Assembly: GCF_031877795.1 (NCBI RefSeq)
Contig: NC_133948.1
Coordinates: forward strand, 16,570,948-16,634,947
Source: Strix aluco
Taxonomy: Eukaryota > Chordata > Aves > Strigiformes > Strigidae
Length of the DNA: 64,000 nucleotides
Direction: 5' to 3'
Part shown: positions 1-64,000 of the stretch, piece after piece
How positions within the stretch are numbered: position 1 is the first letter of the stretch
Layout: each line of letters opens with the position of its first letter
Program-made: the position numbers and the translations under genes
The notes under the pieces: model-generated
Databases searched by the model: none
Told to the model about the DNA's origin: nothing
Seen by the model: only the letters and a program-made list of their open reading frames with translations

Positions 1-42
1 CCTCCTGTTCCCCCCCAGGCAGGGGCTGCCCCCCAGACTCAC

Positions 43-1522
43 CTTGTTTACCACAATGAAGCCTTTGGAGTCGATGTTGATGCCACTCTGCTTGAGAAAG
101 CCCGTCGCTGGGACTGCGCCTGCAGGAGAAGGCAAGGGCTGCCGGTGCCATAACCAGGCATCCCCACAGCCCCTGGGGGGCTGATCCCGAGGCCAGCAGA
201 TCTGCCCCCTGCCCGGACAACCTGTCTGCACCAAGGGAAAGGCAGCAGGCTGCTTTGGGGGCGGGGGGCAGAGCCACGCATCTTACAGAGCCCCCACTAC
301 TCCCACTACATCACCCTCTGCACCCCCGAGGTCCCTACTGCTCTCCAAACCATCAGTGCACCACTGCCCACCATCTTTTTCTAATGCTTGAAGATGATTT
401 TCAATCCACTTCTCTTTTATAGATATTTTGAAAAAAATATATTTAAAAGCGAGCCCTTGGGTTTCCAGACAGGGCTCCTCCACCTCCTGTACAATCTGTA
501 CCTTTTCTTCAGCTTTCATTTTCTTTTTTTGATCTTTTTTTTCCTCAAATCAGAGTAGCCAATAAAACAACAAAAGCAGAATTAAACAAATTCTGTGATT
601 CTTCCAGTCCGCAACACTTTGAAACGTTACAGAGCAAGAAAGGGATTTTTATTTCCCCCAGATATAAAGGAAAAAAATACCCTCTTCTACGGTAGTGACA
701 GCAATAAAAAAAAAAAAAAAAAAAGAAGAAAAAAATTCAGTTTGGGGAGGCTTTAAAAAAACAACTTAAGAGGATGAAATTGGTTTGAATAGGGTTTTTT
801 TCTGGAAAAAACAAAACCATTACTATTTTCCAAATATATCTTCAGTTGCATTTTGGGGTGGAGGCTCTAAAAAGGCCCTTTTCAGCTTTTCTACACAGAC
901 TCATGTGTGGCAGCTGAGCAGAGCTGGCACATCCCCACCAGCACCCCCAGCTACCTGGCCCTGGGGGCCCATCACTGCCACATCCCCTCCAGCTTCTCCT
1001 CCACTGAGCAAAGCACCACCAGCCCGCCGGGCTCTGCACCCGCAGCAACAGCCCCTTACCAACACCAACGACACACACATCGGCACGCAGGACCTTCCCG
1101 CTCTTCAGCACAACCTCCTTCAGCTGCATTAGACACAGTGGGACATCACAGTTATTTCAGGGACAACCCCCCGCCTCCCCATAGCAGCAGCAAGCCAAGC
1201 TGGCAGCTCACTTCATTTTTGACATGCAAGTTGACCATAATTCATTATAACAGCAGCAGGAAGAGGGTGGGAGCAATGAAACCACCCCGCACACCGCGCT
1301 GGAGCATGTTTGCTCCTGGGGACTAAATCCAGGAATATGAATTTCAGAGGGTAGGAAAGAGTAGAGGGCAAAACCCCAGTGGCAAAGGGAACGGCAGCCC
1401 TGGGGGGATGCTGTGGTGGTGCCCCCGGGGAGCCCCTGCCCACACCCTACCTTGCCCTCCTGCTCCCGCAGCTCCGACACCTCTGTCTGCATGTAGAACT
1501 TCACCCTGTTGCTCTCAAACAT
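43..1522 (-). CDS. AIFM3: AIFM3 coding exons 12-14 (last exons inside the window)
   Basis: Exon 12 (1451-1522) encodes [20 protein letters not shown]. Exon 13 (1060-1123) encodes [20 protein letters not shown]. Exon 14 (43-119) encodes residues 425-450, ending GFIVVNK at a phase-0 donor. The conserved GVFAAGD FAD-binding segment that should follow is not present in bases 1-42, so the gene continues off the left edge. Confidence 0.95.
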
Positions 1523-4500
1523 CTGGAGGGGGGACATGGGACAGAGCAGGGGACATCAGGATCCTGAACCACGCCCGCCCTTGGTGTCCCTCTGCCCCCC
1601 GCACTGCCCTGCCCACCCTCCGGGCTCGCCTCGCCCCGTGCTGCAAAGGGGGTCAGCACCACCTCCGACCCCAACACGTGTCCAGAAGAAGGTGCTCTAC
1701 AGCATGTGGACCACGAGAGGGAAGACGCAGCCCGTTCTTTCTTTCTAGAGACTGCTACCATCACAGCTTAATCAATAAACATCAAATAACAAATTAATTA
1801 GTGCAATAAGTGAAACAAGCAGAACCCGCTGTCACCAAAACCACCCCCCGGATGGGAAAGCGAGGTCACCTTCATGACAGCACGGCCAACCCTCTCCCCA
1901 AGGAACTTCTTGAAGGGGACTTCCTCCAGCTCCACCAGGGACACGGAGTGGGCCCTCTCCGCGAGGTAGGCGGCCACCTCCATCCCTGGGAAACAGAAGC
2001 AGGTCCGAGCGGCCGTGGGAAGCCCCCGGCGCTGGCCACAGCGGAGGAGCAGCCTTGTTCGCTCCTGGCTGGGGAGGTTGGAGCTGCTCTACTGGGAGCT
2101 CTGGGATGCCATCAGACCTGGTGGCCACAAGGGCACAGGCCATTTCAGGTGAGATTTATGATTTATGGCGATTTGTTCTTAGATGCAGGTTTCAAAGACT
2201 GAAGGGAGGAACTGGCCATGGTGAAGTCCCAAAGTGCCCTGGGAAGCTGCAGCACTTGGAGCAATGGACCTCAGATGAGGGAAACCTTCCTCTTACGGCT
2301 GGGACTGTCTCAGCAGAGGTAATGAGCTGTGGGCTGAAAACAGCCCTTGTGACGAGCTGTTTTCTCCGATCCGAATGGGAGAATTTTGGTGCTGGTAATT
2401 GCATGGGAACCTTTACCAAGACATTTCCTATCTATGGGGTTTTGTTTTGGAAATGGATCTTTCTTATGACCTGCAGGTTACAGTTGGGTCGTCGCCCCCA
2501 TGCTTTGCTGTAGGTGGGATTGATTGGACCATTAAAACAGGAATTTTTTTTTAAAAGAAGAAAAACACACACCGAACATTTTATAATAAATTCCCTTACT
2601 AATACCCGTTTATGCTTAAGGCTTGCAGAACCCACAATTTTGTTAGAACCGTAGCAAGCAAAAAGAAGAACCAGCAAAGAAACTATAATATTTTTCCTGT
2701 GTATTTAAAAAAATTCACCACCCTGCTAAAAAGCAAAAGAGAAATAAACTCACAGGCTTTCACCTGCCAACAAGACTCTCCCAGCTGAAGCCAAATCTGG
2801 ACACACCAGATCTGAAAGCACCCAAGCACCAGCACTGGAGTTGCCCAGTATACTTTTCAGACTGGGACAGCACTATCTGCGTCCATGCAAGCTGAACAGC
2901 CCAGTCTCTTCAGTAAAATCAATTTCTTCAGCAAGGAGATGTCCTTACCACCCACCTGGAGCTGGAGGTTGGACTACCCCAAGGTCCAGTTTAGGGGGTG
3001 GGGGGGGTTACCTCTAACTGGGCAGTGACAAACTGGGTGAGGGACTGGGACCATCTGCAGGAAGATGTGGACAGCTGAGGCGCAGGCAGCCACAGAGCGA
3101 GCGCTCACCCAGGAAGGATGCACCCACGATAACCACATTCTTGCTCGTGGCCAGCTTCACGACACGGTTGGCATCTTCGGGCGTCCGGATGTTGAAAACA
3201 TTTTCCACCTCCTTGCCTTTGCAGCTGAGAGCTTTGGGCCTGAAAAACGCACATTGAGGGCGATACAGGTGTTTTTCTTGACCCTGTGGTGGCAAACAGG
3301 ACTGCAGACGCTCTTTCCAGGCCTCCAGCAGCATCTCAGCCTTTCCTTTTTTCACCTTTCTCTGGGCTGGAGACATAACAAATGCTGGTGGGCAGGGGCT
3401 GCTCAGCGGCTGCTGCCAACCCCGTCCCTGGACCAGTGTACCCATGGGGCTGGGGTGAGCTCCCCTCTGGGGCAGTGCAGCACAGCACAGCACAGATCCT
3501 GCTTTGCAAGCTTGTGATTTAACTGTTGTCACGTCGTAAAATTTTCAGAAGTTTAATGGGATACAGAAAACTCACTCTGCCCTCCAGCAGACACTTTGGA
3601 GCCAGATGCTGAAAGTTTCATAAGCCTTTGCAGATGCAGGTTCCACTATCTGTTTCCAGGGGCACACTGCTGATGTTGTAGCAGTTTAATCGTGTCCTTC
3701 CCATGTGCCTACTGGAGCCTATATATTTTTCAAATATCTGGCCCCCGCATACCTGACTCACATCTGGAAGTGGGACAGACGATCTAAAAAATTTAGGTAT
3801 CTTAAAAACATTTATGTGGGGTATCTGGAGCTTGTGCATAAGGATTTCGAAATTATTCCCAAAGGCATAATACTCTCTTGAACGTAATTAGGTGGCGGGT
3901 GCAGATGGTGTTTTGGCTGCAGCGCTGCACACCCCAGCACCAGCCATTGGCACTCGGTGGGGCTGTTGGTGTTACTGGTGGCACACAGGGTGACAACGGG
4001 AGTCCCTACTCAGGCTGTTCAGCAGCATCCCTTCCCCAGATGATAAATTTAGCGGGGGCTGCATTTCTCCTACATCATTTTGTGCCTTTGTGTTAGGAGC
4101 ACAAGGAAAGGGAGCCAGGATGCCTTATTTTCATTTTAAAGTGCCAATTTTGACAAATCCCCTATTGAAAACAAACCGACCTGCTCCTTCCAGGGCACTA
4201 GGGACGATGCGGTCCCAGGTGATGCTCTGGGTCCCAGCAGCAGCTGTGCGGAGCACGACAAGCACATCGCTACTGCTTTTCCCTACGGCTGGACCAGGTT
4301 CCAGTCTTGAAAACTTTCCTCCTGGGGGCAAGCCTCACAAAGGGGCCTGTTAGGCTGGGGCAACAGCAACACCTAATTAAAACTGCAACAGAGAAGCACT
4401 AAGCTTTCATTGTTGAGAAAAATCTTAAAGATTGGCAGGAAATGAAAAATGGAAATTCAGATGGATGAATGATCTGATTGTCAGGGTTGATATTATTGAG

Positions 4501-7500
4501 GGGTGAAAAGAAGAGCAACGTGGTAAAAATGACCTCTAAAGAAAAATTCAGGATACTTCCACCTTGGAGGCTTTTGCTAAAGAAAATACGTTCAAGGTCC
4601 TGGGCATTAATTTTAATATTTTAAGGTGATTAACTCAGGGGGAATTTCCTGAGTCTCTCCCATATTCTCTCGAGCCAGCCCCCAGGGAACAGCACAGTGT
4701 TAGGGTGCTGCTGGCAAACTCCTCCACGTTTTCAAATCTCAGTTTTGTACCAGTTTCTTTAAGAGCAAACACCCAGACCCCGACTGCTTCAGGGGGTACT
4801 TTTTGTTAATACCCTTTTGACCTTGACACTGACCATGAAACACCCCAGTAGCAAATCCCACAGCTGTCCTGACAGCCCCCATGTCTGGGTGACCCTTGGG
4901 TGACACAGGCTTTTCAGCTTTGGCTGAGCAGACACACCCAGCACAGATTTATAGAGATATACATGATAGAGATATATGCACAGACGTATCCAATAGGTGT
5001 TCCTTGCCTTTTCTGCAAACACTCTTGCAAACAAATTCAGTGTCCAAATTCAACTGCCATATTTGACCCTTTATCCCCAGGCACAAGCTCCTCACATTCT
5101 CAGATAAAACAGTTTCTCTCGAAATGTTTGTTCATAACTTACGTGTTTCCAGTCGCTATCAGCAGCTTGTTGTATTCCATCTTAAATCCATCCTTAAACA
5201 CGGCTGTCTTGTTCTTGATATCCACGGCCGCAACCTGAAATCATTCCTAAATAATGTTAAGGGATGAAATCCCAGATGTTCTGAGCTCCCAGCCCAATCA
5301 ACTTGTCTGTCAGGTTTTAGTCTCCTGTGTTCCTGTCCACAGTTTAGCCAACCCAGACTGTAAATATTCCTAGTTACCTTTTCACAAATCCTTGAAGACC
5401 TCCCGGTATAAATAAAATAATGGAGAGAAATGTTTAAATAATCGCTGTCTGCACTGCTTGCAGGCTGATTATTCTAGTCAGAGGCCAGTTGGCCACCCCA
5501 GATCCATGTGAGGATGCTCACAAATGGCAGGTAAGAAATGACGGTTCCCAATGATGGTTTGTGCAGGGTGTCCTTCCTGCTATGGGAGGAATTGCATTAA
5601 TTGTGGTTCTGAACAACCACAGGCAACCTGTGCTCTGGGGCATAAAACAGGGGGGCTGGGGAAGAAGCAAGGTTTCTGCAATGGCATGTAGTGAGCCAAG
5701 AACAGCTGCCACATCTCCTAAACACAGCCTTTGCACACCAGCACTTGTAGGAGACGGCCTGCAGGTCCACATAGGACCCTCCTTACCTGCATTTCGGTCA
5801 GGACTTCAATGTCATAGGTGCGGAAGAACTCCTTGGGGCGCAGGGCAATCTGCTCCGGGTGGGAATCCATCGACTGCGAAAAAAAGCCATTTTTTGTCAA
5901 CCACTGTGGGTTGAACAGGCGGGTGGAGAAATGCCCGTTACCCACACAAGTCAGCAGTAGTCTGAAGTCAGTCCTTATGGCATAGGTTAAGAGAGAGGCT
6001 CTGCAGGGGCTGGAATCAAAGCCTGTTCAAGTAAAGGCCATCACCAGATGTTGGACTGGGCTCTGTTGCTTCTCTGCTCGGCGTGGGGGTGGCACTCACC
6101 GGCTAAGGCAGGACCACGGCAAGTGCTCCCGAGTGTCTGCAAAGCAGCTCCTACGGCAGCCCCTCACAACACCAAGTTCATAGGAGCAAAGGAAAAGCCC
6201 TATTATTTGGAGAACAACCAGTTGCCAGGGGAAGTGGAAGCTAAGTTAACGCAGCAAAGGCAACGCTTTCAGAAGCACCCAAGGCACGCAGCACAAGTTC
6301 CCTCAAAAGCTGAAGCAGGGGCATGTGGCCCATATCTGCTCATCTTTTGCTGCAAGATAAAGGTTCTTGCTCTTCCCAGCCTTCTCTGGTCACTCGGGTG
6401 AGACCTACATCATCTTTACAGGCAGGGTTGAGCTCATGTTTGAGCCCAAGTTCATCTGTCCTAACCCTGTGGACAGAAGCTCAGACGTAGGGTGAGGACA
6501 AGCTGAGCACCAAGTGACCTGTGAGCAGGTTGTTCCACGCTCCAGTGCACCCCTCCCCGCCTGCAGCACGGCGGGGACAGGCAAGGCCACGGACATGCCA
6601 CGGTCAAGCCCTGCAGCATGTCCCCCAGCGCTGAGCAGCAGCATCCTTCACCTGTGCCGCAGAGGCATGGCGTCTGGGCTTGACCCAAGAGGGACAGGGG
6701 ATGCAGGAATCAGGGGCTGCACCATCTGCCCCCGGGGATGGATGTGCAAGGTCCTTCTCCCTGGAAACGTCTGTCTGCGTCCGGGATGAGCCCTGCAGGA
6801 CACTCCCTTACCGTGACTTCAGATAACACCGTGCTCAGAACAGACCCTTATCTTAGGGCTTGAGGCAGGTGCAGGGTCATACAGGTTTTACTGCAAATTC
6901 TTTAAACACCCAATGTTTACAGAGAGGAATGTCTGACCCCTTGGGAGTGGCAGCTCCCACCTCAGCGTGCAGGGAGAGCAGCACAGAGCAGCGCACAACC
7001 ACCATGGGTTTTGCTGCTGCTCAGTGCTCTGGAGACCATAGCAGGGACGTTGAAGCACACCAGGGAGCAGGTCATGGTCCAAAGGGGACAACGAGGAACA
7101 GCCCGGCGGGACCTCGGGACGTACTGATAACCAGTGTTCAGCAAGGCAGAGGGAGGGCAATGCTGCAGTATCAGGAGTCAAGAAGTCTGCTGCTTACAGC
7201 TTTACACACTCCTGCTCTAATGACTCTTTCCAGGGCTAGTCCCACTCACAATAGGATTAAGAAAAATCCCGTTTTTTCCAGGCCTGTTCCCAAAAATTCT
7301 GCCCTCTCTTCCACAGGCTTTGTGCACCAAAAGCAGCTACAGCCAGAGGTGTTTAGTGGAGAGTTTAACAAACCATGCACAACATGTCTGGCGTGTGAGA
7401 TGCTCTTGCTATTTAACAGAGAGTAGAAAAGGCACTTTAAGACTCACAGAGTGGGGATAAGTGTTTTGGAGAGCTGCCTGCCTGGGACAGTGACTGCGAG

Positions 7501-10500
7501 CTTCTCTGAGCTCCCCAGCACAGCCTCTGTGACTCTGGGATGCAGGTTTCAGGCAGCTGCTCCTCACCCCAAACAGGTCTGGTCCAAGCACAGAAATGGT
7601 TCGAATGCTGTCAAAAAGCCACGTGCATATTTGCCTTCCGTGGAAAACCACTTTGTCTTGGGGCTGGAAGCAGAGTCAGATGCTGTGATTGTAGAGTACC
7701 AGCCCTCATAGATAAGCATCCCTGACATGAAGGGCAATACATATACCACCTCTTCTTATGTTATCTCCAGGCTTCAAGATCTAATGCTGTTGTCCAACCT
7801 GAGTTGCTGTCTGATACCAGGTAAAGCTCAGGAATCAGTAATAAAAAATGTGATTAGAAGATCATCCTGTGTCTACAGATTGGAATGCAAAACGGGATGT
7901 GTGCCAGAAAAAGTGATCTTTGCGCTGTGGCCAAGTTACCAAGTTGTGGTGATGAGTGATAATCATACTAATTATGGCATGGAGCAGCACTGGGCAGTAA
8001 GAACCATGCACTAATAAACAACTTGGTAGACAATACAATTTTTTGACAATGCCCCATTTCATTGCCCTGAAGATTTTGATCCAGAAACAGAGTAAGAAGA
8101 TCCCTCCAGGTATGAGCTGGTCAAGACAGCTATTGCTAGACCTCTGAAGAATGCCCTTGGTTCTGTACTGGAGTACTCTTAGTTCAGAGTTTGAACAAAT
8201 CCTCTTTTGTGTTTCATATTTCAGTCATCAACAGAAAAGAAAATTCAAGGGAAAACAGAGACAGGACAAATAAGGAAGAAGAAACATGCTGCTGCAATGA
8301 ATAACAGTGGGGAAAGGTCCTAGGTCAGATTTTAAAACTGGGGAGGAATGTGACATACCCAAAGTGATACAAACCTTACTGAGCTTTGGTCTGTCGTAGG
8401 GCAAGTGTCTGTCCATCGTGCACATCACAATCCTGTCTGAGAAACCCTCCTGGCGCAAGGTCTCTGCACAGACCAGTCCAGCTGCCCCTAAGGGAGAGGG
8501 AAGGCTGTTGGCAGCTGCGCGTACCGGCCACTTAAAGGTCTGAACCTTTTGTTCCTAAACCCCACTGGGGCTGACTCCAGAATCACCATCTCCACTAGCC
8601 CTGGCCTTACGTCGTGGCCCTTCACAAGTCAAACAGCTTGCATGGGGAGCCAGCTGGGGTGGATGCACCAGGCAGGAGCAGGGATCCAGTCTGTGGAGCA
8701 TGACGTTAATCCTCTGTGGGACGTGTCTGTCCCTAAACTCACGCAGACACACAAAAAGCACACCTGAGGAGTGCTGCCAGCACCTACACACCTCTCACAA
8801 GCACAGGGGCAGGGGTGGCTGCTCGGACCCTTGCACTCCCCTAGTCGGGGAAGGGTCTTGCAGCTCCCTCCCTGTGCACTCAGCTCCTGGTGAAGTCACA
8901 GCCGAACACACAGGGCAGGGAGTACTCCCTGCGGACAGCTGAAGTGTTGGTTGGGTGCTTCGCTTTTGCATGCAATTTCTTTGAGGGTTTTTTGTTTGCT
9001 TGTTTATAAACACAGAAAAAAGGCTAAATCAAACAAAAAGCTGCCTTGAGGCGTGCTGTCCCCTTGCAGTCAGGCAGCCTGATGGGCAATGTCCCTTCTG
9101 CCCTGGCCAAACTGGTGAGACTCGAGAGCTCAGGTGAGAAGTCCTGAGTCTCCTCTCAACCAAGGAAGCCTCACTCAATGACGAGTGTTGTAAGGGCCAC
9201 AGTTTCTGTAACACCAGTGAAAGAAGATGGACCTGGACAGAACCATGGTTTGGTCCATCAACAAAATGCTCCTGTTGATGGAGGTGGGGGATGACAGTGG
9301 AAGAAGAGACAGGTGGGTGGGCATCCTATGCACGCTGCCTGGAGCCAGGACTGACGCTGCACTGCTGCCAGGATGACCCTCACATCAGCAAGCGGCTGCG
9401 GTCGCTTGCCCTCAGCTCTGCTGGGCATGGCTGGATCTTGGTCCTCGATGCAGGGCTGGATGTGTAGTGTCTTCCCAGAACTTCTTCCTCACAACACCAG
9501 CTTTGAAATCTCTTTTCCCATCCACCAGAACAGAGTTTGGTCTTTAATAGACCTGTAAATTTAGTGGGTCAAGCCTGAGAAAGTTCATTCAGCAACAGCT
9601 AACATGGCCTGTGGAATGGCCTTGCTGAGGATTTTGAAGAGTGTCCAGCCCTGCCACACACCAGGACAGTCCAGCTGACCTTGGGAAAAAGCAATGTCAC
9701 ACCCTGGCTTTCAGTCAACAAACAGCAGGGGCACAAGGAAGGGAAAAATGTTACCCAGCAGCAAGGGAAAAGCCAGCCAGGCTGGTTCTCCCCTCTGCTC
9801 AGGCTGTGAGCTGTAACTTAGATGGCAGGAGCAGGAGATTGCAGTGTGCTCCCCATTTCCACAGCTTGGATCTGGTGACCTGGAGGCTGTAATCAGGTAA
9901 GAACAACCCATGTGCCAGGAGCAGCCGTCCCCTCCCAGCCTCAGGACCAACACCGGACAGCTTGTGTCCTTCTCCCACCCTCCATTTCACCACAACATGG
10001 CCCAGTCCATTCCAGAAACACAAACTCAGCAGATGGAATTCCCTTTCTACAAAAATTGCATTACGCAAATGGAGTTGGGACAAGAGATAAGAAAAGATAG
10101 CTTGGTAATTTTGCTATTTCATGCCGGGATTTGATATTTTCTGGGAAGATGGACGAATTTATCTTCAGAAAAGCACCTCGAGGTGGGAGCTTTGGAGCTG
10201 CAGGCAGCTACAATGGGATGAGATAGAGATGTGCAGGCTCCAAGAGGAAAACGTGTATCCACATCACAGGAACACCTGAGAGGACTTTACACTTCTCAGT
10301 TGTGGAAATCAGGGGTTAATGATATATCTGTGGAGGGTGCAGAGGGAAGAGGGTTCAGGACACCCACTACAAAGGGCTGTGACAGGGAACTACAAAGCTC
10401 CACAGACTGGAGGCACAGGGCACCTTTGGACCATTAGTGTGTAGGACAAAAAGGCTCAGGAAGCCCCTCTGGGCTGACCCTTTGGACAGGGAGGCACGCG

Positions 10501-13500
10501 GGAGGGGTGACAGAAGGTGAATCGCACACAGACTCTCTGCACACCTGCCCAGGAGGGGACACACGCAGCGGTCCCAGCACACACCACCCGGTACCTGCAC
10601 CGATGATCAGCACGTTGGTACTGCTCAGGTTGTAGTTGCTCAAGGAGATGCACTTTGCCATCATCTTTGTTCTCCTCTGTGTCTGAAGAGCCTATGCCAC
10701 CAACAAGAAGAAAAGTCAATATCTTTTCTCAGTTTTAACCTGGGTAGCCAGGCAGGAACGGGGACAACTACACTACTGTCATAAAACAGCTTGGATAGAA
10801 AGGGAATAACTGTGCCCTTGTACCCAGCGAGGACTCCAAACCCACGTTCATCCAAATATCTTTCCACCATCCAGTGCACTACCCCCTTACAAGATACAAA
10901 AGAAAAAAAATCCATCATCTTCTGCAAATTCATCCACACACACAAAGCGGGGGAAAAAAAATTTAAAAAGCAGCCCAGGTGTGTCATTGTGCAATTCTGC
11001 AACCAACAGGTGAGAGGAAAATGCAGAAATCCTATCAGGAACTTCATCCTGTGCCTGAGCAGAGATTGTATACCTCTGATATCCAAACCTGATGGACTTG
11101 TCCAACCTACCAGAGCACACCCAAGGGGCTATGCCACTATAGCCCTGCTGCACAGACCCCTTGTTGCCAGCTGTTGGGAGTCCAAAATGTGTTTCTGTTA
11201 GAGAAAACCCTCCTCATCACATCCCACCTGAATCAGCTGGAGTAGAAGTGCTGCCATTCAGGTGACCTCTCTGGATCTAACCCAAGGGCTACAAAGGTCC
11301 AGCTGGTTCTGAGCCGCTGGATTCACACACATGCACATGCAAACATGCATCAGAAGGTGGCTTTTCATGGAAAGAAAGATGGCAGTGGCCTGAACAGGCT
11401 TCATCCTGCATCCTGTCTCGGGGGATGAGAGCCCTCCCTGCCCACGCACCAGGTTCCTCTCCAGCAAAAGCTGCTGATGTCTGGGCTCAAGAGGGAGCAC
11501 AGATGACCTCTGTCATTGCTGTGCCACATTCAGACCCAGCAGACAAGGCCAAAAGGCTGGTGGAAAAGGCCTGTTTCCATGGACCAACTAAATGAAAAGC
11601 TGCTATGAGCTTAAGAATACACAAGACAAGTTCAGGACAAACACCCAGTAAGACCTTCTGAATCCATGGACACCCCAGGTCAGGTGTCCAGCAGCTGCAG
11701 GGAGGCTGGACGAGCACAGGCAGGATGGGAGGGGGACACAACACCTCTGCCCTGCTCCACTCGTGCTCCCGTACATACTTTGGGCTGCTGCTTGAGACAG
11801 GACCAGGCTAGGTGGACCTTTGATTTATCCATGTTGGATGCTCACGCATCCTTCTGTTCAGGCACTGCTTCCCCTGCCAGAGACCCCAAAGAAAAGCATT
11901 TCCCCCCACTCCCATGCACACAGAGCAAAAAGCAAAAGCATGGGCCTTGATTTTGGGATTCCAGTGGCCCCTCACCTGCTTGCTTGCTCGGATGTACACC
12001 TTCTCCTTCTCGATCTTCACCTGAGGGTGAGAGAACAGCAGCAGTTTGCAGGACAGTTGAGTGCCTCTGGCCATGCAAAGCTCACCCCAACTCGAGGCTG
12101 CGTGATGTTTCCTGTCCCATGCCAACTATGCACTGATGTTCAGTGTAAAACCTGATTTCTATCTCAGGCTGATGGCTGGTTTCTCAGTTCCACCCCACTC
12201 CTGCTCAGGACACCTCCCAGATCGTGCACCTCCACCCTCAGGTTCCCAGGAGGTGTCTGGTGCCCGTGGCTGGAGGCAAGGGCAGCTGAAGGGAGGAAGG
12301 AGAGCTGGGTGAGGTGCTACTCTCCAGTGGTCACCCCAGCATGTGCTTGGAAAAATGTGTGCTCCACACCTTCAAAGAGCATGCTAATCCCAATGCAAAC
12401 AGCCATTCTGCAGATGACACCAAGCTGAGTGGTGCAGTTGCTACTCTAGAGAGAAGGGATGCCCTCCAGAGGGACCTGGACAAGCTCAAGAAATGGGACC
12501 ATGTGAACCTCATGAAGTTCAACAAGGCCAAGGGCAGGGTCCTGCACCTAGGTTGGGGCAACCCCCAGCATCAGTACAGGCTGGGGGGTGAAGGGCTTGA
12601 GAGCAGCCTTGAGGAGAAGGACTTGGAGGTATTAGTGGATGGAAAGCTGACAGTCCAGAAAGCCAACTGTGTCCTGGGCTGCATCATGAGAAGTGTGGGC
12701 AGCAGGTCGAGGGAGGGGATTCTCCCCCTCTGCTCCTCTCTGGTAAGACTCCACCTGCAGTGCTGTGTCCAGCTCTGGGATCCTCAGCACAGGAAGGACA
12801 CGGACCTGCTGGAGCAGGGCCAGTGGAGGCCACAAAAATGATCAGCGAGGACAGGCTGAGAGTATTGGGGTTGTTCAGCCTGGAGAAGAGAAGGCTCCAG
12901 GGAGACCTTATGGCAGCCCTTTAATACTTAAAGGGGGCTTATATGAAAGATGGGGACAGACTTTTTAGTAGGACCTATAGCAACAGGACAAGGGGCAATG
13001 GTTTAAAACTAAAAGAGGGTAGATTTAGACTGAACATAAGGAAGAAATGTTTTACAATGAGGGTGGTGAGACAGTGGAACAGGTTGCCCAGAGAAGTTGT
13101 GGACGCCCCATTCCTGGAAGCATTTGAGGTCAGGCTGGAAGGGGCTTTGAGCAACGTGATCCAGTGAAAGGTGTCCCTGCCCACAGCAGTAGGGCTAGAT
13201 TAGGTGATCGTTAATGGTCCCTTCCAACCCAAACCATGCTGATTCTGTGTTTTCCTCTGCTGCTGTAAGAACGAAGGTCTTACCTGGAACCTGGGTAAGC
13301 TGTCCAAGCCAGGAAAGTCCTCTATGTCACCTGTGCCAATGTTGAAGCAAGCTCCGTGCCAGGGACAGCGGACTCTTCCTTTGGACAAAACCCCTGCAGG
13401 AAACATGGCAGAGCAGAGTTGGTGCTGCCCTGCAGCTGCCTCCCATCCCTGCCTGCAGCCCACTGAGATCGAGCTGCCACGACCTGGCCAGGGCAGGGAT

Positions 13501-16500
13501 GGCAGAGGCCAGGTCTCCCTCCTGCTGGCCCAGTGATGGTAGACTCAGCTTCTTCACAGTGTGAACACCACTGCTGAGTGAGGCTGACCTCCTGAAGGCT
13601 GAAGGTTGCTGCCCAGGGCCTCCTGCAGCAGCAGGAGCTGTGCTGCTCCATGCAGAGCAGCTTCAAAGTTCAGACTCTGCGAGCATGTCCCATGACGCTC
13701 CTCCTTTACCCAGAGGTGTCACCTCTCCTACAGGACACATGGCAGCTGTTGTGGACCTGGATGGTCAACGGCATCTTGGCTACTTGATGTGGAGTTCTCT
13801 TAACTTGCATGTGGGACTGGTCCAGCCATTTGGGATAAAGGGTGAACCCAGTTACCAACTGGGATCCTGCACGAGGGATCCTGCACGAGGGATCCCATCT
13901 AAAATGCCCTTGCTGACAGTGACATTTCAGCATCTCTGAACACATCTCCAAAGCTGTCTGCTCTGCCTGGAATATAATCTTGCTCTCCGTCAGGGCCTGG
14001 GGCTGCAGTCTCCGAGGTCTTGTAGTCACCACCACAAGCCCCAGTAGCATCCGGACCAAGCAGCCCCTCAAGCAGAACATCACTTATTTAGAGCAAGTGT
14101 GTTTCAGAACAGATCCTGACACAGCAAGGAGTCTGCACACCACCAGGAAAGCACGGGGCATGCCCAAAGCCACAAGTCCAGTCCTCACAAGTATTTGCTC
14201 AGAGGCTGCTACCTTGGACTTTGGCTTTCCCTGCCTGAAAGAGCTGGCTCACACTGCTGGGGCAGAGCAAACGGCTACAATTTGGCCATCCTGGACTGGT
14301 CCTGAGCTTGTGCCTGCATTTACTTCCACAGCAAATCCTGTATTCCCCAGCAAGATCCCTGTGTGAGCAGCCAGTCTCAGGGATGCGCCTGCAGGTCTCT
14401 GAAAGTCAGGTGGGCTCCCACCTCCATTGGCCACCAGAGCAGCATGGGGGGCTTGTGCCCTGCTCAGCTGGCTTCTAGCCCCAGGCAAGGGGCTTGAGAG
14501 CACGGCTGCCTGCACCCAGCACCGCTGCTGGGCCAGAAATACCCAGAGGGCACTCAGCAGGATGGTGTGCTGTCTTCCCCAGGATCCCACCTCCAGCAAA
14601 GAGCACCCTGCCCCCAGTTTGGGTGAGGCACTTCTCCAGCACGCAGGCGGGCCAGCACTGCCTGCTGCCATTACTCAGACTCTGGGGACCTGCCTGAAGC
14701 CTGTGCTGAGAAAATGCCAGGACACAACATTTCTTTTTGCTACTGAAAGGATCCCATCAGCTCAAACAGGATTTTGATTTACAGGAAGCTGTGGTTTTGT
14801 GGGGTTTTTTAAGACTGAGTGGCCTGAAATGATCATAAGGTGATTTTTTCTTTCCCCTTTAAGACATTCTTTTAACTCCTCAGTGGCTGGGAACTGATAA
14901 ACAGGACAATATGAAAAGCCCCATAAAACCGGGCTTTGTGTGGGGACAGTGAGCTGCAGCTGTTTCATAACATCCAAGACAGGTTCAGTTCCAGCTGAAG
15001 AATGAAGATGAATTTAATGGCCCATGCCATTTTGTTCTTCAAAGTCACCCAAAGCCCCAGCCCTGTGACCAGCAGTGGCAAGCTGGGGTCACCAACAAAC
15101 AGACCTGTGGCGAAGTGCTTCCAGGAGGTTTGTGCACCCCCAGCTTTCTGCCCGTGCCTTCCTCCAGTGAGGAGACGCCAAGACGATGCTGAGTGTGTGG
15201 CACGGCACTGCCCCACGCCCAGCAGCACAGCCACATGAACACCAGGCTGACTTTTGCCAATACTTTGATGCCCTTTGTTAGACTCCTGGGATGTGATGCA
15301 GACTGACCTTTGACCAGCGGAGCCCCATAGTGGGGACACTTGTGTCCCACGGCGTGGAATTCGCCGCTTTCCTTGATGAGCAGAGCCTTTCCGCAGCCCA
15401 GGTCCACTTCCCGCATCCTGGGGAGGAGGAACATGGAAAAGACATGGCAGAGCATCCGCCTGGCAGCAGACACCACCCCATCACCCTGCACCCCAGCACT
15501 GGTTCCACCAGGTTCCCCCCGTCCTTCAACTTGTTCACCACCAGCTGCAGGTGTGGGTCATTCCTGTCACCAAGGCAGCTTTGGAGGTGGCTCTACTGCT
15601 CCCAGCCTGGGGCACATCCAAGCTGGGCCACTGAGTGGCAGCTTCTTCCTCCATCACTGTGCCAAGAAGTGGCCTAAAGCACCTCCCCAGCTGCTCAGGA
15701 AGCAGCTGGTAGTCTCCACCCAAGTCCGGGGGGGTCAAAATAAAGCTTTTCAGCATATAGTGGGACCAAGAAACCAAACTGGTTTTAGGGTGACATCACC
15801 TCCCCTCCTGGCCCCAGCAGCTCAGCAGGTCTCTGCCAAGCTTGTGTTCGCTCACTCAAAGCAAACACATTTCTGAGACTTGAAAACCAGGAGAGGCAAT
15901 TCTGACCCTTGGCGTACCCTGGCCTTGGGGTCTGCCTCCCTGCGGCTCTGGGGGTTGTGCTCTTGTCCTGGCCACATCCCAGGGTCATCAACGTGGGTCA
16001 TCTTTTCCTGATAAAACCCTCAGGAGAGCAGACACCTACGTGTGACCTCCTTGCTGTTTCCCTCAGCTGTTTTTGCAGAATAAAGCTCACACAGTGACTT
16101 GCCCACCTGCTCCAGCTGCTGGCCCCAGCTCTGCATCACAGAGGGGCTTTGCCTCCCTGCTGCTGCTGGCACTCAGCCCTGTCTTTGCACAAGAGCCAAC
16201 TTAACCCTCCAGCCATTCACCCGGAGAGGTTCAGGTGCTCTTTGAAAGACCACAGTTGCTTGTGTGGTACCCTGGACAAAAGCACGATTAGCACAGCAGG
16301 AATCCTTTACACAAAAAGCTTTGCAATTCTGGGGCTCTCTGGGTCACACCTGCGGCAGTCACCTGGTCCTTGACCAGCTAAGCCAGGCTGAGGCTCCAGC
16401 CACCCCTGTCCTAGCCAAAACCATCTCTTTGCTGATCATGTACCTTGTCTGCAAAGACAGAAAAAGCTACTGAGCATCCCCATCTGCTGAATGAGTGATT

Positions 16501-19500
16501 AATGACGCCATTAGTGCTGGAAAGCAGCATTTTAGAAAATCCTTTCTAACTCCCTTGGCTTGACTGAGAGCTGCTCTGCAGCCCGCCGGCTCAGCAGGGC
16601 TGTGCCGAGTGATACACACCTCTGCACCGGCTGCAGCGTGAGTGCAGCATCCCTGAACAGTGGGTGCATTTGCCTACAGCAGCTGGCTGCGCAGGGCCCC
16701 CCAGGCTTGGCATGCCTCCTCCCCAGTGCCCAGCGGCACCCATCCAGCAGTGCCTGGAGGTTGCTCTGCTTGCTGGCCGGGCATGGGTTTTGCAATGCAG
16801 CTGCAACATCTGCTTTTGTTTGCAAGAGCTTCCAAGCCCTGCAGACCATATACAGAACCGGGCTGCATTTAGGCAGTTGCGTTACACTGGGCAGTTGCAC
16901 TATCCATTGAAATATGAGACCTTCAGCCATTCATAATTTCCAGGAGGCTGCCCATTGTTCCTCTCGGCAGAGTCTGGAGATTGGGATGCAGGAGGCTCCA
17001 GCACCGAGACCCCCACTCCTCCACCCACCCAGATCTTTGCCAGGGGACTTCTGTGGCTTTCCAGCCCCAACATTCTTGAGTGAGAGTGATGTTGCTCTGC
17101 ACTGAGCAGATGTTTACTCTCTGCTCTCTCACTATGTCTCTACCAGCTCTTCATCCCAACATGTCCTGTCCTCGCCTCCTTTTCTCACCACTCAGGTGCT
17201 CCCTTTCCAACCAACAGCCCCGATACAGCCTGTGCAATCCATGGCCCTGTGTGAGGCACTGAACCCTTCCCAATGCAATCATCAGCAGCTGCTTCCCTAC
17301 AGCAGAGCCTTTCAGCTAACCATGGAGGAAAGCAGAGAGACGAGGAGTGAGCCCTTGTTTGCGGGGGAGCTGGGTGCCAAGTGCAGAGCTGCTGTTCCCT
17401 GGAAATTTCCCCTCTTCCAGCTAGAAAGCCCCGCACAACGATGTTTATCTGGAAATCCTGGTTGCTCTCACTGCATGAAGGGAACCATCTCTACAGCAAA
17501 GCCTGGCACCTTGCGTTTGGTGAACTGAATACCTCACTGTGCACACAGCAAACCCCATGTGCTCAAGAAAGCTGCTGGTCCATGTGTGATCCCCGAATGT
17601 TGTTCATGCATGATAGGTCCCAGGGTCTCAGAACAATGGGACTCGCTTTGCATGCTCATTCCTCTTTGGGTAACATCCCAGCTCTATCCCATCACTTGCA
17701 CCCTGGCTACAGAGACACATCGCTTTCTGCTTCACAGCCACGGAAATGAGACCACCAGCACCCTTGTAACACCTTCAAACCCACCTTGGACAAGTCTTTG
17801 TGCAGGTGCCTGCTCCACCTGCATCAACCGTCCCACCTAGAGTAACAGCAGATTTCCTTGCCACCTTGGGTGAAAACAGCAGCAGAGGCCATCACACCTG
17901 CCCTGGGGAGCCATATGATCCCAGTAAATTGACAGCCCCACTCCCGAGCAATGCAGATCTGCTCCCTCCTCATGTAGGACACTTGGCACTTGGAGGTTCT
18001 TCTGTCAGCACAAGGGGAATAGAGCAGTACAAGTCCTGCTGCATTCCTCAGCTGTGAGGTGCTTCAGATAAAACCTGCAGTTAAATGACAGCCATAACTC
18101 TATCGGAAGATAAGATAAGTGAAAGAGTTTACAACTTACTCAAGGAACTGTGTGATCTGAGAGTCAAAAACAAGACCTGGTGTCTTCAAGGCAGCACCCA
18201 GCCACCTGCAAGGCTCCCATCCCACACTCACTCCAGAGCGAGCGAGAGGATGGTTTACGCTGTGCTGCTCCCCGCTGAGCTATTTACTCAGTCAGGAATT
18301 TGTCCTGTTGTCCCGCTCCACTCCCCGCTTGGGAAGCGCCAGCTAAAACTCAGCTCTGGCCTGCAAAGGACCTTTGCTCAGGAGCTGAGGGAGCACTGGG
18401 GCTCTGTCTGCAGCTCACTGACTTCCCCCAGTTAACCTGCTGGGAGGCTGGCTGGGTACAGCAGTGCCAGAGTTTATCCTCCAGTATCTCTTACTAGTTT
18501 TGCTGACACCATCTTGGTACCAGAAAGACAGAAAGGGTGGGCAGGAAGAGTACTTTGTGCTCGCAGACTCCCCTAACACAACACAGAGGTGCCCAGACCC
18601 TTGTGCCAGTGTCCCAAACTGCTGCTGTGCCCACGCACACCCCTGCCCAGCACACTCCTTGAGAGAAGCTTCCCAGAAAATCCCTCTTGGGTATCAGAGC
18701 GAGAAGGGAATCCTTTGGTCTGGCCTGTCGCTTACACAAGCCGTGGGACCTTCTTGCAGCACCTCTCTTTTGAGCTAGACTCAGCCTGCTAGGAAAAAAG
18801 CTGTTCTCAACTTAAAATATCCAGTGATGGCAAGTCTGCTGCTGTACCTGGTTGCACATTTCAGTAGCTGGATACACACATGGCTGAAGTGTGAGCCCAG
18901 TTTCCAGACTGAAGCCAGTTTCTAGCCCTGGCTTTAGCTGAAGACCTCCCTGCTACAGCCACCTGCAGCCAGTACGTTCTCACGGACTGCAGCCAGCTCC
19001 CTCCTCACCTTCCCCGTGACCAGCAGAGCATTCTGAAACTTTCCATCTACTATACCACATGCCTTCTAGGCAACGTATCTATCGCAGCCCTTATTTTCCA
19101 ACTCCTCCTTGCGCTGGGGCACTGAAGCAGAGCACGCTTGTTTAGCCACACCCCAAACACGAAGTCAGCAGAAGCCGCCTCCATGAACATTTGGTGTTCA
19201 GCCATTAGGCTATGTCTTGACGCTGGAACAGGACCCTTCCTGTGCAACCAGTATTTCCCAGGATAGTCTCCCCTTTTTGCTTCACCCCAGCTTCAAGGCA
19301 AGCCCAGTCACTGCCTGTGCTCCGCCCCAGGTCCCCTATTCTCCAGCCTTGCTGTCGCTGCTCGCCTGCGCATTGCTCGTCACCTCTCAGAAGCAGCCCT
19401 ACAGCCCCTGTGCTTGCCTTCCAGCCCAGCTCATCTCTACTGATTCCTCACCCCCACCCCTCACTGGAGGAGGCCATTTGCCTCCAGGTCCTGATGGCCC

Positions 19501-22500
19501 TCCAGCACTTCTCTGAGCTGCAGCAGAGCTTGCAGAGTCACCCACACCTCATTACATGAAGATTTAATCCGTCAAAGTCTGGTGCATCCCTTTATAGAAT
19601 GGCATAGCACTTAAATTCCCATCACAATGAAAAAAACAGTTTATTCCTGGATGAACTTACCTAATGAGAAGAATTTATAGCCCATGAAGTCCCTTAAGTT
19701 TAGCACAAAGTAGCTTATAATACATAGATTATTCTAGAACAAGCAATTCAAGTTCAATTTCAAGCAGATAGCTGCCAGACTCCTGCTGTGTCCCACACAC
19801 TTGACATCACTCCCTCACTGGAATAAAAGCTATTTCAAACTATGTTTTCTTTCATGCAAGGTCAGAGCCTGCTGAGATGTTGGCCATCAGACCAACAGAA
19901 CATGCTGCAGATAAGGCACATCCACTCCAGAAAAGAAACACCAGCCTGCAAAGCATGGTGACTGGGACGGGAGCTTTTTAGACTTCAGAAAACTCTTAAA
20001 TCAGGGTAGTGAAACTGTACACAGCTGAAGTGTGTTGCCATTAGCAAGAAATTTGGAAAACTGCATCCCTGGTGAAAGAGCAAATTGGAAGAGATGGGCT
20101 CGGCTAGAACAAAGCACTGCAGAAGCGATGGAGCACATGGGCTGCCCCATCAGCTCCACCCATGTGCTACTCATGCTGCTTTGTAAAACTAAGGCTATAA
20201 ATTTATAAAAAAAATGTCAGGATTGTCTAACACAAGCTGAGCAGAGCCTGTTGAGAAATTCTGCTACAGAACATCACATCTTTCTAAGAAGAGTCCCAGG
20301 GCTGACCATGCAGGGAACAGCAGACCTTCTGGTAAAAAGCAGTGGTCACTTGTCTGTGATGTCATTTTTCAAGATGAAAACAAAATTTATTTTACTAAGT
20401 TAAATTATCATCTCCAGAAACTCTAAAGAACAGGGTTTGGTTTGGGTTATAAGGTCTCTCAAGTTTTACCTGCAAAAATTCTAGGCACTTACTGTCCGTT
20501 CTCGAGGTCCTTCACGTGACACACGGAGGCTTCCACCACATCCTTTGGGTTGTGGTAGGGATTACTGGCAATGGGATGCTCCTCGAGATGATAATGCCGG
20601 GCAGTCCCGTTGACTTTGTAGATCAGGGGGCTGGCTTTTCCATTGGGCGACATCTCCTCCTTGCTTCTCTCCTTCTCAGGTATCACAACTTCAATTTTCA
20701 CTTCAACTGCAGGAACAAACAGAAATCTTCATTAAAATGAAGCCGGAGGTTTTGCTGCCATTCTGCCTCTCCCTCCTTCCCTGGAGTTTGAAAGGAGCTG
20801 ACAGACATCAGAAGAGTCATTTTTTGTTGGCTTGCTTGGGAAGATAAAAGACTTAATATCAAACTTGGCTTGATTACTCGAGCCCATTATTCCACTGTTC
20901 CTTCTCCATCAGGCACCTTTGCATGCATAAAGTACATATTCTTGCAAGCAGACATTAGCAGTTGGTGCAAAACAATCCCTCAGTCACAGTTCCTGTCCTG
21001 TTTAGTGAAAAACAGCTTCAGGCAGCTAAATGTGAGGCACGCCAAGGCTTCTAGGGCTCAGACCGACTTCAAAAGTCCTTTAATTCTTTGTAGATAACAA
21101 TAACTGAAAGAGAAAGCCAACACTGCATGGTGTATAAAGCTGCTTCGTTAGATGGAGACCAATTAATAAGGAACTAGAAATAGCCAAAATTATTTCTTTA
21201 TGAGGTTTTTAGCACAGAGTGAATCTTCAGCATTAAGTGAGAAAAGCAAGGATTGTCTGCTTTCCTTAGGTGTACACCACTGAACAGGTTTGATAACAAA
21301 AGCATCCCTGGTCTGGGGACCAGGGGACCCAGGGACACACAGGAGATGTTTGTGCCAGCACAGCACATCCCCCTGACCATCAGGGGGGACACCGAAGCCA
21401 GTGGGCCCCCTTGGCTCCACCACCACTCTGGGTGCTGTCACCGGGCAGCGAGGGAGCGAGGCAGCCCCTGGCAAGGCACAGTCGGGGTGCTGCCCCTCCA
21501 TTCCCCCCCCGCTCTCCCTCTGCCTTGACCGGGATGTGCTGCCAGTCCTCCCCTCCCCACACAGGGACGGGGTGGGGAGCACAGGGGCTCTCCTGGCCAC
21601 CCCCAGGTGAAGACATGCAGGTGTTCATCTGAGCTCCCCGAAGGGCAGCGCTCACCCAGCCTCACCAGGCACCCATCCAGACGCACCCCCACACACCACC
21701 CCGTGCCCAGGGGGAGCAGCCTGGACGCAGGAGCATCACAGGAAGTCAGCTCTCACATCGTAAAGAGAAAAATCACTTTAGGTCCTAGGGACTTCATAAA
21801 ACTAAAGCCATTAATATTTATAATAAACCCCAGTGGAGTTCTATAGCGAGCCGGGGGTAAGTGCCGGAGACTGAAGACATGTCTCAAGCAAATGGGAGAC
21901 TGCTGAGCTTTCCCTGTCTTATAAATGTCACGAACAGGAAAAGCTGTGCAGAAGATAAAAATTAAAGCTCATGACCTAAACAGGTTAAAGAAAAGCAAAG
22001 ATAGGGGAACAACGTGCCCCCGAAGAGCGGGAGGAGCCCTGTAACAAGAGAAGGGCGGTGGGTCTTCCCAGCTTGGTTTGTTGTCCCACACCACTTATTG
22101 CAAGTCCATTGAGAGGCCGATGGAAGAAAAGGTCCGGGGGAAGGTCGTTCATTTAGGAAGGGAGAAAAGCAAGTGGCCATGGCCATCCAGGCACCAGCAG
22201 CAAGCGGCTATTTCAACAGTCCTGTGAGTTTCTGCTTTTTGTGCCAGCTCAGCAGGGCAGGGGATAGGGCAGCCAGATCCTCGCACTCACCAGGGCAGGA
22301 TTCACTGGGGGCTCTGACGGACAGATCCAGTAAAGCAATCTTCTGGGCATTCATACAGAAGATGTGACCTTCTGTTCTGTTATTGCAAACTAGGAGGCCC
22401 AGCACCATCCATTAAAAAAAAAAATGTTGCTATGAGCAAATTAATTCCTGGAGCTCTAGAGAAGCAGCCCAGCTCCCTGCAGGTACCCAGCAAAGAGGCC

Positions 22501-25500
22501 GCTCTCCATAACCACTGTTTTCCTACGGTGGTTGGAAAAGCAGACACAAATTTTCCAGGATAGAGTTAGGAAATACAACAACCATCCATTTATGCCAGTC
22601 CCTGTGAAATACTTTTGGTCAAAGAACTAGGAGGATCGTTTCACACGATTACACAGTCAATCAGGCATTTATGTGAATTGAACACGGCTACGCATCCCTG
22701 TGGCCACCGCGGTGCAGGGTGAGGCCAGGCTGGCACCGGCGGAGCCGGCAGCTCCGAGCCCTAACGGTAAATCCACCCTGCCGAGAACAACCCCCATCTC
22801 TCACTTGGCCCAATGCCCCAGAGCTTTGTTTTCCAAACTACATTTGGGTCAGGTGAGCACCCAGAGTGCTTGCTGATCCACAGGCATATGAACCTTTGGG
22901 GATGAAGATGAAAATTTAGCTCTGAGCTCTTCACTTCTTTCTAGGTCAGAAAAACATGCAAAAAGCAGCAGGTCTCTGACAGTGTTCCCAGCCACCCCGG
23001 CTCAGCGCTCACCGACACTCCTGGTCACAGAATCACAGAATCATCTAGGTTGAAAAAGACCTTGAAGATCATCCAGTCCAACCATCAGCCTGACATTGAC
23101 AGTTCCCAACTCCACCAGATCCCTCAGCGCTGGCTCAACCTGACTCTTCAACCCCTCCAGGGATGGGGACTCCCCCCCTGCCCTGGGCAGCCCATTCCAA
23201 CACCTGACTACCCGTTCTGGAAAGAAATACTTCCTAATATCCAGTCTAAACCTGCCCTGGCGCAGCTTGAGGCCATTCCCTCTTGTCCTATCACTTACTA
23301 CTTGGTTAAAGAGACTCATCCCCCCTCTCTGCACCCTCCTTTCAGGGAGTTGCAGAGGGCCATGAGGTCTCCCCGCAGCCTCCTCTTCTCCACACTAAAC
23401 CCCCCCAGTTCCCTCAGCCGCTCCCCATCAGACCTGTGCTCCAGACCCTGCACCAGCTCCGTTGCCCTTCTCTGGACACGCTCGAGTCATTCAATGGCCT
23501 TTTTGGAGTGAGGGGCCCAAAACTGAACCCACTCATTGAGGGGCGGCCTCACCAGTGCCGAGCACAGGGGTCAGATCCCTTCCCTGTCCCTGCTGGCCAC
23601 TCTATGGCTGATACAAGCCAGGATGCCATTGGCCTGGTCAAACGTCCAGAGGAAAAGAAAAAGAGGTATAAAGTCTTCCATCCTCCTATTTCAGGCCCCA
23701 CACTTCACCACTTGCCTCCATGGGGGGCAATTCTCTTTTGCCTATCCCTGACCCTTTATCGCCCCTTCTCCTCCTCCTCGCCCCCCCTGGCCCTGTATGG
23801 GGTGTCCCTCTGGCCAGAGATCTGCATTCCCAAGGGATGATCCCTCCAGGAATCCAGGGCTCAGTGGCACCTGAGCTGATCCAGCAAACTGCTTCAGCTG
23901 CCATCAGGGAAAATTATATTTATACAAAATATTTATAAACCCAAGTTTCATTCTGAAATCCAATTGGCACGGTGTGGCTGGGTCCAGTGTGCTCCATCCC
24001 TTTGACGGTCATTTTCCATAACTGCTAGAAGAGGTTCCTGACCTTAAAGCAAACTGTTTGGGAAGTTTTAGACATGTGCCTAAAATCCGTGTGGTGGCTG
24101 ACTCCTCGGGGACCAGCCAAGGCCACCACTGTCACACGGCAGCGCTGCCCCATCCATGGCTGGTGGGAACAAGGGTGACATGTAGCTTCCAGGGCAGAGC
24201 AACAGCTGCTCTCTGAGCGTGTATATGTTTGCGTCCAGAGATAGAGATACGCCTGCTCGCCCTCTGCCACCAGCATCACTTACACACATACATATATGTG
24301 TATGCATGTGGTTTTGTGTCTTCATGTATATTTTTAATATATATGTGTTTTGTATCTATATTTATACACACACACACATATATGAAGGATCAGGAGGCCA
24401 GGCCTGGAAGTATTTGATAAGAATATACAAAAAAATCAGATGAAACAGTTGAGCATTAGCAGGTGCTAATACCACACATCCACATACACCTCAGCACTGC
24501 CAGCTCTTAGTATTCAAAAATCCTGAGTCAGCTCCCCAAGATCACAGAACTGCTTAAAATACAGACTCTTGTCGAGACTATGCATTTTGACCCAATTGGT
24601 TGGTTTTTTTTCCTCTCAGGTTTTCAGCCTTTAGGTCAGAGCACTGCTGGGACCTCTACATGCACACCCAGGAACAACATCCTGACCCCATTTATCACAG
24701 TTGGCTCAGGGTTTTGGTTTGGTTTTTTTTTTTTCACATTGTGCCCACGAGCTCTTGTGCTTTGCCTCATGTCATTAACACCTGGCAGTCGGTCATTAAT
24801 ACCCCATTACATCTCCCCTAAATCTATTCCTTCTCCATCACTGTTCACAGCCTTGTGGGAAAAGCCAAAGCCTCTGCCTGCTTTTGGGCAGGTACCCGAG
24901 ACATGAGGCTGGAAATGTTGGCAGCGACCCCTGGTCAGGGTGCTGGCAGGTGGAGGGTGGCTGGGCTGCAGTGCAGGGCCACGGTCATTATTTTAAAAAA
25001 TTAGAGCAATTAAATGACCCAAGACTTCTTTACTACAGGATTAGGTTCCCGTGTATGGCTCAGTGCCCTTCTAGAGGCTAAATTTAAACTACGGGTATCA
25101 GGCCACTTAAAGTATCATACTTAAAACAGTAGAAACAAGGAAAATACTAAATTAATATGGCAGTGCTGGGGCAGAGAGAATTGGCATGAGCCAAGAGTTG
25201 GCTTGAATCTGGGTGAGTCTAGGTAAGATGAAGACGCCTGGCCATAGGGGAGGGAGGAGCTGGGCCAGTGGAAGGAAGAGCTGAGTGTCTGCCTTCCCCA
25301 AACACAAAACCCTCCGATGGCTCAGGGTTTGCTGCTCAGAGGCTGCAGGCACAGGGTAAATGAGCACTGAGGGCAGGGAACAGCCTTGTACTGACCTACG
25401 GTGCCAACAGCTCCAACAGCAGTGGAAGCCAGAAATGGGTAGTGATGGAGGGCCCAGCAGGGTATGGTGGGCACAGCCAGAAAGCCCAGTTCACCCCAGC

Positions 25501-28500
25501 AGGGTTTATTTTCCTGCAGCCAGCACAGAGGAAGTCCACCTCTGCAGGACATGTCTGGGGTCTCGCTCTGCCCTGCCAGAGCTGCGCTCTCCAGGCATCC
25601 CCTGGGCTCACTCACGCTGCCTCGTAACTGCAGCCCTCGATGACAACTACTTTAGGTGGTCTCAAAGAGACTCCAAACCGTTTCTATTAAAAGTGACAGA
25701 GCTAAAGACAAAACCATCGCATCCAACATGCCCGGCTCTGCCCTCCCTCTCCAGATGCCCTGTTCAGCAAACACCACGCTCCCAAACACCAGGAGGTGCC
25801 AGCCAAGCCTGGGGGCACCCTTGGAGCCAAGCTCAGAAGGACACACAGCCCACGGCACCCCCTCCAGAAGCACGCAGCATCCCCACAACGGGGACACGTT
25901 CCCTGCTCAGAGCCAAACGCATCCTCTGTGCGAGGGCAAAGCTCACCCACAGACACGCCGTCCGTGCCAGAGCTGCTGCTCTGCCCCACCATCAAGCGCT
26001 GAGCCCAGCAGAGAGTGCAAAGAAAAATAATCAGAACTTGATAGGTTTTGCAAGCTGCTCTCCCACGCCTGGTGCAGAGATGGTGCTGCTGCAGCTCACA
26101 GCGAGCAGTCGCTGGTGCACGATGGTTCCCTGTACCCGTCATCCTGACCTGGCTGCCTCTCCTGGAGCGGGTGCTGGGATCCCACGCAGACTGCCAGCTG
26201 GCAGCTCATCGCGTATGCATCACGCACCCGGAGGAAAAATGGAGAAAAAGATTATGCAGAGATTGAGAACTGGGCCTTCAGAAGAGGATCTGGCATCACG
26301 GGATTGCAGCACAGAGACAACAGAAGATTACCTCACTGCTTGAGCAGAAGCTCTTCATTAAACACTTAAATATCAGGATGGGGTCGGGCACTGCAGCAGC
26401 AGCCAGGCTTTGGGGCTGGCCTCTGGTACAGCCAGCGTAGTTACTTACTGCTGCAGGACTCCACTCCCCAAAGCTCTTGTACCACTGATCTGCTCATCAA
26501 AAGGTCTTCCTGGCACACAGCAATGTGTGTGCCACGTCAAGGTTATCTCGAGAAATGCCGAGGGTGCTCAGGGGGACTCTCGGATATACGATGGAGCAGG
26601 TAAGGACCTCGTATACATCTTTCAAAGGTGTCTAAATAAATTCTGTTGACTTCAGGCTGCATCTGCAATATTTCCTTCGCGTCAAAACAGCACTGATGGA
26701 GAAAATAGCTCTGTTCTGTCCCTGCATGATTGCTTCTCATTTGTACAGGGGATAGGTGGATTTTTAAAAATAGGAAAGTGCACTACTTAGCTCTGATGGG
26801 TGAACAGTTCCAGCAAGAAACGGGAATGACAAATATCATAAAAAGGCCGTGAAACCTCCTTACCAGAACAATCGGTATCTGCAAATCCAGGTTTACCTCA
26901 CTGCTTTCGCAGGTTTTATAACCACGGAGACGAAGCACCACAGTCAGTGCTGTGCTAACCAGGGGCTGAGGAAAGGCTTGTCAGAAGCCTTTGAAGGCTG
27001 CTAATCAAAACCGGAACTGCAGAGCGCGCGGTACATTACAGGGTGGCAGTTTCAGTCATTTGGCCCTGCTATGCAAATAGGCCTCTACATGAAAATCTGC
27101 AGTTCAGGAAATGCGCCTGCAGAGTGCTTTTATTCCTCCACCGGTCCAAGATGAAACACAATTTTGCTGATGGTATACAAAATAAAGTGGAACTGCCAGC
27201 AGAGTTTGTTACAAGTTTAGTCAACAAAGACATTTACTCCCGGATGCGTTTTCACTCCTTAAACATTCCAAGGAAGGATATAAACAGCATGGGTTTTCAC
27301 AAAAAAAAAGGTTACAGTTCACAGTGTCCAATGCCATATTACCTTAGCGCTGCAATGACCTGTAAAATAATCACAGTATAAGCCAAGGGCAGAAAACCAC
27401 CTTTATTTTCTCCTTGCGCCTTGCAAAGCAAAGGCAGAGGACCTCACTGGGTGCCTGCTCGGTGGGTCACAGACACAACTTGTATCACAGAGTCACAAAA
27501 TCATCTCGGTTGGAAGGGACCTTGAAGATCATCCAGTCCAACCGTTAACCCAGCACTGACAGTTCCCAACTCCACCAGATCCCTCAGCGCTGGCTCAACC
27601 CGACTCTTCAACCCCTCCAGGGATGGGGACTCCCCCCCTGCCCTGGGCAGCCCATTCCAACGCCCAACAACCCCTTCTGCAAAGAAATCCTTCCTAAGAG
27701 CCAGTCTGACCCTGCCCTGGCGCAGCTTGAGGCCATTCCCTCTTGTCCTGGTGCTTGTTCCTTGGCTCAAGAGACTCATCCCCCCTCTCTGCACCCTCCT
27801 TTCAGGGAGTTGTAGAGGGCCATGAGGTCTCCCCTCAGCCTCCTCTTCTCCAGACTAAACCCCCCCAGTTCCCTCAGCCGCCTCTCGTACGACATGTGCT
27901 CCAGACCCTATCACCCCCTGACCTTTCAAGTCCTTCAACCCGAAATCCCCGCTGCCTGAGGCAATGAGGACAAAGTGCCAATAAAAGGTCCCCAAAAGAC
28001 CCGCAAAGGCTGTGCATGGCTGCTGGCTGATCTGATAGATCAGCGGGACTATCTGATTCCCCTTGTGCTTGGGCACAAGCAGGTAACAAGGACAGGATGG
28101 TCCTTCAGCTCCCTCTTAGGTGACCAAAACAAGCTAGAGGATGGGAGCTCTCCTCAAAGGCAGCTTCGGCAATGCCGGCCGCGCCAGCATCAGTGCGATG
28201 CCAATGCTGCCAGGTACGATGAGCCCAGGCCACCACGCAGTGCCTGCTCGTGCCCATGCTGCTGGCAGGGGCTCAGGACAAGGCTTAACATTGAACTTCC
28301 ACACCAGCCCTCCCTCGCCCAGCCAGCTTGCCTACACAGCCTGCACCACAGCCCCTTCCTCTCCTATATAAGCCCACCTTTTTCAAACAGCGAAGAGCAG
28401 GGGCCCACCCAGCCCAGCTGTGGAGGGAGCACACAGGGCAAGGGAACATCCTTAACGTCCAGGTGCCTACAGCTGCCTGGAGAAGCTTCACCACGAAAAT

Positions 28501-29099
28501 AAAATCCATAGAGTGGAGAAGGACCTGGCCTGGGTGATGGGACTGAGAAAACACCAAGAAATCAAGCAGTAGGTGGTCCTGCTCCTTCCCTGGTCATTCC
28601 CTTCCAACAGGGACAAAATTAAGGGCTGGCCAGCGAGTGGCAAAGCCACGGCAGCGAGGAAGATGCTGGACCCGCACACGTCTGGACGGGGGACGGCCAT
28701 CACACAAACCCACTGTGGAGCACGAGGAGGGCAGTTCTGTCCCCAGGCACTGCGGGAAGGCGGAAGCAGGGAGGGTGGCGGGGGTACGAGGGGACGGGAT
28801 GGGGAAGAGCTGGCAGCAGCTGTTTGGATGGGTTGCAGGGTTGGGCTGAGCTCTCCCCCTGCCTGCTCACCACCCAGCACCGCTGCAGCCCCCGCACAGC
28901 TCCCTGCCTGGCGGCGAGAGCGCTGAGGAATTTGGGGGGATTAATGGGCCGGTAATCCTCTCTGCGGGCGCTGAGAATTAACATTCCCCTGGCCAGCGTC
29001 CACCGCCTCTGACCTACTTCTCCCCACGGGGATGGCGGGATGGGGGCACGGCACCGGCAGGCAGTCACCTGGTTTGGGCTTCGAGAAGCATCCTCCCAT
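43..29099 (-). CDS. AIFM3: AIFM3, apoptosis-inducing factor mitochondria-associated 3 (5' part, 14 coding exons)
   Basis: Fourteen GT-AG exons on the minus strand join in phase to give residues 1-450 of AIFM3 (human protein about 605 aa). In transcript order: 29069-29099, 20493-20706, 15308-15417, 13284-13393, 11976-12020, 10595-10682, 8375-8487, 5787-5873, 5143-5234, 3109-3239, 1870-1985, 1451-1522, 1060-1123 and 43-119. The protein begins [10 protein letters not shown], a possible N-myristoylation site with Cys4 as a palmitoylation candidate. It continues with a Rieske [2Fe-2S] domain (Cys109, His111, Cys128, His131), then a pyridine-nucleotide-disulfide oxidoreductase fold with an FAD glycine motif at 198-203 and an NAD motif at 336-341. 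The family is linked to mitochondria and to caspase-dependent apoptosis when overexpressed. The frame is unbroken. The C-terminal exons fall outside the window. Identification is by close match to human AIFM3 as remembered. Confidence 0.97.
706..724 (+). repeat. Poly(A) run, 19 A
   Basis: Homopolymer of 19 adenines in the intron between AIFM3 coding exons 13 and 14. The preceding AT-rich sequence shows no retroposon body that I can name. Confidence 0.8.
1870..3239 (-). CDS. AIFM3: AIFM3 coding exons 10 and 11: NAD-binding motif
   Basis: Exon 10 (3109-3239) and exon 11 (1870-1985) encode residues 297-379. The NAD(P) glycine motif reads GASFLG (336-341), with serine at the third position where human AIFM3, as remembered, has glycine. 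Serine there is common in related Rieske-type reductases, so the change is probably tolerated. The glutamate after the second beta strand (VELEE) favours NADH over NADPH by the usual Rossmann-fold rule, which is inference. Confidence 0.95.
5143..5873 (-). CDS. AIFM3: AIFM3 coding exons 8 and 9
   Basis: Exon 8 (5787-5873, residues 238-266) encodes the [17 protein letters not shown] region. Exon 9 (5143-5234, residues 267-297) encodes [19 protein letters not shown], the conserved strand ending in the ATG-type motif of pyridine nucleotide-disulfide oxidoreductases. Exon 9 ends in phase 2 with donor CAC|GTAAGTT. Confidence 0.93.
8375..12020 (-). CDS. AIFM3: AIFM3 coding exons 5-7: linker and FAD-binding motif
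   Basis: Exon 5 (11976-12020) encodes [15 protein letters not shown]. Exon 6 (10595-10682) and exon 7 (8375-8487) encode residues 171-237. The FAD dinucleotide-binding glycine motif GAGAAG (198-203) spans the exon 6/7 junction. It is followed by the conserved [20 protein letters not shown] segment. Phases are 0, 1 and 0. Confidence 0.95.
12400..13253 (+). repeat. CR1 LINE fragment (3' end of ORF2 and 3' UTR)
   Basis: Plus-strand translation gives the C-terminal reverse transcriptase segment typical of avian CR1 ([19 protein letters not shown], then [14 protein letters not shown] and [16 protein letters not shown]). Frames are broken. The 3' end carries the usual GGTCCCTTCCAACCC motif and a terminal TGATTCTGTG near 13250. 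It is 5'-truncated and dead, lying in the AIFM3 intron between coding exons 4 and 5. Confidence 0.93.
13284..15417 (-). CDS. AIFM3: AIFM3 coding exons 3 and 4: Rieske [2Fe-2S] domain
   Basis: Exon 3 (15308-15417) and exon 4 (13284-13393) encode residues 82-155. They carry both halves of the Rieske cluster-binding motif: CPH at 109-111 in exon 3 and CPWH at 128-131 in exon 4. All four ligands (two Cys, two His) are intact, so the cluster should be assembled. The intron between them falls in the loop joining the two motif boxes, in phase 1. Confidence 0.95.
13394..20492 (-). other. AIFM3 introns between coding exons 2 and 4
   Basis: Apart from exon 3 at 15308-15417 this is intronic sequence of ordinary composition. 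I see no repeat of known family, RNA gene or conserved exon in it. Confidence 0.6.
13861..13893 (+). repeat. Short 14-bp tandem repeat
   Basis: GGGATCCTGCACGA is repeated twice plus a partial third unit, in an AIFM3 intron. Confidence 0.75.
20493..20706 (-). CDS. AIFM3: AIFM3 coding exon 2 (N-terminal linker)
   Basis: This 214-bp exon encodes residues 11-82, the charged and poorly structured region before the Rieske domain. It ends in the conserved HVKDLENGQ stretch, with the Gln codon split by the intron. Donor ACA|GTAAGTG and the acceptor after TGCAG keep the frame. Confidence 0.93.
23025..23645 (-). repeat. CR1 LINE fragment, minus orientation
   Basis: The plus strand begins CACAGAATCACAGAATCATC and continues with the complement of the CR1 3' UTR and the end of its second reading frame (minus-strand [33 protein letters not shown]). 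It lies in the first AIFM3 coding intron. It is strikingly similar to the copy at 27.5 kb and so belongs to the same subfamily. Confidence 0.92.
24283..24382. repeat. AC/AT-rich microsatellite tract
   Basis: Alternating purine-pyrimidine runs of CA, TA and TG (ACACACATACATATATGTG and TATACACACACACACATA) are separated by short interruptions. It is in AIFM3's intron, with no sign of function. Confidence 0.8.
27484..27910 (-). repeat. CR1 LINE fragment, minus orientation
   Basis: This is the same CR1 subfamily and orientation as the 23.0-kb copy. On the minus strand it encodes [20 protein letters not shown] and [16 protein letters not shown], with the 3' terminal motif at the left edge. It is truncated at its 5' end near 27910. 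Confidence 0.92.
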
Positions 29100-29215
29100 G
29101 GCGCCGGGCGGGGCAGGCAGCGGGGACGGCGGGCAGGTCAGCGAGGGCACGGGTACATCCTCGCATGATAAACCACCTGCTCGGGCCGTCCCGGGCTCCA
29201 GGCGTCGTTCACGAC
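29069..29215 (-). CDS. AIFM3: AIFM3 first coding exon (ATG at 29097-29099)
   Basis: Coding part 29069-29099 encodes [10 protein letters not shown] plus one base of codon 11, ending in a CCAG|GTGACT donor. The start matches the human AIFM3 N-terminus, including the Met-Gly-Gly-Cys lipidation-type context. Bases 29100-29215 are proposed 5' UTR, bounded by a candidate acceptor. The surrounding sequence is moderately CpG-rich, so an alternative promoter close to this exon is also possible. Confidence 0.85.
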
Positions 29216-29651
29216 CTGCGCTGGGTAGAAAAGCTCCGTGAGAACCGGTACCGGCAGGGAAGGTGGGTGCTGCAGGGAGCGGAGGGCAAGCGGCGAGAGC
29301 TGCTGCCTGTGCCAACAGCTGCAGGCAGGAGCTGGGCAGCACGAGCACAACGGGTACATGGAGCACAGGGGCAAGTCACACCCAGCCCCGCACACCCCCG
29401 GTGACCCGAGTGACAAGGGGAAAACGTAACACTGGGGTCACCGTGCTGGGAGTCACCAATAAATTCAGTTATGAAGTTTATAAATCCAATCATCTTTTCA
29501 AAGTTTAAAATGACAAAAACCCTCACATCATTTATGTTCAAACTTTAATAACTTTCCAAAGCCCTCCCTTTGGGAATTAAATCTCTAAGCACATAGGTCA
29601 CAGCCCAAATACAATGATTAAACTATAAATACATTTCAGTCAGGTTTTTTT

Positions 29652-29936
29652 CTTTTATGATAAGGTGATGGAAAAACAAAATCTACTGGATTGCCTGGTC
29701 CTGAAAGTTCCCCCTTCCCAGTAATGCTCACTCCAGCAGAAATCCCATTAGCTTTGGAACAATTATTTATTTGAGAAAGGGTTTTCAGTATCAGGCCATT
29801 TTGCACCAAAACCCAATTTTTTACACTCTTAAGACAGGATTTTTTAATGTTTAAGTGGGACAGGCAAACGGTCCACTTCAAGTTGTGTTCATCTCATTAG
29901 CTTTGACTGATGGTGCTCTCAGATTTAGTACAAAGA
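29652..29936 (+). repeat. Dispersed 285-bp duplication, copy 1
   Basis: This segment recurs almost unchanged at 32081-32364, about 2.4 kb away in the same orientation. By eye I count four substitutions and one single-base deletion. I recognise no CR1, LTR or coding content and no obvious terminal inverted repeat. It lies in AIFM3's 5' intron. Copy 1 has no flanking duplication I can see, so it may be the source. Confidence 0.85.
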
Positions 29937-32057
29937 TAAACCTTTCTGGTTATATTCCTTGACTGAAAACAGCAAAAATTCTTACAACACAGCTGGCAAT
30001 AAAGCAGAACATTTAATTAATTTTACGCATTCATACCTGTAATTGAACTGATTTACTATGGTTTTGCCACATATTTTTCACAAAGCCTTCCGATCTGGGC
30101 AGGAAGTTAAAACCATTTCCAAAGGATATTTTAACACAGGCAAAGCAGGCTTTTCTGCAGCTTAGAACGTGCCTCAAGATCTTTACAATGAGAAGAAGAC
30201 ACAGAAGTGCCAGGAGACAGACACCAAGCACTGCAATTTCTCCCCTTTATTTAAGCACCAACTCAAAACATCCAGACGTATCCTTCCGTTTTCACCTATA
30301 TCCCTCTAAAACATGCACATTCCTTCCTGCAAACCTTCACACCCCCTTCTGCCCTGCACGGCATGACCTCCACCAAGTCCCAGGTGTGTTGCAAGAGCAC
30401 CTTCAAAGCCTGAAGCATGTTGAATAACTGGGGCTATAGAGGAACAAGAGACTGGTGCCTTGCCACGTCGTGCAAAACGAGCACACAGGCACTTGATAAT
30501 GGGCACGGAGGGGTACCAGCCTGGCACAGACTAGTAACAGGACAAAAAACCACACAAGCTTGTCTGCAGACTACAAAGAGCGATCAGACGTGTGTGCAAC
30601 CGCCAACAAGCTCATTCACAAAGGGGGAACATTCAGTGGAGCGGGGAAGAGGCAAGAGCTCTTCTCACAAGAGCAAGAGCACCCAAGGAAAGCAGCACGC
30701 CAACATTTACACAAGAGCAAATGCAAACAAATGCCATGTAAGAAGGTGCACAAATGCAGAGGAAGATTTGGGAGCACCGGGGAAAAACACAGCGGAGAAG
30801 TCACATGCAGTAACTGCTGTATGGCCCTTTGCCAAAACTGGCAGGAAAAAAGGGAAAATGGCTTTGTATCACAGAAACAGAGTCTCAAGCCATTCATGTA
30901 CCAGTGATACAGGACAATAGTGCAAAACATATAATAAAATACCATGCAAAGGCTGGCAAAAAAGGAGGTGGGAGGTGAGTGCCAGAGAGGAGCAGGTGAC
31001 AGGGGATGAGCTGGGGGGAGCATCCAGGGCATCCTCAGCATCAAGCCAGATAGGAAAATAAAACTGCACCTAAGCGAGTTCATAGCGAAGTGAGATACTG
31101 CTGTGAGCAGAACGTGCCAGTGAGACAACGGGAGCCACACAACGGAGAGCAAAGAGAAAGCTGAAACGAGGATACTGTCACCCACACAGAGGCTGGGCTT
31201 TCTTCTGGAAGGCAACCAGCCTACTCTCAGGTCTGCCATAGCTGATCCCCACAACCAACTCAGGAGCAAACCAAAGCCCCTGCAAACCCGGAGCAGCCGT
31301 TTGCTGCAGGTTTCCTGCAGCAGAAGGTGGTCGCTGCGCCAGCAGGACAGGGCGATGCCCCAGGCACGCAGTGTCCAGGCAGCATCGAGCAAACCCTCAG
31401 GATGCTGCATGTCAGGGAGCACGGCGGGGACCCCCAAGCCCCCGGGCAGGCGGTGGGGTGGATGGCTGAAGGGTGGCTCCCGAATGCGCCTCACCAGAGG
31501 ATGCCTCGATCTTCTCCAAGCCCCCAGAGATGCTGGTGGGACTGCTTTCCAGCTGGTCTGGCTGGTTTTACAGGGTACTCTGGGAGGATGTCAGAGCTCC
31601 TCTCCCTGAGTATCAGCCATCTGTCTGAGATGCCTTTGCTTTGTTTGGACCTCAGAGATGGCAATCTGAAGCCACTGCCTCAGGCCCACTTTCACATCCC
31701 CTAATTTCCCCATTGATGGTCCCCCCTAGGCTCTTCAAAGGCACACGCTGTGCTCGGGCTGGCTGAACCACCCACAGCCTCCTAAAGCGGCTCAGAGCAG
31801 AGCACAGCGCATGTTTCTGGGTGTCCCTCCTCCAGGACTCCAGGAGTTAACCAGGCAAAAACTTTTCTGGTTGCAGAAAGGCACCAGCCTGCCCTACCAG
31901 ACCGACTCATGAGACACAAGGGATTGTGTCACCACTAGCAGCATCCAGAGGTACCGCTCCAGATCTGGATCCTGCAGGAGTCACAGCCAAAATCTCCTCT
32001 CTGTTGGGAAAGGGAAATAAGCTCATATACAACATGAAGTAACTGAACCCAGCTAGC

Positions 32058-32381
32058 AAGTAACACCTTCCTAGCACCTCCTTTTATGATAAGGTGATGG
32101 AAAAACGAAATCCACTGGATTGCCTGGTCCTGAAAGTTCCCCCTTCCCAGTAATGCTCACTCCAGCAGAAATCCCATTCGCTTTGGAACAATTATTTATT
32201 TGAGAAAGGGTTTTCAGTATCAGGCCATTTTGCACCAAAACCCAGTTTTTTACACTCTTAAGACAGGATTTTTAATGTTTAAGTGGGACAGGCAAACGGT
32301 CCACTTCAAGTTGTGTTCATCTCATTAGCTTTGACTGATGGTGCTCTCAGATTTAGTACAAAGAAGTAACACCTTGCTAGC
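32058..32381. repeat. Direct repeats (target-site-duplication-like) flanking copy 2
   Basis: The 18-bp sequences at 32058-32075 and 32364-32381 differ at one base. They flank the inserted duplicate and are absent around copy 1, so they probably mark the insertion event. Confidence 0.7.
32081..32364 (+). repeat. Dispersed 285-bp duplication, copy 2, with flanking 18-bp direct repeats
   Basis: Near-identical copy of 29652-29936. It is bracketed by AAGTAACACCTT(C/G)CTAGC at 32058-32075 and 32064+300 (32364-32381), 17 of 18 bases matching, which looks like a target-site duplication. Five extra bases lie between the left repeat and the copy. This suggests copy 2 is the inserted daughter. Confidence 0.8.
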
Positions 32382-35300
32382 TCTTGAAGAGTGATGCACT
32401 GACCTATACAAGGTCACGCAGCTGATGTTCATGTCTCAGTAAACCAGTTCATAACCTGTTCCCTGAACAAAACAATGCTCTGTGCTTCACAGCTGTACAG
32501 GAACACCTTCAGCATCCTCTCAAAGAGGGCAACAAGGAGTGGGTTATCAAAATATGAGACAACTGTGGTAGTTCTGAGGAACATACCACCCCATCTCTCA
32601 AAACCCCAGTGTGAATGGGGAATCGGCCCTGTAACAGGCTGTCTGCAAAACAGGACTCCAGTGTCACTCAGAGAGCACTGCCTGAGAGCACAGGACCAGA
32701 GAAACCACCCTGCTCCCAAACAGAAGAAACACTGAAAACAATCCAACGGGAGAAATGTAGAAAACAATCCAGCACTACTAACCCCAAGCACTTCCACTGC
32801 GCACCAATAAAACTGCGATACTGCAACATCAAATTTTCACTGCGGGTAAGGGATAGAAAACCAGAAGGAGGACCATGCAGCTCAGCCCAGATGTCCACCT
32901 CTCTGACAGTGGCCAACAGCACTTATGTGCCACGAGCAGGCAAGAACAAGGCAGGCACACAGTGACACTTCAGCCCATGTTTCCTGACATGTTCAGGCAA
33001 CCCATGCACAGATCAGGATCCAGAGCTTGCACCATTTTTGAGAGACGGCACAGTACTGACAATGCTGTTATTAGCACTATTTACCTCTCTGCTTGCTGCT
33101 GAGCCCCAGGCTCCTATTTTAATTGAATGCTCTGCCGCGACTCCAAAATCTATTCCAGGTGGTCATGTGGTAAGTATACAAGTATATAGTACACTGTAGG
33201 TATAATTAGTATTTTTTCCCTGAACATTAGTTTGTGTTTATTGAAAGTGTCATTTTATCACCTGGCCACCAAGGTCCATCATATGCAGCTACAACACTTC
33301 ACAGTCAGCATCTGTTTTGCTGCTGTGAATAATTCTGTATTGCCCGCCTAGAAATCTGGCACATGCCTGAGCACCGAACCATGCCCAGTGACATAGGCAT
33401 CTCCCAGACGTACAAGTTTGCAATCCAAGCTAGCTCCATCTGGGGATGTCAGCTGGAGACCTCTCTCTGTGGAGCACTGAGCACAGACACACTCATGACA
33501 CCGCTCACAGGGTCCCTTCAGCCATGATTCACCTGCTGTGGCCCTGGTGCACGTGGACACCAGCTTCCCCCGTGGTCTCTCCTGGCTCCTCCAGATCCCA
33601 TCGCTGAGCTTCTGCTTGCACCCTCACCTTCTTACAGACACTGTCCTGCTCCAGGTTGCCCCTGGCCTGCTGGCCCTGGACAAGGCAGCCCCGAGTGCCA
33701 CCGGAGGGAGAGGGGGGAAGAGAGGCCTGCTTCTCGTCCCCTTCCCACTTGCCCAGCACAAGTCCCCACCCCTGGCCCACCGCTGTCCCCCCTGATCCCC
33801 CGGCCACACTCTCTTGAGAGGGGTGTCCTGTCACCTCGCAGGGCAGTTCCGCCCCCTCCCCACACCACTGAACCCGCTCCTCTCAAGCCCTGGCCCCACA
33901 TCTCACCTCCCCTCCCCACATCTTCTCCCCTCTCCTCAGTGATGTGGGGGCTCCCAATGTCAGCAGGAAGGTGACCGATGTGATCTCCTTGCACAGAGGG
34001 CTGGTGGGTGCGAGGCCAGTGAAGGCAGGGGCTGTGGTGCCCACCCACTGCTGGTTCCCAGAAAAGGGAGCCTGCACTGGGGCTGGACCATGAGCCCATG
34101 GGGCCTGAGAATGGAGAAGCCAACGATGCTGGAGCAGCTGCCAACTGCTGAGGATCCTGGTTGTGGCTACCAGAACAAGAAACACCTCTGGTCTTACAAT
34201 CACAGATCCTCAAGGCTTTGCAGGGGCACAGTCCCTGGTCCTCCCACAGCTGCACCTCCTCCTCTGGCCTATCCTCCTCTTAGGCCAGACTCAAGCCAGC
34301 CCCGGGGCTGTTGGGGACACAGTTCAGGTTCCCAAGGTCTAAGGGCTCAAGAATATGACCATCAGTCCAAGGTAACCAGACAACAACGGGAGCATCCTGC
34401 CACCACCAGCAACCAACCTCCAGTCTCCCAGGCAGTTCAGGATCATGTGCCCAGCCAGCCCTCCTGCCTTCTGCTGGGGACGGGTTCACCAGGCATCACT
34501 GCCTGGACTTGCTCCCTCCCACAGCTGGAAATGCCTATATCTTCTCTGCCATGGGTCCAGCAAACCAGGCTCCAGGACTGACATGCTGGCAAGGATCAGC
34601 AGACTTGTCTTCTCCACACGGATCTCCACCACAGCTGAACTCTCTATCTTTGCAGTGCTCTGCAGGAGGCTCTGGAGGAAACCTGGGGGAAGCCCTAGGA
34701 GGAAACCTGGAAGAGTACCTGGATGATCTTTGAGGAGGTTTCTGAGGAGCCACTGGAATTCATGGTGACCAAGTGGGACATCTAGGACGTGCTCTGTTCC
34801 CAGGGAGATGACTTCTGTCTCTTCATTGACACAACCAGTCTGGAGATGCCTCCAGGGGAGGAGGGAAGGGGTCTGGCAGTACTGGTGTCCCTGGAGCCAT
34901 GGCAGCCCCAGGGCTCTGGGCAGCAGGTCTTGCTCACACGCTCTGGGAACAGCCGCTCACCAGTTCTGGGATCAGGCAGGAGTTTTTTCTCCCGGGCAGC
35001 TTGGACAAGTCCCCAGGTGGTTTTTTGCCTTCCTCTGCAGCCATGAGCAGGGCCCATTGGCCAGGGCTGCTCCGGGCCGTTTGTGGCCAGTGATTCCCTG
35101 CTGCTGCAGGACCAGGAGTCCAGCTGTGTCTGTGATGTCTCCACCTCTCTTCCCTGTGGCAGCTTTGTTTTTCGAGTTTTCAGTCATTTGTAGTTTAGGT
35201 CTTCTAAGGCAATGTCCTACAGCTCCACGCTCCACAGGAGCTGCTGGTTTTTAACTGCCCCTGCATACAATAAAATTTTCTTTTTATTGTATCTTGGTTC

Positions 35301-38300
35301 TGTTGTCTGCAAACATATGCCCATTTCTGCCTCCAGAACTTTGTCCTTCAGAAGCATTATCAGTTACTGCAGATAATTTTTGGACTCAGAGATGTTATCA
35401 CCATTTGAAGAACTCAGCACTTTCTTCTCGGGATGTCTCTGAAGAGTCCATGTCAGTCATTTCTTTCCTGCTTAGTAAAAGGACACCTAAAATGGTGTCA
35501 CCAACACCCCTGTGCTCAGCACGCTTAGATCTCAGCAGCTGCCACAACGCGCCTAGGTCTGAGAGAAGGCCTTATGGCCAGGAGAAGAAAGTCAATGGAA
35601 GTACCTGTACTCAGAAATACCATCCCAGCAGACACCCGGAGTTTTAGGAAGGTCCCTCATATCTATCAATAACGGCCTTTTTCTACCACAGTTACTGCTC
35701 AGGTACGAGATTCCGGCAGGTTGTCCCACAGAGCTGGTTTTCTATCTGAACTTCTGGACAGAGTCAATCTTCAAAAACAAGAAAGCAAAACTTTCCTATC
35801 TCTAAGGCTGGACACATGCTCCCCATGCTCCTTGGTTCCTCACCTACCAGCATGCAATGCCACACACACCAGGCACACCAGGGAACAGAGGCCACAGGGC
35901 AGCTCCACATCTCCTGCAAGACTCGCTGGTCCGCAGACAGCCCCGCCTGCTCTGCAGAGCAAGGAGAGCCGCCTGCCTTGCCTAGCCAGCGAGATCCGGC
36001 TCCGCAGGCTGCGCCCCCCCAAGAGGAGGGGATGGTTGGAGGCTCAGAGCATCTGGTGGCACTCTCCATACTTGCAGGGAAGAGCTGGCTCTGACTCTGG
36101 TCTCCGCTGTGAAAAAAAACCAACCCTTGATCCCAAACCTTATCCTATCTACCGCAGAGCTGCCTCCTTGCCAATTCTTAGTACGCGCAAAATATTGTCT
36201 TTAATACAAGGCCCAGCAGGAACCATGGAGCAGTCCCAGCAGCAGACCCATTTCGGACACACCCTACAAACAGAGTGAAGCACAGACCCCACCACAGCCT
36301 CTCCAGCACATCCCACAAAGCACAGCCCGTCCATGGGCCAGGCAAGGCTCCGGTCCTTGGGTGCAGGGCACCTCCCCTGCCCACCGAGCCCTGAACTTCA
36401 CCAGGACCCAGAGCCTTCGTTTCCCACCCACCTCTTCACCCCGTGCTACGAGTCTCCCAGCCCCACCATCACACCACACATGATCCTGTGTGGCTCCATC
36501 CCAACCAGGCACATACACACCCTGACCCCCACCACGCACCAGACTCACACTCTTGGTGTCCTCCTAAGACATGGGTTGCCCCTTTCTCTTACTTTGCTGG
36601 GGATTTGCTCTAGTTTGACTCCCACGGTGATTGCCAGAACTACGCAGTGGGCCACCACCCTCCACCAGGTCCTCCCACACCTGGCACAGCAATGTTAGAA
36701 AGATTTAAGAGTGGTGACTCCACATTCCCCTGTCCCTGATGAGCACACTCAGACTGTCCTCCTCTGTCATCTCCTGAAGGTCAGGTTGTGTTTCACTCTT
36801 GGTCCCCCTGTGCCCCACTTCTCTGTCTCTGCTTAGTGGGGCAACTCCAGCCACCAGCAGTGCTTCTCACCTCTGTCTCCTCAACAAGTTACAGCAGCAG
36901 AGGCAGAGTTTGTGGGCAGAGGCTGTTAATAAAAATATATAAGGTGGATCCCAAGAGTCCCTGCAGCCCACTGGCCAGCACACCTGCCTCTGCTCAGTAG
37001 CCCCCTGGCCCCCAGGAACCCTGGCATGACCACCAGTATCCTTGCCATGCCTCTCCAGCCCTGCCAGGGACCAGGCTTCAGCCCAGAGGCCCAACAGCAC
37101 CCTCCCACAGCTGACCCCCGTCCCTCCCCAAAAGCAGCCAGTCCCCGTGGGCCACCGGTTTGGAGCAGTCCTGGTCCACGCCAGCACAGCCTGGCAGAGC
37201 AGGAGCCAGCACAGACCCCACAGCGTGCAGCCCGTGCTCCCCACGGCGCAGAGCAGGCAGGGGTCAGACAGCATTTGGGCTCTCTGGTTGTTGTCTGAGC
37301 ACAGCCACACCAACAGTGTCACACAGCCCACAGGCACCTCTCTACTGTCTCCACCGCCCTGCAGAGAGTGACTCCACCAAAAACCAAGGCAGCTGCAGGC
37401 ACAAAGTCCTGCTGACACCCTGAGCTGTCGGCAGCCTCCCTCTCTGCCCACCCAGGGGTCCATCCTCCACCCGCTGCATCACCCTGGGCACAGCCCATGA
37501 CCATAAGGAGAAGAAACTCCCCTGTTTAGCAGCAGAAACTACAGTTCCCTGCAAGGTCTGGCTCAGCAGAGCCAACCTGCCCCATCTCCGGGATAAGCTA
37601 AGCTCCGCTGCCAAGGAAAGCAGGTCTCTCCTCCGGACACAGGACTCTGAGCACAGCCCAGGCGTGGCTGGAAGCACACCAGGGGTCCCAAGGCTCTTCC
37701 CCGTGCCCCACAGACCACGCTGTGCGCTCTGCGCTATCAAGGCAACGCGCAGCAGCCCTCCTCTGACCCCAGGAAGGTGCACAGGGTTCACCCGCCACAA
37801 GAAAAGCCTGGAAAGAGCCAGTGGGAAGGCAACCAAGCCACACAAAAGAGAGCGTGACAGGGGATGATGTTTTTAGGGCAGGGAGAACTTGCATTTTTAA
37901 AATAATTTTGGGGTGAAAATAGACAGGTCTCCATCCCGAAGCTATCCCTTTTTTCCAGGAATTGCACCTCAGAGGAGGAACACGGGGCTCCCTCAGCCCC
38001 AGCTCCCAGCGCTCGCACAGATCAGCCTCCCAGCGCGGGGTGCCCAGCTGGGGGAAAAACACCTTCTTTAGTGTAACTGCCTCCTGTCCCTCCACCCTGA
38101 GGATGCTGCACCCGCAACACCGCCACGCTGCTCGCAGGGACATGCCATGCACCGCTGCCTGTCCCCTGCCCGTGCAGCAGCTGAGCCAAACTCAAAGGGG
38201 CTGGTGCACAGCAACCCCCTTCTCTCCTCTCCCAGCACCCCAACCTTCTCTTTACCTCTCCAGCTCTTCGCTCCCTTTTTTCCTCCAGGACAGCTCTCCA

Positions 38301-39760
38301 GCCAGTTCCCTGTTCCCTCTGCCCAACCCTCCCACTCCCAGTTTCCTGCCATCCCGACCCTGCTGCCTGGACCCCGCGCCGGAGGTCCCCCAGCCGCTGA
38401 CACCCAGCGACTCTGACACCCTCAGACTCCCACTGGTCCCCTCCTGCTCCTTCCACCACCACCTTGCCTCCCCGGGAGCCCCCAGCCCCTGCCCACTCCT
38501 CAGCACACCTCTCCCCACCAAACCTTTCCCTCTCCGGCCGCTTCCCAGCAGGGACTGAGATTTGCTTTGCACCCACCTGGAGCAAACTGTGGGTTTGGCT
38601 TTGCCCGGTAATTTGCTTTCAGATGGCCCCAAGAAACAGAAGCAAAACTCACGCTGCAAAATGCCGAGAGCAGCTCCCAGCCCCGTCTCGCCGAGGATGG
38701 GGAGGAACGCGTCCTGGCGCACTTCACCTTGTCACCTTGTCACCAGGAGTTTGTGGCAGCAGCAAGCAGCACAGAGAGCTACAAAGCTGCTTTTAACGTG
38801 CCTGAAGAAGCAGCGCAGCGGGAACACTCAGCCTACAATTAGCCACAACTGTTTTACTGGCTGCTGCTTCAGCGATTTATAGGCTCCAGGTTAAAGGCTC
38901 GTTCGGCAGCGCTGTCACTGCCACCCCTCCAAGCATGTCCTCTGCAAGCTGGATTGGAAATACTCAGAAATTAATAATTAAGCACACCATTTGGTTCTGA
39001 TCTCAAAGGTACGCCAATAAAAAGAGCAAATGCTAAAAATTCTCCCCAGGTGCAGAGCGCTTGATGGAAAAATCCAAACATTTCACGACACAAAAGAGTT
39101 TGAATTCCCGAGCGCTCGGTCCGAGGCAGCCGAGCTCTGCTCCTGCCGGCGGCCGCTGCCAGCCCGGGATTGCACAAGAGGAAACCGCCTTCCCTGCGGA
39201 CCCGCAAGCGGAGCAGAAGGAGTTTCTCACAGAAATGTTTTCCGAGCAACGGCAAAATCACACCACCACCCCATTCCACCTTCCGCCGGACCCAGAGCAG
39301 CCCCTGCTCACGCCATCCGCCCCCCCCAAGCAGATCTGGCCCTGCGGTACCGCTCGAGGCTCCGCATTTGGCCAGTCCCGCAGCTGCCGGTCTGTGACAC
39401 CGGGGCTGTCTGCCGGGGGGCACCGGCCCCCGAGACGGGGACAAACAAACAAACTTGGAGGACACGCTTGGGGGGGGGGACACACGGGACGACACAGGGA
39501 CCCCAAAACCGGGAGTTCAAGAGAAACGCGGCTTTTCCCCGACAGCAATCGCAGCCCCTTTTTTTTTTTTTTTTTGCTGCTTTGGTTTCTCAAGCAATTG
39601 CTGCATCTCGAGAGAGGTGCGAAAACAAGCGGCGCTCCCGCACCGCTGCGGCGGCCACCGGCCCCGGGCCACCTCTCGCCCGGCCCCGGCCTGGCCGGCA
39701 GCTCCCGCTGCAGAGGAGCCTCGGGGGCCGGTGCGGCCCCCCCCCGGTGTCCCCGCGCCT

Positions 39761-39776
39761 GGGGGGGGGGGGGGGG
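39761..39776 (+). repeat. Poly(G) run, 16 G
   Basis: Homopolymer of 16 guanines in the AIFM3 CpG island, next to further G and C runs. It is a potential quadruplex and a likely sequencing weak spot. Confidence 0.8.
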
Positions 39777-39910
39777 ACAGCGGCGGTTCCCCCCGCCCGC
39801 TCCCCCCGTCCGGCGGCGCGGATGCGGTCCCGGGCAGCGGTCCCACACCCCGAGCCCCCCACCCCTCTCCAGCCCCCCCGGGCCGAGCCCCGCCGCCCCC
39901 CCGCGCTTAC

Positions 39911-40120
39911 CTGGGCAGCAGCGGCGGGCGCCGGCGCGGCGGGCGGGAGCGCGGCCGCCCCCGGGCGGGACCGGGCGGGGCGGGGCGGGGCGGCCCCCCG
40001 GGACACGGCACCGGCCGCGGGCAGCGGAGCGCGGGGGGCCCCGCCGGCCCCTCCCTCCGCAGGGCACACGCGGCCGGGGGTGGCCACGCTGGCCCCGGGC
40101 ACGCGAAGAGGCATCTGTGG
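39911..40120 (-). promoter_or_regulatory. AIFM3: Probable non-coding first exon and CpG-island promoter of AIFM3
   Basis: On the minus strand a strong splice donor (CAG|GTAAGC type) has its last exonic base at 39911, inside a very GC- and CpG-rich block of about 39.1-40.2 kb. The first coding exon has a plausible acceptor (last intronic base 29216) preceded by a short pyrimidine tract, which would leave about 116 nt of 5' UTR before the ATG at 29097-29099. A 5' UTR exon here is therefore likely. Its upstream edge is a guess, and splicing is inferred from motifs only. Confidence 0.5.
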
Positions 40121-40299
40121 CCCCCTCGGTCAGCGGGGCGCGCACGGCCGCCCGCAGCCAGGGTTCGTCCTGCCCGCTGGGAAACAGCCTGCCCCCTCCT
40201 TTCCCCGCTTGTTGTACATTTTCCTTTTCGGATTCAGATGGCTCCGCTCTCCCCTTGGAGGCAGGGATCTCTTCCCCCTCCTGCCCGCCTGGCACCGTT

Positions 40300-42010
40300 C
40301 TGTTCTCCCCAGTAAACTATTTTCCGTCTCCATCATACCCCGTCTGGGGGAGTGTCAGCCTCCCCGTGTGCCTTTTCTTATTGCACGCCCCAGATATGTC
40401 CATAACTATTTTCCCTCTATGACTTTTTATAGTCTATATTTCATATTCTATATATTTTCCCTCTATGACTTTTGAGACCACCCTGGATACAGAGGAAGGT
40501 TTTTTCTCCCCTGGATACAGATTGTCTTGGGTTGCTGCTGTCCTAACACCCTGGTTATATAACTCCCTGAGGTGGTCCAGGTGGTTTGCTGCCCTCCCCA
40601 CAGCTTCAGCTCTTTGCTCCCTGCTCCAAATGAGATGAGAGGCTTAACTGGGCTGTTCAGCTGCAGTTTTTACTGCTATTAAAAAAACTACCCACGGATG
40701 GAACCTGTAAATGTGCGAGTCCCAGAGAGCCACATGCCTCCACAACCTTACGAGAGGGACCGTGGATCCTTGTGGGCCTGCCTCAGTTTGAAGGCAGGAG
40801 AAATGACACCAGGCCCGCCGGGTGTGTCTGCAGGCAGCGGAGCAGGAGCATCCCTGCACGTGGTGCTGTGCCTGGCTGGGGCACGGTGCAGAGCTCATCC
40901 CATGGGATGCAGTACTGCTGGTGGTGGGGACCCATGGCAACTGATGGCCGCCTCCTTTTCCCTACCCAGCATGCAGATTTTTTGACCTCTGGTGTGGAAA
41001 ACTGCTCCCACACAGCTGCCACGCAAACAGCAAGGACTGGGCTGCGCTGCCCTGGGAACAGTGGGAGATGCAGCTCTGCCTGCAATGGGGCGGCTGGGCT
41101 AGGGCAAGGACCCATGCCGGCAGGGCTCCCCAGCCCCGGGAGATGGCTGTGGGTCCTCCCTTCCCCATAAACACCACAAAGCTGCTGGGCAGTTCATGAC
41201 CCCATCATCGCTGTCTCTTGGAGCGCAGCCTTGGGCTCCGGACACTGACTCCATCACCCTGACCCCACTCCCACATTGGGCACTGCCTGCGCCACAGGGT
41301 CTATCACTGAAATGTCCCTGTTCCCACTCTGCCAGGGCAAAGGGAGCCCTGAATGCTGCTGGCAGGTCCTGCCCTCCTGCCCGGATCCTGGGCTGCCCTG
41401 GGCACCCCTGGGTGCATGGCAGGGTGCTCAGCCGTGCTGGGGCTGTTGGGGGGGGGGGGGGGTGTGCTGTGGGGCAGAGCCTGCGGGTCTGCCCCAAGGG
41501 GGACAGCAGTGCCTCACTGGGGGGTTGACAGGGCCATGCCAGCAATGCCAGGCAGCTGCCCACCATGCTGCCTACCCTTGGCTCCCTCCCAGCTCTGCAG
41601 GGGTCAGGGACATGATAACCCTCAGCCTTGCATCTCCCACCACCCTCAAATTACGCCCACCCCACCCCCCGCCACTGCAGCAGGGACTGGGACGGGCTGG
41701 TCCCCCACGCAGCCTGGGGCAGGCAGAGCTGGCAGGAAAGGGAGGGCAGGGATGCGCTGGGGAGAGGGTGAAGGACAGGCTCTGGGGTGATGTGAAACCA
41801 AACGGGGGACACTCTGGCACCTCCAGACCTGCTTTCCAGGCTGGATCCAAGCCTCTTCTGCACCATTCCCTTAGGAAAAAGCTCTGCCCTTGCCTGCACA
41901 GCCCTGCCCTGCCTTCCCCAGGAAAGAAAATCCCAGAGGAGGAGCCGGACTGGGGAGAGGGGGAAAGGTAAGGTAACAAGTGAGAGAGGCTGTGCGAATG
42001 GAGCAGCCCA
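40300..42010. other. Intergenic spacer between AIFM3 promoter and UBL-FIIND-CARD gene
   Basis: Contains local duplications at 40407-40428/40453-40473 (TTTTCCCTCTATGACTTTT) and CCCTGGATACAG at two places near 40484 and 40509, plus a G15 run at 41448-41462. Long frames here are GC-driven and match no family I know. Confidence 0.6.
41448..41462 (+). repeat. Poly(G) run, 15 G
   Basis: Homopolymer of 15 guanines about 0.8 kb upstream of the UBL-FIIND-CARD start, in the intergenic spacer. Confidence 0.8.
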
Positions 42011-42126
42011 GGGGAGAAAGGACATGCAGGCAGGGAAAAAAGCCCAGTGCAGGCAGGGGAGAAAGCCCATGCAGGCAGGGAGAGAGCCCACGCAGGCAGG
42101 GGAGAAAGCCGGGTGCAGGCAGGGAC
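42011..42126 (+). repeat. Minisatellite, about five units of 21-23 bp
   Basis: Imperfect tandem units of the form GGGGAGAAAGCCCATGCAGGCA, ending about 120 bp before the ATG of the UBL-FIIND-CARD gene and about 70 bp before its ISRE. Units differ by small substitutions and one- or two-base length changes. Confidence 0.85.
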
Positions 42127-42195
42127 TGTGGGCAGGAGGAGGAGCACTCATCCGAGGCCTTAAAGCGCTTTGACAGCCCTGACATCACCCAGCAC

Positions 42196-42205
42196 TTTCG
42201 TTTTC
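42196..42205 (-). promoter_or_regulatory. ISRE / IRF-binding element upstream of the UBL-FIIND-CARD gene
   Basis: Plus strand reads TTTC-GT-TTTC at 42196-42205, i.e. GAAAACGAAA on the minus strand, an exact match to the GAAANNGAAA core bound by IRFs and ISGF3. It lies 39 bp before the ATG at 42244. An overlapping TTCTGGGGAA palindrome (42203-42212) resembles a STAT site with N4 spacing. Function is inferred from motif and position. Confidence 0.65.
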
Positions 42206-42243
42206 TGGGGAAGTGACGGAGCCGGAACGGCAGATCCTCGGAG

Positions 42244-43097
42244 ATGGCTGAAAAGGAGGCCACGGCAGAGCGGGAGCCCGCGGCCGACAGCCCCAGTGAG
42301 TTCAGTATCTTTATTAAGTCTTGGTTTGGCAAAACTTTTGTCATCCCAGTGACTCTGGATACCAGCGTCTCGGAGCTTAAGGCCAAGCTGAACGCACAGG
42401 ACTCCTCCCTGGTCCCCGAAATGGGAAGGCTGATCTACTGTGGCAGACAGTTGGAGGACAAACAAACCCTGCGATACTATAAAATCGAACACGAGTCCTG
42501 TTTGCATCATGTAGAAAGACGTAAATACAGGGTGACCTGGGGGAGGTGGGTGAGGGTCCATTTGAAGGTGGGAGAGGGAGAATGGTGCAGATCGGGGTGT
42601 CTCCTGAGGAGGGACCCCGGCCCAGTGCGCAGGCAGGAGCCCCCACAGGCAGGAGGGAAGGGGCAAGGTGGCTGCAGCTGCGGCTGCACCAGGGAGCTGC
42701 CGGAGCACTGGAAGGTGGGAGGAGTGCGAGGGCCCAGGGATGCACCTCTGCAGGAAGAAGGCAGGAGGGAGAGGAAGGACTCTGCTCCTGGAAGCTGAGC
42801 AAGAAATCTGCTCTCAGTATGGCAGTGGGGAGGGATGGGGAAGCAGAGGCTGGGACTGTGTTCTCAGCCCCACAGTGCACTGACCTCCTGGGACGGGCAG
42901 CTGGGTGGGACTCCCGGTAGCTTGGTCCGAGTGGGCACAAACCAGCAGGAAGAGGTTTTGTAGCAAAGGCATGAAGAAGAGGGAGAGGTTGGTCAGCGGA
43001 TGGGATACTCCTCTGGATGTGACCTGGCTCCTGACCTCTCCTCTGCTTTGTGTTGCTGTTGCAGTGCGAGGTGGTGGTGAAGATCTCAAGCTTCCAG
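42244..43097 (+). CDS. UBL exons 1 and 2 (ubiquitin-like domain with LRGG tail)
   Basis: Exon 1 (42244-42520) starts at ATG in a GAGATGG context and encodes residues 1-92. Exon 2 (43065-43097, 33 bp) completes the domain. Residues 20-96 align with ubiquitin end to end with a one-residue insertion (GKT, KAK, RLI, GRQLED, TL, ES-LH). Ile64 and Val90 match the Ile44/Val70 patch. Positions matching ubiquitin Lys48 and Lys63 are Arg68 and His83. The Leu93 codon is split C|TG across the intron and is followed by Arg-Gly-Gly-Gly. The match of the joined sequence to the ubiquitin tail is the main evidence for donor GAC|GTAAAT over a later GT. Confidence 0.88.
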
Positions 43098-46000
43098 GTA
43101 AGGTCATGCCCTGGTCCTCACTGACAACCTGGTGCTGTGGGGCTGGTGGAGCTGCATGGTGGTGAGCGTAGGACCTCAACTCACTGCATGGTGGTGAGCA
43201 TGTCCCTGCCAAGGCTCATGGAGTGGAAGTTGTGGTAGACGTGGGAGCATGTGGTAGTACACGAGGGGACTAGTGTGGTTGATGGGATCAGGAAGGTTGG
43301 GTGAAGGCTGCTTCAGGATGGTTTCTTCTCCCAAACATGAGGCAAAAATGACAATGTCTTCCTGTTCTAGTCACAGAGCTTGTCACACAGGGACCAGTCT
43401 ATCCGCGATCTCTGTCAGAAGAGGCCTTAAAGAGCGCAGAGGTGAGGTCTCGCAGGACACGATGCCTGAGGCTGGGGTGCCTGAGTGAGGATCACCATGG
43501 GGCTGGGGAGGAAGGCACAGCTGCAGCGCGTGGGCTCACAGCCAGCCCTGAGGATGGGCAGTCCGGCACTGCCCATCGCCACCACGGCACCGTGCAGGGT
43601 GGCAGGAGCTGGTGGGCGCTGCCCTCAGCCCCCGGAGAGGGACCTCACCCTTCCGGCAGGCCAGGCGGGCACAGCTCCCGCGCCAGCCTGTTCCTCCCTG
43701 CAGGAGCGGGGCGCAGGGCCAGCACTACACCTGATGCTGGGGATGTTGCTTATGCTCTCAGAAGAGCTCTCCTCCTGCCTCCAGCAGGCAAGCACAGCTG
43801 GAAGGGAGAACTATAGCTTGCAAGTGTTTTCTGCTCTGTTCCCCTCTGCAGGAGACACGTCACAGGCTGAAGCTGGGCTCATTACCGTGGAAGAACTGTG
43901 GCTGCGTGGGGGAGGTAAGGGCTTTGCCAGTCCTGGCAGGGCACTGTCGCACCCAAAGGAAATGGCACAGCAGGGAGCCTGGGACTGACCCTGGCTGTCA
44001 CCTGGGAGGGTGGGTGTGCCTTCAAAACCTGTTATTCACAGCAATTCTTCATCCTCCAGAAGAGTCTGGTCTCTTGCTACACAAACTCAGCACGCGCTGC
44101 CCCAGTTCTCAAGTTTGTGGGAAGGCAAATTCCATTTGCTCGCATCCCAAATTTATTCTCGCTGCTAAACATTTCATCTGCCTGTAGCCACTGTCCTCTC
44201 TGCTGATACACCATGGCAGAGAGGGAACAGCCCAGGCTTTGCTCACAAGCAAGTCAGCAGGCAACATTTTCTCTCTCAGGAAACAGAAACTTTCCTATCT
44301 GGAATTCCCATTTGCAAAATACATTCTAAAAATCAGTGGGTGAAACACATAGTTTGGAGCTGTGGGAGCTGCTCTGTGTGTTCACCCATTATCTTTCCTA
44401 CTGATGCATGGGAGATGCATGGACTCACTGATGCCTTCCCCACCCCAGTGGCATCTACTCAAGTGGGACTAAGTGTTCAGTCCTTCTGGCTGTGCCTCCA
44501 CACAGGATTTCTCCTGGGCACCACTACAGGGATCCACGTTAAAGGGGCCAAGAGCCTCAGACACGGCCAGTGCTTGTTTCAGATCCCAGGGCAGAGGAGT
44601 TGACAGTCAATGATTTTTCTGTCCTCTTCACTGATGAGAGTGATGCCTTCTGGGCACCAGGCAGCAGCTGCTGATCCGCCGCTGTGAGGATCTGAGCTCC
44701 CATGCCAAGCTGCATTGTGCTTCACTGTAAATCCCAACATGCCTCAAGCAGCACCCAGTGTGCAACACTCCATTCAGTCCCAAACTGGCCACACATGTGT
44801 TGCAGATTCTTTCAGAAATGATGCCGACGATAACCCTAGACGTTTCGGAGGACCGCACCGTGTACTGGTAAGAGCTGTTGGGTGATGTGGGAGCACGTTC
44901 CAAAAGCCTTGTCCCAGGTGGAATGAGCCTGTCATCCCTCCCACCTGCAGCGCTCGCCTCTGGCGTCCAGGCACCTTCCGGTGCTCCATCACAGGCCTTG
45001 CCTTTGTGGTGAATTCGGCAGTGACCATCACCTACAGTTACGCCACGTGGAATGCACACCTGAGCGAGGCTGACCAGGAAATGTGGGTACCCGCTGGACC
45101 CCTCTTCCGCATCCAGGTGCAGCGTGGGGTCGTGCAGGCAGTGGAGCTCCCCCACTTCATGTGTCTGGCAGGTATGGCAGCCACAGGGACCTCGATCTCC
45201 CGAGCCACCATCCCTCAGCTTGTCCACCCCTGGGGACCTCTCTGGCTCCTCTCTAGGCAGGGCCAAATTCTCCCTTCCTTCTGAGGTAGCCTGTACTCCC
45301 TTGTATTCTTTCGCTTTGCTTTGCGTCCTTCGTGCTTCTCTCACTTTCTATCAAGCCGTCGCAGTGGTCCCTTCCCCAGCTCCCACTCCATACCACCAGC
45401 CCCTCCTCCCCCACCCTCTCCTCCCAGCTCCCACGATGACCCCGGGCACTACCCCAGCCCAGCTGCTGAGCTGCCCCTGGGGTCCCCTGGCGGGTTTCTC
45501 AGTTCTTTGCATCTGACAACAGCCATCTCTGCTCTGCTCCACCAGGACAGGAGCCAGACGGCTGCGCCCACTCACAGGCTGGACCACCCCGGGGTGGGGT
45601 GCAATAGGTCAGAGCTGGCGTGGGCAGCAGAATAAGTGCAACAAAATTGTTAATTTTCATGTAAGCAACTTGAGGAGCCACAAGGCTTGGAGTTGGGTCT
45701 TCCACCCTGTTAATGGGCAGAGGAGCATCAGCACCTGCAGCTGGGCTGCAGAGCGTGCAGAGGAGTCCCTGTCCCTGTGCTGGGGGGCCCTGACACAGGC
45801 CCTGGGTGTACTGGCCAAGGGACTCTTGCTGGCAAATTCATGTCCTCTTCCAAAACAGAGCACACTGCAAAAGGAGTTTCTTGTTGTGTGCCTCCATCTC
45901 CTGCCCAGGGCTTGGCAAGCACAGCCATGTCAGACAGAAGGTGGCTCTACACACTCTTCACTGATATAGCTGTGCTAAGCAAAATGCTGTAATTATATTA

Positions 46001-49000
46001 ATCTGTCAGGTTAATAGCAAAGTGTGCTCCAGAGATAATCGGGGTGACTGGCATCAGCAGAGCTCTCTGACCCAGTCATCCCTAGGGATGTCACCTCGGG
46101 ATGTTCAGGCTGCTCTGGTGAGCACCATGCAGTGGGCATCTGCCTCCCCAGTACGTGGCGGTGTGGCGCTTAGATGCAGGATGCTGCACGGGTGCAGTCT
46201 GACAATTTTCATGGTCCCAAGCTGCCACCTTCAGATTTACAGTGTTCTGAGCCTGCAAGAAGACTGCCAAAGACCTGCAACTCCCTTCTGAGCCCCAAAA
46301 GCCCAGGGCACACATGGCACCTAAAGTAGAGCATGTCATCATGTGTGGGCACGTGTCTCCTTTCTGCTGCTAAAGCCTTAAAGAGAAGGAGACAGCCTGA
46401 GAGTGTGCCAGGATGACTAAACAGAACCTTGTTGCCTTTGCTGTCTCTTGCAGGACATGTAGATACCAGCCTGTGCTCCATTGCCCACTTCAAATCTGGG
46501 AAGATGACTCTGGAGAAACCAGACAGAGTGATAGCTTTCTCTGCAACCCTGAGTAATCCTAACTTCTCACTGCTTGGTGTGGTTTGGAGGAAGTTACGTT
46601 CGACCTTAAATTCAATCCCTGTTCACTCCCTGGTGCTGATCTTCCATCAGCTCAGAGCTGCAGATACAACACTTCACCTCTACCTGATCCCAGATGACAA
46701 ATCTTTGAAGGAGGTATGACAGAGGGAGCTAGGCCGGGCTAAAAAAGGATGACATCTGGGGTGGCTGCAGTAGCAGGGACTGGATTTGATAAGCAGAGAC
46801 ACCTCCCAGTTTTTCTGCCACCAGCCTCTAATTCACACAGAGCCCTGTGCCCCCATCTCCCACCACACGACAGCATCCTTGTGCCTGCCTCCCTCACTCT
46901 CTTTCACAGATGCCTCCAGGAATCACACTCCATGTTTTTGGCTGGGACAGCAGGTCCTAGCATGAGTGAAGCCGTGGCACGGGGTGCTCTGCAACACAGA
47001 GCAGATGCAGGACTTGCTGGCCACTGCCAGGCACAGCAATAGGTGGCTGCATACCAGCTGTTCTGTTGTGTGCCAGCCCTCACCCTCTTTCACAGAGTGA
47101 TGGTGCATTGCCCTGCCAAAGTTCCTGCCTGCACATGGCAGGTTCCCACCTGCACCGAGCGGGGGTTGCCACCCCCTGAAGCACAGCACTGCCTGTAATA
47201 CACACTCAGCAGTCTGTTCTGGTTGGGTCAGTCTCTTATCTTCTTGACCTTCTGAGGGCTACCTCAGCTCACAGCTCTTTTTCCTTTTCCTCTCTCAAAA
47301 GCGATGCTTACTGTTTGCAGGCCATTGAACAACAAGAAAAGAACTGGAATTCAAAGCTTATTCCCAAGCCTCCTCCATTTAACCGTCTCTTCTTTGGCTG
47401 CACTTACCGGGTGATCTGTACAAACTCTGTGGAGATAATGCCTGAAGTAAGTGGGATCTTTCTCTTTTTTTTTTCTGGTGAAATAGAAAATACAAGAAGT
47501 CTCTGTCTTTAGCCATATTCTGCTACCAGAATCTGTCTTACTGGGTCTCAGAGCCAGAGATGCAGGGAGCTGTACTGGTTACAAGTGAGCATGGAGCACA
47601 CTCCAAAGCCCCAAAGGGGCTGCGTTTGTTTTTCCTTATGGCAGAAATCATAATGTGGGACTTGTTGGACTTACCATAGGTGCATATCAAGAAGGAGTTT
47701 CAGAGGTGTTGACTCAGTTGTGGTCCCAAGTCCTTCATCTTCATCTTCTCTGCAGTGAGTTTCCTTCAGCTTAGGAGCAGGACCGGAGAGAGACCTTCTC
47801 TCTATGCTGTGATGTAACATGACTTCTTTCTCTACTGGAAGTCCATTTGAGCATTTCTGATTTTGAGCACCACGCCCCGTGGCAATCAGATTGCAATGGC
47901 TGGGAAAATCTGGGAAGATTTGGCCATTGAGCCCTTGTGTTTACTTGTTTTACACAGAAGTTTGTGACATCCTGAGAGCAGGTGACAGTCCAATCACACG
48001 TTCACGGCTGGTTATGAAAATCTCCTTTCATGGGTCTGCACTGCATCATGATTATGAAAAGGGAATCAGAGAAACTTAGGTTGGATTAGGAACTCAGGAG
48101 GTCTCTGGTCCAACCTCTTGCTCAAAGCATGTGAAAAGTTGGATCAAGGTGCTCAAAGCATTTTAAAGTTGGATCAAGGTGGTCAAGGACGTGTCCAGTC
48201 AAGGTTGAATATCTCCAGGGATGGACATACCACAGCCTCTCTGCATCTCTAGTCCAGTGGTGTAACACCCTCATTGTGATTTTTTTTTCCCTGTTATCTA
48301 ACTGGAGTTTCCCTTGCTGCAGCCTGTGACCGTTGCCTCTCATCACATTGCTGTGCACATCCAGGAGGCTGGCTCTGTCTTTTCTGTAGTCCTCCTTCAC
48401 ATTCACATAGTTAAAAGTCAGTGATTAGTTCTCCTTGTGACTTTCTCTCCTCCATGTTGAACAAACCCAATTCCCTTTGCCTCTGCTTGCATATCGTGCA
48501 CTACAGCCTGGAACTGGCCTTGCTCCAGGATGTCCATGTCTTTCTTGTACTGGGAAGCCCCAAACTGGACCCAGTGTCCAAATGTGGGCTCAGAAGTGCT
48601 GAACAGAGGTCAGGAATCCTTGACCTCACTGTGCTGGCTGTGGTCTTGCTAATACAGGCCAAGATGCAGCCAGCCTTGGCTGCTAGGGCACACTGCTGAC
48701 TCCTGTTCAACTTGCATGCCCACCAGGACTCCCAAGTCCTTCCCTGCAAAGATGTTTTCTGTGTCCACCTGCCCAGGCTCTTGTCTGGTGTTCCATCCCA
48801 GACACAGGACTCTACATTTGCCTTTGCTGAATTGCACGAGCTTCCTGCCAGCTAAGTTCTCCAGCCTTTCCAGGTTCCTCTGACAGGCACCCCTCCCCTC
48901 CAGCTTATTCATCACCCCCGCCTTGCAGCTGCAACTGAGCTACTACCAAGCTGAGCTGAGCGCAGCCCCAACCAGCTTAATTGAGAGACAGTCTTAAACC

Positions 49001-52000
49001 CATGAATCACGAGGTAGGGTTTGGTTTTCCCACTTCCTGGAATGATTAGGTAGTAACTGGGCACTCTGCCTTGAAGAGCAGTTGTGAAGATGACAGAGTC
49101 AAGCTCTCAGCAGTGTCAGGTAAAATCCATAAATTGTAACCCGGAAAGTTCAGGCCAAATGTTAGGAAAAATTTTATCACTTGGTGGAGATGCAGCCATC
49201 AGAGAAGGTTAGAAGGTGGTGACTCTCTACTTTTTGAGATTTTCAGACTCAGACTGAAGCAGATCTAGACTTGACATTGGTCCCTCTTTGAGAGGCAGGT
49301 CGGACAAGACACTCCAGAGGTCCCTTCCAACCAAAATTTCTGATATTGGCAGCCCTGACATGTGCATCTTCCCTTGTCTTTTCCCTTCTGGTACGGCCAG
49401 GAAACACAGGCTGTTGTGAATTCCCCATGAATGTGAATTTACAGCGGCTCATCACAGTGAGAGAGGCTCAACTTGCTTCCTACCTTTACAGGAACACTTT
49501 CCATTCTGCTACAAGAGTCCGAAGGAACAGCAGCTCTTTGTTGAGATCTACATCAAGAACATGACAGAGGAAGTTGGGTTCTTTATGATAGACACCCGTG
49601 ATGAAACCGTGGTCTGGAGGGCATCACTGAGATCAGGTGGGAACAGCAGGTCCATCTAGGGGCTCGTTCGCCTTAGCTAAAGCAGAGGTGCACCACCCAA
49701 GCAGACCTCACGCATTCTGTGGCCACAGCAGTCCTGCAAGGAAAGCAAACCCTGAGTAGGCATCAATTGGCCACTGAAGAATAGGGACCTGAAAGGACAC
49801 CCCAATGTCAGCATACCTGCGCTTCAGATTTAATGTGGAGTTTCAGATGCTGGGGTTTAAGAGATCATGACAGCACTGTCGTGTCTCTCTGTTCTCTTGC
49901 TACTGTTTGCATAGAAATCTGACTTATTTTTAAAAGTCCATTAATGTAACGAACACCCACGGACGTGCTAGTGCAACCACTATGCGATGCAGAGGAGGTA
50001 AGGAGAATACCAAACTCTTAGTGAAAATCAGCATCAAAAACCTACATGTTCCAGCCAGCACTACTCTTCCAGATTTGCTGGGTGTGACACCAGTGTGCAA
50101 CAACACCTGGAGCACACAGGATGGGGACAAGGCCAGATGCACCAGAGCCTGCCTTCACCACAAGTTTCTGCTCGCAGTGGCATCACAAACGTGGCACGCA
50201 GCAAGCCTGCTGGTGGTGTGAGGACTGCTCTCGTGTGGCAGCAGGAGACCACTGCTTACAACTATTCTGCTTTAGGGCTGACCGCCCTGACTTGGGTCCC
50301 ATGCAGAACTTCAGTCAGGACAGCAGCTGATGGAGGCAGAAGGAGCAGGGTTAGCAATGGCGGGTGCCAAAACTTGTGTTTGTGTGTCCTCTGGGAGGAC
50401 AGGGGCGCACCCAGCTCCAGGGCAGCAGGTTCCTCATCACACCTCTCTTCCCAGCTGCTGCAGGGTCAGCTCAGCAGCCACTGCACATGCCATTAACTTC
50501 ATGTAGCAACCCCCATGTGTGGCTTCTGCTGTGGGAAAGCTGGGCAGAGGAGCTGCAGGGCAGCATCTCGCAGGCGCAGGGTATGGTGCTGCTCAGTGTG
50601 CTTTGAGACCCCTAATCCAGCACCCCCTAAAAGTAACACCTACAACCACACAGAGCCCAAGACCTTTTACTGAGTTCTCCAGAGACGGCCAGGAACAGCA
50701 GGAGGAATGGCTGACGGCTTCGTGGAGGATTGGACACCTCAGGAAGATGTCATGGGAGGTTAGGCACCATCACTTCAGTGATGGCATATTCAGTGATCTC
50801 CCTTCTTTCTCTTTCAGGTGATATTGCTCTTCCAGTCTCCAAGGCCTTGTCAGGTCAGTACAGTGTTTCAGAGCTGCATTTCTAGAGTTTTAATCAGTTT
50901 CTTTGGAGCTCACCATCCTCTGGTTTAAATATCAGCCTCTTTTCTCATCCTTATGATAGCTTCTAGCCAAAAAGCCTCGAAAGCTGCAACCTCAAACCTT
51001 TATTCCCACATTCCTGGCAGCATGCTCTGTGCCATGCTGGTGGGGAAAGTGGCATAGTGCAGATGACCCTCCAAACTGGTTTGCCTCCTTTGGAGACAGA
51101 CACGCTGTTACAGAGAATGAGCTGCAGCTAGTACAGTTCACAGTCCATAAATAATATTTCACTGAGGTTCTAGAAGCGGTACAGCTGCTGTGTCACATAC
51201 AGTCAGCTCGGGGGCTGGTGGCCCCTGTACCAGACAGGAGTGTTTTCCATAGGAGTGACCCCCCTGGGAAGGAGCCTGCAACCAGACGTTGGCAGAGGGG
51301 ATGGCAGGGCCACCTTTACAGCAGCTCCAGGAGTTTCTGACCAAGGGGCTTTGCTTTCCACTTGCTTCAAATGCAGTGACAACAACATGCTGCCCAGCAG
51401 TTTTGTGGGTGTTATTCCAGCCTAATTTCTCCAGGGCCACAATACTTCAGCATTGCCTCTTGCATCTCATCTTACTAATGAAAAACCAGATCCAAGAGGA
51501 CACCCAGTCAGCTAAGCCACAGGTTGAGGCAGATAGGCCTGGCTCAGATAGACACAAATTTGGATGTTTCAGTGTTACTCTTTTTCCTTGCCATGCACAT
51601 GGAGTCACCACACTGACCTACAACCTGCCTGGGAGCACCGGGAGCGTACGGTGGCAGACAAGAGCAAGGACAGGACAAGGGGCAATGGTTTTAAACCAAA
51701 AGAGAGTAGGTTTAGATTGGACGTAAGGAAGAAATATTTTACACTGAGGGTGGTGAGACACTGGCACAGATTGCCCAGAGAAGTTGTGGATGCCCCATCA
51801 CTGCAAGGGTTCAAGGTCAGGCTGGATGGGACTTTCGGCAACCTGATCTGGTGAAAGACGACCCTGGCCATGCCAGGGGGTTGGACTAGGTGGTCTTTAA
51901 AGGTCCCTTCCAACCCAAACCACCCTGTGATTCTACAAGGAGATGCCCGTCTGGGTGCCCACTTCAGCCAGGAGGACTGGGTGGAGGCTCGGGAGGAGAA

Positions 52001-52742
52001 GCCGGGCAACGCTGCCCACCGCACTGCCCCGCGGCTTGCTCAGCACCCCACTGGCACCAGCTGCCTTTCCAGGTTCTGTTTATTTACAAGCAGCTTGCAA
52101 TCCTGTGAAATTTCAGAGCTTTGAGCAACCTGTGCTCTGAGTTAGGAGCTCCTCACCTTGCAGGGCAGGGGGCAGGATGGTAACCTCACACCCAGACACT
52201 GCAGGAGTCCCAGGGAGGGGCAGTTGCTGGCGGCTGATGGGGGCTGCCACCGACCTCACCTCCTCCAGCTCGGACTTCATGTTCCCATCCCCTTCCTTGC
52301 CCTGTCCCCAGTGTTCCCACCACTGGTGCAGCAGGTGCCTTTTTGGTGGAAGGATGGAGACACGTGGCTGTGGGACAGGGTGCACAGCCATGGTGTCTGT
52401 TGGCTTAGGGTGCCACGTACCACAGCGTGGCACTCAGCTGCGTGCAGCACAGTAACATCAGCTTTGTGTATGGTAGGTGCAGCCTTCATGAAGAAGCACA
52501 AGACCAATCTTTGCTCCAGGATGATGCAGCTCTCCACCATTCTGCTACACTTACGGGATGCAAACGTCATCAACAGCGATGAAGAAGAGGAGGTGAAACG
52601 TCAAGACACGAGGCAAAGGAAGAACCAAGTTTTGCTGGAGCTAGCTGAGAAGAAAGGAGTGGAGGCCCAGGAACAGCTCTATCAGGTCCTCCGGATGAAA
52701 GACCCATACCTCATCTCAGACCTGGAGAAGTCCACCAGCTAG
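42244..52742 (+). CDS. UBL-FIIND-CARD protein: ubiquitin-like domain fused to an NLRP1/CARD8-type FIIND-CARD module
   Basis: Reconstructed from GT-AG exons in phase: 42244-42520, 43065-43097, 43371-43441, 43852-43914 (tentative), 44806-44867, 44951-45171, 46454-46713, 47321-47446, 49492-49636, 50818-50853 and 52477-52742 (stop TAG 52740-52742). This gives 519 aa, or 498 without the tentative exon. Order: a 19-aa leader; a ubiquitin-like domain (20-96) ending LRGG; a short linker; FIIND, made of ZU5 (about 149-280) and UPA (281-about 430); and a C-terminal CARD (about 433-519). The FIIND keeps Phe280-Ser281 in NPNFSLLG with His254 27 residues before the serine, as in autoproteolytic NLRP1. In NLRP1 and CARD8, degradation of the N-terminal half frees UPA-CARD to recruit caspase-1. 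No NACHT or LRR is present. Nearest relatives are CARD8/NLRP1; the UBL fusion is unlike both. Exon boundaries are inferred, not confirmed by transcripts. Confidence 0.88.
43371..43914 (+). CDS. Linker exons 3 and 4 (exon 4 tentative)
   Basis: Exon 3 (43371-43441) follows a TTCTAG acceptor and encodes [20 protein letters not shown] and a few more residues, phase 1 to 0. Exon 4 (43852-43914, 63 bp, phase 0 to 0) has good flanking splice signals but encodes an unremarkable Cys-containing peptide. It can be skipped without changing frame, so it may be alternative or spurious. No domain is recognised in either. Confidence 0.55.
44806..45171 (+). CDS. FIIND ZU5 subdomain exons
   Basis: Exons 44806-44867 and 44951-45171 encode the start of FIIND. 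Recognisable blocks are [30 protein letters not shown] and VELPHFMCL, which match the conserved strands of the NLRP1/CARD8 ZU5 region. Phases 0-2-1 are consistent with neighbours. In the family, this region caps the C-terminal half and takes part in DPP9 binding. Confidence 0.9.
46454..46713 (+). CDS. FIIND exon with autoproteolysis site (ZU5-UPA boundary)
   Basis: Encodes [20 protein letters not shown] and onward through the cleavage region [11 protein letters not shown] to [11 protein letters not shown]. Phe codon 46564-46566 and Ser codon 46567-46569 match the Phe|Ser scissile bond of FIIND proteins. The histidine in AHFK lies exactly 27 residues before the Ser, the same spacing as His1186-Ser1213 of human NLRP1. 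The residue after the Ser is Leu, whereas I recall Pro in NLRP1 and CARD8. Confidence 0.92.
47321..50853 (+). CDS. FIIND UPA subdomain exons and UPA-CARD linker
   Basis: Exon 47321-47446 encodes AIEQQEKNW to VEIMPE. Exon 49492-49636 encodes [20 protein letters not shown] to [12 protein letters not shown]. Exon 50818-50853 encodes the linker [12 protein letters not shown]. These match the UPA core of CARD8/NLRP1 (LFVEIY and DETVVW blocks). Phases are 0-0, 0-1 and 1-1. In the family the UPA promotes oligomerisation of the freed C-terminal fragment. Confidence 0.9.
48075..48935 (-). repeat. Old CR1 LINE fragment, minus orientation, with internal tandem duplication
   Basis: Diverged CR1-like peptides read on the minus strand ([42 protein letters not shown]). 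The left end carries a degenerate CR1 3' terminus. A roughly 30-bp stretch is duplicated in tandem at about 48120-48180 (AAGTTGGATCAAGGT appears twice). It lies in the intron between the fifth and fourth last coding exons of the UBL-FIIND-CARD gene. Confidence 0.75.
49130..49352 (+). repeat. CR1-type LINE 3' fragment
   Basis: Degenerate plus-oriented CR1 tail, recognised from the segment AGAGGTCCCTTCCAACC near 49316-49332 and the upstream untranslated stretch. It ends about 140 bp before a UPA-encoding exon. Confidence 0.6.
51655..51940 (+). repeat. CR1 LINE 3' fragment
   Basis: Plus-strand peptides [20 protein letters not shown] and [20 protein letters not shown] are followed by the CR1 3' end GGTCCCTTCCAACCC and a terminal TGATTCTAC. 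It lies in the intron before the CARD exon. Confidence 0.92.
52477..52742 (+). CDS. CARD exon (C-terminus)
   Basis: The last exon, with acceptor ATGGTAG. It encodes about 87 residues predicted as a six-helix CARD, ending [10 protein letters not shown] and stop TAG. Blocks such as [23 protein letters not shown] and [16 protein letters not shown] fit the CARD8/NLRP1 pattern. In those proteins the CARD nucleates caspase-1 filaments, CARD8 doing so directly. No clear AATAAA follows within about 1 kb, so the 3' end is not placed. Confidence 0.9.
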
Positions 52743-54123
52743 GCCTGGAAAGCAGACTGCTTTTGCTCCAATTGCTCAACTTATGGGAGCAACAGAAGGG
52801 CCTTCAGGTTTACCACTACGTGAATCCTGACATTTCAATGCCAAATCCATGGTGCTAAGCAGCAATAAGTCTTCTGAACCAGCCCCATCTCAGGTCTGCC
52901 TTGCCTGGCTGACTCGGCTGCCAGCAGTGGACGACCAGTGTCACGCCAGTCACTGGTGCAAAGCTGCTGGAACAAGAGACCTTGGTTCCCAATCCAGTGC
53001 CAATACCCTGGACCTGTCTGCCTCTCCAGAAGCTCCAGGCACCTTCTAGCTGAGGAGTTTCCATCACAACAGTACCTGCAGCTCAGCCTCCCCATCCTCA
53101 GTGTCCACGGGCACCTCTCACGGCTGGAAGAGGGGAGCTGCTTTACCACGCAGAGCAGTTTGCAAAGGCTTGTTTTCATGTGCAAGCCATAGATGTTGAT
53201 GTGAACCCATATCAACATCAACCCTTCCCCTCGTTTCCCTCCAGCCTAGTTTACCCAAATGACCAAAATTCACCGAAGGAGCAAACAAGTCTCCTGACCC
53301 CAGCAGCAGCCAGGTGAAGAACCCCCTCCCAAAGAAGCCACAAAAAATAGCAAAGATCAGACGTACGGGTTCATGCATCTTCAGGGACAGTCTGACTCAA
53401 TAGCAGCCACTTTACATTCAAAAGAAAGCCAACAGATTATTTTTAAATCACATTCTTCACATCAGTTCCTTTCTTGGATCACGTGGATGCCTGCACTGAT
53501 GGCATCCTCCTGCTGTTGAACAAGCCAGTCAGGGGAGGAGCAGTCTGCTTTGGTGTCCAGTATCTAAGAAGAGATTTTTGGGTCAAGTCTGGGTGAAATT
53601 CAGACTTGCCTAAGTGAAGGCAGCAACTTCCGGAAGCTCAAAGGAGCTTCCAGGGAGTGTTGAGTGAAATGGTCCCCATCACACGTTGTGGGGTGGAAAT
53701 GAGACTGCTGCCTTAAGTATTGCTTTATATTTATTCCCTCTCTTGAACACCTGGAGAGCACATCGCTGCTGAAAGACACTTTAAGAGTGTGTCTCTGCTC
53801 TGTTAAGAGTTGAGGACTTTCAATGCAACCAGGGATAATACAAAAAGGAGGAAGCTGGGAACAAGACCATGCAGGGACACAGACCTGATGGCCAGCTGGG
53901 AAGGGAGGCAGTGGAAGGAGCAGACATCACCACTCACACTAAGTCATGGGTTGTGCAGAAACCACGCTGGGGCTGGCCTTTCCGGGAGGATCAGCCTGGG
54001 CTTTGCAACTGCCGAGCATGTGAACCAGGGGGACCCTGGACATGGGCTGGGAGGGGTGCGGGAATGGACCCGTGGGGATGGGAAGGGGAACCAGGAGGAG
54101 CAAAGCAGGAGGAGGCAGAAAGG
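52743..54123. other. Spacer downstream of the CARD exon
   Basis: Presumed 3' UTR and intergenic sequence. I find no consensus polyadenylation signal and no recognisable gene. Open frames are short. Confidence 0.5.
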
Positions 54124-54260
54124 GGTATAAAAGAGATCACTCAGGTATAAAATAGGGCCGGTGTAGCTGAGCCCTGCACCTGGTCGCCAGTCTATCCTAT
54201 CTTTTTATATTTTCTTATTGTTTTCTTAACTATTTCTCTGTGTCATCTCACTCTATCCCA

Positions 54261-54666
54261 TGTTGTGGGAGACATCAGCCTGTCAGCCCTGCGCAGCCCC
54301 TGAGAAGCAGCAAGGATTTGACGAGAAACAGGCCTTGGGAGAAAGATCGGAAATTGCTGAGTTGTGCCAAGGTGGCAGGGAAAAACAACGGCCAGCTGCA
54401 ACACTAAACTGTGGAAAAGTCCTGAACTGTGAGAAGTTACCACCGCGTGAACAGCGCGTGAACGAGAGGGTGATTGGTCTGCACAACGCGTGTTAGAGGG
54501 GTCTGATGCCGATAGGAGAAAAGGTTGATAGCTGTCTAATTGCTGATTTGCTAATTATGAAGTAAGAGCTTTGGCGAGAGCATAAGTATGTACTATTGGA
54601 AAAATAAACGGCTTTGCTGGATATAACTCTCATAGAGTTGTGCAGGTCTGATATCCTCCCGCGACA
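54261..54666 (+). mobile_element. Solo LTR of an endogenous retrovirus
   Basis: The 406-bp element starts TGTTGTGGGAG and ends CTCCCGCGACA, an imperfect terminal inverted repeat (9 of 11) with the TG...CA ends of retroviral LTRs. An AATAAA lies at 54603-54608, on the plus strand. No internal viral genes or primer-binding site adjoin it, so it is a solo LTR. I could not define a clean target-site duplication (flanks CCCA and CCAC). It lies about 0.8 kb upstream of the POLE promoter repeats. Confidence 0.7.
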
Positions 54667-55437
54667 CCACGTATGTGAGTGTGTGCTGCAGGGACCCAGC
54701 GCCCAGCTGCTGCCGAGACCTGTGTGTGCCTCAGGGGATTCGGTGTCACCTACTGGAGTGAGTGAGGTCCCAGCGCAGCTACTGGAGTGACTGGGGGGTC
54801 TTCAAACTCCAGCCAGGGGTGGGAATGGTGTCCCCAAAACCAGCTACTGGGGGGGGGCTGGTGTGAGGAGAATGAGGGGCTCGTGCAGCTGGAGCCGGAC
54901 CACGCGTATCTTGGGGGGGGCAAGAGTACACCCCCAAACCGGTCCAGGCGGGGGTGCTGGGGGGACAGAGGGACCCACGGGTGCGCGTGTGACCCCCAGG
55001 TGTGTGCGTGCTGCATTAGTGACCCGCCGTTGCCGCCACCCCGGAGGGGCCGGGGTGCGATGTGGGTGCTGATGGCCGCAACACCTCGTCCGGGGCCGTC
55101 TGCGTGTCTCCGCGACACGCGCTCAGCGCCGCTGCTGCCTCAATCCAAACAGGGGAAAGCGGCAGCACATCCCCCCGCCCGGAGAGGGGCCCCGCGCTCC
55201 ACCGGCCGGGCAGGGGCAGCCCGGCGGGGGCGGCCGGCCCGGTGCACCGGGCTGCTCCCCGCCTCCCGGGCCCTGGCGGACACCCCGAGCCACGCCTCAG
55301 CCGGGCAAGGGGCGCTCAGCCCCGCCTCGGCCGCAGCGGCCGCCCCGCCCGAGCAGCCGCGGAGGCGCCTCCCGCCCCGGCTGCCGGAACGGGCCGTCCC
55401 GGGGATGGCGGCGGGGCGGGGCGGGGCGCTGCGCCCG

Positions 55438-55700
55438 CCATTGGTGGGAGGTGCCCGCGGTTGTGGCGGGGCCGCTCTCTGATTGGTGCTGTCGCCGCGG
55501 GGGCGGGACGGGGCGAGGCGCTCCGCTCGCCATTGGTGGGAGGTGCCCGCGGGTGAGGCGGGGCCGCTCACTGATTGGTGCTGTCGCCGCGGGGGCGGGA
55601 CGGGGCGAGGCGCTCCGCCCGCCATTGGTGGGAGGTGCCCGCGGGTGATGCGGGACCGCTCTCTGATTGGTGCTCTCGCTGCGGGGGCGGGGCGAGTTTC
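55438..55700 (+). repeat. 92-bp tandem repeat in the POLE promoter, nearly three units
   Basis: Units start at 55438, 55530 and 55622, an exact 92-bp period, with few differences; the third is partial. Each holds two inverted CCAAT boxes (ATTGG at 55440 and 55482 in unit 1, 42 bp apart, and likewise in units 2 and 3) and GC boxes (GGGGGCGGGACGGGGCGAGG type). That makes six NF-Y-type and several Sp1-type sites before the POLE start. Confidence 0.92.
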
Positions 55701-55722
55701 GTTCTCGCGGGAACCGGGCGCA

Positions 55723-55732
55723 GCGCGGGAAA
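55723..55732 (+). promoter_or_regulatory. POLE: E2F site in the POLE promoter
   Basis: GCGCGGGAAA at 55723-55732 is the complement of TTTCCCGCGC, a strong E2F consensus, 28 bp before the ATG. A second E2F-like CTCGCGGGAA lies at 55704-55713. This fits S-phase control of a replicative polymerase. Confidence 0.65.
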
Positions 55733-55760
55733 TTCCTCCGGCGGGCCGGGTCGGGCCGGG

Positions 55761-63432
<7,672 letters not shown>

Positions 63433-64000
63433 TGAGGAACAACCCTCTGCTGGTGTCAACATCTCCTGTGTGTCCCTGCCGGGCTTGGGCAGTACCCGTC
63501 ATACTTCAGGAGATCTTGAGCACCTGAAGCTGCATGGAGCTGGGCTGGGAAGGGATGGGAGGAGGCCCCCAAGTAACCATCTGTACTTCACTGGGAGGGC
63601 AAGTGTCATACGTATCGCGTGCTGGAAGCAAGCCAGACCTTGCTGACAGCAAGTGAAGTGGTGGTTTGGGTGTGTTTTTTAGCCAGTGGTTCTTGGAAAA
63701 CCTGCCTCTGTCCCCTTGAGGTCTTGTCCTCCCTCTGTCCTTCTCCCACTCAAACTAAGCTGCTTCTGAACCCTTCCTGGGCATCTCTTACCTGTTTCTG
63801 GTTCATGCTGCTATCTCCATCACCTCCCCCTTGCCCTGTTTCACCTTGCGTTGTGCTCACGGACTCTTAAATTTTCCAAGGCAGCTTTGCTCTGTGCCGT
63901 GCGATGCATTGCACTCAGTGTGGGGCATTTTGATGGATATCATCTATCATGGGGGAGCACGCACTGGCTGTATAAAAGGATCTGCACTAAGTCTGAATCT

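Follow-up and report, generated by a model that had tools for sequence, protein, structure and literature searches.

A gene that joins a ubiquitin-like domain (UBL) to a FIIND and a CARD is present in the owl Strix aluco, within a stretch of 64,000 nucleotides referred to in the following as the window. The gene lies at positions 42244–52742 on the + strand and has 11 exons with GT–AG borders, which join in phase to give a protein of 519 residues. Its open reading frame starts with the ATG at 42244, ends with a TAG whose last base is at 52742, and shows no frame break across the exons. The order of the parts is UBL, disordered linker, FIIND with its ZU5 and UPA halves, and CARD. By analogy with the known members of this family, we consider it reasonably probable that the product is a CARD8-type sensor acting by functional degradation and caspase-1 recruitment. 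The parts of the protein suggest the sensor role; autoproteolysis, functional degradation and caspase-1 recruitment would follow the pattern of the family.

Gene structure and domain order

A Pfam search of the 519-residue product gave four matches above the curated cut-offs: ubiquitin (residues 22–93, E 5.1e-16), FIIND (residues 162–292, E 3.5e-43), UPA-FIIND (residues 299–416, E 1.3e-30) and CARD (residues 434–516, E 3.1e-15). A fifth family, a second ubiquitin-like model, scored below its own cut-off. No NACHT, LRR or PYD was found in the owl protein by this search, in agreement with the original prediction, which had been made from the window alone. The Strix uralensis protein P0001, deposited as “CARD8-like isoform X1”, is as long as the owl product, was covered to 100% and differs from it at 4 of 519 residues. 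An AlphaFold2 model of P0001 showed three confident modules, which matched solved structures of ubiquitin, of the NLRP1/CARD8 FIIND and of the CARD8 CARD. The owl UBL has the beta-grasp fold of ubiquitin-like proteins.

Exon 1 (42244–42520) carries the start codon, a short N-terminal extension and the body of the UBL; it contains the ubiquitin match at residues 22–93, is followed by a donor GT after 42520, and gave a tblastn alignment of 92 residues at 100%. The end of the UBL tail is encoded by exon 2 (43065–43097), which has only 33 bases, with GT–AG borders and phase 1 on both sides. The same residues are found in P0001, and an LRGG-type tail recurs in 37 of 53 representative proteins (see below). 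Exon 3 (43371–43441), also GT–AG and in phase, encodes the disordered linker; pLDDT was below 50 at residues 94–139 of P0001. Exon 4 (43852–43914) holds the end of the linker and a Cys-rich stretch before the ZU5 half, fits in phase between GT–AG borders and is present in P0001. A pattern search found CxxC before ZU5 in 29 of 53 proteins.

The ZU5 half starts in exon 5 (44806–44867), assigned from its splice borders and from the FIIND match that begins at residue 162, and continues in exon 6 (44951–45171), placed by splice borders, Pfam and alignment with NLRP1 and CARD8. Exon 7 (46454–46713), likewise defined by its splice borders and aligned with NLRP1 and CARD8, encodes the end of ZU5 with the His of AHF, the predicted autoproteolysis site NPNF/SLLG and the start of UPA. 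The UPA half occupies exons 8 (47321–47446) and 9 (49492–49636), both supported by splice borders and Pfam, and is joined to the CARD by a short linker in exon 10 (50818–50853; splice borders and tblastn). Exon 11 (52477–52742) contains the CARD and the stop codon, as judged from the frame and the CARD match; the CARD8 CARD was the best solved-structure match (E 1.3e-13).

The original prediction had placed the gene at exactly these coordinates and had read the order UBL, FIIND, CARD from exons joined in phase. This order was borne out by the GT–AG exons, the Pfam matches, P0001, the AlphaFold2 model and the structure matches. Profile searches and structure prediction had been proposed as checks: the former matched UBL, FIIND and CARD above the curated cut-offs, and the latter, run on P0001 and compared with solved structures, recovered the ubiquitin, FIIND and CARD folds. 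The prediction needs correcting in that the UBL tail ends (LRGG) in an exon of its own, of 33 bases, and in that its chicken context does not apply to the window, which is owl DNA; it also made no mention of the LRGG tail, the spread to turtles or the existing CARD8-like annotation.

The gene is flanked by Rieske exons near 13.4 and 15.3 kb on the − strand and by a POLE-like first exon at 55.9 kb on the + strand. By their motifs the former probably belong to AIFM3 and the latter to POLE, and the neighborhood then fits the predicted one between these two genes. No second copy of the gene was found in the 64-kb window, where tblastn with the owl model gave E values of 0.17 or worse outside the gene.

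Other readings of the exons were also considered. Skipping exon 3 and reading exon 4 in another frame was open in exons 4 and 5 and ran into a stop in exon 6, and this reading was rejected. In P0114, a predicted isoform (X3) of Athene noctua, exon 2 is followed by an exon 4 in a different frame and the ZU5 exons are out of the usual frame, which is regained at UPA–CARD; in this window, the frame used there for ZU5 hits a stop in exon 6 (44951–45171). A chance arrangement or a gene-prediction chimera was rejected on the basis of in-phase splicing, full-length relatives and tblastn.

It is extremely improbable that the UBL exons and the FIIND–CARD exons belong to two genes fused only by gene prediction. 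Many deposited bird proteins, such as P0024 and P0025, have no UBL mark, as might be expected if there were two genes, but many of these short proteins carry “partial” in their names. Moreover, every splice phase fits, full-length models come from many birds and turtles, and two galliform proteins, P0040 and P0042, are encoded on contigs too short (at most 2340 bases) for an unspliced gene of such size.

Distribution and ancestry of the UBL–FIIND–CARD gene

A look at other birds and reptiles had been suggested with the original prediction. In our protein search, all four Pfam marks occurred together in rhea, ostrich, galliforms, falcons, cranes, cuckoos, pigeons, eagles and owls, and the same architecture was marked in turtles, so that it extends across bird orders, ratites included, and beyond birds. 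Crocodilians, lizards, passerines and ducks did not appear among the 120 matches listed of 152, 360 and 153, which does not imply their absence. The relatives bear database names such as CARD8-like, NLRP1-like and “ubiquitin-like domain-containing”. We found no paper on a UBL–FIIND fusion in the openly licensed literature, subscription journals lying mostly outside this search. The gene is already annotated in databases but seemingly undescribed; what is new is a FIIND–CARD sensor with a new N-terminal domain, the parent group being already known.

P0040 and P0042 are both full proteins of 538 residues, the former represented by 9 contigs and 32 sequences and the latter by 5 contigs and 12 sequences. 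Because these contigs have at most 2340 bases and the owl gene spans 10.5 kb, we infer that both proteins must derive from spliced RNA. Among the matches listed, P0040 was closest to a turkey protein (87% over the whole length) and to a partial Bambusicola protein (93% over 64%), and for this reason is probably from chicken; the same probably applies to P0042. No protein labelled Gallus was found among the 120 matches listed of 152 and 153, and chicken may express the gene without its being annotated.

A tree was made from 25 FIIND–CARD rows, of which several, including Strix, were untrimmed, with 369 of 999 columns kept. The UBL-bearing bird and turtle genes formed one group (99/100), drawn beside the turtle PYD–FIIND–CARD genes. 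Mammalian NLRP1 and CARD8 fell apart from the sauropsid genes (92/94), in a tree that had a midpoint root only and a long CARD8 branch, and within the limits set by these features and the 25 rows the bird gene was no nearer to CARD8 than to NLRP1. Since the UBL-bearing genes form one clade, the fusion dates back at least to the turtle–bird split, unless it arose twice.

The turtle PYD–FIIND–CARD proteins (P0145–P0151) have the FIIND–CARD core in common with the owl protein, with a PYD in place of the UBL. Six of these seven genes are on contigs of at least 134 Mb, whereas the UBL genes of the same species (Mauremys mutica and Gopherus evgoodei) are on contigs of about 34 Mb. In soft-shelled turtle, a gene called CARD8 was raised after bacterial infection, and ASC likewise (PMC8615003). 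This gene may be either the UBL or the PYD gene. The turtle gene list given there includes both ASC and CARD8 (PMC8615003); ASC and the UBL fusion thus both occur in turtles, and the fusion is therefore not tied to the loss of ASC.

At least two differing UBL–FIIND proteins per species, most of them with a CARD, were seen in Cuculus, Phaenicophaeus, Tympanuchus and Mauremys, and these sequences suggest duplication of the gene. Predicted isoforms from hawks and eagles (P0007, P0033 and P0036) have about 60–70 extra residues inside the ZU5 half, and the Pelodiscus model P0121 has two successive ZU5 halves.

The FIIND and CARD and a proposed route to caspase-1

In an alignment with NLRP1 and CARD8, the owl FIIND keeps the His of AHF and the F/S site, as far as sequence alone can tell. 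The corresponding residues H254, F280 and S281 were at least 90% conserved in the 53 rows of alignment A1, which is a different set from the 53 UBL representatives. By pattern search, both the AHF and the F/S motif were present in 142 of 159 relatives; four of the other 17 (P0114, P0141, P0142 and P0143) are without a FIIND half by Pfam. The CARD scored 53.6 bits to the CARD8 CARD versus 23.1 bits to the best NLRP1 CARD, and on this comparison is of the CARD8 type.

Human CARD8 resembles the owl protein in having a FIIND with ZU5 and UPA halves, the F/S site and a CARD8-type CARD, in having no NACHT, LRR or PYD, and in its less conserved N-terminal part. Human CARD8 is not known to have a UBL. 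Its N-terminus is described as disordered (PMC10249858, PMC9213247), whereas the owl protein has a UBL followed by a disordered linker; the UBL sets it apart from CARD8-type sensors, which have a disordered N-terminus and no other N-terminal domain. Human and rat NLRP1 matched the owl FIIND–CARD at a score similar to that of CARD8, and NLRP1 was the best structural match of the owl-type FIIND. Unlike NLRP1, the owl protein has no NACHT, LRR or PYD, and its CARD is far less similar.

We propose that this intact gene encodes an avian representative of the NLRP1/CARD8 group, which would follow the CARD8 plan with the UBL in place of the long disordered N-terminus. The FIIND would cut itself between Phe and Ser, leaving a UBL–ZU5 half that restrains the UPA–CARD half. 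Once the proteasome had destroyed the N-terminal half (functional degradation), UPA–CARD would be free to form filaments and recruit caspase-1 directly, without ASC, leading to cleavage of gasdermin A by caspase-1. In this scheme, sensing or triggering would fall to the UBL.

Human CARD8 engages caspase-1 directly without ASC, while human NLRP1 requires ASC (PMC7794386), and by family resemblance the owl protein may activate caspase-1 directly as well. Residues D467, K469 and D473 of CARD8 have been proposed as caspase-1 contacts (PMC7794386), and the owl residues at these positions are Q, S and L. A direct contact through the human CARD8 residues was set aside, as the three charged residues are not kept; without the owl caspase-1 this comparison is not decisive.

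One paper reports finding no Pycard (ASC) in chicken, zebra finch or turkey and cites doubts on chicken caspase-1 activity (PMC13076529). The caspase-1 of chicken contains a CARD, and its forced dimerisation through an engineered tag leads to gasdermin A cleavage and cell death (PMC10948149). With caspase-1, gasdermin A and a CARD8-type CARD at hand and ASC not found, the parts for an ASC-free route are therefore reported or present. The original prediction had noted that chicken is usually described as lacking both NLRP1 and ASC, and had suggested that a FIIND–CARD sensor could fill this gap by engaging caspase-1 directly. This interpretation is partly supported. The statement on ASC agrees with the literature (PMC13076529), but that on NLRP1 was not confirmed: one review says that birds encode NLRP1 (PMC11599095), possibly because some UBL–FIIND–CARD genes bear NLRP1 names in databases.

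The protein could also be a regulator and not an activator, buffering DPP8/9 or CARD partners and so dampening another pathway. A CARD8 fragment that retains ZU5 inhibits in a complex with DPP8/9 (PMC9213247), and the models P0084, P0087, P0110 and P0115, one of them a partial sequence, have no CARD mark. However, both the autoproteolysis site and the CARD are intact in the owl gene, although a pure inhibitor could dispense with them, and we regard a purely regulatory role as quite unlikely.

The UBL and its tail as a possible trigger

The owl UBL ends in VERLRGG, and the next residue is Gly. The LRGG is at ubiquitin positions 73–76, where it corresponds to the diglycine tail of ubiquitin-like proteins, internal until cut, and the 33-base exon that encodes the end of the tail opens straight into the disordered linker. 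A hand-made list of 67 UBL-marked proteins was reduced to 53 representatives by leaving out 14 that were isoforms, near duplicates or repeats of a locus; P0160, P0162 and P0163 are also UBL-marked and stand outside this count. The pattern [LIVM]R[GA]G followed the UBL in 37 of the 53 (LRGG 29, IRGG 2, VRGG 2, LRAG 4), and the residue after it was Gly in 32, Ser in 4 and Asp in 1. LRAG, which may be cut poorly, was found in three hawks or eagles and one sandpiper. In P0115, one of the 37, the motif lies inside a repeat array and not directly at the end of the UBL. The motif was missing from the remaining 16 deposited models; by eye, exon 2 looked skipped or misphased in 9 of these, and the other 7 looked like cases of real change.

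In gulls (P0041, P0087 and P0115), a GGG- or RGG-bearing piece between the UBL and ZU5 is repeated several times, and in quail (P0160) an RGG- or GGG-bearing piece at the same place is present twice. From the sequences, it looks as if exon 2 had multiplied independently.

Positions 72–76 of ubiquitin were the five-column stretch most like ubiquitin, with a mean of 0.70, while the body averaged 0.34 (53 proteins, p 0.009). Taking a single protein for each order or family (21 proteins, of which 17 have the tail) gave 0.82 for the tail and 0.35 for the body (p 0.001). Both p values are rough, because columns were treated as independent and the proteins share ancestry. These means use all 53 or all 21 proteins without selection for the motif, as figures from the 37 motif-bearing proteins would be circular. 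Many deubiquitinases hold ubiquitin by the surface patch of Leu8, Ile44, His68 and Val70. This hydrophobic patch is only partly kept in the UBL (Leu8 55%, Ile44 77%, His68 43%, Val70 42%).

The kept tail, of a type that deubiquitinases recognize, suggests a clue to how the sensor might be triggered. RLRGG, with Gly or Ser after it and the disordered linker beyond, forms a candidate site for a deubiquitinating enzyme, and a cut after LRGG would leave an N-terminal Gly, the type of N-degron read by ZYG11B on cleaved NLRP1. When rhinovirus 3C protease cleaves NLRP1, ZYG11B reads the N-terminal Gly that results, and loss of ZYG11B impairs activation (PMC13379236). The N-terminus of CARD8 changes fast and serves as a tripwire for viral proteases, with the F/S site being required (PMC10249858). 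In the bird protein, the region where NLRP1 and CARD8 carry their tripwires is occupied by a folded mimic of ubiquitin, whose cut-type tail is followed by Gly or Ser. The simplest reading that uses all the parts is that the UBL is a bait or degron for the ubiquitin system, whose removal or destruction would free UPA–CARD.

In a more specific form, the UBL would act as a decoy for ubiquitin, through which deubiquitinating or deISGylating activity is sensed: a cut after LRGG would create the N-degron, the ZU5 half would be degraded and UPA–CARD would be freed. The RGG-bearing repeats of gulls and quail would then be extra cut sites. We consider the decoy unlikely; constant cutting by host deubiquitinases, together with the N-degron, would give an always-active sensor.

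It is possible, if somewhat doubtful, that the UBL is not cut at LRGG at all and that a degron or proteasome handle, either the ubiquitin fold or the linker, sets the turnover of the N-terminal half, on the model of the ubiquitin-fusion degradation pathway, with a change in turnover as the trigger. Lys29 of ubiquitin is used in ubiquitin-fusion degradation. Position 29 was Lys or Arg in all 53 representatives (Lys in 46), compared to Lys in 14 of 53 at position 48 and in none of 53 at position 63; position 29 may, however, be structural. In human CARD8, degradation of the N-terminal half determines activation; it is controlled by the 20S proteasome, without ubiquitin, and the 20S removes disordered stretches of any sequence, even behind a folded tag (PMC9213247). 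Therefore, neither LRGG nor the N-degron may be needed, and the bird linker could be degraded in this way as well. What an uncut handle leaves unexplained is the RLRGG tail as the most ubiquitin-like stretch. A degradation handle without cutting is at least as likely as a deubiquitinase tripwire.

Finally, the UBL might be an ordinary fusion leader removed from every molecule, as in UBA52 and RPS27A, so that the sensor would be a plain CARD8-like protein with an N-terminal Gly. Like the owl protein, UBA52 and RPS27A have an N-terminal ubiquitin fold and LRGG followed by a second protein, and the owl LRGG coincides in position with that of ubiquitin and is followed by a small residue. However, ubiquitin fusion leaders are usually true ubiquitin, whereas the UBL is divergent, its body being about 35% identical to ubiquitin in the 37 tail-bearing proteins, and its partner is an inflammasome-type protein. 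A permanently exposed N-degron would also be dangerous, and 16 of the 53 are without the motif. We therefore consider a fusion leader improbable. The uncut handle and the fusion leader both touch the UBL step only, and the CARD8-type sensor proposed above is compatible with either.

If the UBL does report on the ubiquitin system, birds and turtles would own an inflammasome that guards it. A deubiquitinase trigger is not described for NLRP1 or CARD8 in the literature consulted here, and a ubiquitin fold with a kept cleavage-type tail offers a new hypothesis, open to testing, for the triggering of FIIND sensors, as well as a natural case for telling sensing by cleavage from sensing by degradation. 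In birds, which apparently lack ASC but have caspase-1 and a cleavable gasdermin, the UBL–FIIND–CARD protein is a direct candidate for the switch.
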